A stretch of 44,111 nucleotides of DNA from Ignavibacteriales bacterium. GTDB lineage: Bacteria > Bacteroidota > Ignavibacteria > Ignavibacteriales > Melioribacteraceae. Of the stretch, positions 1-44,111 are shown in pieces; positions within the stretch are counted from its first letter, which is position 1, and each line of letters starts with the position of its first letter. Under the pieces are notes generated by a model. The model was not told the DNA's origin. It searched no databases and worked only from the letters and a program-made list of their open reading frames with translations. The stretch is from NCBI GenBank assembly GCA_016936095.1, contig JAFGPR010000104.1, positions 1 through 44,111 of the forward strand, in the 5' to 3' direction. A program made the position numbers and the translations under genes.

Positions 1-1719
1 AAGACTTTACTCGAGAGAATACTAGACTCTGTTACTAAAAATGATATCAATAAAATAGTAATAGTAATTGGTTATAAAGGTGAAAATGTTGTTAAGCTTA
101 TAGGTGATAGATATAATAATACACCCGTAGAATATGTGAATAATAAAATATATGATAAAACAAATAATATATATTCATTATATCTTGCTAAAGATTATTT
201 AACATCAGATGATTCGATATTGTTTGAGAGTGATTTGGTGTTTGAGGATAAAATTGTATCAAATCTTTTAAGCAATCCATTCCCAAATCTTGCAGTCGTC
301 GCGAAGTTTGAACCTTGGATGGATGGAACAGTTACAACTATTGATGATGATAATTTGATAACTGGATTTATTCCTAAATCACAAATGAAATATAAACGGG
401 TAGATAAATATTATAAAACAGTGAACATTTACAAACTATCAAAAGAATTTTGTGAAAAATCTTTTGTCCCATTTCTTACAGCATATACAAGATCAATGGG
501 TGATAATGAATATTATGAGCAAGTGCTACGGGTAATTACATTTATTGAAAAGCAATCACTTAAAGCTTATCCTCTAACAGACGAAATATGGTATGAAATT
601 GATGATATTCAAGATTTAAATACTGCAGAGCTTCTTTTGGCGGATGAAGATAAAGTATTGGAATTATATCAGAAGAGATGGGGAGGATATTGGCGTTTTC
701 CCAAACTGCTCGATTTTTGTTATTTAGTGAATCCATATTTTCCTACAAAAGAAATGGAATTAGAAATAATGCGTAGTTTCTCCCATTTACTGCATAGCTA
801 TCCATCTGGTATAAATGTACAAAATCTTTTAGCTGCAAAAATGTTTGATTTAGATCAAGAAAATATTGTTGTTGGTAATGGTGCCGCTGAATTGATCAGA
901 TCTTTAATGAATAATTTAGATGGTACATTTGGAATTTCTTCTCCGACATTTCAGGAATATCCTAATAGATTACAGAAAGAAAGAGTAAAGTATTTTAAAC
1001 CATTTATAATTTCAAATAGTCCATTTTATGGATTTAAAGAACTTGAGATGATAAGCAAGGAAGTAGATAATGTAATCTTAATAAATCCCGATAATCCATC
1101 TGGCAATCTCGTCCGGAAAAATGATGTAATTCGATTAATTGAAAACTTGAAAAAACAGAATAAGCGACTTATTCTTGATGAATCATTTATGGACTTTGCC
1201 GAAAATTCAAGTGACGAATCTTTACTGAACTATGATTTGGTTAAGAAATATAACAATCTCATTATTGTTAAAAGTATAAGCAAAAGTTATGGTATTCCAG
1301 GATTTAGATTAGGAGTAATCATATCTAGCGATTTGGAAGTCATTTCTAAAACCAAAGGTGATGTTTCAATTTGGAATATCAATTCTTTTGGAGAATACTT
1401 CATGCAAATCTTTGGCAAGTATCAAAAAGATTATATTAATTCGTGTAAATTGATTCGTGCTGAAAGGGATAGTTTCTTTGAAAAATTAAAGTGCATAAAA
1501 TTTTTAGAAGTATTTCCTTCCCATGCAAATTATTTTTTATGCAGGGTAAAAGAAAAGTTCACTGCGACAGAATTAACAAAGTTATTACTGACTAAACATA
1601 ATATTTTTATTAAAGATTTAACCAATAAACCCGGACTAGAAAAAGGAGAATTTATTCGTATTGCAGTTAGGAATACATCCGATAACAATACTTTAATAAA
1701 TATTCTTTTAGCTTTATAA
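1..1719 (+). CDS. LicC/PntC-like cytidylyltransferase fused to class I/II aminotransferase (5' partial)
   Basis: The reading frame is open from base 1, so the N-terminus, including the nucleotide-binding GxG loop, lies outside the window; 572 residues are visible. The GTG at 136 is internal, because nucleotidyltransferase sequence (KIVIVIGYKGE) lies upstream of it in frame. Visible residues 1 to about 210 resemble choline-phosphate/aminoethylphosphonate cytidylyltransferases (NNIYSLYLA, FESDLVFED, WYEIDDIQDL). From about 225 to the end it is a HisC/CobD-like PLP aminotransferase: VVGNGAAEL, NPDNPSGN, LILDESF, and the PLP lysine in SISKSYG (codon at 1282). The likely role is to make and activate with CTP a small amino-alcohol phosphate or aminophosphonate such as 2-aminoethylphosphonate. 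A CDP-alcohol transferase lies 305 bases downstream, which fits transfer of the activated group to a lipid. Known PntC enzymes support the first half; the actual substrate is inference. A threonine- or serine-phosphate decarboxylase activity of the second half is an alternative. Confidence 0.8.
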   Translation, partial: KTLLERILDSVTKNDINKIVIVIGYKGENVVKLIGDRYNNTPVEYVNNKIYDKTNNIYSLYLAKDYLTSDDSILFESDLVFEDKIVSNLLSNPFPNLAVVAKFEPWMDGTVTTIDDDNLITGFIPKSQMKYKRVDKYYKTVNIYKLSKEFCEKSFVPFLTAYTRSMGDNEYYEQVLRVITFIEKQSLKAYPLTDEIWYEIDDIQDLNTAELLLADEDKVLELYQKRWGGYWRFPKLLDFCYLVNPYFPTKEMELEIMRSFSHLLHSYPSGINVQNLLAAKMFDLDQENIVVGNGAAELIRSLMNNLDGTFGISSPTFQEYPNRLQKERVKYFKPFIISNSPFYGFKELEMISKEVDNVILINPDNPSGNLVRKNDVIRLIENLKKQNKRLILDESFMDFAENSSDESLLNYDLVKKYNNLIIVKSISKSYGIPGFRLGVIISSDLEVISKTKGDVSIWNINSFGEYFMQIFGKYQKDYINSCKLIRAERDSFFEKLKCIKFLEVFPSHANYFLCRVKEKFTATELTKLLLTKHNIFIKDLTNKPGLEKGEFIRIAVRNTSDNNTLINILLAL

Positions 1720-1723
1720 GAAA

Positions 1724-2023
1724 ATGAGCGGATTACGTATATTAAATATTTTATTATTTATTATTCTCTTGGGGATATTTTTTTTAATTCTGGGTATAAT
1801 TACAAGCGGTGTTTTTTTCACTGAAACATCAGCAAATGAATTTAGAGTAATTGGAACAGTACTTATTGGAGCTTTGGTTGGCGCTATTGTAGGTGTTTCA
1901 ATATCTTTATTTTTTTCTTTCTTTTTGAAAGAAGAAACAATGTTTAAAATTTCGTTTATTAGTTTAGTTGGATGTTTAGTATTAATTATTTTATTAAAAT
2001 TGACAAATATGAAAGCTTTTTGA
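1724..2023 (+). CDS. small membrane protein, unknown function
   Basis: A 99-residue protein with three predicted membrane segments, at about residues 7-28, 41-67 and 75-93, separated by short polar stretches (FTETSANEF, KEETMF). It starts 4 bases after the fusion gene stops and ends with TGA one base before the next ATG, so it is almost certainly co-translated with both neighbours. I do not recognise a family. The position between a head-group activating enzyme and a CDP-alcohol transferase suggests a membrane accessory role in the same lipid pathway, but that is context only. The overlapping minus-strand frame is a shadow. Confidence 0.65.
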   Translation: MSGLRILNILLFIILLGIFFLILGIITSGVFFTETSANEFRVIGTVLIGALVGAIVGVSISLFFSFFLKEETMFKISFISLVGCLVLIILLKLTNMKAF

Positions 2024-2024
2024 T

Positions 2025-2912
2025 ATGAATATAGTAAAGCAATATATTGCCTCACTTAAAAATATAGAAATTGAAGAAGTTGCTGATCTCATATTCTTCA
2101 GACCAATCGCAATTTTTTTTGTAAAAGTATTTTATTTATTGCCTATTACACCAAATCAAATCAGTTTTATCTCCATGCTTTTTGGAATATCTTCGGGAGT
2201 ATTTTTAGCTCAAGGTACGAAAGAAAGCTTTTTAATCGGGGGTATATTAGTTCTTCTGGCTCAAGTAATTGACTGCTGCGATGGAATGATCGCACGCTTG
2301 AAAAAGAATGGAACTAAAACAGGAAGAATAGTTGACGGAACTGTTGATTATATTACAACAATTTCTATTTATGTGGGTTTAGGAATTGGACTGACTAAAT
2401 TAGTAGATGAAAAGGTTATTGATTTACCGATGCATGCTTGGTTGTTAGTTCTTTTATATGGAGTCTTTAATTTTATTCATGCAATATTCACAGACAAATA
2501 CAGAAACAGATTTGAATCTTATGTCTATAAAAAATCTCTAGATCCTGAATCTCAAATAAAAGAATTTGAAGATGAACTTGGAAGGCTTAAAAATATTAAG
2601 GGGAATTATCTAGATAAATTTTTAATAAGTGCATACCTTAAATATACAAAAATCCAATCTGGAAAAACGAAAAAAGAAATATTTGATTATGATACTCATA
2701 AATATGCTAAAGCAAATCGAGTGATGGTACTTCTTTGGAATTTTATTGGCCCCTCAGAACATATTTTTGTATTCGGAATATCTATGATTTTATTTCAACA
2801 AATGATATTTTTCTACTTTATGGTAATCTTTTCAAACGTTTGGTTAGTAATTTTATTAATAATTCAACTTATAATTGATAAGAAATTGAAAAAATATCAG
2901 ATAAGTGTTTAA
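2025..2912 (+). CDS. CDP-alcohol phosphatidyltransferase family membrane enzyme
   Basis: A 295-residue integral membrane protein with the complete family signature D-x2-D-G-x2-A-R-x8-G-x3-D-x3-D at residues 83-108 (D83, D86, G87, A90, R91, G100, D104, D108), which binds metal and the CDP-activated substrate. Hydrophobic segments lie at about 25-65, 70-82, 110-160 and in the last 60 residues. A charged cytoplasmic stretch sits at about 170-225. Enzymes of this fold move a phospho-alcohol (or phosphonate) between CMP and an alcohol or lipid acceptor. The ATG lies one base after the stop of the small membrane gene. With the upstream cytidylyltransferase fusion it probably forms a head-group attachment pathway. 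Whether it uses a CDP-lipid or a CDP-head group cannot be read from the sequence; the upstream activating enzyme favours CMP-activated head group plus lipid acceptor. Confidence 0.85.
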   Translation: MNIVKQYIASLKNIEIEEVADLIFFRPIAIFFVKVFYLLPITPNQISFISMLFGISSGVFLAQGTKESFLIGGILVLLAQVIDCCDGMIARLKKNGTKTGRIVDGTVDYITTISIYVGLGIGLTKLVDEKVIDLPMHAWLLVLLYGVFNFIHAIFTDKYRNRFESYVYKKSLDPESQIKEFEDELGRLKNIKGNYLDKFLISAYLKYTKIQSGKTKKEIFDYDTHKYAKANRVMVLLWNFIGPSEHIFVFGISMILFQQMIFFYFMVIFSNVWLVILLIIQLIIDKKLKKYQISV

Positions 2913-2983
2913 TTTAAACTTATATAAAAAAGCAACTTATACATAAATTTCATAATCTTCTATAAATATTAGTTTGTAATTTT

Positions 2984-2991
2984 TATATTTG
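2984..2991 (+). promoter_or_regulatory. candidate Bacteroidota -7 promoter element
   Basis: TATATTTG matches the Bacteroidota TAnnTTTG consensus and lies 30 bases before the ATG at 3022. No TTTG is found at the expected -33 distance, so only one half of the promoter is supported. It would drive the T9SS-secreted protein gene. Confidence 0.4.
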
Positions 2992-3021
2992 CAATGTTAA
3001 TTTTGAATCAATAAAGAAAGT

Positions 3022-4695
3022 ATGAAAAAACTCATTTTACTCTTTTTAATTTGCTTAATTTCTATTTCTTATGCTCAGGAAAATCCAGTTTATTTCAAAG
3101 CATACTACCCAGAATTTATTCCTGTTAATACAAATTTTGATATATCTATAGTTAGTAGAATTCAGTATACAAATGCTGATAGAGTAATTTTTTATATTCT
3201 AACGGATGATGCGACAAATCTGGAAAGTGTATTATTCAAAAATCTTAAAATTAATAAGCAGGTTAAACATCAGATTGTCACATATAAAAAAAGATCAGAA
3301 AAATGTTATTCATTCTATTTTGATTTAAAAGATACTACTTATGACCTTTCTAGAACATTTCAATTATTACTAAATCTTTCTTCCAGAACTTTAGATAATG
3401 GAAATATTTCATTTGCTATAGAAATTGAGGAAGAGAATGATTCTATTGTGTCTTCAATATCTTCATTTGATAAAAATGGGAGCTCGTTACCTACAATTAA
3501 ATTAAATTATTATACTCCTCAATCTATTGCTGGCAGTTTATTACAGGTCGAAAAAAATGGTTTTTTAAAATTAAATTTTAATAATAAAGAAAATATCAAT
3601 AATCTTCTACTAAGTTTTTGGTGCAATCCGCCCATATTTTCTAGATCATTTTTTAATATTACAAACTCGCAGACAAATGAAACTATTATTAATCTTTCCT
3701 CAAATGAATTTCAAACTATCACTTCAAATGAACCTGAAGGATATAAACTTAATGCAAATCAAATTATAAGCAAAAACACATGGATTCATTTTTCGTTATT
3801 TTTCAATACTTCTAATAAAAAAATAGAGGTTTATGCAAATGACAAAATATTATTTACAATTCCTCTTGAACTAAACTTAAATTTAAGTAATTTAGAATTT
3901 GAATTTGTTAATAATGAAGATGAAAAACTTCAAATAGATTTATTGAAAATTTGGAAATTTGAAAATTCTCTCGAACAAATTTTTTTGAACAAACACTATA
4001 ATTCATTTCAAGCAGATAGTTCAAAATTATTATTTGATTTAAATTTTGACAGCGAAATTTCATTTAATAATAATTCAAACGGAAAAACATTTATTCTTAA
4101 AGCGGAAAGAACTAAAATATCCAAATCTGATGCACCGATATTTTCCAAAGCGCCTGAATTAAATGTAAATATTTACGAGAACTATTATCAACTGGAATGG
4201 AAAGTGTTGGATTTAAATAGTGCAGTACGAATTATGGTAGAAAAATCTACTGATGGTAAATCATATAAGGAAATTGGACAGGTATTTGTTTCAAAAAATA
4301 AAGAAGAAATTTATAATTTCGTTGATGCAAAAACTCTTGAGGATAATATAATTTACTATAGAATTTGTCAGATAAACAATGATGGCAGTAAAACTTATTC
4401 AGCACAAATGAAGATCGGCCAAGGTGAAAAGAAAAAATTTATCCTTCGCCAAAATTACCCAAACCCTTTTAATCCTATTACAACAATATATGTTGAAATA
4501 ATCGAGAGCACAGAGATAGAATTATCAATTTATAATTTATCAGGTAAAAAAATAAGTACTCTTCATAAGGGAACTCTTGGTGCAGGTAATCATGGTTTTA
4601 AATTTGATGGCTCAAACTTACCTTCTGGAATTTATCTTTATGAAATAAAATCTCCGACGGCATCAGTTGTCCAAAAAATGATACTAGCAAAATAA
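3022..4695 (+). CDS. secreted LamG-like protein with T9SS C-terminal sorting domain
   Basis: A 557-residue exported protein. A signal peptide occupies residues 1-18, with a KK charged start, a hydrophobic core and SYAQE at the cleavage region. Residues about 175-320 look like a concanavalin/LamG-type beta sandwich (FLKLNFNN, SFWCNPP, WIHFSLFFNTSNKKIEVYAND). Residues about 375-465 look like a fibronectin-III-like repeat (YYQLEWKVLD ... IIYYRICQI). The last 80 or so residues are a type IX secretion sorting domain (LRQNYPNPFNPITTI, SGIYLYEIKS), which routes proteins across the outer membrane for release or surface anchoring. No catalytic motif is visible, so it may bind carbohydrate or serve structurally. 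It is a lone gene with its own candidate promoter and a possible terminator after it. The sorting domain is certain; the LamG call is by pattern only. Confidence 0.8.
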   Translation: MKKLILLFLICLISISYAQENPVYFKAYYPEFIPVNTNFDISIVSRIQYTNADRVIFYILTDDATNLESVLFKNLKINKQVKHQIVTYKKRSEKCYSFYFDLKDTTYDLSRTFQLLLNLSSRTLDNGNISFAIEIEEENDSIVSSISSFDKNGSSLPTIKLNYYTPQSIAGSLLQVEKNGFLKLNFNNKENINNLLLSFWCNPPIFSRSFFNITNSQTNETIINLSSNEFQTITSNEPEGYKLNANQIISKNTWIHFSLFFNTSNKKIEVYANDKILFTIPLELNLNLSNLEFEFVNNEDEKLQIDLLKIWKFENSLEQIFLNKHYNSFQADSSKLLFDLNFDSEISFNNNSNGKTFILKAERTKISKSDAPIFSKAPELNVNIYENYYQLEWKVLDLNSAVRIMVEKSTDGKSYKEIGQVFVSKNKEEIYNFVDAKTLEDNIIYYRICQINNDGSKTYSAQMKIGQGEKKKFILRQNYPNPFNPITTIYVEIIESTEIELSIYNLSGKKISTLHKGTLGAGNHGFKFDGSNLPSGIYLYEIKSPTASVVQKMILAK

Positions 4696-4726
4696 ATTCT
4701 TCAGTTATTTTTAACTTACTAGTTAC

Positions 4727-4749
4727 ACTTAAAAAAATTTTTTTTAAGT
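4727..4749. terminator. AT-only palindrome, possible weak terminator
   Basis: ACTTAAAAAAA and TTTTTTTAAGT form a perfect inverted repeat around one central T, 31 bases after the secreted-protein stop codon. The stem is A/T-rich and the run of T sits inside the palindrome, so terminator activity is possible but weakly supported. Confidence 0.3.
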
Positions 4750-4819
4750 TGAAAATATAAAATTAAAATTCTATTATTAATTACTAATTATAAAAATATT
4801 TAATAATTAAGGAGTTTTT

Positions 4820-6070
4820 ATGTTTGATACAAATTATAACTTCACAGTGGTTGACAGATTTTTAAAATTCGTCAAATACGACACACAATCAAATGAGGAA
4901 GAAACACGATTCCCCAGTACGGAAAAACAATTAGTTCTTTTAAAAGACTTGGTCAAAGAATTGCAAGAAATTGGCCTAAAGGATGCTGAAATTGACCAGT
5001 ATGGATATGTCTACGCAACCCTACCTTCTAACACAACAAAAGATGTCCCAGTTATTGGATTTATGTCACACGCAGATACTTCTCCTGCCGTTAGCGGTGA
5101 AAATGTTAATCCGATTATCCATAAAAATTATCAAGGAGGTGATATTGTATTACCCAAAGATAAAACTAAAATAATCAAGTTTGATGAAAATCCTGATTTG
5201 AAAGATATGATTGGTTATGATATTATAACAACAGATGGAACAACACTATTGGGTGCAGATGATAAAGCTGGTATTGCTGCGATAATCGATGCCATGAATT
5301 ATTTGATTAAACATCCAGAGATAAAACATGGAACAATTCGCGTATGTTTTTCTCCTGATGAAGAAGTGGCACGTGGCACCGAACATTTTGACGTACCAAA
5401 ATTTAATGCTAAATATGCTTATACAGTTGATGGTGGACAAAAAGGTGAAATTGAAACCGAAACTTTCTGTGCTGATATGGTTGTTTTGAAATTTATCGGT
5501 AGGAATGTTCATCCTGGTTATGCAAAAAATAAAATGGTAAATTCCATTAAAGTTGCCTCTTATTTTATAGATAATTTACCGAAAGATAAATTATCACCCG
5601 AAACGACTGAAAAACGCGAAGGCTTTGTTCATTGTGTTAATTTCCAAGGAACTGAAGAAAGTACAACATTAAAAATAATTATTAGAGATTTTATTGCAGA
5701 TAAATTAAAAGAGTATGAAGATTTCGTTGAAGGAATCGCAAAGAAAACAATTGAAGCATTCCCCGGAGCTACTTACGAATTTGAAGTTAAAGAACAATAC
5801 CGTAATATGAAATATGTTTTAGACGAACATCCTCAAGTTGAACAATATGCCGTTGAAGCGATGGAACGTATTGGTATTACTCCAATAAAATCGGCTATTA
5901 GGGGTGGCACTGACGGTGCTCGCTTAAGTTTTCAAGGATTACCCACACCCAATCTTTTTGCAGGTGGCCATAACTTCCATTCAATTCTTGAATGGGTTGC
6001 AATTCAAGATATGCAAGAGTCAGTAAAAACTATCGTTGAAATTATACGGGTCTGGGAAGAAAAGTCCTAA
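4820..6070 (+). CDS. pepT: peptidase T (tripeptide aminopeptidase, M20B)
   Basis: A 416-residue cytoplasmic zinc aminopeptidase that removes the N-terminal residue from tripeptides. Dinuclear metal ligands and catalytic residues are visible in order: SHADTSP (His, Asp), LLGADDKAG (bridging Asp), SPDEEVARG (Glu pair), YTVDGG (Asp) and HNFHSILE (His). Length and N-terminus (TVVDRFLKFVKYDTQS) are normal for the family. The ATG at 4820 has a strong AGGAG ribosome binding site 6 bases before it (4811-4815 in TTAAGGAGTTTTT). It stands alone between a weak AT palindrome and a good bidirectional terminator, so it is probably a single-gene transcript. Confidence 0.95.
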   Translation: MFDTNYNFTVVDRFLKFVKYDTQSNEEETRFPSTEKQLVLLKDLVKELQEIGLKDAEIDQYGYVYATLPSNTTKDVPVIGFMSHADTSPAVSGENVNPIIHKNYQGGDIVLPKDKTKIIKFDENPDLKDMIGYDIITTDGTTLLGADDKAGIAAIIDAMNYLIKHPEIKHGTIRVCFSPDEEVARGTEHFDVPKFNAKYAYTVDGGQKGEIETETFCADMVVLKFIGRNVHPGYAKNKMVNSIKVASYFIDNLPKDKLSPETTEKREGFVHCVNFQGTEESTTLKIIIRDFIADKLKEYEDFVEGIAKKTIEAFPGATYEFEVKEQYRNMKYVLDEHPQVEQYAVEAMERIGITPIKSAIRGGTDGARLSFQGLPTPNLFAGGHNFHSILEWVAIQDMQESVKTIVEIIRVWEEKS

Positions 6071-6085
6071 AGTAACTTTGTAATT

Positions 6086-6122
6086 AAAGCTGATAATTTT
6101 TCTATATTTTGTTATCAGCTTT
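6086..6122. terminator. rho-independent terminator between pepT and epimerase gene
   Basis: AAAGCTGATAA (6086-6096) and TTATCAGCTTT (6112-6122) form an 11-bp perfect stem with a 15-base loop, followed by a T run (6120-6126). It ends the pepT transcript. On the other strand the stem is followed by TTAATTAC, a weaker tail, so it may also serve the convergent epimerase gene. Confidence 0.8.
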
Positions 6123-6129
6123 TTTTATT

Positions 6130-7167
6130 TTAAAAAAACAATTTTGCAAGCTTCAGTATACCTTGACTCCAAGGTACTCGATGTGAAATTCCTTTCTGTT
6201 GGTTAAACGATTCAAGATTATCCAAATACCATTTGTAGTTTCTTATTAGTGCATCTTTATTAGAATACTTGGGAGTAAAGCCTAATACTTTTTCCGCTTT
6301 CTCGATTGAGACAAATGAATCTTTTGAAGCAGTTTCATAGATCCATTTATAGAGAGGAGATAATCTTAACTTCTCAAGAATTTTCAATGTGATGATAATT
6401 GGTTTTTCAGGTAAAGAGATAATTCGCTTTCCAAAACCAGCATAATCTAAAACCGCTTGATAATCCCGTTTGATGGTTGTAAACTCCTTTGCTCCGATAT
6501 TGAAAACATCATTAACATTTTTTTCATCCAGTTCTACACATTTATAAATTGCTTCACATAAATCTTCAACATCAAGGAGTTGATATTGATTATTCCCTTT
6601 TCCAATCACTGGAAAGTTCTTTTTATCTTTAGCCCAATCGTAAAGCATTGCAAACACACCTAATCTTTCCGGTCCTATGAAAGATTTAGGTCTGATAATC
6701 GTCGTACACATTCCTCTTGCTTTTGCTTTGAGACATTCTTCTTCTGCCTTTATTTTTGCAACTCCATAAGGTCCTACACCAACTAATTTATCATTCTCAT
6801 AAATGGGATGACGGTCTGGTATCCCATAGACAGCCGTTGATGAAATGTGAATAAATCTTTTAACTTTATTTTTCTCAGCAACTTCAACTAAAATTCTAGT
6901 GCCATTTACATCTGTTGAGATAATTTCTTCAGGAGTGTAAAGTGGTAGGGCCGCTGCAGCGTGGACAACAATGTCAATATTCTCAAAAGATTTTTCAACA
7001 TCACTCTGATTGCGAATATCACCTTTGAAAATTTTTATCTTATCTTTAACATCGGGGTAATTAAAATCTGCAAAATCAAGTGATACGACTTCATGTTTTT
7101 TTTTGAGAAGGTATCTTATTAAATTTATTCCTAAGAAACCCGAGCCACCAGTAACTAAGAATCTCAT
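6130..7167 (-). CDS. NAD(P)-dependent sugar epimerase/dehydratase family protein
   Basis: A 345-residue extended short-chain dehydrogenase. The Rossmann motif is VTGGSGFLG (G7, G10, G13), the active-site Tyr-Lys pair is in GPYGVAK (Y134, K138), and the upstream Ser/Thr is in HISSTAVYG (S109-T111). The C-terminal domain has the substrate-binding style of UDP-sugar epimerases (NIGAKEFTT). The family acts on nucleotide sugars or related hydroxysteroid-like substrates; the exact substrate cannot be told. It is the last gene of a minus-strand run, 35 bases after prmA, and shares a terminator region with pepT. Cytoplasmic, no signal peptide. Confidence 0.85.
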
Positions 7168-7202
7168 TTTTCTCCAAGTAAAATTTCTTTTGTAAATAAA
7201 AA

Positions 7203-8048
7203 TTATTTTTTAAAAACTATTCCTATCCATTCATCCATCTTCATTAAATCAATTTGTTTTAATCCTAATTCTGAGTAAGATTTCAAAATATCATTATAGT
7301 CTGTATCAAGCAATCCTGACAAAATCAACCTACCGTCAAACTTAAGTCTATTAAAAATCTCCTCTTTAATGTCCAATAAAATATGTTTATTGATATTTGC
7401 TACTATTAAAGAAAAATCAGTTTCATTAATTTCATTTATCTCGCCAAGTCTGATTTCAACTCTATCTTTTACAGAGTTCAAATCAACATTCTCTAGTCCG
7501 TTATCCAGACACCACTCGTCGTTATCTATTGCTATCGCTTTTGCATCAGCCATCTTTGCACATACAATAGCAAGAATACCAGTCCCACTACCAACATCTA
7601 AAACGAAATCATTTTTTCGTACATGTTTTTCAATAAGGTTAATCATAATTTTTGTTGTCTGGTGCTCACCTGTTCCAAACGACATTTTAGGATCTAGGTT
7701 AATTACTATCTGTCCTGCTTTAGCTTCATAAATTTTTGATGTTGGTTTTATGATTATTTTCTTTGTAACCTCGATTATATTGAGGGATTTTTCCCAAATT
7801 TCATTCCAATTTTTGTAAGCACATATTTCTTCCTCTACTGAATAGCTCTTTATAAGATTTTCAATCTTTAATTTTTCTAATGCGTTTTCAAAGTCTTCCT
7901 TTGAAACATTTTGTTCGGGTTTAATAAAAACTTGTAATTCATCTTCTAACTCCTGAAGCCCTGAAATATCTAATGTCCACATAACACTTGAAATTATTTC
8001 AGCATTGAATGGTTTGGTTTTAATTTTAAATAAATTATAGTATTTCAT
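7203..8048 (-). CDS. prmA: ribosomal protein L11 methyltransferase
   Basis: A 281-residue SAM-dependent methyltransferase that trimethylates lysines and the N-terminus of ribosomal protein L11. The C-terminal catalytic half has the diagnostic [11 protein letters not shown] (about residues 123-133), followed by the SAM-binding [11 protein letters not shown] and the VANINKHIL motif in place of NPPY-like variants. The shorter N-terminal half (residues 1-100) is the L11-recognition domain. Length is typical. It lies 7 bases downstream of the dacB-like gene, so the two are co-transcribed. The plus-strand frame inside it is a shadow. Confidence 0.93.
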
Positions 8049-8055
8049 TATTAGA

Positions 8056-9498
8056 TTATTTCATTTTACATAAAATTCTACAAATCTCATCTTGAATATT
8101 CCTTGCTGTTGTGGAACTGCCAACAAAATTTTGTATTAAAATTGAAAATGCAATCTGATGATCATTCGCTGCTGTCAAATATCCGGACAGACAACTTACG
8201 CCACTCAATGTTCCTGTCTTTGCGTGAACATTATTCTCTGCTTCTGTTCCTTTCATTCTTGTTTTTAATGTTCCATCTATTCCAGCAATCGGAAATGATT
8301 CGTAAAGAATTCCATATAAAGATTTATAGTTGTTGTAAAAGAAAATTAAAATTTTCGTGAGTAATTCAGCAGTAACTAAATTGTAATGTGAGACACCTGA
8401 TCCATCAACAAGACGGTAATCTGAGGGGTCTAAACCAATAATTGTAATTAAACTATCAACTAATTTTAATCCATCTTTCGCTGAGGTCGGTTTCCCATAA
8501 AATTTTAATCCCATTGCTCTTAGTGTAATCTCTGCACTTAAATTATCACTAGTTTTATTGAGATTGACTATTACCTCTTTGTATGGTCTAGCCAAGGTAT
8601 AAAATAAATTTGCATAACATGGAGTTATTGAAAATCCGATAGAACCATTTAATTTAACATCATTTAATGTTAGTCTCTCATACATTAAGTACATAAAAAA
8701 CTTTGCCGGATTAGATAAATTGAATTTCGAGTATTGGCTCTCCCTATTAACGTCTAATTCTCCAGTGATATATATATCATCACTTCTGTCTAACCAGTCG
8801 CGGGTTATATTCAACTTTTGATTTTTATTATTAGTAGTTCTTGTATTATTGAAAATTTTGAAATAATCCGTCTGAGGATTTACTTGAACTATAACTAATG
8901 AATCAACAGAACTTGGTGAACAAAAAACTTCGATAGCGGCATCGTTAATAATCAATGGTGTTATATACGGAAAATCAGTAGATGGATCATCGTCCCACAT
9001 CCAACCCTGTCCCCAAAACAATGAATCAAAATTTGAAATGTCACCGTAAAGATTGCCTTGTATTTCCTTTATACCAAATTTCTTAATATTTTCAATTATC
9101 AAGTCAAGATCTTTTATTGTAAAGTCAGGATCACCTGTTCCTACAATATAAATGTTACCTGTGCAAATTGAATCAATAATTTCACCATCGTAATAAATAG
9201 AAGTCGTAAATTGATACTCAGGTGATAAGAAATAAAGAGCTGTTGAAGTTGTGATAATCTTCATATTCGAAGCAGGATGAAGAAGCATCGTGTTATTTTT
9301 TTTATAAATGGATTTTTTATCTGTTAAGTCATAAATATCAATTGCGATTTGTGAAGTCTTGAAAAACTTATTTTTTAACAAAGCGTCAATTTCATCCTTG
9401 GTGGTTTTTTTATCTTGAGGGAAAACAAATGATGAAATAAATAGAAATATAAAAATAATAATAGGGAAAAATCGGTTCGTTCTCATTTGTAATTCCAT
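8056..9498 (-). CDS. dacB: D-alanyl-D-alanine carboxypeptidase/endopeptidase (S13, PBP4-type)
   Basis: A 480-residue penicillin-binding protein that trims peptidoglycan stem peptides in the periplasm. All three active-site motifs are present: SNMK at 77-80 (SxxK), SDN at 317-319 and KTG at 427-429. The VGTGDPDF and DGSGVSHYN segments are also typical. A signal peptide covers the first 27 residues (hydrophobic FFPIIIFIFLFISSFVF, then PQD). The ATG at 9498 directly follows the upstream stop; a second ATG at 9486 (four codons in) begins MRTNRFF and is an equally good start. It is translationally adjacent to the TatD-radical SAM gene, in a housekeeping operon rather than a cell-wall cluster. Confidence 0.9.
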   Translation of the reverse strand: MELQMRTNRFFPIIIFIFLFISSFVFPQDKKTTKDEIDALLKNKFFKTSQIAIDIYDLTDKKSIYKKNNTMLLHPASNMKIITTSTALYFLSPEYQFTTSIYYDGEIIDSICTGNIYIVGTGDPDFTIKDLDLIIENIKKFGIKEIQGNLYGDISNFDSLFWGQGWMWDDDPSTDFPYITPLIINDAAIEVFCSPSSVDSLVIVQVNPQTDYFKIFNNTRTTNNKNQKLNITRDWLDRSDDIYITGELDVNRESQYSKFNLSNPAKFFMYLMYERLTLNDVKLNGSIGFSITPCYANLFYTLARPYKEVIVNLNKTSDNLSAEITLRAMGLKFYGKPTSAKDGLKLVDSLITIIGLDPSDYRLVDGSGVSHYNLVTAELLTKILIFFYNNYKSLYGILYESFPIAGIDGTLKTRMKGTEAENNVHAKTGTLSGVSCLSGYLTAANDHQIAFSILIQNFVGSSTTARNIQDEICRILCKMK

Positions 9499-10860
9499 TT
9501 ATTCAAAATAATGTCTAACATGAAATTCAGCACCAATTTCTTCTGTCACTAAATTTTTTGCAGCTTCTTCGTCCACTTTATCAAGTCCTACAATGGTCAT
9601 AATTATATGTGAATATTTTTTTGCACTTTTTGCAAACTTAATCATTTCGTCATGATATTCAGAAGGAACGTTCATCAACCTAGCGTATTCAATAGCATCG
9701 GATGAATTTAGACTAATTGAAACAGTATCAATCAAACCTTCAAATTCTGGAGTAATATCTTTTTTGTTGATAATATTTCCATGTCCATTCGTATTTAGTC
9801 TCGTTGTTCCACCATTTTCCTTCACATAAGTAGCTATTAGTTTAACTACATCCCATCTAATCGTAGGTTCACCATAACCACAAAAAACAATTTCTTTATA
9901 TTTTTTAGGATCGCCAATTTCATTTATATAAACATGAGCTGGTGGTTCATCCTCTTGATTCATTTTTAAATTATATCCACTTATTACTGGATTACTTTCC
10001 CTATTACAGAAAATACAATTTGAATCACATCGATTTGTTATGTTAATGTATAAATTATCGTTTAGTTCATAGGTAAAGTTTGCCTGAGGTTCTTTACCAA
10101 CTTTAAATAATTTATAAGCATTAAATGAAGCAATCCGTCCTATTTCCTTTGTGGTAAGATTGAATAATTCTGCAATTTTTTCTGCTGTTATTTTCAGATA
10201 CGAAGGTTCATTCCTTTTACCACGAAAAGGTTCTGGAGCCATAAACGGAGCATCAGTTTCTAAAAGTAGATTTTTCATCCCTATTTGAATTAATTTTTTC
10301 CTGATGTCCTCAGTGTTTTTGAAAGTAATATTTCCTGTGAACGATATATAGTGACCTAATTTAATTAGTTCTTTTGCTTCTTCGACAGTTCCCGCATAAC
10401 AATGGAATTGTGCTCTCAATCCCTTTGTACTATATTTTTTCACAATTTCCATTGTGTCTTCATTTGCCTCTCGATTATGTATGATCACCGGTAAGTCCGA
10501 TAAAATTGCAAGTTCTATTTGTTGCTCAAATGCATTAATTTGCTTTTCGCGAGGTGAAAAATCATAATAATAATCTAAACCAATTTCACCGATCGCAACA
10601 ACTTTATTCTCCTTAGAAAGTTTTTCTAATGAATCAATAATTGAATCATCCCATTCATTAGTATCGTGTGGATGGACACCGATTGCAGCATAAACGCATT
10701 CATATCGATTTGCTAAATCAATTGCTTGTCTGCACGAAGCTAAATTTGTTGATGGAACAATTATATAATCAACACCTGCTTCAATAGCTCTATTAATTAT
10801 TTCTGCCACTTCTCCATTGAAGTTAGGATAAAACAAATGACAATGTGTATCAATGAACAT
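9499..10860 (-). CDS. TatD-family metal hydrolase fused to radical SAM domain
   Basis: A 453-residue two-domain protein. Residues 1-255 are a complete TatD-type TIM-barrel hydrolase with metal ligands H6 and H8 (DTHCH), E92 (GEIGLDY), H128 (IIHNR), H153 (FHCYAG) and D203 (ETDAP). Residues 262-453 are a compact radical SAM domain with C278, C282, C285 (NRCDSNCIFC) to bind the 4Fe-4S cluster, a GYGEPT motif and LNTNGHG. TatD proteins are metal-dependent nucleases or deacylases. TatD-linked radical SAM proteins are known, as neighbours or fusions, but to my knowledge have no assigned reaction. The frame runs through without a break, so the fusion is real in this sequence. It sits 17 bases after purM and abuts the dacB-like gene. 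Confidence 0.9.
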   Translation of the reverse strand: MFIDTHCHLFYPNFNGEVAEIINRAIEAGVDYIIVPSTNLASCRQAIDLANRYECVYAAIGVHPHDTNEWDDSIIDSLEKLSKENKVVAIGEIGLDYYYDFSPREKQINAFEQQIELAILSDLPVIIHNREANEDTMEIVKKYSTKGLRAQFHCYAGTVEEAKELIKLGHYISFTGNITFKNTEDIRKKLIQIGMKNLLLETDAPFMAPEPFRGKRNEPSYLKITAEKIAELFNLTTKEIGRIASFNAYKLFKVGKEPQANFTYELNDNLYINITNRCDSNCIFCNRESNPVISGYNLKMNQEDEPPAHVYINEIGDPKKYKEIVFCGYGEPTIRWDVVKLIATYVKENGGTTRLNTNGHGNIINKKDITPEFEGLIDTVSISLNSSDAIEYARLMNVPSEYHDEMIKFAKSAKKYSHIIMTIVGLDKVDEEAAKNLVTEEIGAEFHVRHYFE

Positions 10861-10877
10861 AAGAAAAAATAGTTTAG

Positions 10878-11873
10878 TTAATAAATTTCTCCGATAATTA
10901 TCGCTTCTTCATTTGATTGCTTTGAAAGTCGCGTTACAAAATTCAAGTCTTTTTTATTTATTATAGCAATCAGTCCTATACCAAGATTAAATGTTTTTCG
11001 CATTTCTGTATTAGAAATTTCACCTGTCTGCTGAATTAATTTAAATATTGGTGGAAGCTTCCAAGAATTCCACTGAATATGGATTTTTAAATTCTTCGGG
11101 ACAACACGTTTTGTGTTTCCAATTATTCCACCACCTGTGATATGCGAAAATGCTTTTACTTTTATATTGGCCGATAATTTTTTAATTATTTTCAAATACG
11201 AACGATGTACCTTCAGCAACTCAGCACCAATGCTTGATTTCAGCGGAAAGGGTTTATCGGAAATAGAATATTTCTCAAAAAGTACTTTTCTTGCAAGTGA
11301 ATAACCATTAGTATGCAATCCAGTGGATTTAAATCCAATTAGTAAATCCCCTTTCTTTGTTTTGCTGCCATTAATTATTTTATCTTTTTCAACAATTCCA
11401 ACAATCATTCCAGCAATATCATATTCATCCTGCCCATAAAGACCGGGCATCTCTGCCGTTTCTCCGCCGATGAGTGAAATATTGTTCTCTTTACATGCAA
11501 TTGAAAATCCTTTTACAATTTGTGTTGCTTTTTCTGGTACGAGTTTCCCAAATGCCATATAGTCCATAAAATATTGTGGTATTGCACCGCAAACACTAAT
11601 ATCATTCACACAATGATTAACAAGATCTTGTCCAATTGTATCATGTTTATTTAATGCAAATGCAATTTTTAATTTAGTACCCACACCATCAACACTCGAA
11701 ACAAGTACAGGATTCTTCCATTTTTTCAAATCAATTTTATAAAATGCACCGAAATGACCGATACCAAGCAAAACATTTTTTGAAAATGTTGATTTCGTAA
11801 GTGATTTAATATTATCAACAGTTTTATTTCCAGCCGCAATATTTACACCTGAGGACTTATAAGTCGTTTTCAA
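10878..11873 (-). CDS. purM: phosphoribosylformylglycinamidine cyclo-ligase (AIR synthetase)
   Basis: A 331-residue enzyme for the fifth step of purine synthesis, closing FGAM to AIR with ATP. Hallmarks are YKSSGVNI at the start, SSVDGVGTK, NHCVNDI, GGETAEMPG and the late HITGGGI. Length is normal. It lies 42 bases downstream of uvrA and 17 bases before the TatD-radical SAM gene, apart from any other purine gene in this window. A candidate -7 element just upstream suggests it may have its own promoter as well. Confidence 0.95.
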   Translation of the reverse strand: MKTTYKSSGVNIAAGNKTVDNIKSLTKSTFSKNVLLGIGHFGAFYKIDLKKWKNPVLVSSVDGVGTKLKIAFALNKHDTIGQDLVNHCVNDISVCGAIPQYFMDYMAFGKLVPEKATQIVKGFSIACKENNISLIGGETAEMPGLYGQDEYDIAGMIVGIVEKDKIINGSKTKKGDLLIGFKSTGLHTNGYSLARKVLFEKYSISDKPFPLKSSIGAELLKVHRSYLKIIKKLSANIKVKAFSHITGGGIIGNTKRVVPKNLKIHIQWNSWKLPPIFKLIQQTGEISNTEMRKTFNLGIGLIAIINKKDLNFVTRLSKQSNEEAIIIGEIY

Positions 11874-11902
11874 TTTTAACTCAAAATTTATTTTTATATT
11901 TG

Positions 11903-11910
11903 CAAAATTA
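11903..11910 (-). promoter_or_regulatory. candidate -7 element upstream of purM
   Basis: On the minus strand TAATTTTG matches TAnnTTTG, 29 bases before the purM ATG, in the short gap after uvrA. A TTTG lies further upstream (11925-11922), but at only 11 bases spacing rather than about 20, so support is partial. Confidence 0.3.
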
Positions 11911-11915
11911 CTAAG

Positions 11916-14690
11916 TTATTTCAAATAATTACTTAGATACTTTCCCGTATGTGAAAGTTTATTCCTAATTATTTCTTCAGGAATCCCTGCAACAACAACT
12001 TTTCCACCTTTATCACCTGCGTCTGGTCCTAAGTCAATAATATAATCTGCACATTTTATTATATCTAAATTATGTTCAATAATAATTACAGAATTTCCTT
12101 TTTTAATTAACATATTAAAACAATTAATCAATTTTTTAATATCATCAAAATGAAGTCCTGTTGTTGGTTCATCAAATAAAAACAAAATATGCTTTCTTTC
12201 ATTTTCTTGTATCAAATGATTTGCAAGTTTTATTCTTTGTGCTTCTCCACCAGACAATGTATTTGCTGGTTGCCCAAGTTTGATATATCCCAATCCGACA
12301 TCATTAAGTACGGTTAAATATTTTAAGATTTTTTTATCGTTCTTAAAAAAACCTAAAGCTTCCTCTACTGTCATATTCAAAACATCAACAATATTCTTTC
12401 CTTTATATGTTATTGTTCGCGTCTCCTTTTTATAACGTGTTCCTTTACAATCTTCACATTCAAGATATAAATCTGCGAGGAATTGCATTTCTATTTTTAC
12501 ATAACCTTCCCCTTGGCAAGTTTCACATCTACCCCCAGGAACATTAAATGAAAAATATCCTGGTTTATAACCCTTTGCTCTTGCCTGTGGTGTCGAAGCA
12601 AATAATTCTCGTATTTTTTCAAATCCCTGGACATAACTAATGGGATTGGAACGGGGAGTCTTTCCTATTGGTGTCTGATCTACCATCTCAATCCAATCAA
12701 AAATTTTATATCCCTCAACATTCTCGCACTTCCCTATTCTTTGAGGATTTCCTCCTAATGACTTTAATATATTTCCATAAATAACATCATACAATAGAGT
12801 ACTTTTTCCTGAACCACTTACACCTGTAATAACAACAAATTTATTAGTAGGAATTTCAAGAGATATATTTTTTAAATTATTTTCAGATGCATTAATAATT
12901 TTTATACAATTCGTTTTTTGTGTATTTCTTCTCTTTGGAGTTTCAATCTGCAATTTACCTGATAAATATTTTCCTGTAATAGAACTTTCATTACTTAATA
13001 AATCTGCATAAGTTCCATTTGACACAATATTCCCTCCTTCAATTCCTGCACCTGGTCCCATATCAATTATCTTATCAGCAGATTTAATCATCTCTATATC
13101 GTGCTCAACAACAAGGACAGTATTTCCAATATCTCTTAGTGAACGAATTATATTTATCAGTTTCTCATTATCACGAGGGTGCAATCCGATTGTTGGTTCA
13201 TCAAGTATATATGTTGTTCCAATCAACGCAGAACCAAGCGCAGTTGCAAGATTTATTCTCTGCATCTCGCCACCCGATAGTGTATTGCTTAATCTATCAA
13301 GAGTTAAATACCCTAGTCCAACATCATTTAAGTATTTCAATCGCTTCTGAATTTCTTTTAATATCCTTCCACCAATGTCCAAATCTATTTTATCTAAATT
13401 TATTTCTTTGAAAAATTTATATATCTTTTCAATTGTAAGTTGGACCAAATCATATATTGATTTTTCTGATATTTTTACCTGAAGACTTTCTCTTCTTAAT
13501 CTTGAACCTTTGCAAGCATTACAAGTCGTGTAACCCCGATATTTACTTAGTAGAATTCTGATATGCATTTTGTAATTATCTTTCTCTAGAATTTTAAAAA
13601 ATTTACTTATCCCGATAAATCCATCAAATCCATCCCAGAGTAATTTTATTTGCTCTTCATTCAACTTTTTAATAGGTGCAGTAATTGAGATATTTCTATT
13701 TGGAGCTACTCTAACTAAATCACGTTGGAATTTACTAAATCTAACTGTTCTCCAAGGAGCAATCGCTCCTTCGATAATGCTCAAATTATCATTTGGAATA
13801 ATCAAGTTAATCGAATAATCTACCGTTCTTCCGAAACCTTGACAGACAGGACAAGCACCAAACGGATTATTAAAAGAAAAAAAACGTGGTTCTGGTTCGG
13901 CGTATTTTATATTACAACATTCATAGAACTTAGTGAAATGTTTGATCTCAATTGTATCGCAATTGATTATAGTTAATCTGCCTTCACCCTCTTTAAATGC
14001 AATTTCAAATGATTCAGAAAAATTTTCACGAATTTTGCCTTTAGTAATTTTTAATCTTTCTAAGATTACAATTATTCCTTCTTTCGTTTTCGGTAAAATA
14101 AATTCCTCGTTTAATTCAATTAATTTTCTATTATAAAAAATTCTGACATAACCTTTCTTTTTAAGTAAATTCAACTCCTCTTCAATTTTTCTTCCTTCGT
14201 GAGTAATAATCGGAAAACCCAGCAAAAATTTATTTTCTGCATTCTGATTTTCCAACCAATTTGTTACAGAAGCTACTGTATCTTTTACAACAATTTTTCC
14301 ACAATTAAAACAATGTGTTTTTCCAATACGTGCAAAGAGAAGTCTGAGATAATCATAAATTTCCGTTGAAGTCCCAACCGTGGAACGTGGATTACGTGTA
14401 GTGTTTTTCTGTTCAATTGCAACTGCAGGAGTAATTCCATAAATATAATCTATATCAGGTTTGTTTTTCCTTTCAAGAAATTGCCTAACATAAGGAGATA
14501 AAGTTTCAACGTATCGTCTTTGTCCTTCTGCGTAAATTGTATCAAAGACAAGAGAGGATTTACCACTACCACTGACACCAGTGAAAACAATCAACTTATT
14601 TCTTGGAATTTCAAGGTCAATATTTTTTAAGTTGTGCTCCCTTGCTCCTTTTATGATAATTTTCTTATTTTCTATAAGTTTCTTACTCAA
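11916..14690 (-). CDS. uvrA: excinuclease ABC subunit A
   Basis: A 924-residue DNA-damage recognition ATPase of nucleotide excision repair. It has two ABC modules: Walker A GVSGSGKSS near residue 39 and GVSGSGKST near 620, two LSGGE signatures, and Walker B segments ILDEPT and LFDEPT. The C-terminal zinc finger is intact (CETCQG ... CEDCKG). The N-terminal zinc site is altered: where many UvrA have CxxC before the EPR-FSFNNP segment, this one has adjacent cysteines (YECCNIKY), with the second pair kept (CPVCQG). Loss of that first pair also occurs in other Bacteroidota as I recall, so it is probably neutral. First gene of the minus-strand run, with a candidate promoter upstream. Confidence 0.96.
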   Translation of the reverse strand: MSKKLIENKKIIIKGAREHNLKNIDLEIPRNKLIVFTGVSGSGKSSLVFDTIYAEGQRRYVETLSPYVRQFLERKNKPDIDYIYGITPAVAIEQKNTTRNPRSTVGTSTEIYDYLRLLFARIGKTHCFNCGKIVVKDTVASVTNWLENQNAENKFLLGFPIITHEGRKIEEELNLLKKKGYVRIFYNRKLIELNEEFILPKTKEGIIVILERLKITKGKIRENFSESFEIAFKEGEGRLTIINCDTIEIKHFTKFYECCNIKYAEPEPRFFSFNNPFGACPVCQGFGRTVDYSINLIIPNDNLSIIEGAIAPWRTVRFSKFQRDLVRVAPNRNISITAPIKKLNEEQIKLLWDGFDGFIGISKFFKILEKDNYKMHIRILLSKYRGYTTCNACKGSRLRRESLQVKISEKSIYDLVQLTIEKIYKFFKEINLDKIDLDIGGRILKEIQKRLKYLNDVGLGYLTLDRLSNTLSGGEMQRINLATALGSALIGTTYILDEPTIGLHPRDNEKLINIIRSLRDIGNTVLVVEHDIEMIKSADKIIDMGPGAGIEGGNIVSNGTYADLLSNESSITGKYLSGKLQIETPKRRNTQKTNCIKIINASENNLKNISLEIPTNKFVVITGVSGSGKSTLLYDVIYGNILKSLGGNPQRIGKCENVEGYKIFDWIEMVDQTPIGKTPRSNPISYVQGFEKIRELFASTPQARAKGYKPGYFSFNVPGGRCETCQGEGYVKIEMQFLADLYLECEDCKGTRYKKETRTITYKGKNIVDVLNMTVEEALGFFKNDKKILKYLTVLNDVGLGYIKLGQPANTLSGGEAQRIKLANHLIQENERKHILFLFDEPTTGLHFDDIKKLINCFNMLIKKGNSVIIIEHNLDIIKCADYIIDLGPDAGDKGGKVVVAGIPEEIIRNKLSHTGKYLSNYLK

Positions 14691-14721
14691 TTGAAAAAAA
14701 TAAATTTATTTTAACAAACAA

Positions 14722-14729
14722 CAAAAATA
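14722..14729 (-). promoter_or_regulatory. candidate -7 element upstream of uvrA
   Basis: Minus-strand TATTTTTG fits TAnnTTTG, 31 bases before the uvrA ATG. No clear -33 TTTG. The 235-base divergent region 14691-14925 between uvrA and the lipoamide dehydrogenase gene otherwise holds AT-rich sequence with no LexA-like box that I could recognise. Confidence 0.35.
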
Positions 14730-14867
14730 TAAAAAAGATTTTTAAGAGACGAAAAAAAACGTGTAAAAAATTTCAATTCCATTAAAATTTATTGTGAATT
14801 ATACAAGGTAAATGTAACTTTACAAATTTTTATTAAACAATCTAAAGTAAGTTGTTTGTCAATTTAA

Positions 14868-14875
14868 TAAATTTG
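14868..14875 (+). promoter_or_regulatory. candidate -7 element upstream of lpdA
   Basis: TAAATTTG fits TAnnTTTG and lies 50 bases before the ATG at 14926. A TTTG at 14855-14858 is too close for a standard -33. A strong AGGAG ribosome binding site follows at 14915-14919. Confidence 0.4.
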
Positions 14876-14925
14876 TTTGCCTTAATTAAATTATTTTTTA
14901 ACTAATATGGGTTTAGGAGTATTAA

Positions 14926-16344
14926 ATGAAAATCAATACTGAACTTGCTGTAATTGGAGCAGGACCAGGAGGATATACAGCTGCTTTTCTTGCGGCTGAT
15001 ATGGGAATAAAAGTGACTTTAATAGACAAAGAAGAAAATCCCGGTGGTGTATGCCTTTATCGCGGTTGTATTCCATCAAAAGCATTATTGCATATAGCAA
15101 AACTAATAACTGAAACACAAGAAGCAGAAAAATGGGGAATTAAATTTAATAAACCTGAAATTGATATTGACAAGTTAAGAGAATTCAAAAATTCGGTTGT
15201 TAATAAATTAACTGGTGGTTTGGGTGTTTTAGTCAACCAAAGAAAAATCAATTATGTAAAAGGAACAGCTTCATTTTTAAATTCTACAACCTTATTAGTT
15301 GAAAAAGATAACAATGAAAAAATTGAGATTGAATTTGAGAAAGCAATTTTAGCAACCGGATCTGTTCCAATTCAACTTCAAGGAATACAAGTCAAACCTG
15401 AGAAGATTATGAATTCAACTCAAGCACTTGAAATCGAAGAAATACCAAAAAGATTATTAGTTATCGGTGGTGGATACATTGGGCTGGAGTTAGGCAGTGT
15501 TTATTCCGCTCTTGGTAGTAAAGTTACTTTCGTTGAAATGTTGCCTTCAATTCTAACTGGTGCTGACAGGGATTTGAAAAATATTGTTTATAAAAAAATT
15601 AGTACAATGGCAGAAAATATTTTCCTTAATACGAAAGTTGTAAGTCTAACCGATCACTCAGGTGGTGTAGAAGTTACTTTCGATGGTGATATTGGCGAAG
15701 AAAAAACAAAATTATTTGATAAAGTTCTATCCTCCATAGGAAGACGTCCCAGTACTGTCGGATTAGGACTTGAAAACACTAAAGTGAAAATTACAGAAAA
15801 AGGATTTGTTGAAGTTAACGAAAAACTTGAAACTAACGATCCAACAATTTATGCCATTGGTGACATTATCGGTAATCCAATGTTAGCACACAAAGCATCT
15901 GCAGAAGCAAAAGTTACAGTTAAAAATATTTTAAAAATGGAAACAACATTTAATCCGAAATCAATACCAGCTGTAGTATTTACTGACCCTGAATTAGCTT
16001 GGTGTGGCATAACAGAAATCGAAGCGAAAGAAAAAAATCTTGATGTGGAAGTAGCAAGGTTTCCATGGTCTGCCAGTGGAAGAGCGACAACAATTGACAG
16101 GAATGAGGGCATTACAAAATTAATTATTGATAAAAAAACAGAAATAATTCTCGGTGTGGGTATTGTTGGTGTAAATGCAGGTGAGTTAATTGCAGAAGGA
16201 GCTATGGCAGTAGAGTTGGGATTAAAGGTTGAACAAGCAGCAGAAGTAATTCACGCTCATCCTACTTTGTCGGAAACGTTTATGGAAGCATCAGAATTAT
16301 TTTTTGGTAAATGTACACATCTTTATAGACCGAAGAAGAAATAG
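14926..16344 (+). CDS. lpdA: dihydrolipoyl dehydrogenase (E3)
   Basis: A 472-residue FAD disulfide oxidoreductase that reoxidises dihydrolipoamide in 2-oxoacid dehydrogenase and glycine cleavage complexes. The FAD fold GAGPGGYTAA is at residues 11-20, and the redox-active cysteines are C43 and C48 (GGVCLYRGCIPSK). The NAD-binding VIGGGYIGLELG is near residue 175, the second FAD motif is YAIGDIIG, and the C-terminal active-site His is in HAHPTLSE. No lipoyl domain is fused at the N-terminus. The start is set by AGGAG seven bases upstream. It is monocistronic here, closed by a strong terminator; no dehydrogenase complex partner lies in the window. Confidence 0.95.
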   Translation: MKINTELAVIGAGPGGYTAAFLAADMGIKVTLIDKEENPGGVCLYRGCIPSKALLHIAKLITETQEAEKWGIKFNKPEIDIDKLREFKNSVVNKLTGGLGVLVNQRKINYVKGTASFLNSTTLLVEKDNNEKIEIEFEKAILATGSVPIQLQGIQVKPEKIMNSTQALEIEEIPKRLLVIGGGYIGLELGSVYSALGSKVTFVEMLPSILTGADRDLKNIVYKKISTMAENIFLNTKVVSLTDHSGGVEVTFDGDIGEEKTKLFDKVLSSIGRRPSTVGLGLENTKVKITEKGFVEVNEKLETNDPTIYAIGDIIGNPMLAHKASAEAKVTVKNILKMETTFNPKSIPAVVFTDPELAWCGITEIEAKEKNLDVEVARFPWSASGRATTIDRNEGITKLIIDKKTEIILGVGIVGVNAGELIAEGAMAVELGLKVEQAAEVIHAHPTLSETFMEASELFFGKCTHLYRPKKK

Positions 16345-16378
16345 AATTCAATGAGAATTAAAATATTATTAGAAAAAG

Positions 16379-16405
16379 AAAAGCTGTCTTTATTCGACAG
16401 CTTTT
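16379..16405. terminator. rho-independent terminator, probably bidirectional
   Basis: AAAAGCTGTC (16379-16388) and GACAGCTTTT (16396-16405) form a 10-bp perfect stem with a 7-base loop, followed by T on the plus strand. On the minus strand the stem runs into CTTTTTCT, so it can also end the convergent GH13 transcript. Confidence 0.85.
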
Positions 16406-16429
16406 TTAAAATCAGATTTTATACTTTAG

Positions 16430-19246
16430 CTATTTTAACAGAATCATTTTTTTTGTGCTTGAATATTTGTTCGCCGTAATCTGATAAAAATAAATTCCAC
16501 TAACTAATCCAGATGCATTAAAATCAATTTTATAATTTCCTGCTTGCTTGAATTCGTTCACAAGTGTTGAAATTTCCTGTCCGAGAATATCAAATATTTT
16601 TATCTGAATTTGTCCTGGCTCTGGAATTGAATATGAAATTATCGTTGACGGATTAAATGGATTCGGATAATTTTGTTCAAGTTTGTATTCTCTTGGAATT
16701 TCAGCTGTTGATAATTTAATATCAGTTGCAATTCCCTCTTCAGGTGTCGGTAATTTAACAGTTGTGTAGATACGAAAATCACCCGGTTTAAGTGTAATAG
16801 CTGCCGCGGTGTCTGTTACGATTAAAGTGTCACCTCTGAAAAATTCGTACCAAATGCCTGTATGTTGAAAGTTTGGTATCATTGATTGGTAAGCTACATC
16901 AAAATTACCAATAATTGTAACATTCATAGAGTCATCATTCAAATGAATTTCTTTAGTGGCATCAGCAACATCAATCCAATAATTTGTTGTTCTGAACACA
17001 TCGTAATTCTTTTTAAGATTGATTAATTCTTTCATCGTCTTGAAAAGTTTTTTCCTTTCCGCATTTTGATAATAATCCCAACGAATTGGTTTTTCGCCAG
17101 TTCTACCGTTGTAGTCAATGGAAACATCATAACCCAGTTCCTCAAATTGCCAAATCATTTTCGGACCTGGAATGGTAAAGAAAAACGCTGAAATTAATTT
17201 TATTCTATTTAGTGCTGTTGTTAAATTTCTGATACTATATCCACTAACTACATTTCCATAAGTTAAATTTCTATACATAATTCTTTCTTCATCGTGACTT
17301 TCCATATAGCCTACAAGATGAGGAAAATTCCAATTTCTGTATTTATAAGATATTCCTTTAAAATCTGATTTCCCACTTTCATTCCAACCCATTGATGCTT
17401 CACCATAATTATAATTCAAATTACCCCATAACATCATTCCATAATCAGATAGAACAATCTCTTCTGTGTTTGGGGCAAAATGTTCAAGTATTACAAAATA
17501 GGTTGAATCAATATCCCAAATTTTATCTGCCATTCTTTTCAGTATCTCAATTCTCTGGACATCATATCCACTACCATCGCCAGCTGTATTTGTAAAACCC
17601 TTTGTAAAATCAAATCTGAAACCATCGAAATGATACTCGGTCAACCAGTATTTATTAACACTATCAACAAATGCTTTTGTATGAGGGCTTTGATGATTAA
17701 AATCATATCCCCAAGAATAGACAGGATTCGGTGAGACTACATTATACCACAGATTATTTGCAGCAGGTCTATTATTTACGTCATCCCAATAAAGTTGGAC
17801 AAGTGGTGATTGTCCATATGAATGATTTAATACTATATCCATTATAACAGCAATATCATTCTGATGACAAATATCAATAAATTCTTTTAATTTATTTTTA
17901 GTCCCATAATATTTATCAGGTGCAAAATAAAATGAAGGATTGTAACCCCAACTGCTATTTCCTTCAAATTCATTCACGGGCATTAGTTCAATTGCATTTA
18001 CACCAAGTCTTTTCAAATAATTCAAAGAATCTATTAATGATTGATAGGTGTGTGCACTCGTAAAATCACGAATTAACAATTCATAAATTACTAAATCAGT
18101 TTTCGCTGGTCGGACAAAACTTGAATCGCTCCAGATATAAGGCGTTTGTGCTGTTTGAAAAATTGAAACAATTCCTGATACTTTACCTGCAGGATATTCT
18201 TTTAAGTTTGGATAAGTTGAACTTGAAATATATCCATCATTCCAAGGATCCAGAATTTTATCTGTATACGGATCAGCGATATATAACTCTTCGTCAATTA
18301 AATATTTAAATGCATACTCTTCTCCCGAAGTTAAACCATCAATTTGTAACCAGTAAGTGGAATCGTCAGGAGTTCTCTTCATATAATAATTTAAATCCGC
18401 TTCCCAATCGTTAAAATCACCTAACACATAGACATTTTGTTTGTTTGGTGCGAATAAAGATAATACTACTGAAGTATCACTAATATAATTTATCCCTTTT
18501 AAAATACCTGCCGGAAGATTTTCCTCGGTAACAGGAGGACTTACAATATAAACGAAAGAATCAGCACCTAAAAATCCTGATGAATTATATACTGAAACTT
18601 TTACTAGTTTTTTCCCATAGTCATCTGCTGATATTGAATAATTTAGAGTATCACCGACAATAGTTGTCTCGAGGGAGTTATCAACAAATAACTTCAAAGT
18701 ATCACTACTTTCATCGGCAATAGCAAAAATGTTAATGTTATCATATCTGTCAGTAAACATCATAGATTTTTCTGGATAAAAAATATTTACATTAATTCCT
18801 AACGGTAAAAATATATCACCTCCATCTGCAGTTTTCCCTTCTTTATAAGGACTTGAAGCACTTCTAAAGACAAAAGCAATATAAAGATATTCTTCCCCCT
18901 CAGAACCATCAGGATCAAGAGGATAAAAACTTTTCACAGAAGGATGAATTACAAATTTATATAAATCGGGAGCAATCCTTTCACATTTAGTCTCGGGAGT
19001 ATTTTCTCCCCAATTTGTTTTAACTGCTTTCCAATCACCACTGCTCACACTTATTTCCGTAAGGACACCCGTATGTGCATACACATCTCCAGTGTAGCCA
19101 GCTAAACCTCCACTCCCCTTTGTCGCATCAAAATAGACTATGACAGAATCATTTTCAGTTACATGAATTGGTGACCAAGTAATTAATTGCCCGATGGATA
19201 GATTAGTAGCAATTATCGTAAACAAAAATATTAACTTATATTTCAT
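16430..19246 (-). CDS. T9SS-secreted GH13 alpha-amylase family enzyme with CBM48-like domain
   Basis: A 938-residue exported alpha-glucan-active enzyme. I place the start at the ATG at 19246, because GGAGAAG lies just before it; the GTG four codons upstream overlaps that ribosome site. A signal peptide covers about residues 1-19. Residues about 20-235 hold beta-rich domains without a family I can name. Residues about 246-340 are a CBM48/isoamylase-type N-domain (VYVLGDFNDWE). The GH13 barrel follows: DIVLNH (D470-H475), GFRFD (nucleophile D546), ILEHF (acid E588), SHDEER (D652). The last 85 or so residues are the type IX sorting domain (LEQNYPNPFNPST). It probably acts on starch, glycogen or a branched glucan at the cell surface or outside. 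It follows the receptor-like gene by 19 bases. Confidence 0.9.
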   Translation of the reverse strand: MKYKLIFLFTIIATNLSIGQLITWSPIHVTENDSVIVYFDATKGSGGLAGYTGDVYAHTGVLTEISVSSGDWKAVKTNWGENTPETKCERIAPDLYKFVIHPSVKSFYPLDPDGSEGEEYLYIAFVFRSASSPYKEGKTADGGDIFLPLGINVNIFYPEKSMMFTDRYDNINIFAIADESSDTLKLFVDNSLETTIVGDTLNYSISADDYGKKLVKVSVYNSSGFLGADSFVYIVSPPVTEENLPAGILKGINYISDTSVVLSLFAPNKQNVYVLGDFNDWEADLNYYMKRTPDDSTYWLQIDGLTSGEEYAFKYLIDEELYIADPYTDKILDPWNDGYISSSTYPNLKEYPAGKVSGIVSIFQTAQTPYIWSDSSFVRPAKTDLVIYELLIRDFTSAHTYQSLIDSLNYLKRLGVNAIELMPVNEFEGNSSWGYNPSFYFAPDKYYGTKNKLKEFIDICHQNDIAVIMDIVLNHSYGQSPLVQLYWDDVNNRPAANNLWYNVVSPNPVYSWGYDFNHQSPHTKAFVDSVNKYWLTEYHFDGFRFDFTKGFTNTAGDGSGYDVQRIEILKRMADKIWDIDSTYFVILEHFAPNTEEIVLSDYGMMLWGNLNYNYGEASMGWNESGKSDFKGISYKYRNWNFPHLVGYMESHDEERIMYRNLTYGNVVSGYSIRNLTTALNRIKLISAFFFTIPGPKMIWQFEELGYDVSIDYNGRTGEKPIRWDYYQNAERKKLFKTMKELINLKKNYDVFRTTNYWIDVADATKEIHLNDDSMNVTIIGNFDVAYQSMIPNFQHTGIWYEFFRGDTLIVTDTAAAITLKPGDFRIYTTVKLPTPEEGIATDIKLSTAEIPREYKLEQNYPNPFNPSTIISYSIPEPGQIQIKIFDILGQEISTLVNEFKQAGNYKIDFNASGLVSGIYFYQITANKYSSTKKMILLK

Positions 19247-19249
19247 TTT

Positions 19250-19256
19250 CTTCTCC
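19250..19256 (-). promoter_or_regulatory. ribosome binding site that sets the GH13 start
   Basis: Minus-strand GGAGAAG ends 3 bases before the ATG at 19246. The alternative GTG at 19258 would sit inside this site, so the ATG is the better start. Confidence 0.7.
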
Positions 19257-19265
19257 ACGTTTTTG

Positions 19266-21332
19266 TTAATTTAAAAATTGCCAAGAGAAACCAAAACGAA
19301 GTCCTCTCTCTTGTTTAGGGTAATAAGGAATTATATAATTTGTTGTATTAAGCAGATTTTCGAAAATTAAATATAAAACAGCATTTGATTTAATTTGTCC
19401 CGCAACGAAAATATCCATTTGAAATTTTGGTTTAAGTAAAGTAAGACTTAAAAAATTTATCGTTCCATCTGAAGGATTGAAAAAATGAAGAGCTGATATA
19501 CTTTTCTCAAAATCATAAATCTGAAAATCCCTATTACCAATATATTTGAAATTCAATCCAGCTTTTAGTTTTAAGTTAGTATTAAATAATGTGTCACTCC
19601 AATACAATCCACCAACTGCTGAAATATCAGGAGTGCGATATAATCTTTCAGAATCCTTTGCATAATTATAAGTCGAATTTAGCGAGATCAAAAACTTCCA
19701 TAATCTTAAGTTTAAATTAATATTTATTCCACTTCTGATTGATTCGACATAATTGTAAAAACCAATGTCTGTAACTAGTAAGGTATCTGAAGGTAAATTT
19801 ATAATAGGCATTGAATTATTTTCTATCTTAGACACAAAGAAATTAACACTTCCTGCAAGTTTTCCAAAATTGAATTTACTACCCATTTCAAAAACATTAA
19901 ATTTTTGCTTTTCAACGGAAACAAATGAAAAATATTTTTCAATTATATTTATTGGTCTGTCAAAAATAGAATAACCAACATACAAATTGATTTTCTTCGA
20001 TATGTTTAAGTTTATATCAGCACCGATTCCTTTATATAATTTTTCATCTTGATATAATATTTTCCCATAGATGCTTGGTATAATTACATTTTTTAGTAAA
20101 GATATACAAAATCTACCTGATGCAAATGAAGTGGATATTTTTTCATCATTGTTCAGCAAATCAGTATTATAGTCTACAAATTCATGTCCAATAATAATTT
20201 CACCATTTAAAGATTTTAAATTTATATTTTGAAATATATTTGCTCCAAGTAGATGATACTTATTGTCATCAAATATTTTGGAGATTGTATTATCATTATT
20301 TAATTCATTTTGCCTGAATTTAATTTCGTTGTAATGATAATATAAATTTATAGTAGAAGGAAGTGTTTTAATAAAATTTGTTAAAATTTTAATGTTAAAA
20401 TTATGCTGACTATTCATTTGATATCTAGAGTCATAAAAAACAGGATATGGAGTTTGCTCTAAATCATCTAAACTTATCACTCCCCCGTTTAGATATACTT
20501 TACTATTCAACCAATTATAACTTATAATGAAATTGATTTTATTCGAAAAAAAATATTTTATTTTGGTGTTGATAATCCAAATTCCTGCATCGGCTGTTGA
20601 AATATTATCAAGTGTTTTAGTAAATCTGTCTTTCGGTTCGATGCTCGAATTACTAACTTGAAAGAAAAAATTTACTTTTCTGAATGGATACATATTAAGC
20701 ATTGCATCAATCATCCCCTCTTCATACGGTGCTTGATGAAATCTTATTCGAGAAAACGGTTTAGGTGATATTTCATCTTTTGTAACGAAGTGAACCGATA
20801 CAGGATTATTTTGCGAACCATAAAGGAAACCACGAGGCAGAGGCAGCACCTCGAGAGAATCAATAATTTCTGGTGAAAAATTGTTTGCGTCAAATGAATT
20901 TTGTGTTCGGTTGTTTATTGGTGTTCCATCGGCAAGAAATGAAATATTATTGTTAACAAGTCCATAAAGGATGATCTCGCTTGGTTGACCAAGTGAGCCC
21001 AAATCCTGCAAAAAACCAGTCGGTAAGTATGAAAATATATCTCCAAGATAACGATAATCAAACCATTTTATATCTTCGCGATGTAGTATTGTACTATATT
21101 GATTTTTCGATTGTATTGTTGTAAATCGAATCGGGAATAATGTATCAGGTCTGGGTTTTTGAAGAGTTGTATCTAATGAAACAGTCGTATCCTGAACAAA
21201 ATTTGTATCTTGAATTTTATTTGTATCAATTATCTGTTGTTCGAAGCTGAAGGTTGGATCTATATCAATAAAACCATAACAGTTTATTGACAATGATAAT
21301 GAAATCCCGAAAATGTAAATATATTTTTTCAT
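19266..21332 (-). CDS. TonB-dependent-receptor-like outer-membrane protein
   Basis: A 688-residue protein if started at the ATG at 21332 (MKKYIYIFGISLSLS, a clear signal peptide). A longer frame to 21398 overlaps the upstream gene and adds a charged non-signal leader, so I reject it. After a short linker, residues about 75-190 resemble a plug domain (LGDIFSYLPTGFLQDLG, IILYGL, ISFLADGTPIN, IDSLEVLPLPRGFLYGS). The rest is a run of amphipathic strands typical of a beta barrel, ending in aromatic RGLRFGFSWQF. The plug is divergent, with no evident TonB box, and there is no carboxypeptidase-like N-terminal domain or SusD partner, so it is not a standard SusC. Tight linkage to the GH13 gene suggests a glucan-related surface role, which is inference. 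Confidence 0.75.
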   Translation of the reverse strand: MKKYIYIFGISLSLSINCYGFIDIDPTFSFEQQIIDTNKIQDTNFVQDTTVSLDTTLQKPRPDTLFPIRFTTIQSKNQYSTILHREDIKWFDYRYLGDIFSYLPTGFLQDLGSLGQPSEIILYGLVNNNISFLADGTPINNRTQNSFDANNFSPEIIDSLEVLPLPRGFLYGSQNNPVSVHFVTKDEISPKPFSRIRFHQAPYEEGMIDAMLNMYPFRKVNFFFQVSNSSIEPKDRFTKTLDNISTADAGIWIINTKIKYFFSNKINFIISYNWLNSKVYLNGGVISLDDLEQTPYPVFYDSRYQMNSQHNFNIKILTNFIKTLPSTINLYYHYNEIKFRQNELNNDNTISKIFDDNKYHLLGANIFQNINLKSLNGEIIIGHEFVDYNTDLLNNDEKISTSFASGRFCISLLKNVIIPSIYGKILYQDEKLYKGIGADINLNISKKINLYVGYSIFDRPINIIEKYFSFVSVEKQKFNVFEMGSKFNFGKLAGSVNFFVSKIENNSMPIINLPSDTLLVTDIGFYNYVESIRSGININLNLRLWKFLISLNSTYNYAKDSERLYRTPDISAVGGLYWSDTLFNTNLKLKAGLNFKYIGNRDFQIYDFEKSISALHFFNPSDGTINFLSLTLLKPKFQMDIFVAGQIKSNAVLYLIFENLLNTTNYIIPYYPKQERGLRFGFSWQFLN

Positions 21333-21339
21333 TATAAGA

Positions 21340-21873
21340 TTATTTTTTCTTTTTCTTTGATTTCCTTTTCTCTCGCCTGTTCTTGATTGTCTTACCAAGT
21401 TCTTCGGCTTGATTAATTATTTTGTTGTAAACTTCTTTATTAACTTTACTCAATATTAAAGTTAAGAATGAATTAAAATCTTTTAAGTGAGGTCTTATTC
21501 CAATTGTTATGTTATTTTTAGCTGAATAAATAAAAATAGATTTTGTCGGTTTCATAATAAGTACTCCACCTTTCATTTCGCTAATTTCATCTAAAGAAAG
21601 ACTGATTTTCTTTTGTGTAAACATAAAATCATAACAAATAATCTCATCCTCGCTTAGATCAATTTTTCTTGGAAAAATCTTGTAGTTTTTAAAGTAAATC
21701 CAATTCAAGATTACAATTATCGCAAGGTCAAGTATTAACCAAATTAGATAAATTGGTTTTTCTGGAATTACTAGTGCTGATATTATCGCATGTAAAAATA
21801 TTATGAACGACAATGGAAAGTTTGCTTGCCAATAAACAAAATTTGCAAAGAATGAATATCGGAATGCTTTCAT
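21340..21873 (-). CDS. PH-domain-like small membrane protein
   Basis: A 177-residue protein with two membrane segments at about residues 17-36 and 41-59. A beta-rich cytoplasmic region (about 65-125, KIDLSEDEIICYDF ... SIFIYSAKN ... IGIRPH) resembles bacterial PH-like domains, and the lysine-rich C-terminal tail ends in a run of K. Function is unknown. It is the first gene of the probable operon with the receptor-like protein and the GH13 enzyme, separated from the former by 7 bases. The PH-like label is by pattern of strands after two membrane helices, and is not certain. Confidence 0.6.
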   Translation of the reverse strand: MKAFRYSFFANFVYWQANFPLSFIIFLHAIISALVIPEKPIYLIWLILDLAIIVILNWIYFKNYKIFPRKIDLSEDEIICYDFMFTQKKISLSLDEISEMKGGVLIMKPTKSIFIYSAKNNITIGIRPHLKDFNSFLTLILSKVNKEVYNKIINQAEELGKTIKNRREKRKSKKKKK

Positions 21874-21910
21874 TTATAGTAAAACCTACTAATTAAATAT
21901 ATTTATTAAG

Positions 21911-21918
21911 CAAAGTTA
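21911..21918 (-). promoter_or_regulatory. candidate -7 element for the PH-like/receptor/GH13 operon
   Basis: Minus-strand TAACTTTG fits TAnnTTTG, 37 bases before the ATG at 21873. No -33 TTTG at standard distance. Confidence 0.4.
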
Positions 21919-21998
21919 CCAATAAAAGAGGTAAAATAAAATTGATAAATTGGAGGAGTGTTATTTTATGATTGGAGTTAATTTATTGGTTGATAATT

Positions 21999-22030
21999 GA
22001 CACCAAGAATATAAGGTGCAAGGAAGTAAT
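21999..22030. repeat. degenerate intergenic word (CACCAAG...AAGGTGCAAGG)
   Basis: GACACCAAGAATATAAGG followed by TGCAAGGAAGTAAT lies just past the antiporter stop. It contains the weak palindrome CACC ... GGTG and resembles the ACTAAG/AAAGGC-type words seen elsewhere between genes in this window. Support is by eye only. Confidence 0.3.
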
Positions 22031-22034
22031 AAAA

Positions 22035-22994
22035 TTAAGACTTCATTGTTAATAAAACGACTATATATATTAAATAAAAACCAACAAATAAAATTCCTTC
22101 CCAACGTTCAATTCTTCTTCCTCTTCCTGTAAATACAAAGATGAATAGTAGCAAACTGATAAAAACATTTAATAGCATATCAATATTTGATTCTTGGCTA
22201 ACCACAACAGGATATACGGTTGAACTTACACCGAGAATTAAAAATACATTAAAAATATTAGATCCAACTATATTTCCAATGGCAATATCAGTATTTCGTT
22301 TTTTTGCCGCCACAAGAGATGTTGCAAGTTCTGGTAAGGACGTTCCAACCGATACAATGGTTAGCGCAATTATTCTATCTGAAATATTAAGAAGTTTTGC
22401 AACCTCAACGGCAGAATATTCAATTGCCTTACCACCAATTACAAGTAATACAATTCCCAATAAAATAAAAAGAAGAGATTTGAGAACTGACGAATCTTTG
22501 ACTTCTACTTCATCCGATATTTCACCCCGTAACATTGCACGGATATTATACACCAGAAATATGATAAAAAAGAATAATAAAATAATTCCTTCAGTTCTTG
22601 AAATAATTGCTTGGTTTGATCCATCAATAAGAATATCGTTTGCCACGACAATAACTAAAACTGAAGATAAAAAACAAAGTGGTATCTCAATCCAAGTAGT
22701 ATTCGATTTTACTGCTAACGGATAAATAATCGCCGATAATCCCAGAATCATCATTACATTGAAAAGATTACTGCCGATAACATTACCAAGCACCAATGCA
22801 GAATTATGATGTATTGCAGCGAACAAATTTACAATAAGTTCGGGAGCGGAAGTTCCAAATGCAACTATCGTAAGACCAATGACAATATTTGGAATATTTA
22901 ATTTTTTTGCTAAAGAAGAAGCATAATCGACTAAATAATTTGCTCCAAAAATTAAAGGGAAAAAACCGCCGATTAGGATTAAAATATTCCACAT
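22035..22994 (-). CDS. calcium/sodium antiporter (CaCA family, YrbG-like)
   Basis: A 319-residue inner-membrane cation exchanger with about ten membrane segments in two inverted halves. Each half carries the alpha-repeat ion-binding motif: GTSAPELIVNL with GSNLFNVMMILG in the first, GTSLPELATSL with GSNIFNVFLILG in the second. It exchanges Na+ or H+ for Ca2+. The two halves are separated by a short loop (GEISDEVEVKDSS). The 194-residue plus-strand frame within it is an antisense shadow. It is a single-gene unit, divergent from the unknown gene at 23103, with its own candidate promoter. Confidence 0.92.
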   Translation of the reverse strand: MWNILILIGGFFPLIFGANYLVDYASSLAKKLNIPNIVIGLTIVAFGTSAPELIVNLFAAIHHNSALVLGNVIGSNLFNVMMILGLSAIIYPLAVKSNTTWIEIPLCFLSSVLVIVVANDILIDGSNQAIISRTEGIILLFFFIIFLVYNIRAMLRGEISDEVEVKDSSVLKSLLFILLGIVLLVIGGKAIEYSAVEVAKLLNISDRIIALTIVSVGTSLPELATSLVAAKKRNTDIAIGNIVGSNIFNVFLILGVSSTVYPVVVSQESNIDMLLNVFISLLLFIFVFTGRGRRIERWEGILFVGFYLIYIVVLLTMKS

Positions 22995-23029
22995 ACATCT
23001 TTTTTGAATAAGTTTTAAAAATTTAATTG

Positions 23030-23037
23030 CAAATATA
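23030..23037 (-). promoter_or_regulatory. candidate -7 element upstream of antiporter
   Basis: Minus-strand TATATTTG, identical to the element at 2984-2991, lies 35 bases before the antiporter ATG. Confidence 0.45.
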
Positions 23038-23102
23038 ATGAGGAATGGAATAAAGAAAAAATTATATATTTAAAACTAAAATTAGAAAAATTAAAAATCG
23101 AA

Positions 23103-23540
23103 ATGAACGAAAAGGAATTCATCCAAAATTGGATAGTAACAATCCAGAGTGAACTGAAAAACTTTCCTGATGATTTTTTAGAAAATGTCGAAACATATTT
23201 TTTTTCTATGCCCAATAAGGTTCTCATTCTTGGCAATCAAATTTTTGATAATTTTGAGATTTTGACAGTTAATAAGGATGTGTTTTTCCAAACAGATGAT
23301 TTTTATTCTGCAAAATACATTTTATATGCAAATAGAAAATTACCACATGAAATAAAAATACCTAAAAATAAAATTGATTTAATTCAAGCTGTTGAAAATT
23401 ATGAGAAGCATTTAGATTCATTATTCAAAAGAATACGAGATGATTTTATAGTTTCGTTTCCCGAATCTCAGAAACTTCAATTGGCATTCACAGAAATAAT
23501 AAATAAATTAAGTTTACATCGATATAGAAAAGAAAATTGA
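23103..23540 (+). CDS. conserved-looking hypothetical protein upstream of rsmF-like gene
   Basis: A 145-residue soluble protein, acidic at the N-terminus and basic at the end (HRYRKEN). I do not recognise a family. The N-terminal part looks helical (EFIQNWIVTIQSELKNF), the middle mixed alpha/beta (NKVLILGNQIFDNFEILTV ... YILYANRKLP), and the C-terminal half is a long helix pair (LIQAVENYEKHLDSLFKRI). It starts at an ATG and lies 27 bases before the rRNA methyltransferase gene in the same direction, so a translation-related or simply co-transcribed role is possible. Coding is supported by the undisturbed frame and codon use like its neighbours. Confidence 0.65.
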   Translation: MNEKEFIQNWIVTIQSELKNFPDDFLENVETYFFSMPNKVLILGNQIFDNFEILTVNKDVFFQTDDFYSAKYILYANRKLPHEIKIPKNKIDLIQAVENYEKHLDSLFKRIRDDFIVSFPESQKLQLAFTEIINKLSLHRYRKEN

Positions 23541-23543
23541 TTA

Positions 23544-23567
23544 TTAGTGACTTAGTAGCAAAATAAT
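23544..23567 (+). repeat. degenerate intergenic word GACTTAGTAGCAAAATAA
   Basis: The 18 bases at 23549-23566 match the minus strand of 30767-30784 (GACTTAGTGGCGAAATAA) at 16 of 18 positions. The copy ends directly before the ATG at 23568, so it also forms the translation start region of the rRNA methyltransferase gene and replaces a normal ribosome site. Confidence 0.45.
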
Positions 23568-25004
23568 ATGAAGAACTTTAGTCAAAACATATCCGATTAT
23601 TTTCTGCAACTTTATGATAATAAATTTGTCGCCGACTATGAAAACTATGCTTCGCAGGAAGTAAAAACTTATATAAGAATACTTTTCAAAGAAAATGATA
23701 AACTAAAGTTAATTCAGAATTTAGGAAAATATGGAATTGAGTTACAACATCTCGAAGAAATCCCTTCTGTACTTTTAGTGAAAAATGGTAATGACGTAAT
23801 TGGAAAAACAATTGAATACATTCTAGGTCATTATTACATTCAAAGTTTATCTTCAATGCTGCCACCAATATTATTAAATCCAAACCCAACAGATAAAGTC
23901 CTTGATCTTTGTGCAGCACCTGGCTCTAAGACCACACAGTTAGCTGATTTGATGAATTATCGTGGTGAATTATATTCAAACGAAGTAAATCCTAAAAGGA
24001 TTAGGAGTCTGATAAATAATGTTGAGAGATTTAATTTAATCAATACTGCAGTCTTGTTTCACAAAGGTGAAAATCTTTGTAACACTTATAATAATTATTT
24101 CGATAAAATTTTGGTTGATGCGCCTTGCAGTGGCTTGGGAATTTTAAATAAGTTTGAAGAAATAAACAAGTGGTGGAGTGTTGACCATATTGAAAGGTTG
24201 CAACAATTGCAATTCCATCTTCTAGTAAGTGCAACAAAAATGGTTAAGGTCGGTGGCGAGATTATCTATTCCACTTGTACGATGACAGTTGAAGAAAACG
24301 AAGAATTAATTAACAAGATCATTAACAAATATCCTTTAGAATTAGTTGATATTAAATTACCGGTAAAATCTCACAATGGTTTTAATAATTATCAAGACAA
24401 CAAATTTTCAGATGAACTAGCCAGAACAAAAAGAATAATTCCTTGGGAAATAAATTCAGAAGGGTTTTTCATTGCAAAACTTATTAAAACAGATCAAATG
24501 CAGAAGAATATTCACCATTTTGAAAGATCCAAAATAACCGAATATTTGCTAAACAGTAAGAAAAAAAATATTGTTAATCATCTTATGGATTTATCTGAAT
24601 ACTACGGAATACCAGAACAAGCATTTCAAAATTTTAAATACATAGTCAGAAAAAATGATATTTATTTCGTGAATGATGATTGGTATGAAGATGAGATACA
24701 GAACTTTTATAAATTCGGTTTGCAGTTAGGATATCTTGATAATCACGGGAGGGCAAATTTATATTACAATGGTGTGAAAACTCTTGGTGAATATGCAACA
24801 AATAATGTTATTTATTTAAGTAATAGAAATGAATTAGAAATATTCTTTACAGGTGGTATAATAAAAAATATCAACGAAACTCTAGGACAGAAAATCGTAA
24901 AATATAATGATTACTTTATTGGTACTGCTGTTATGACAAAAGATGGATTGAAAAGCCAATTTCCAAAAGCATTGCGTTCCCAGATGATTGTTTTTCCAGA
25001 ATAA
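23568..25004 (+). CDS. RsmF-type 16S rRNA cytosine-C5 methyltransferase (NOL1/NOP2/Sun)
   Basis: A 478-residue SAM-dependent RNA m5C methyltransferase. The SAM site is VLDLCAAPGSKTTQLA (residues 105-120). The two cysteines of the mechanism are in DAPCSGLG (motif IV) and YSTCTMTVEENE (motif VI). The long C-terminal part (about 290-478) matches RsmF rather than RsmB: YLLNSK region, a PUA-like LQLGYLD ... YFIGTAVM ... KSQFPKALR. RsmF methylates 16S rRNA near the decoding centre; in other bacteria relatives modify several sites, so the target base is not certain. The gene starts directly after a degenerate repeat without a recognisable Shine-Dalgarno. Confidence 0.9.
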   Translation: MKNFSQNISDYFLQLYDNKFVADYENYASQEVKTYIRILFKENDKLKLIQNLGKYGIELQHLEEIPSVLLVKNGNDVIGKTIEYILGHYYIQSLSSMLPPILLNPNPTDKVLDLCAAPGSKTTQLADLMNYRGELYSNEVNPKRIRSLINNVERFNLINTAVLFHKGENLCNTYNNYFDKILVDAPCSGLGILNKFEEINKWWSVDHIERLQQLQFHLLVSATKMVKVGGEIIYSTCTMTVEENEELINKIINKYPLELVDIKLPVKSHNGFNNYQDNKFSDELARTKRIIPWEINSEGFFIAKLIKTDQMQKNIHHFERSKITEYLLNSKKKNIVNHLMDLSEYYGIPEQAFQNFKYIVRKNDIYFVNDDWYEDEIQNFYKFGLQLGYLDNHGRANLYYNGVKTLGEYATNNVIYLSNRNELEIFFTGGIIKNINETLGQKIVKYNDYFIGTAVMTKDGLKSQFPKALRSQMIVFPE

Positions 25005-25053
25005 AAATTAGTTATTTGTTATAAATTATCCTTTTAATCTAAAGAGTGGAAAA

Positions 25054-26184
25054 ATGAAAAAAATATTTTTAACATTGACAATTTTACTAATTGCAACTTG
25101 TGCCATTGCACAGAACAAAAGACCTCGGGACTATGGAATAGAGATCGGAATATTTAAGACCGGAAATTATAATGCTATAACCGATGTACCAGGGGTAAAA
25201 GTCGGACATACAACTTTAATAATCGGTGATAGCATCAGGACGGGAGTAACAGCAATATTGCCACATTCAGAAAATATTTTCCAGTTAAAAGTACCTGCAG
25301 CGATATATGTTGGAAATGGATTTGGAAAATTAGCAGGATATACTCAAGTTAAAGAGCTTGGAAATATTGAAACACCAATCATTTTGACAAATACATTGAG
25401 CGTTCCAACCGCCTCAGATGCATTGATAAGTTATACCTTGAGTTTCCCTGAAAACAAAAATGTTCGTTCAGTAAATCCGATAGTTGGCGAAACGAATGAT
25501 GGATTTCTAAACGATATTCGAGGAAGACATATCACAGAAGAAGATGTTCTAAATGCAATTAAAAATGCGAAGGATGGAATAGTTGAAGAAGGAAATGTGG
25601 GAGCAGGTACGGGTACAGTTTGTTTCGGTTATAAAGGGGGTATTGGAACTTCGTCAAGAGTGTTACCTCCTTCTCTAGGTGGTTATACTATTGGTGTTTT
25701 GGTGCAAACCAATTTTGGTGGAGTGCTTGAAATTAATGGTATCCCAATAGCAAAAGAATTAAATTCATATCCCTATCGTGAAAATATTGTAAACGAAGGT
25801 GATGGTTCGTGTATGATTGTTGTAATAACTGATGCTCCATTATGTCCAAGAAATTTAGAGCGACTTGCAAAGAGAGCCTTTCTTGGATTAGCAAAAACCG
25901 GTGGAATGGCTTCAAATGGAAGTGGAGATTATATTATTGCTTTGTCCGTAGCAAAAGAAAATCTAATTCTTAATTCAGATGAATCACCATTTTATCAAAC
26001 TAAAGTATTACGAAACGACGAAATGACACCATTGTTTTTAGCAACCATAGAAGCGACTGAAGAAGCAATTATAAATTCCTTATTCGCATCAGAAACGATG
26101 ATAGGAATAAATAACCGCGAAGTTAAATCTCTACCGATTGATGAGGTGATGGAAATAATGAAAAAATATAATAAAATTAAATAA
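25054..26184 (+). CDS. exported P1-family (DmpA/BapA-type) aminopeptidase
   Basis: A 376-residue N-terminal-nucleophile peptidase with a signal peptide (residues 1-19, ending CAIAQ). Relatives release D- or beta-amino acids from short peptides. They mature by self-cleavage before a serine that becomes the nucleophile; here the predicted cut is between G251 and S252 in EGDGSCMIVVITDAPL, matching the family position in DmpA. Other family segments are ITDVPGVKVGHTT, GNVGAGTGTVCFGYKGGIG, KTGGMASNGSGDY and the C-terminal ATEEAIINSL. The signal peptide places it in the periplasm or outside. It follows the rRNA methyltransferase by 49 bases, but the link is probably not functional. Confidence 0.9.
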   Translation: MKKIFLTLTILLIATCAIAQNKRPRDYGIEIGIFKTGNYNAITDVPGVKVGHTTLIIGDSIRTGVTAILPHSENIFQLKVPAAIYVGNGFGKLAGYTQVKELGNIETPIILTNTLSVPTASDALISYTLSFPENKNVRSVNPIVGETNDGFLNDIRGRHITEEDVLNAIKNAKDGIVEEGNVGAGTGTVCFGYKGGIGTSSRVLPPSLGGYTIGVLVQTNFGGVLEINGIPIAKELNSYPYRENIVNEGDGSCMIVVITDAPLCPRNLERLAKRAFLGLAKTGGMASNGSGDYIIALSVAKENLILNSDESPFYQTKVLRNDEMTPLFLATIEATEEAIINSLFASETMIGINNREVKSLPIDEVMEIMKKYNKIK

Positions 26185-26207
26185 TGGTTAATGCGTTAAT
26201 GGTTAAT
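26184..26207 (+). repeat. left flank of cassette: two copies of ATGGTTAAT
   Basis: ATGGTTAAT occurs at 26184-26192 and 26199-26207, directly after the peptidase stop. Its reverse complement ATTAACCAT occurs twice at 27305-27313 and 27327-27335, so the four copies form an inverted pair of pairs around a two-gene cassette. Confidence 0.5.
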
Positions 26208-26260
26208 ATTATGAGAGTTTTTTGATAAATGATTGAGAGCAAGAAATTAGGAAATTTTTG

Positions 26261-26268
26261 TAAATTTG
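26261..26268 (+). promoter_or_regulatory. candidate -7 element for the nuclease-like cassette
   Basis: TAAATTTG fits TAnnTTTG, 58 bases before the ATG at 26327. It lies inside the repeat-flanked cassette, so the cassette may carry its own promoter. Confidence 0.35.
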
Positions 26269-26326
26269 GAGTAGGTAAATAAATCTTAATTGATGTTGAA
26301 TAAACATCTTATTTGGAGTATAAATC

Positions 26327-26548
26327 ATGGATACATTATTTCTTAAAATAAACATAAAAAAGACAGATATTGAAACAGAGCAACTACGAAACGAAGGATT
26401 GCTTTTTACTAATATTGCTGGTGCATTAAATCTTGAAAGAAATTCAATAGAAGAAATAGATGAAACTAATTATAAAAAATCAATAGTTTTAATTGAGAAT
26501 AAATTCAATGACAAAAGTAGAAGCAATAAAAAAAGTTTTAGAGGATAA
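26327..26548 (+). CDS. small hypothetical protein overlapping nuclease-like gene
   Basis: A 73-residue ORF with a good start: GGAG about 10 bases before the ATG. The sequence (KINIKKTDIETEQLRNEGLLFTNIAGALNLERNSIEEI) does not match a family I know. Its last 14 codons overlap the start of the next gene in another frame. It may be a small partner, an antitoxin-like or control protein, or a leader peptide that couples translation. AT content is higher than in the flanking genes. Coding is plausible but not proven. Confidence 0.45.
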   Translation: MDTLFLKINIKKTDIETEQLRNEGLLFTNIAGALNLERNSIEEIDETNYKKSIVLIENKFNDKSRSNKKSFRG

Positions 26549-27242
26549 CGGCGGTATCGCAACTTGGAATATTATTTATAACCAAATTGAAAAATATTAT
26601 TCAGGGATAAAATCTTCTAATGAATGGGAAGCCGGAATTAGGGGTGTTCTATATAGAGAGATAAAAAATAATAAGAATTTTAAAAAAGTTGGTATTGCAT
26701 TATTTGCTTTGATAGACTATAAAGAAGAAAGAATTGAGGATTTGAGACAAGATAAATTTCGTATGCATTCATTTATTGAGGGAGTATGTATCGAAATTGG
26801 AAATTTTCTAAAACTAAAAACATATACTGCTGACCCTACAGCCAAATATAATAATCTTTCTTTATCAGAAATAGCAACTTTACCACATATACCAGACTTT
26901 ACTTATAAAGATATTACTGATACTATAAAAAGAATTGATGTATTATGGTTTAATGATAAAGGTTATAGATTCCCTAAGAATGCAATCGAAATAGTTGATA
27001 GTATTGGAACCTTAGAGCCATCATTAAAAAGAATTTTTCAATTAGTAGAGTTTAATTTATCCTTTTATATTTTATGCAGCAAAGAAAATATAAAAAAAGT
27101 GAAAAAAGAATTGAGCGCTGAACCATATAAAAGAATTAGTAATAGATTTGTAGTTAGAGATTATGATTATATTTTAAATATTTACAGAAATCCTATTGCG
27201 AATACGAATGATGATTTTCTTCAATTTGAATATCATTTTTAG
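26508..27242 (+). CDS. HTH plus restriction-endonuclease-like protein
   Basis: A 244-residue protein if started at the ATG at 26508; a TTG at 26493 would add five residues. Residues 1-70 look like a HARE-type winged helix (KVEAIKKVLEDNGGIATWNIIYNQI ... ALFALI). Residues about 95-225 look like a PD-(D/E)xK-type nuclease fold: RIDVLWFNDKG, then AIEIVDS, then a helix (SLKRIFQLVEF) and a strand plus helix (SFYILCSKENIKKVKKEL), as seen in predicted endonucleases that read RIDVIW ... FEVEHS. The active-site set is imperfect (IEIVD for the usual E-x-K or E-x-E), so it might bind rather than cut. No methyltransferase is beside it. Sampled 60-base rows have 15 G+C against 22-25 in neighbours, which fits recent transfer. 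Confidence 0.6.
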   Translation: MTKVEAIKKVLEDNGGIATWNIIYNQIEKYYSGIKSSNEWEAGIRGVLYREIKNNKNFKKVGIALFALIDYKEERIEDLRQDKFRMHSFIEGVCIEIGNFLKLKTYTADPTAKYNNLSLSEIATLPHIPDFTYKDITDTIKRIDVLWFNDKGYRFPKNAIEIVDSIGTLEPSLKRIFQLVEFNLSFYILCSKENIKKVKKELSAEPYKRISNRFVVRDYDYILNIYRNPIANTNDDFLQFEYHF

Positions 27243-27304
27243 AATTGTTATTCTACAACTAATTTCTAAAGTAAAAACAAATCTCCAATTTCTAATTTGT
27301 TTAC

Positions 27305-27335
27305 ATTAACCATTCACCATTAAAAAATTAACCAT
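27305..27335 (+). repeat. right flank of cassette: two copies of ATTAACCAT
   Basis: ATTAACCAT at 27305-27313 and 27327-27335 is the reverse complement of the left-flank word. CTCCAATTT at 27283-27291 likewise mirrors AAATTTGGAG at 26262-26271 with one base of length difference. Confidence 0.5.
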
Positions 27336-27353
27336 TAACCCCCTTGCTTTTTA

Positions 27354-27382
27354 TTCTTATTTAGACTAAATTTAAATAAGAA
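27354..27382 (+). repeat. hairpin in the leader of the TonB-dependent receptor gene
   Basis: TTCTTATTTA (27354-27363) and TAAATAAGAA (27373-27382) form a 10-bp perfect stem with a 9-base loop, 23 bases before the ATG at 27406. It could be an operator palindrome or an RNA hairpin. It lacks the conserved blocks of a cobalamin riboswitch. Confidence 0.4.
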
Positions 27383-27405
27383 AAATAAAAAATTTTGGAC
27401 ATTAA

Positions 27406-29697
27406 ATGAAAAAGTATGCTTTTGTCTTTCTTTTTGTTTTTATTCCTTTTATCAATTCTTTCTCTCAATCTAATGAATTGAAAGGAGTCATAATTGATAA
27501 AGAAACACAGAAACCGCTCTATTCTGCCAACATTTCTTTATCTGAACCACAATTGTTTACTACTTCAGATAAAAATGGCGAATTTAGTTTTACAAACTTA
27601 ACAGATGGAAACTTTACTTTAATTGTAAGTTATGTCGGTTATCATACGGAAAAAATAACAGTAAATTTAAGTCAAAACTCAAATCAGGAATTGAATATTG
27701 AAATGTTACCTACTTCGATTTCTCTTGGTGAGGTAACCGTAAGCAGTTCCAAAACAGAAAAACTGATTAAGGATGTTCCAATTCCAATTGAAGTTGTAAG
27801 TCAGGATGAAATCATGATGAAACCATCAATTTCCACCAGTGATATTTTAACAGATGAAGCAGGCGTAAGCATTGCTAAAGACGGACCTTGGGGATCTCAT
27901 ATAAATATTCGCGGAATGAAAAGAGATAATATTGTCATTCTTGTAGATGGCAATAGAATCGAAACGGCAACAAATATCGCTGCCGGACTATCGATGGTTG
28001 ATTTGAATGATGTTAAGAGAATTGAAATTGTCAAAGGTGGTAATTCATCTCTTTATGGAACAGGTGCTACAGGTGGAGTAGTAAATATTTTTACAAGTTC
28101 GTATAACTATCAGGATTCTTTCAGATTTAACGGTTCATTCAGCAGCGGTTACAGTTCTGTAAATGATATGAAATCTGGAAATCTTTCTTTGAATGCTTCA
28201 TCAAGCAAATTGTATTTTGGAATTACTGGAACTGTACGAGATGCAAATAATACAAGAACACCAGATGGAGTTTTACAAAACAGTCAATTTAGTGATAAAA
28301 ATATCTCAGGTAAGTTTGGATACAAACCATTTAATAATCACGAAGTAATTTTAAGTTACCAAAATTTTCATGCTAAGGATGTAGGAATACCGGGCTCATC
28401 GGTTTTTGCTCCAACTGCATCAGCAAGATATCCAACTGAAGACAGACAACTTTATAGCTTTGAATATAAAATAGGAAATCTTTCTAATCTTCTCTCTAAT
28501 TTATCAGTCAAATTATTCCATCAGTATATCGGAAGGAATGTTGAAATATTACCGAACGCAAATATGATAATGAATCCATCAGCTGATCATAGAATTTGGG
28601 GTGGACAGATACAATCAAATTGGATACTTAATAATTATAATTTTCTTATCTTTGGTGTTGATATGTGGCAAAGAAACTACGACGGTATAAGATTAAAGAC
28701 TGTTAAAGCTACTGGCAGTGTTACAGCAGAACTTCCCATTCCAAATGCTACTTTCCGAAGTGTCGGCTTTTTTGCACAAGATGAATTCTCGTTTGATGAA
28801 GCAGTTCTAAGATTTCTTGTCGGTGGAAGATTTGATTTTATAAATGTTAAAAACGATGAAGCAGTAAATCCACTTTACACAATTATAGGTGGAATTCGAA
28901 ATGACAATCCTGCAGGACAAACTGTTATATATGAAGCAAATGAAGATAACAACTATTCCTGGAGTGGTAATGTTGGAATGATTTATTCGCTGACAAAAAA
29001 TTTAAGTACCTCTTTTAATGCTGCACATTCATTTCGTTCCCCAAGTCTTGAAGAAAGATTTCAATACATTCAATTAGGTGGATATATATATTGGGGCAAT
29101 CCAAATCTTGAACCAGAGGTTGGAAATTCATTTGACTTGGGCTTAAAATTTGACAATCATTCTTTTTATTTTTCCGGAAATGTATTTGCAAACTATTTTA
29201 CAAATTTGGTGATTGACCAATTCAATTCAGTGGAAAATAATTATTATAAAACTAATATCGGCAAGGCAAGATTATATGGTTTCGATTTATCATTTGAATT
29301 TGTCCCTGTAAATAAAATAATTTTATATAGTAATGCGGCATTGGTAATTGGTGAGGATACTTATAATGATAAATTTTTACCCGAAATTGCTCCTTTCAAT
29401 ACACGTCTCGGTATAAAAATTAATTCTCTGGAATATGTAAATTTTGATTTATCATCCATAATTTTCGCAGAACAAAATAAAGTAAGCGATGGCGAACTGA
29501 CTACACCTGGTTATGCAGTTTTTAGTTTTTACTTAAGTTCAAAGTTGCTTGATTTCAATTTTACCGATTTGCAAATATTTGCCGGTGTGGAAAATATTTT
29601 TGATAAATCTTACAGAAATCATCTATCTACATTCCGAGGAATAATAAAATCTGAACCGGGTAGAAATGTTTTTGCGAAAATAAAAATTGGGTTTTAA
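27406..29697 (+). CDS. TonB-dependent outer-membrane receptor
   Basis: A 763-residue outer-membrane receptor that imports a scarce ligand using TonB energy. A signal peptide covers residues 1-20 (SFSQS). Residues about 25-100 are a carboxypeptidase-regulatory-like beta sandwich (LKGVIIDKETQKPLYSANI ... YVGYHTEKI). The plug follows (about 120-230: KDVPIPIEVVSQDEI, INIRGMKRDNIVILVDGNRIE, RIEIVKGGNSSLYGTGATGGVVNI). The remaining 530 residues are a 22-strand-type barrel (SFRSPSLEERFQYI, NPNLEPEVGNSFDLG) ending in AKIKIGF. The ligand is probably a siderophore, haem or cobalamin; no binding protein or ABC importer is adjacent to decide. The arrangement resembles BtuB/FepA-like receptors more than SusC. 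Confidence 0.93.
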   Translation: MKKYAFVFLFVFIPFINSFSQSNELKGVIIDKETQKPLYSANISLSEPQLFTTSDKNGEFSFTNLTDGNFTLIVSYVGYHTEKITVNLSQNSNQELNIEMLPTSISLGEVTVSSSKTEKLIKDVPIPIEVVSQDEIMMKPSISTSDILTDEAGVSIAKDGPWGSHINIRGMKRDNIVILVDGNRIETATNIAAGLSMVDLNDVKRIEIVKGGNSSLYGTGATGGVVNIFTSSYNYQDSFRFNGSFSSGYSSVNDMKSGNLSLNASSSKLYFGITGTVRDANNTRTPDGVLQNSQFSDKNISGKFGYKPFNNHEVILSYQNFHAKDVGIPGSSVFAPTASARYPTEDRQLYSFEYKIGNLSNLLSNLSVKLFHQYIGRNVEILPNANMIMNPSADHRIWGGQIQSNWILNNYNFLIFGVDMWQRNYDGIRLKTVKATGSVTAELPIPNATFRSVGFFAQDEFSFDEAVLRFLVGGRFDFINVKNDEAVNPLYTIIGGIRNDNPAGQTVIYEANEDNNYSWSGNVGMIYSLTKNLSTSFNAAHSFRSPSLEERFQYIQLGGYIYWGNPNLEPEVGNSFDLGLKFDNHSFYFSGNVFANYFTNLVIDQFNSVENNYYKTNIGKARLYGFDLSFEFVPVNKIILYSNAALVIGEDTYNDKFLPEIAPFNTRLGIKINSLEYVNFDLSSIIFAEQNKVSDGELTTPGYAVFSFYLSSKLLDFNFTDLQIFAGVENIFDKSYRNHLSTFRGIIKSEPGRNVFAKIKIGF

Positions 29698-29723
29698 TTG
29701 TTAAATTGCTTAATACAGAAGTC

Positions 29724-29736
29724 ATGGCTTTGCCAT
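29724..29736 (+). terminator. weak hairpin after TonB-dependent receptor
   Basis: ATGGC (29724-29728) and GCCAT (29732-29736) pair over a TTT loop, then a T-rich tail (TGTTAAATTTTTATTTTA). A 5-bp stem is marginal for termination. Confidence 0.35.
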
Positions 29737-29760
29737 TGTTAAATTTTTATTTTATTTAAC

Positions 29761-29809
29761 CTTTGACGTTTGACTTTTTCCGTCTCGCGTCTTTCGTCTA
29801 ACGTCTTAC
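29761..29809. repeat. short tandem words of CGTCT in intergenic DNA
   Basis: CGTCT occurs four times at irregular 8-10 base steps (29781, 29789, 29795, 29802 approximately), after GACGTTTGAC. It is more GC-rich and more repetitive than the surrounding AT-rich spacer and ends just before the EamA start. Function unknown. Confidence 0.4.
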
Positions 29810-29821
29810 ATTAGATTATTT

Positions 29822-30703
29822 ATGACTTGGTTTGTTATTGCTTTTATTTCGGCTTTCTTATCTGCACTCGCTGCGATATTTCAAAAGAAAGTATTATTCA
29901 AAGAAAGTGCTCTTGAATTTTCTTTCCTATTGTCTGTTTTCAATTTGATTTTTGCATTACCTTTTCTCTTTTTTGCAGATTATTCAACTCTGACAATTCC
30001 TAGTCTATTAATTTTATATGGAAAAACAATTCTTGGTGCTTTGGCTTTCTGGTGTGTAATGCTCTCTTTGAAAAATTTGGAAATTAGTCGTGCTTTACCT
30101 CTTTTAGTTATTACTCCTGCATTTGTTGCAGTTTTCGCTTTTGTATTTTTGTCCGAATCATTAAATGCTTATCAAATAGGTGGCATAGGATTAATTCTAG
30201 TCGGAACATACATTCTCGAAACAAAAAGCAACAATGAACTATTAGAACCTTTTTTGGTTTTTGTCAGATCAAAGAAGCATCATTATATCATTTTCGCTTT
30301 ATTATTTTTTACCATAACCGCAATAGTTGATAAACTTCTTTTATCAGAATACAAATTGCCACCATTTACTATGGTAGGCTTTCAGCAGATATTTTTCCTT
30401 TTCAATTTCTCTTTGATCTATCTCTTTGTAAAAGGGAATCCTAAAAAATTGATTAAGAATACAAACAAAGAGATTTATCTTTGGATAATAGTTATAGCAA
30501 TTATTACCATCGGTTATAGGTGGACACAAATTGAAGCGTTCAAATTGGCACCTATCGCTCTCGTACTGGCAGTAAAAAGAATATCTGTATTTTTCGCTAC
30601 AATTATTGGTGGTAAAATATTTAAAGAATTAAACTTAACACGAAAAGCAATAGCAACAATAATTATGATAATCGGTGTTTTTTTGATCAATCAGAATTTA
30701 TAA
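29822..30703 (+). CDS. EamA-family (drug/metabolite transporter) permease
   Basis: A 293-residue inner-membrane protein with about ten membrane segments in two EamA halves (residues about 1-138 and 152-292). The first half ends with the typical ALPLLVITPAFVAVFAFVFLSE and GGIGLILVGTYIL. The second half ends with ALVLAVKRISVFFATIIGG and TIIMIIGVFLI. The family exports amino acids or other metabolites or imports nucleotide sugars; the substrate cannot be read. It is a single gene between degenerate intergenic words. Confidence 0.9.
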   Translation: MTWFVIAFISAFLSALAAIFQKKVLFKESALEFSFLLSVFNLIFALPFLFFADYSTLTIPSLLILYGKTILGALAFWCVMLSLKNLEISRALPLLVITPAFVAVFAFVFLSESLNAYQIGGIGLILVGTYILETKSNNELLEPFLVFVRSKKHHYIIFALLFFTITAIVDKLLLSEYKLPPFTMVGFQQIFFLFNFSLIYLFVKGNPKKLIKNTNKEIYLWIIVIAIITIGYRWTQIEAFKLAPIALVLAVKRISVFFATIIGGKIFKELNLTRKAIATIIMIIGVFLINQNL

Positions 30704-30766
30704 TTTTATTATTTTCGCATGCAATTAAATTATCAATTTAAACCATTAAAATCTTTGTAGTAATAA

Positions 30767-30790
30767 TTATTTCGCCACTAAGTCTTAAAG
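30767..30790 (-). repeat. degenerate intergenic word, opposite orientation
   Basis: Plus-strand TTATTTCGCCACTAAGTC, whose reverse complement matches 23549-23566 at 16 of 18 positions. It lies 17 bases before the start of the M28 peptidase gene. Confidence 0.45.
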
Positions 30791-30806
30791 GCAAAAAAAT
30801 AATAAT

Positions 30807-32591
30807 ATGAAGACAGTAAAATATTTGTTAGTGTTTTTTTTCCTTGCATTTCTTCCTATTTTCGCACAGGATCAAACTAATCCGGAAATTACAGTTGAAG
30901 AGCTCTATGCTCATATAAAATATCTTGCATCTGAAGAATGTGAAGGACGGAAGCCCGGAACAGATGGAGGAATACTTGCAAGTGATTATATCAAATCTCA
31001 ACTTAAATTAAGTAATTTAATATTTCCTTATGAAAATGGATTTCAGAATTTTGATATTTCAACATCCGTCGAGCTGGGAGAAAAAAACTCATTTTTATTT
31101 AACGAAAAAAGTTGTACTCTCAACGAAGATTTTATTCCATTAACAATTTCAGAATCGGGTGTGTATGAATTTGATATCGCTTTTGTGGGATATGGTTTTG
31201 ATTTTCAGAATGATACGATGGTTTGGAATGATTATAACGAAATTGATGTATCAGGTCGTTGGGCAATTATTTTTCTCGGTTCACCTGAATACAAAAGTAA
31301 AAACGATCCTTTTCAAAATTATTCAGGAATAAGAAAAAAGATAATGGTAGCAAAGGACCACGGTGCAACCGGTGTGATTTTTATTTCAGGTAAAAAGTAT
31401 AATCCAAATGATGAATTGACGAGTTTGTCATTTGGGAAAAAAGAAAGTACAACTGGATTGCCAGTCATTCATGTTAAACGGGAAGTTGCAGACTTGATTC
31501 TTGCGGATCTCCGTACCAATATAGATATATTGGAAGAGGAAATTAATAATACAATGGTGCCGAGTAGTTTTACTTATGAACAAAAAGTAAAAGCGGAAAT
31601 AGATTTAGTTCGAGTAAAATCACAAGCAAGAAATGTAGTCGCATTACTTGAGGGAAATGATCCTATGCTGAAAAATGAATATATTGTAATTGGTGCTCAT
31701 TACGATCATCTTGGCTGGGGAGGTGAAGGTTCCGGCTCACGAAAACCGGATACAAATGCAATTCATTATGGTGCAGACGACAATGCGAGTGGTGTTGCTG
31801 CAACTATAGAATTAATTGAAAAGTTTTCGTCAAAAAAAGAAAATAAAAGATCACTTTTGTTTATAGCCTTTGATGGTGAGGAAATGGGGCTACTCGGTTC
31901 GAAGTATTTTATCAATAACTCATTAGTAGAGTTAGATAAAGTAAAATTTATGTTCAATCTTGATATGGTTGGAAGACTTAATCCAGATACAAAAGGTATA
32001 ACCATCGGTGGTACTGGCACTGCTTACGGTTTAGAAGAATTACTAAAAGAAGTAGCTAAAGGGACTGAATTAAACATAAAATTTTCACCCGAAGGATTTG
32101 GTCCATCTGATCACGCGTCATTCTATACTAATAATATCCCCGTTCTCTTTTTCTTTACTGGGGTAACGCTTGATTACCATACTCCAGCTGATTCACCCGA
32201 AAAAATAAATCAAGATGGCCATAAAGAAGTAACAGAATTTGTTTATTCAGTATTGTTAAAAATTTGCAATACCGACGAGGAAATTCAATTTATAGAAGCA
32301 GGTTCAAATCAATCTCAAGATACAAAGAGAAGCTTCAAGGTTACACTTGGAATAATGCCTGACATTGCTGGTGGAAATATTAAAGGATTAAAAGTTGATG
32401 GTATAACCAGAGGAAAACCTGCTGATGTTGCTGGTATTCTCAAAGGTGATATTATTACTGCTATTGATGGTAAACCTGTAAATGATATTTACGAATACAT
32501 GAACAGACTTTCTGATTTTGAACCTGGTGATCAAATAACAGTAGAAGTTTTAAGAAATAATGAAAAAATCGTTTTAATTGTGATGTTGTAG
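30807..32591 (+). CDS. exported M28-family zinc peptidase with PA insert and PDZ domain
   Basis: A 594-residue exported aminopeptidase. A signal peptide covers residues 1-20 (FLPIFAQD). Residues about 110-235 form a protease-associated-type insert. The dizinc catalytic core has all ligands: GAHYDHLG (His), GADDNASG (bridging Asp), DGEEMG (Glu pair), NLDMVGR (Asp) and PSDHASF (His). Residues about 510-594 are a PDZ domain (LGIMPDIAG, GITRGKPADVAGILKGDIITAIDGKPV), which may bind peptide ends. This domain order is common in exported Bacteroidota aminopeptidases. It probably degrades peptides in the periplasm. It follows a degenerate repeat and is upstream of the ZIP transporter by 55 bases. Confidence 0.93.
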   Translation: MKTVKYLLVFFFLAFLPIFAQDQTNPEITVEELYAHIKYLASEECEGRKPGTDGGILASDYIKSQLKLSNLIFPYENGFQNFDISTSVELGEKNSFLFNEKSCTLNEDFIPLTISESGVYEFDIAFVGYGFDFQNDTMVWNDYNEIDVSGRWAIIFLGSPEYKSKNDPFQNYSGIRKKIMVAKDHGATGVIFISGKKYNPNDELTSLSFGKKESTTGLPVIHVKREVADLILADLRTNIDILEEEINNTMVPSSFTYEQKVKAEIDLVRVKSQARNVVALLEGNDPMLKNEYIVIGAHYDHLGWGGEGSGSRKPDTNAIHYGADDNASGVAATIELIEKFSSKKENKRSLLFIAFDGEEMGLLGSKYFINNSLVELDKVKFMFNLDMVGRLNPDTKGITIGGTGTAYGLEELLKEVAKGTELNIKFSPEGFGPSDHASFYTNNIPVLFFFTGVTLDYHTPADSPEKINQDGHKEVTEFVYSVLLKICNTDEEIQFIEAGSNQSQDTKRSFKVTLGIMPDIAGGNIKGLKVDGITRGKPADVAGILKGDIITAIDGKPVNDIYEYMNRLSDFEPGDQITVEVLRNNEKIVLIVML

Positions 32592-32646
32592 AAAGTTAAT
32601 CAAATACTTTTTATCTAACACCTGACGATTAAAATTTAATAAAATT

Positions 32647-33459
32647 ATGACCGAAGAAAATCTTTTACTTGCTTTTTTATTGACTCTATTTGCAGGTCTA
32701 TCAACTGGTATTGGTAGTATTCTCGCATTTTTTACAAAGCAGACAAATATAAAATTTCTTTCACTTGCACTTGGTTTTTCTGCTGGTGTGATGATTTACG
32801 TTTCTTTAGTTGAAATATTCTCAAAAGCAAAAGCTGCTTTGGTTTTATCTTATGGTGGATCAGTAGGGAATTGGTTAACGATAGCAGGATTCTTCGGAGG
32901 TATATTTTTAATAGGGCTAATTGATAAGTTTATACCAAGCCATGAAAATCCTCACGAAATTCATAAAGTTGAAGAAGTACAAGAATTAACCAGTTTTGAT
33001 AAAAAAAGGAAATTATTAAGAACAGGATTGTTCACAGCACTTGCGATTGGTATACATAACTTTCCTGAGGGATTGGCAACTTTTGTTGCTACCTTAAAAG
33101 ATTCATCTATTGGAATTCCTATTGCAGTTGCAATCGCAATACACAACATACCTGAAGGTATTGCCGTTTCTATTCCAATCTTTTATGCGACAAATAATAA
33201 GAAGAAAGCATTTTGGTATTCATTTTTATCTGGTCTTGCTGAACCAATAGGTGCACTGGTTGGTTATTTTATTTTGTACCAATTCATGAGTGATTCTATT
33301 TTTGGGCTAGTTTTTTCATCGGTTGCAGGAATAATGATATACATTTCAATTGATGAACTACTTCCCTCAGCTGAAAAATATGGGGAGCATCATTTGTCCA
33401 TTTTCGGTCTGATAATCGGTATGATTGTAATGGCTATCAGTTTAGTTTTATTTGTATAA
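32647..33459 (+). CDS. zupT: ZIP-family zinc/divalent metal transporter
   Basis: A 270-residue inner-membrane importer of Zn2+ and other divalent metals with about eight membrane segments. The metal site in helices IV and V is complete: [10 protein letters not shown] and [11 protein letters not shown] short histidine- and glutamate-containing loop (about 98-118, [14 protein letters not shown]) lies before them, as in other ZIP proteins. Length is typical for ZupT. It lies 55 bases after the M28 zinc peptidase, and a zinc-ribbon gene converges on it, but a Zur site was not recognised. Confidence 0.92.
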
Positions 33460-33469
33460 TTTTTACCTT

Positions 33470-33527
33470 GCCTCTTTGTGCCTCTTCGGTTAAGAATATT
33501 TACCGCCAAAACGCGAAGACGCTAAAC
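33470..33527. repeat. imperfect palindrome between convergent genes
   Basis: GCCTCTTCGG (33479-33489 region) faces CGCGAAGACGC (33511-33521), and within it CGGTTAA faces TTTACCG. The stretch is richer in GC than the spacer DNA around it and contains TTTGTGCCTCTTCGGTTAA and GCCAAAACGCGAAGACGC, both of the degenerate intergenic-word type. It could act as a bidirectional terminator for zupT and the zinc-ribbon gene. Confidence 0.45.
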
Positions 33528-33529
33528 CT

Positions 33530-33763
33530 CTAATTCAATCCACACATACCATTCGAACAGCTCGGATAAGTAGGAATACCGCAAGAACCACTTTCGCAAC
33601 TACTACCGGATGATTCAGTAGAAGAGCTGAATTTTGAAAAAAGTTTTTGTGAATTCTTTGAATTACAATTAGGACACATAATTTCTTCTTGATTCACACT
33701 CGATTTATGCAAAACCTCAAATTTAGTATTACAGTCCTTACACTTGTACTCAAAAATTGGCAT
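33530..33763 (-). CDS. FmdB-family zinc-ribbon protein
   Basis: A 77-residue protein with an N-terminal zinc ribbon: C8, C11, C30, C33 (YKCKDC ... MCPNC) after the usual MPIFEYKC start. The tail is rich in Ser, Gly and Cys (SCESGSCG, SCSNGMCG) and may bind a further metal or be disordered. FmdB-like proteins are thought to be regulatory or metal-handling, with little direct evidence. It is 20 bases downstream of the FAH-family gene, so they share a transcript. Confidence 0.85.
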   Translation of the reverse strand: MPIFEYKCKDCNTKFEVLHKSSVNQEEIMCPNCNSKNSQKLFSKFSSSTESSGSSCESGSCGIPTYPSCSNGMCGLN

Positions 33764-33783
33764 AATAATTTCCTTTATTTTTA

Positions 33784-34434
33784 TTAAATAATATTTGTTT
33801 CAAGTTCACCAATATTTTCGATTGATGCAAATATTTCATCGCCAATGTTCGCTTGCCCAACTCCTTCAGGTGTTCCAGTAAAAATCAAATCACCTGGTTC
33901 TAAAGTCATTTTTGACGAAATAAATTTTACAACTTCTATCGGATTTAATATCATCTTATCTAAAGTTGATGATTGTTTTATTTTGTTATTCAAACTTAAT
34001 TGAATTTTTTCTTTTCCGTTCATTTTATATTTGAACTTCGGTAGTATGTCCGAAATAACTGCAGATGTATCAAAACATTTTGACAAAGTCCAAGGTTCAT
34101 CCTTCTTTATAGCCTCAGATTGCAAATCACGACAAGTCATGTCCAAACCAACGCTATAACCTAAAATCGCTAAATCCGCCTGCTCGTCATCAGCATTTCT
34201 TATAGTATTACCAATTAATAGTACAAGTTCAACTTCGTAATGTAAATTACTTGTAGATTCTGGTTTGATAACACTTTCACCAGAATAGATTATTGATGAA
34301 GTTGTTTTCAAAAAAATAACAGGATCAGGATTCTTTTCATGCCCCATTTCTTTAATATGTTCTGAATAATTTCTGCCTAAACATACAATTTTTCCAATTG
34401 GTAATTTCTCGTTTTCTAATTTTGCAAATTTCAT
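33784..34434 (-). CDS. fumarylacetoacetate hydrolase-family protein (acylpyruvase/oxaloacetate decarboxylase type)
   Basis: A 216-residue single-domain FAH-fold enzyme. The family segments are IVCLGRNYSEHIKEMG near residue 16, the metal-binding HYEVELVL (two Glu), GLDMTCRDLQ (Asp) and the C-terminal LEPGDLIFTGTPEGVG. Size and motifs match the short FAHD1-like members that split acylpyruvates or decarboxylate oxaloacetate, rather than the larger tyrosine-catabolic hydrolase. No aromatic-degradation gene is nearby. Cytoplasmic. Confidence 0.88.
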   Translation of the reverse strand: MKFAKLENEKLPIGKIVCLGRNYSEHIKEMGHEKNPDPVIFLKTTSSIIYSGESVIKPESTSNLHYEVELVLLIGNTIRNADDEQADLAILGYSVGLDMTCRDLQSEAIKKDEPWTLSKCFDTSAVISDILPKFKYKMNGKEKIQLSLNNKIKQSSTLDKMILNPIEVVKFISSKMTLEPGDLIFTGTPEGVGQANIGDEIFASIENIGELETNII

Positions 34435-34469
34435 TTAATTAAGATGTAAAATTATGTTGATGGTTGCGA

Positions 34470-35723
34470 TTATGTTTTCTGTTTTTTCTTTTTTGCTGCG
34501 GGAAAAAGGATATTATTCAAAATAAGTCTGTATCCGGGCGAATTTTTATAGACATCTAACTCAGTGGGTGGATCACCAACTAAATGTTGATAATCTTCTG
34601 GATCATGTCCTCCATAAAATGTAAATGTTCCTCTTCCAAAATTTCCGTGAATATACTTTACTTGGTCAGTTCCAGCCCTCTCACCCAAGATATAAACTGA
34701 TTTTTTGATTAAATTTTTTCTAAACATTGTTGTTTGTCCCATAAATCCTTTTATAATACTGACATGATTTTGTGTGAGCATTGTTGGGACGGGATCATAC
34801 TTTGCAGAAAACTCGAACAGAGTAAAGTAATCATTATTTTGATTTCCAATTTCAAATGGTTGAATATCAATATTCGAATATTCATAAACCATAGGATTTA
34901 ATTCCAATTTGAAATTCTCAAATGCTAAACTTTTTGTAAAATCTAATTTTCCCTGCGGATCAGGATCGGTTGCATCACCATCATACATTTTTTCAACCAT
35001 GTCAACATCCTGTGCTGAGAGAGCAATATCGTATGAGTCTGTTGCAGAACACATAGCAAATAAAAATCCACCATTGCCAACAAATTCTTTAATGGTTAGC
35101 GAAACAGCTAATTCCATTTCGGATACTTTTTTAAACCCTAAACGTTTTGCCTCATTTTCGTAAAGTAATTGTTGGTCAATATACCATTGTGCGTTTGAGA
35201 AACTCGCATAAAATTTCCCATATTGACCAGTAAAATCCTCGTGATGAAGATGAAGCCAATCATATTCAGATAAATCACCTCTTAAAATTTCCTCAACCCA
35301 TATTTTTTCGTAAGGAACTTCAGCATATTCCAAGACGAGTGTTACTGCATCGTCCCATGGCTCGTGACCCGGTGTTACGTAAACTGCTATGTTTGGTGCT
35401 TTCTCTAATCTTACAACATCCATATTTTGTTCTTCACTCTGAACGAAAGCATATAAGTCAACAACTTGTTGGCTTGAGATTACATCAAAAGCAACATTTT
35501 TAATTCTGCATTTTAGTGCAAGTTCTTCAGAATAATCTATTAGAAATGAACCCCCTCTATAGTTCAATAGCCAATCTGCCATCGCTCCATCTTTCAATGC
35601 ATTGAACGTAACTCCATATGCTTTCAAATGATCGGTTTGGTCAAAATCCATGTATATTAGAATTTTTGATTGACCTGATAAAACAAATGAGATGAAAAAT
35701 AATATGAATCTGATATATTTCAT
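34470..35723 (-). CDS. secreted protein of the family often labelled asparagine synthetase B
   Basis: A 417-residue protein with a signal peptide (residues 1-19, RFILFFISFVLSGQS). Sequences starting ILIYMDFDQTDHLKAYGVTF and carrying WLLNYRGGSFL are common in Bacteroidota and are often named asparagine synthetase B, from memory. There is no N-terminal Cys nucleophile and no PPi-loop SGGxDS motif in this sequence, so that activity is unlikely. The middle (about 115-235) has a glutamine-amidotransferase-like feel (IAVYVTPGHEPWDDAV, DWLHLHHEDFTG, GGFLFAMCSATD), and the end has FTFYGGHDPEDYQHLVGDPP. The true function is unknown; export argues against amino-acid synthesis. Confidence 0.7.
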   Translation of the reverse strand: MKYIRFILFFISFVLSGQSKILIYMDFDQTDHLKAYGVTFNALKDGAMADWLLNYRGGSFLIDYSEELALKCRIKNVAFDVISSQQVVDLYAFVQSEEQNMDVVRLEKAPNIAVYVTPGHEPWDDAVTLVLEYAEVPYEKIWVEEILRGDLSEYDWLHLHHEDFTGQYGKFYASFSNAQWYIDQQLLYENEAKRLGFKKVSEMELAVSLTIKEFVGNGGFLFAMCSATDSYDIALSAQDVDMVEKMYDGDATDPDPQGKLDFTKSLAFENFKLELNPMVYEYSNIDIQPFEIGNQNNDYFTLFEFSAKYDPVPTMLTQNHVSIIKGFMGQTTMFRKNLIKKSVYILGERAGTDQVKYIHGNFGRGTFTFYGGHDPEDYQHLVGDPPTELDVYKNSPGYRLILNNILFPAAKKKKQKT

Positions 35724-35845
35724 TTTATAATAAAATTGACCTTTCTTTTACTCTTCTCAAAATTTTCTGTTCCATGTGATTCTTAATTATCTTCTATTTT
35801 CTTTTTCACAGATTATAAATATTTAATATGTTTAAGCTTTTAGCA

Positions 35846-36399
35846 TTACTTCACTAATAATTTTGAATGACTCTTAGCTATTTCCTGTGTATCAATAATA
35901 TTAAAATCTTGTTCTTTTGCTAATGATAAAGTTCTTTTAAAATCTCAGTTGTAACATGGCCTTTTGGTTCGGCAATTAAAATTTTACTTCCTTTTTTCAT
36001 AAATGAAAAAATTTGTTGGAAAAATATTTTTTGTTCAGGTAACTCGTGAAGAACAGCAATTGCAAGGACAAAATCTATTTTATCTTTAAGATGTTCGATG
36101 CTTAGTGTTCCCTCGTTACAATTAATTAATTCTATCTGTTCAATAAGTTTCTTTTTTCTCGCTTTTTTTTCAAGAACATCAAGCATCTTTTTTTGAACAT
36201 CAACACAGCATACCTTACCGTTCGGTCTGACCATCCTTACTATCGGCAGACTAAAAAAACCCATAGCACAACCAAAATCAATTACTCTCATACTTTCTTT
36301 AATAAAAGAAGAAAATATTATTTTAGGATTTTGACGCACCTTCCGAATTGGAGATGCTAAAAAATAACCAACTCAAATTGGGCATATATGTTCTTTCAT
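35846..36399 (-). pseudogene. SAM-dependent methyltransferase pseudogene (nonsense plus frameshift)
   Basis: The intact open part (36339-35920) encodes a class I methyltransferase core: VIDFGCAMGFFSLP (SAM loop), CVDVQKKML and the LIAEPKGHV strand. Two lesions break the gene. First, from the natural ATG at 36399 the frame reads MKEHICPI, then TGA (36375-36373), then VGYFLASPIRKVRQNP. Relatives have Trp at the stop position (CPWW-GY). Second, near 35944 the frame must shift by one base to continue as DFKRTLSLAKEQDFNIID to a TAA at 35846, as expected for a full-length C-terminus; one A lost from GAAGAT would explain it. TGA is a normal stop elsewhere in the window, so recoding is unlikely. Confidence 0.8.
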
Positions 36400-36516
36400 T
36401 AAATTATTCTATAAATAAAAATTTAGTTATAATAATATAAAAAATATTTAAAGATATTTTTTCATTTTTAATTTTAATGTTATTTTCAAGTATTAATTAT
36501 TTAGGATTTTGTTTAA

Positions 36517-37785
36517 TTGAACGAATTTGTAATACCTTCCGACATCCCTACTAAATCTAAACTCGAATCAAATTTCAATATTTTTCTTATTTTAAATTAT
36601 ATAACACTTTTTCTAATACTTGTTGCAGATTTATATTTAATATTCAAAATTGTTGAAACAACCCAAACTGAAATTCACATCATAATTATTGTTGTGAGTG
36701 TTGGAACAATCTTATCTTTCTTTTCGAAACCATATCTTGTAATGATATTTATGAGAAAAAAATTATTATCTAATATGGATGATAATATTACAATTGGTAA
36801 TTATAAAATCAGAACGGTGAAAGAAATATTTAACGAAGTTATAGAACCTTTCAATCGTAAAGAAAAACCAAAAGTTTATATAATGAACGACAAGCATTTG
36901 GCTCTTTTCACAATCAATTCACTGTTTTTTAATTTCGTCAAATCCGTAAATGCAATTTATATTTCTGAATCACAATTTTACAAACTAAATGAATTTGAGT
37001 TAAAAGCAGTAATAGCACACGAAGCAGCACATTTTTACAGATATATGTTGCCACTTTTTAGAGCACGGATATTTGTATTCTTATTAATTGGTTTAATTCC
37101 TGCTTATATTGCGATAATAAGCAATAGCGAGTTCATCTTATTAGTATTTTATTTTTTCACAACATTTTTTATTGTAGGAATATTTTACGCAATACTCGTA
37201 GTTTCAAAATCGAAGGTACTGGAATATTTATCTGACCATTATGCTGCAGAAAAATATGGAAAATTGAATTTTATTAATGGATTACTTACTGTTGCAAAAA
37301 ATATTGACATTTACCATTATTATCTTTATTTAGTTTTAAGAATGATTCGGAAAGATAAAAGTCTATCAATAAAATATTTGAATAACATAATTCAAATGGT
37401 AGAAAAAAATCTGCCGGAAATTGTTACATCACCAAAACAAATAAAAGCAGCGATAAAAGAAACATTCAACTCAAAAGAATTACAGGATTTAAAACTTAAG
37501 ACACAAAATGATGTAATTAAAAAAGAAAATAGGGAAATAAATAAAACTCTTCAGCAATTTCATACACTTGAACCAAGTAAAGTAATGAATTGGAATTTAT
37601 TTGATATAAAAAAACGTGATAATAAAATAAATCAAGAAGAATACTCAATTTTGATAAAAGCGCTTATTGATAATCCGAATGATGTTTTGTTATCCTATGA
37701 AAATTATCGTAAAATTAAATTGGTAAATCAACATCCAACATTGAGACAACGAATACTTTTTCTCGAAAAATGTGGATTAAAATAG
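36517..37785 (+). CDS. M48-family membrane metallopeptidase
   Basis: A 422-residue membrane zinc peptidase of the HtpX/Ste24 type. Membrane segments are at about 22-45, 52-80, 180-203 and 205-230. The zinc motif HEAAH is at 168-172 (AVIAHEAAHFYRY), and the third ligand is E237 in LEYLSDHYAAEKYG, with D240 following. The C-terminal 180 residues are a charged soluble extension, longer than in HtpX. The start is a TTG at 36517 with AGGA ten bases upstream; no ATG fits. Such proteases degrade misfolded membrane proteins. It is a lone gene, closed by a small TTCG-loop hairpin. Confidence 0.8.
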   Translation: MNEFVIPSDIPTKSKLESNFNIFLILNYITLFLILVADLYLIFKIVETTQTEIHIIIIVVSVGTILSFFSKPYLVMIFMRKKLLSNMDDNITIGNYKIRTVKEIFNEVIEPFNRKEKPKVYIMNDKHLALFTINSLFFNFVKSVNAIYISESQFYKLNEFELKAVIAHEAAHFYRYMLPLFRARIFVFLLIGLIPAYIAIISNSEFILLVFYFFTTFFIVGIFYAILVVSKSKVLEYLSDHYAAEKYGKLNFINGLLTVAKNIDIYHYYLYLVLRMIRKDKSLSIKYLNNIIQMVEKNLPEIVTSPKQIKAAIKETFNSKELQDLKLKTQNDVIKKENREINKTLQQFHTLEPSKVMNWNLFDIKKRDNKINQEEYSILIKALIDNPNDVLLSYENYRKIKLVNQHPTLRQRILFLEKCGLK

Positions 37786-37787
37786 TA

Positions 37788-37801
37788 ACATTTTCGAATG
37801 T
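37788..37801 (+). terminator. weak TTCG-loop hairpin after M48 peptidase gene
   Basis: ACATT and AATGT pair across a TTCG loop two bases after the stop codon, then a T-rich tail (ATCAATTTTATTTTTT). The 5-bp stem is A/T-rich, so strength is doubtful. Confidence 0.4.
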
Positions 37802-37896
37802 ATCAATTTTATTTTTTCACTGATTTAAAATAAATATTTACTTTATGTATATTGCAATTGTAATACAAATATTATCCAGAATGTTTGGTGTATGAA

Positions 37897-38673
37897 ATGT
37901 TTGTAAATTTTATTGAGACAATAGGGAGAAAAACAATCAACTTTTTTGACGAATTAGGTCAAGTTGTTAGATTGTTAGTACAAATTATCAAGTACTTCCC
38001 CAATATTTTTAAAAGTCGAAAATTAGTCCTATTTCAAATGGAGCACATCGGTGTAAATTCGTTACCATTGGTATTTGTTATTGCAAGTTTTACAGGTGCC
38101 GTTGCAGCTTGGCAGGCTGCATATCAATTAGCCGGTATCGCTCCACTTTCATTTCTTGGAACTGCAACTAGCCGGGCAATCATAACAGAACTTGGACCTG
38201 TTCTTACCGCATTAGTCCTTGCTGGACGAGTCGGCTCATCAATTGCAGCTGAGTTAGGTTCAATGAAGGTAACCGAACAGATAGATGCACTTGAAACTAT
38301 GGGTATTAGTCCAGTAAGATTTTTAGCAATGCCAAGGTTTGTTGCATCAATAATTATGTTACCCATTCTGGTTATTTTTGCTAATATAATTGCTGTACTT
38401 GGTGCGTTCTTAATTTCAAATTATTTTCTGGATGTTTCATCTGCCGTGTTTTTTGAGTCAGCAAAACGATATTTTGAAATATGGGATTTCCTTTTTGGAG
38501 TAACGAAAGGATTGTTTTTTGGTGGAGTCACGGCTCTTATTGGTTGTTACATTGGTTTCAGGACTGAAGGTGGAGCTGAAGGTGTTGGCAATTCCACAAT
38601 ACGTTCTTTTGTACTTTGTGCTGCAATGATCCTAATTTTGGACTTACTTCTCTGGACTTTGTTATTCAGTTAA
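37897..38673 (+). CDS. mlaE: MlaE-family ABC transporter permease
   Basis: A 258-residue inner-membrane permease of the Mla phospholipid-transport type. I start it at the ATG at 37897 (MFVNFIETIGRKTINFF); a TTG four codons upstream lacks a better ribosome site. The family core is clear: FTGAVAAWQAAYQL, TELGPVLTALVLAGRVGSSIAAELG, TEQIDALETMGISP and the final helix. It works with an ATPase (MlaF) and an MCE-domain protein (MlaD) to move phospholipids between membranes. Neither partner lies beside it here; the next gene, 12 bases on, is a sugar-phosphate transferase. Confidence 0.9.
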   Translation: MFVNFIETIGRKTINFFDELGQVVRLLVQIIKYFPNIFKSRKLVLFQMEHIGVNSLPLVFVIASFTGAVAAWQAAYQLAGIAPLSFLGTATSRAIITELGPVLTALVLAGRVGSSIAAELGSMKVTEQIDALETMGISPVRFLAMPRFVASIIMLPILVIFANIIAVLGAFLISNYFLDVSSAVFFESAKRYFEIWDFLFGVTKGLFFGGVTALIGCYIGFRTEGGAEGVGNSTIRSFVLCAAMILILDLLLWTLLFS

Positions 38674-38685
38674 ATTTAAAGCAAA

Positions 38686-39507
38686 ATGAATTATAAAATA
38701 ATTAAAAGAATAATTGATTTTTTAATAGGTACATTTATTTTTCTAATAATGCTTCCACTTATGTTGATATTTTTCATTATTCTTTTAATTGAACTACGAC
38801 AATATCCATTATTCATACAAGAGAGAGGATTAACGCTTAATAATTACCGATTTAAAATATATAAATTCAAAACAATTAAGGAAAAGAATAAAACACTATT
38901 AAATCATACTGGTAAAAATGATATTTTTTATAAAAGAGACCTTGCTGAATCTATCACACCTTTTGCAGGTTGGCTTCGAAAATCCGGGTTTGATGAACTC
39001 CCTCAACTATTAAATGTCATTCTTGGTAAAATGAGTATTGTCGGTCCACGTCCGTTAATGATAAATGATCTTGAAATAATGCAAAAGGAATTTTCAAAAT
39101 ATTACGAAAAGAGGACTCAAATTAAAACCAAGCCAGGTTTAACAGGACTTTGGCAAATATTTGGTGATAGGACGAGGGGTATTCGAGATTTAATTGCTTT
39201 GGATTTGATTTATTTTAAGTTCAAATCATTCTTCCTCGATTTCAAAATATTTTTTGCAACAATTCCAATCGTTTTATTTGCACGTAACTCTGATGCTATC
39301 TTAAATAACAATAAAATCAGCCGGGGCTTACAAAGTTTGTTCCTTTCTTCATTATTAAGTTCAATATGGAAGAATTCTAAAGCAGATACAGATAAAATAC
39401 ATTTTCAAGATAAAGAAAAAATTACTGATTATATTATTGAATTACCTAATGATTGGTGGAATACAAACGAGTCAATAAAATTTGATAATAAGAAAGATCT
39501 GATTTGA
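38686..39507 (+). CDS. bacterial sugar-phosphate transferase (short PglC/WcaJ type)
   Basis: A 273-residue membrane enzyme that starts a surface glycan by moving a sugar phosphate from a UDP-sugar to undecaprenyl phosphate. It has one re-entrant hydrophobic hairpin at residues 12-34, then the conserved core: IYKFKTI, AGWLRKSGFDELPQLLNVI, KMSIVGPRPL and TKPGLTGLWQIFG. A C-terminal extension of about 75 residues (from LFARNSD) is variable and charged. It is the short, single-domain form without the four-helix N-terminal part of WbaP. No glycosyltransferase or export gene is next to it, so the glycan is unknown. Confidence 0.9.
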   Translation: MNYKIIKRIIDFLIGTFIFLIMLPLMLIFFIILLIELRQYPLFIQERGLTLNNYRFKIYKFKTIKEKNKTLLNHTGKNDIFYKRDLAESITPFAGWLRKSGFDELPQLLNVILGKMSIVGPRPLMINDLEIMQKEFSKYYEKRTQIKTKPGLTGLWQIFGDRTRGIRDLIALDLIYFKFKSFFLDFKIFFATIPIVLFARNSDAILNNNKISRGLQSLFLSSLLSSIWKNSKADTDKIHFQDKEKITDYIIELPNDWWNTNESIKFDNKKDLI

Positions 39508-39525
39508 TTAATCTAAAGTAATTAC

Positions 39526-42231
39526 TTACTTCAAATAATATCCAATATTAAAATAGAAAAAAGTAGGGCTCCAGCTTATTTGACTATCAGCCAAAGATCT
39601 GATAATGTAGAAACTTTTACCTACCGAAAAATCTGCTGGACCAAGTGGTGTGTCAAAAGATAACATCAAACCAATTCCATGTTTTAAGTCTTTAAATCGT
39701 ATTTGCTCCTGATATGCCCATATTGAACCTAGGTCATATCTTATTTGAGCATAAGTTTCAAAAAATATTTTAATCGGTAATTTATATTTAAGCCCGACAG
39801 ATGAACTGAAAATTTGTCGTCCTACAAATTCATACTCTCGAAAACCAAAAAATGAATACTGCCCACCAAGAGAAAAATATTGTGTAAATGGTAATGTATT
39901 ATCACCATAACCTATCTTAGACATTGTGTATAAAGTGAACAATTTACTAATACTAAAATAGCCATTATATTCAAAATAAGTTTTTACATATCCTATCTGA
40001 CTTCCGAGAAATTTTTGTGCTGTTTCATAATATCCACTAACAAGAAAACCGTCATCAGGATAAGGATATTTATCTTGTGAATCAATAAGCAAACTAAATT
40101 TTAAAGATGCAATATTGACCTTAAAATAATCAATTACAAAACCACTAATGTTCTTAACTTTCTCTGATTGTACTTTTATTTCTGATAAAACATTTCCGAA
40201 TTTTCCAACGTTAAACCCTATTCCAAAAGATGCACCTAAATAAGTTTGTCGGTATTCACCATATCTTGTTCTCGAATTAATCGTCGGTTTTTCATTAACG
40301 TCTTCCTTGTAGGCATAAATATCCACCCCTTTCAAGAAAGCTGCAATTCTATAATTTATGTACGTATCAAATAACCTATTTGCTTTATGTTCGATTATAA
40401 TACTACGACTTCTTGCACCTGCAGAAAATATTGCTCCAATTTCCGTTCCCGTTCCCCATATATTTTCATTTCTTATATCCATCGAAACCTGAGTTAAATA
40501 TTCATTATCTGCTTTCAATCCAAAACGAATCAAGCTACTGATTTTTTCTTCAACTGCAATTATAATAATGTTTTTATCACCCGACTTTGATATGGAAAAT
40601 TCTACGTCGTTGAACAATCTTGTGTTTCGTAAATTATCTAAACTTTTCAGTGCATCATCATACTGAAAATATGAATCAACAGTAAAACTTAATTCTCTCT
40701 CAATAATATCATTGTTAGTTTTTTCATTCCCTACAATTTGTATCTCTGAAATTATTCCTTCTGACAAACTTATTTTAAGTATACCTGTTCTTTTGTCAAA
40801 ATTTATTTCTCTAATTTCAGTGAGTGAATAACCTTCTAATTTATAATACCTCAATACTTTGAACATTGCCGAAAGAATTTTTTTACTATTGTAAGTAGTG
40901 CTTTTTAGATGTTGCAATCTTGAGAAAATGGAATCTTTCTCAACAATATCTATTCCTTTTATCTCAATTAAATTTATAATTGGATTTTTCTGTGTTTGTA
41001 GTTTGAATATCGTCTCTTCTCCATTAGGAATAAGTTGAATTTTTACATCTTCATAATCACCATTTTGCATCAACAAATTTATTTCGTACAATAAATCCTT
41101 ATTTGATACAGAATTTTTATTTTGGAATTTTTTCAGAATATCAATTTCATCTTGAGTTGGATTAGAATTGTATATAAGGTTTGGAATAATAAATTCTTCA
41201 ATGTCGAGATTTTTCTTAAACTGCTTTTTAATTTTCAAATTAATCGAATCAATTTTTTCTAATGCTTTCAAGTAACCTTCTTCAATCATCTCATTAGTAT
41301 TAGAAAAATCTGTGTTTTTTTTATCGTTCAAATTTGGTGTTATTACTATATCGGATAATTCTAAATTTTGTTCGTTAAGAATTCTCATCGGAATACTTAG
41401 TATTTGGTCTGCAACATTGATTGGTGAATCGAGATCCTCGCGAGTTAACAATGCACTTACAGTGTTTGAAGTAATTACAATATCACAATCCTGCTCTTTT
41501 GCAATTTTAACCGGAATGTTCGCAACTAACCCACCATCAACAAGCATCATAGAGTCTATCTTTACAGGTGCCAAGAAAAACGAAACACTCGAACTTGCCC
41601 GTATCGCCTTTGGTAAAGAACCACTATTCAAGACTATAGTATTACCAGTTATTAAATCAGTTGACACAGCAGAAAAATTATAAGTAAGTTTAGTAAAATC
41701 AGTTTCATTATGAAGGGGTGCATTTAATGATAAGAGATTTAGGAAATTTGCAACTCTTTGCCCAGAATTTATTGAAGTAGGTAAAACAGGGGTAAACCCA
41801 TCAATTCGTAAAGCAAAAATGGCTTTATCTTCTGTAATTTTTTGGTCAACAAATAATTCGTTCCTCTCCGTTTCATCTAAAGCAAAGAACTGATTCCAAT
41901 CGGCTTCGGATATAAGTTTGTCCAAATCATCAATACTATATCCGGCAGAAAAAAAACCACCGATAATACTTCCCATACTTGTACCGATAATATTTGTAAA
42001 GGGAATGTTATTTTCAACCAACGCTTTTAGAACTCCCAAGTGAGAAATTCCACGCGATCCACCACCACTTAACACTATACCAATTGTGGGTGAATTAACA
42101 GGTTTCTTCTCAATCAAACCGAATGGTAAATAATAATTCTCATATTCCAACGATAATGATATTGTATCTTGAGGGATTGACACAATATTGAACGAGAATA
42201 AAAACAGTAATATTTTAATAGTAAGTTTCAT
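39526..42231 (-). CDS. patatin-like phospholipase with POTRA and Omp85-type beta-barrel
   Basis: A 901-residue outer-membrane protein if started at the ATG at 42231 (MKLTIKILLFLFSF, signal peptide). The longer TTG start at 42249 falls inside the yidC terminator. Residues about 48-330 are a patatin lipase: oxyanion loop SGGGSRG, nucleophile S85 in GTSMG, catalytic D232 in VDGG. Residues about 370-580 contain POTRA-like repeats (NLIEIKGIDIVEKDSI, EGIISEIQIVGNEKTNNDIIERELSF), then a 16-strand-type barrel to the C-terminus with FFGFREYEFVGR (lid-loop-like) and a final FYFNIGYYLK. This resembles PlpD-type (type Vd) secretion of a lipase, with several POTRA repeats as in FCB relatives. Confidence 0.9.
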   Translation of the reverse strand: MKLTIKILLFLFSFNIVSIPQDTISLSLEYENYYLPFGLIEKKPVNSPTIGIVLSGGGSRGISHLGVLKALVENNIPFTNIIGTSMGSIIGGFFSAGYSIDDLDKLISEADWNQFFALDETERNELFVDQKITEDKAIFALRIDGFTPVLPTSINSGQRVANFLNLLSLNAPLHNETDFTKLTYNFSAVSTDLITGNTIVLNSGSLPKAIRASSSVSFFLAPVKIDSMMLVDGGLVANIPVKIAKEQDCDIVITSNTVSALLTREDLDSPINVADQILSIPMRILNEQNLELSDIVITPNLNDKKNTDFSNTNEMIEEGYLKALEKIDSINLKIKKQFKKNLDIEEFIIPNLIYNSNPTQDEIDILKKFQNKNSVSNKDLLYEINLLMQNGDYEDVKIQLIPNGEETIFKLQTQKNPIINLIEIKGIDIVEKDSIFSRLQHLKSTTYNSKKILSAMFKVLRYYKLEGYSLTEIREINFDKRTGILKISLSEGIISEIQIVGNEKTNNDIIERELSFTVDSYFQYDDALKSLDNLRNTRLFNDVEFSISKSGDKNIIIIAVEEKISSLIRFGLKADNEYLTQVSMDIRNENIWGTGTEIGAIFSAGARSRSIIIEHKANRLFDTYINYRIAAFLKGVDIYAYKEDVNEKPTINSRTRYGEYRQTYLGASFGIGFNVGKFGNVLSEIKVQSEKVKNISGFVIDYFKVNIASLKFSLLIDSQDKYPYPDDGFLVSGYYETAQKFLGSQIGYVKTYFEYNGYFSISKLFTLYTMSKIGYGDNTLPFTQYFSLGGQYSFFGFREYEFVGRQIFSSSVGLKYKLPIKIFFETYAQIRYDLGSIWAYQEQIRFKDLKHGIGLMLSFDTPLGPADFSVGKSFYIIRSLADSQISWSPTFFYFNIGYYLK

Positions 42232-42242
42232 ATACAAAATAA

Positions 42243-42272
42243 AACCCAATTCTACCGATATAGAATTGGGTT
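42243..42272 (-). terminator. rho-independent terminator of yidC
   Basis: AACCCAATTCTA (42243-42254) and TAGAATTGGGTT (42261-42272) form a perfect 12-bp stem with a 6-base loop. On the minus strand it is followed by a T-rich TTATTTTG tail, 18 bases after the yidC stop. It overlaps the TTG start of the longer patatin frame, which argues for the ATG at 42231. Confidence 0.85.
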
Positions 42273-42290
42273 ACATCAAATAATTTTTCT

Positions 42291-44111
42291 TTATCTATTC
42301 TTTTTACCCTTTTGCTGCATCTTCCTTTGTTGCTCGGCTGACTCCGCTAATTTAGCCATAAAACCCTTTTTCCTGTCCTTAGGAGGTACAGGAACAAGTT
42401 CTTCTTCACCTTTCTTCTTGCCCATATATTTTTGCTGATATATAGATAAAACATTAAACATCAAATAATAAAGATTCAATCCTGAAGGAAGAGACATGAA
42501 AATCATCAACATTAGAATTGGCATCATATATAGCAACATCTTTTGACTTGGATCTTTCATTGTCATTTTTTGTTGTATAAACATTGAAATACCAAGCAAC
42601 AACGCAAGACCACTTACATGATGGAACAATGGAAACCAATTCGGTAAAGTAAAAATAATATCAGGTGTCGACAAATCATTTATCCAAAAAACGAAAGGCT
42701 GTTGTCTTATCTCGATTGCAACTTTGAATAAACTCCACAAAGCAACAAGAATTGGCATCTGAAGTAATAGTGGTAGGCATCCTCCCATTGGATTTATTCC
42801 ATAAGTACGGTATAATTTCATTGTTTCTTCTTGTACTTTACGCTTATCATCACCAAACTTTTCTTTTATCTCTGCAATCTTGGGTTGCAATGCTTGTGTC
42901 TTTCGCATTGCCTTGTAGCTTTTTCTTGTTAGAGGATAAAGTAGAATTTTTATAAGAATTGAAAATAGAATAATAACCAATCCGTAATTTGGAATGAATG
43001 AATGCAAAAATTTAAGTAAAGGGAGGAAAACATATTCAGATAATGGACGCATAATAAATGCTAATCCTAAGAAATCTCCCCAATCATACATTTCTTCAAA
43101 TTTTTGTCCATAAGATGCTAAATTATCATATTCAATCGGACCAATATACAACTTAAATTTATTCACCTGTTGCTGTGCATTCTTCATTGGAATTTTCAAG
43201 CTGATATCAAATAATTCACCAGCAATAGTATTTTTCTTAATGAGATATTCACCAACAAAATGGACACCGCTTTCGGAATTCTTCTCGTCCGGAGAAAGAA
43301 TAACTGTAAAATATTTATTCCTTACAGAAACCCAATCTATTTTTCCATTCAAATCTTGTTTGACTTTTTCTCCGCTCGACTCAACATCTACTATTGTCAG
43401 TTCCTCGCCAGCATACACACTTGCATTTGCAAAAGAAGATTCGTCAATTGAATTTTTCTCATTGAATTTAATACCATTTTCCCATACAACGTCATATCTA
43501 TAACCACTAATTATATCTTGCAAGTTATTCAACTCTACTATAAAATCAATAGCATAGTCATTCGCATAAAATTTATAGGTCTTAACAATCGATTTATCTT
43601 CGCCAACTTTATATGTGTAACTTATATTAAAACTCTGCTCACCCGATATCTTGTAATAAGAATTACTCTTATCGGTTGCGAAAATAATACCACCAGTATT
43701 TATTAACTCGTTATTTGTGGCAAACGACAAGTTTAATATTCCATAGTCTTTTGTATTTATTAGTTGAACTTGTTTAGCGTAAAAATCATTTGAATCTTTA
43801 GCCAGTTCGTGATACCATGCTTTATACTCTTTCAGATAAAACTTTTTGAACCCTCCCCCTTTGTTTGTCAATTCAATTACTGCCAGATCAGTTTCAATTG
43901 TAATTAGTTTTTCAGTAGTATCGGTAGAAATAAAACGTGCATCTGATATAACAACTTCCTTCGGTTCTTGGGTTTTTACTGTATCAACTTTGGGTTTTGG
44001 AATTGTATCAGTTTTTACTTGAGTAGAATCTGTTTTTTGTTTTTGTTGTTGAGTCGGTTCAGGGGTATTTAGATACATCCAAATAATGAAAATTGCCCCC
44101 ATTGCTACAAA
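42291..44111 (-). CDS. yidC: membrane protein insertase YidC (N-terminus cut by window end)
   Basis: 606 residues are visible; the frame is open to the last base of the window (FVA before the in-frame ATG at 44102), so the true start lies beyond. The first hydrophobic segment (IFIIWMYLN) leads to a P/Q/T/K-rich periplasmic linker and the large beta-sandwich P1 domain (about residues 60-335). The 60 kDa insertase core follows (GLAFIMRPLSEYVFLPLLKFLHSFI ... KILLYPLTRKSYKAMRKTQALQPKI, MYRTYGINP-like YRTYGINPMGGCLPLLLQMPILVAL). The end is a lysine-rich tail. YidC inserts and folds inner-membrane proteins with or without SecYEG. Neighbours rpmH, rnpA and the hypothetical membrane partner would be expected upstream, outside the window. 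Confidence 0.95.
   Translation of the reverse strand, partial: FVAMGAIFIIWMYLNTPEPTQQQKQKTDSTQVKTDTIPKPKVDTVKTQEPKEVVISDARFISTDTTEKLITIETDLAVIELTNKGGGFKKFYLKEYKAWYHELAKDSNDFYAKQVQLINTKDYGILNLSFATNNELINTGGIIFATDKSNSYYKISGEQSFNISYTYKVGEDKSIVKTYKFYANDYAIDFIVELNNLQDIISGYRYDVVWENGIKFNEKNSIDESSFANASVYAGEELTIVDVESSGEKVKQDLNGKIDWVSVRNKYFTVILSPDEKNSESGVHFVGEYLIKKNTIAGELFDISLKIPMKNAQQQVNKFKLYIGPIEYDNLASYGQKFEEMYDWGDFLGLAFIMRPLSEYVFLPLLKFLHSFIPNYGLVIILFSILIKILLYPLTRKSYKAMRKTQALQPKIAEIKEKFGDDKRKVQEETMKLYRTYGINPMGGCLPLLLQMPILVALWSLFKVAIEIRQQPFVFWINDLSTPDIIFTLPNWFPLFHHVSGLALLLGISMFIQQKMTMKDPSQKMLLYMMPILMLMIFMSLPSGLNLYYLMFNVLSIYQQKYMGKKKGEEELVPVPPKDRKKGFMAKLAESAEQQRKMQQKGKKNR

Follow-up and report, generated by a model that had tools for sequence, protein, structure and literature searches.

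Here, we describe a three-gene unit on the + strand at the start of a 44,111-nucleotide stretch of DNA (the window) from an Ignavibacteriales genome assembled in 317 contigs and 78% complete. ORF1 (1-1719, + strand) is open at its 5' end, base 1 being the first base of contig C168, and its 572 visible residues comprise an N-terminal LicC/PntC-type (MobA-like) cytidylyltransferase domain (1-690, + strand), which the contig start truncates, and a C-terminal CobD/SMUL_1544-type PLP enzyme of fold type I (691-1719, + strand), a putative O-phosphoamino-acid decarboxylase. ORF2 (1724-2023, + strand) encodes a 99-aa membrane protein with three hydrophobic stretches, and ORF3 (2025-2912, + strand) a 295-aa CDP-alcohol phosphotransferase (CDP-OH_P); the gaps between the three genes are 4 and 1 bases. 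A sequence-only reading of the window had described this arrangement as a fusion, a small membrane protein and a CDP-alcohol transferase, which ORF calls, family matches and motifs confirm. The product of the gene that starts at 3022 has a type IX secretion tail, and this gene does not obviously belong to the unit.

Judged from complete relatives, about 30 N-terminal residues of ORF1 lie upstream of base 1, among them the GxGxR loop of the GxGxR...PK nucleotide-binding stretch found in most complete relatives. A search of the genome's other contigs for the missing 5' end returned only other NTP transferases. The remainder of the cytidylyltransferase half conserves the motifs TNN, KTVNIY and EIDD, and shares 39% identity across 103 aa with the PntC half of a PepM-PntC protein encoded elsewhere in the same genome. 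In complete relatives, the intact N-terminal domain matches Pfam NTP_transferase/NTP_transf_3, LicC (1jyk, 1e-12) and PntC-AEPT (6pd1, 5e-10).

The PLP half matches Pfam Aminotran_1_2 (PF00155, 1.5e-31) and, across residues ~234-569, the NCBIfam models TIGR01140 CobD (169 bits, cutoff 290.6; best model) and TIGR01141 HisC (147 bits, cutoff 277). It is not filed as CobD because its score lies below the TIGR01140 cutoff, which excludes the serine-phosphate (Ser-P) enzyme SMUL_1544 (174 bits) as well. Its PDB sequence matches are, in order, 6oux ('SMUL_1544, a decarboxylase'; E 2.4e-40), 3ftb and Salmonella CobD 1lc5. Among plasmids, a search found a Sulfurospirillum gene whose annotation reads 'norcobamide biosynthesis serine-O-phosphate decarboxylase'; its translation is 33% identical to the PLP half and equals the 6oux sequence letter for letter across the printed alignment. 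The AlphaFold model of ORF1 (pLDDT 88) has 3ftb, 6oux and CobD 1lc5/1lc8 as its top PDB folds, with other HisC structures ranked lower. The depositors of 3ftb named it HisC.

All of the expected features of a fold-type I PLP enzyme are present in ORF1: the SxSK lysine (K428, within SISK; 1282-1284), NPxNP and DE[SA]F. The motif DxCYLxNPY is common to ORF1 (DFCYLVNPY) and SMUL_1544 (DACYLSNPY), whereas the CobD and HisC alignment rows differ, CobD having a SINP/NINP-type stretch instead; likewise, IWNIN of ORF1 resembles LWNIN of SMUL_1544, where E. coli HisC has PYPLS. A C-terminal arginine common to SMUL_1544, CobD and HisC, which by our own count along the alignment we take to be CobD R323, is replaced by lysine in ORF1 (K538) and in most relatives, and substrate contacts should therefore differ. 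Speculatively, K538 would fit an altered phosphate contact, such as one with a CDP-linked substrate. Alignment of this half with 2-aminoethylphosphonate (AEP) transaminases and CobD, as proposed in the sequence-only reading, bears out the likeness to CobD, below the TIGR01140 cutoff, and finds nothing significant against the class V AEP transaminase of the same genome (AEPT; best E 0.04). With PF00155 as its family and this E value, identity as a class V AEP transaminase (PhnW) was rejected. Together, these matches suggest that the PLP half is an O-phosphoamino-acid decarboxylase, most likely of Ser-P, although sequence does not separate Ser-P from threonine-phosphate (Thr-P) as substrate.

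ORF3 belongs to PF01066 (1.2e-12), and its catalytic motif is intact (DCCDGMIARLKKNGTKTGRIVDGTVD, from residue 83; 2271-2348), matching the DxxDGxxARx(7-10)GxxxDxxxD pattern of CDP-alcohol phosphotransferases. The nearest fold to its model (pLDDT 85) is the CDP-alcohol phosphotransferase AF2299, with CEPT1 far lower in the list, and its 14 relatives in the window's class (31-40% identity) lie mostly in cassettes with PLP enzymes and cytidylyltransferases. From its family and motif, ORF3 is predicted to move a phospho-amino-alcohol from a CDP donor to a lipid hydroxyl. An inositol-type transferase was rejected (50 bits on the archaetidylinositol-P synthase model, cutoff 180), and a PLP partner would be pointless there. 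A choline head group would suit the LicC-like cytidylyltransferase half, yet de novo choline needs methyltransferases, which are present in some relatives only. ORF2 matches no family above cutoff (HlyIII below cutoff only) and is presumably an accessory membrane protein. A LysE-type translocator is carried in a comparable cassette by relatives in the class.

At least 558 relatives were found across 84,980 scanned species genomes; the best 80, ranked by similarity to locus L006, were analysed for neighbours, so the counts hold for this sample, not for the family at large. These 80 span many bacterial phyla and include archaeal members. A CDP-alcohol phosphotransferase is the next same-strand gene in 62 of the 80 best-scoring relatives (median gap 2 bases), and the contig ends right after the relative in 4; because the order of cytidylyltransferase, PLP enzyme and CDP-OH_P recurs in those 62, it is not due to chance. 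The earlier idea of a lipid head-group function holds. The cytidylyltransferase and PLP parts are separate genes in 69 of these loci and one fused gene in 11, counting among the 69 one locus (L015) that is a fused gene cut by a contig end. In several loci without an adjacent CDP-OH_P, LicD (PF04991) or a phosphotransferase of the CDP-glycerol type (PF04464) is present, often inside a cell-surface glycan cluster. Shared by the relatives' loci is an enzyme with a CDP-activated alcohol as its substrate.

In a tree of PLP domains, the window groups with relatives from Ancylomarina, a Campylobacterales MAG, Treponema and Fusobacterium vincentii (support 100/98), a clade with members from four phyla. 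Their neighbours are, respectively, CDP-glycerol-type transferases, a methyltransferase with CDP-OH_P and LicD, a glycan cluster, and LicD; the Fusobacterium fusion, on a 2.1-Mb record, is 46% identical. SMUL_1544 adjoins this clade weakly (94/69) and on long branches. The S. meliloti PLP row and HisC are also long branches, which we do not interpret, and the tree holds no FrbH sequence. Matches over both halves of ORF1 occur in 3 of 391 genomes of the window's class, its own included, and this rarity suggests lateral transfer. Besides the fusion, the Priestia megaterium plasmid pBM700 encodes an N-oxygenase-like protein, an extra DXR and an acetyltransferase of the AAC(3) type, and PEP mutase (PepM) was not found on this plasmid record, which does not include the chromosome. 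Fosfoxacin is a naturally occurring phosphate congener (isostere) of fosmidomycin (PMC9782300), and the pBM700 gene set is as expected for fosfoxacin, which would need an ethanolamine-phosphate precursor; this lends support to the Ser-P reading of ORF1 from a setting other than lipids.

We consider it fairly probable that ORF1 is a bifunctional maker of a CDP-amino-alcohol, CDP-ethanolamine being the likeliest, that ORF3 attaches the head group to a membrane lipid, and that ORF2 is accessory. The C-terminal PLP domain would decarboxylate O-phospho-L-serine, and the N-terminal domain would transfer CMP from CTP. The substrate decarboxylated could be free or, as in FrbH, cytidylylated beforehand; with either step first, the net reaction of ORF1 would be Ser-P + CTP to CDP-ethanolamine. 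ORF3 would then take the phosphoethanolamine-type group from this CDP donor and attach it to a membrane lipid alcohol. The result would be an amino-phospholipid made de novo, in Kennedy-like fashion and without a phosphatidylserine intermediate. The gene order, domains, motifs, relatives and neighbours are observed, and from them we infer Ser-P over Thr-P, the order of steps, the acceptor and the product.

The same genome contains a CDP-OH_P-psd pair, presumably pssA-psd, so CDP-ethanolamine would not be needed for bulk PE. Since psd is present here and in most carriers (36 of 46 genomes with the module), the lipid made is probably a specialised one, or else a second pool of PE, and the module as the sole route to PE was rejected on the same counts.

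Contig C156 of the genome, separate from the window contig, carries a phosphonate operon of PepM-PntC (EDKIFPKTNS), Ppd and a class V AEPT, and no CDP-OH_P lies beside it. In family-mate G410, an ORF3 orthologue (37%) directly adjoins PepM-PntC, Ppd and PntC-AEPT; this is the only one of 14 genomes with ORF3 orthologues that has PepM, and in other relatives in the class, whose genomes are without PepM, the ORF3 orthologue is accompanied by a HisC-like PLP gene and a LicC-like cytidylyltransferase. The missing transferase on C156 and the arrangement in G410 imply that ORF3 may also make an aminophosphonolipid. ORF3 would in this case serve both CDP-ethanolamine from ORF1 and CMP-AEP from C156, and a mixture of phospho-lipids and phosphono-lipids would result; this extends the preferred explanation and is compatible with it. 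Such dual use is a minority possibility: ORF3-type transferases do occur with both kinds of donor enzyme in one taxonomic class, but in a genome that is 78% complete, a dedicated transferase for the phosphonate may simply be missing.

The sequence-only reading had put first activation of AEP by ORF1, with a class I/II aminotransferase as its second half and an amino-phosphonolipid or amino-alcohol phospholipid as the product. This first choice finds no support for ORF1, as the PLP half does not significantly match the genome's own AEPT and its best PDB sequence match is a Ser-P decarboxylase, while 42 of the 47 genomes that hold relatives have no PepM; the alternative it had named, decarboxylation of Ser-P or Thr-P in the second domain, is the better reading. 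Phosphonate genes upstream of ORF1, which that reading had proposed to look for, would lie beyond the contig start; the genome's PepM-PntC, Ppd and AEPT are on C156. The presence of PepM-PntC, Ppd and AEPT in the genome, the G410 arrangement, and the phosphonate links of FrbH and of some rhizobial PLP relatives favour an ORF1 acting on a phosphonate, whether by making AEP or by FrbH-like decarboxylation. However, AEP is already made and activated by the C156 operon, which has a class V AEPT and a PntC of its own, so that ORF1 is not needed for it. The three rhizobial records that hold PepM have PLP relatives forming a separate clade in the tree, and PepM was not found in the 2.1-Mb Fusobacterium record with the fusion or in the genomes of the Treponema and Campylobacterales members of the window clade. 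Five of the 47 genomes that hold relatives, the window's own among them, have a PepM scoring above cutoff; the background across the window's class is 10 of 197, and the excess over it is not significant (Fisher p 0.18). Given the match to a Ser-P decarboxylase, the use by FrbH of a Ser-P isostere, the CDP-OH_P neighbours and the absence of PepM from most genomes with relatives, a phosphonate substrate for ORF1 is unlikely.

Similarly improbable is a Thr-P decarboxylase, with (R)-1-amino-2-propanol as the head group: CobD is the best NCBIfam model of the PLP half, below its cutoff, but SMUL_1544, a Ser-P enzyme, scores alike on that model, and no solved structure is closer in sequence. A true aminotransferase, either HisC-like or converting dihydroxyacetone phosphate to serinol-phosphate, with serinol or a similar compound as the activated alcohol, is the least probable, since the shared fold family, the HisC-like Pfam and NCBIfam matches and the precedent of Cj1437, which makes serinol-P in Campylobacter capsule synthesis (PMC12409886), stand against best characterised neighbours, by sequence and structure, that are decarboxylases, and against IWNIN in place of the PYPLS of HisC.

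With CDP-ethanolamine from Ser-P as the preferred reading of ORF1, we tentatively propose, as a possibility somewhat short of even, a widespread and undescribed prokaryotic route by which phosphoserine is converted de novo to CDP-ethanolamine, possibly via CDP-serine, and feeds dedicated CDP-alcohol phosphotransferases or LicD in bacteria and archaea, in effect a Ser-P counterpart of the Kennedy pathway operating beside PssA/Psd. The FrbH architecture, the Ser-P decarboxylase and the CDP-alcohol phosphotransferase are already known, and the interest lies in the wide distribution of their combination; in a limited range of papers and search terms, no bacterial CDP-ethanolamine route from Ser-P was described. 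Were the proposal correct, a compact pathway to amino-alcohol head groups, hidden under the annotations 'aminotransferase' or 'histidinol-phosphate transaminase', would be present in hundreds of genomes, spread over many bacterial phyla and the archaeal groups Methanosarcinales, Nanoarchaeota and Thermoplasmata. The route would explain a source of CDP-ethanolamine without ethanolamine uptake, bring the decoration of lipids and of glycans under a single enzyme family, and hint at how the phosphate antibiotic fosfoxacin is made.

Several known systems resemble parts of this unit. 2-Amino-4-phosphonobutyrate is the CH2 isostere of O-phosphoserine. FrbH of the Streptomyces FR-900098 pathway cytidylylates and decarboxylates this compound (PMC8007912, PMC6697681); it has been reported to cytidylylate an amino-acid phosphonate (PMC6697681), and its product, CMP-3-aminopropylphosphonate (PMC8007912), is a CMP-activated amino compound (PMC8007912, PMC6697681). 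Like ORF1, it joins a MobA-like cytidylyltransferase and a PLP decarboxylase in one polypeptide, a likeness in the architecture described for FrbH, and it is the closest characterised fusion and the sole one of this architecture that we found. However, FrbH uses a phosphonate in an antibiotic pathway that includes PepM, whereas ORF1 has a CDP-alcohol phosphotransferase beside it and relatives mostly without PepM. SMUL_1544 (6oux) shares 33% identity, DxCYLxNPY and its fold with the PLP half, but is a stand-alone enzyme of the cobamide pathway with arginine at the position of K538. PntC-AEPT of Treponema denticola (6pd1) is likewise a LicC-like cytidylyltransferase fused to a PLP enzyme, which is a class V AEP transaminase and not class I/II as in ORF1, and the phosphocholine cytidylyltransferase LicC has the same cytidylyltransferase domain without a PLP domain and acts on phosphocholine. 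In Campylobacter jejuni capsule synthesis, Cj1436 converts Ser-P to ethanolamine-P for cell-surface decoration (PMC12409886), a conversion like the one proposed for ORF1, but that pathway has no cytidylyltransferase step and uses ethanolamine-P for amidation. The Kennedy pathway (ECT/EPT, CEPT1) follows the same logic of combining a CDP-amino-alcohol with a lipid alcohol; there, ethanolamine phosphate is supplied by a kinase, whereas ORF1 would supply it by decarboxylation of Ser-P, and the cytidylyltransferase and transferase of ORF1-ORF3, unlike the Kennedy enzymes, belong to prokaryotic families.

Among the 80 loci compared, the best-scoring of at least 558 relatives of ORF1 from bacteria and archaea, an ATP-grasp gene lies close to the cassette in 17 (L049, L029, L058 and 14 others), usually directly 3' of the gene for the CDP-alcohol phosphotransferase (CDP-OH_P). 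The enzyme encoded there may modify the head group with an amino acid.

In genome G584, from the same family as the window, locus L010 (1284-3894), which belongs to the large clade, holds the cassette in unfused form: the cytidylyltransferase (CTase) and PLP genes share a reading frame, with a stop codon and 27 bases between them, and are followed by a pssA-like CDP-OH_P gene. Cassettes analogous to ORF1-ORF3, composed of a HisC-like PLP gene, an ORF3-type CDP-OH_P and a LicC-like CTase, are found in seven loci of class relatives (L140-L142 and L147-L150), several of which also contain a LysE-type translocator.

The window's own genome encodes a complete operon for AEP and CMP-AEP (PepM-PntC, Ppd and AEPT) on contig C156 (32017-35859, equivalent to L093:6018-9860), with no transferase adjoining it. 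Four rhizobial plasmid loci (L106, L110, L111 and L113), each combining class I/II PLP enzymes with PEP mutase on one plasmid, are possible phosphonolipid or phosphonate loci; CDP-OH_P genes lie near the PEP mutase gene in L106, L110 and L113, accompanied by LicC-like CTases in L106 and L113.

On Priestia megaterium plasmid pBM700, which carries no PEP mutase, the ORF1-type fusion is accompanied by a protein resembling Lys/Orn N-oxygenases, an acetyltransferase of the AAC(3) type, an additional DXR and two ATP-grasp genes. This cluster (L103:2444-10548) is a candidate for fosfoxacin/fosfocytocin biosynthesis, in which DXR would provide self-resistance.
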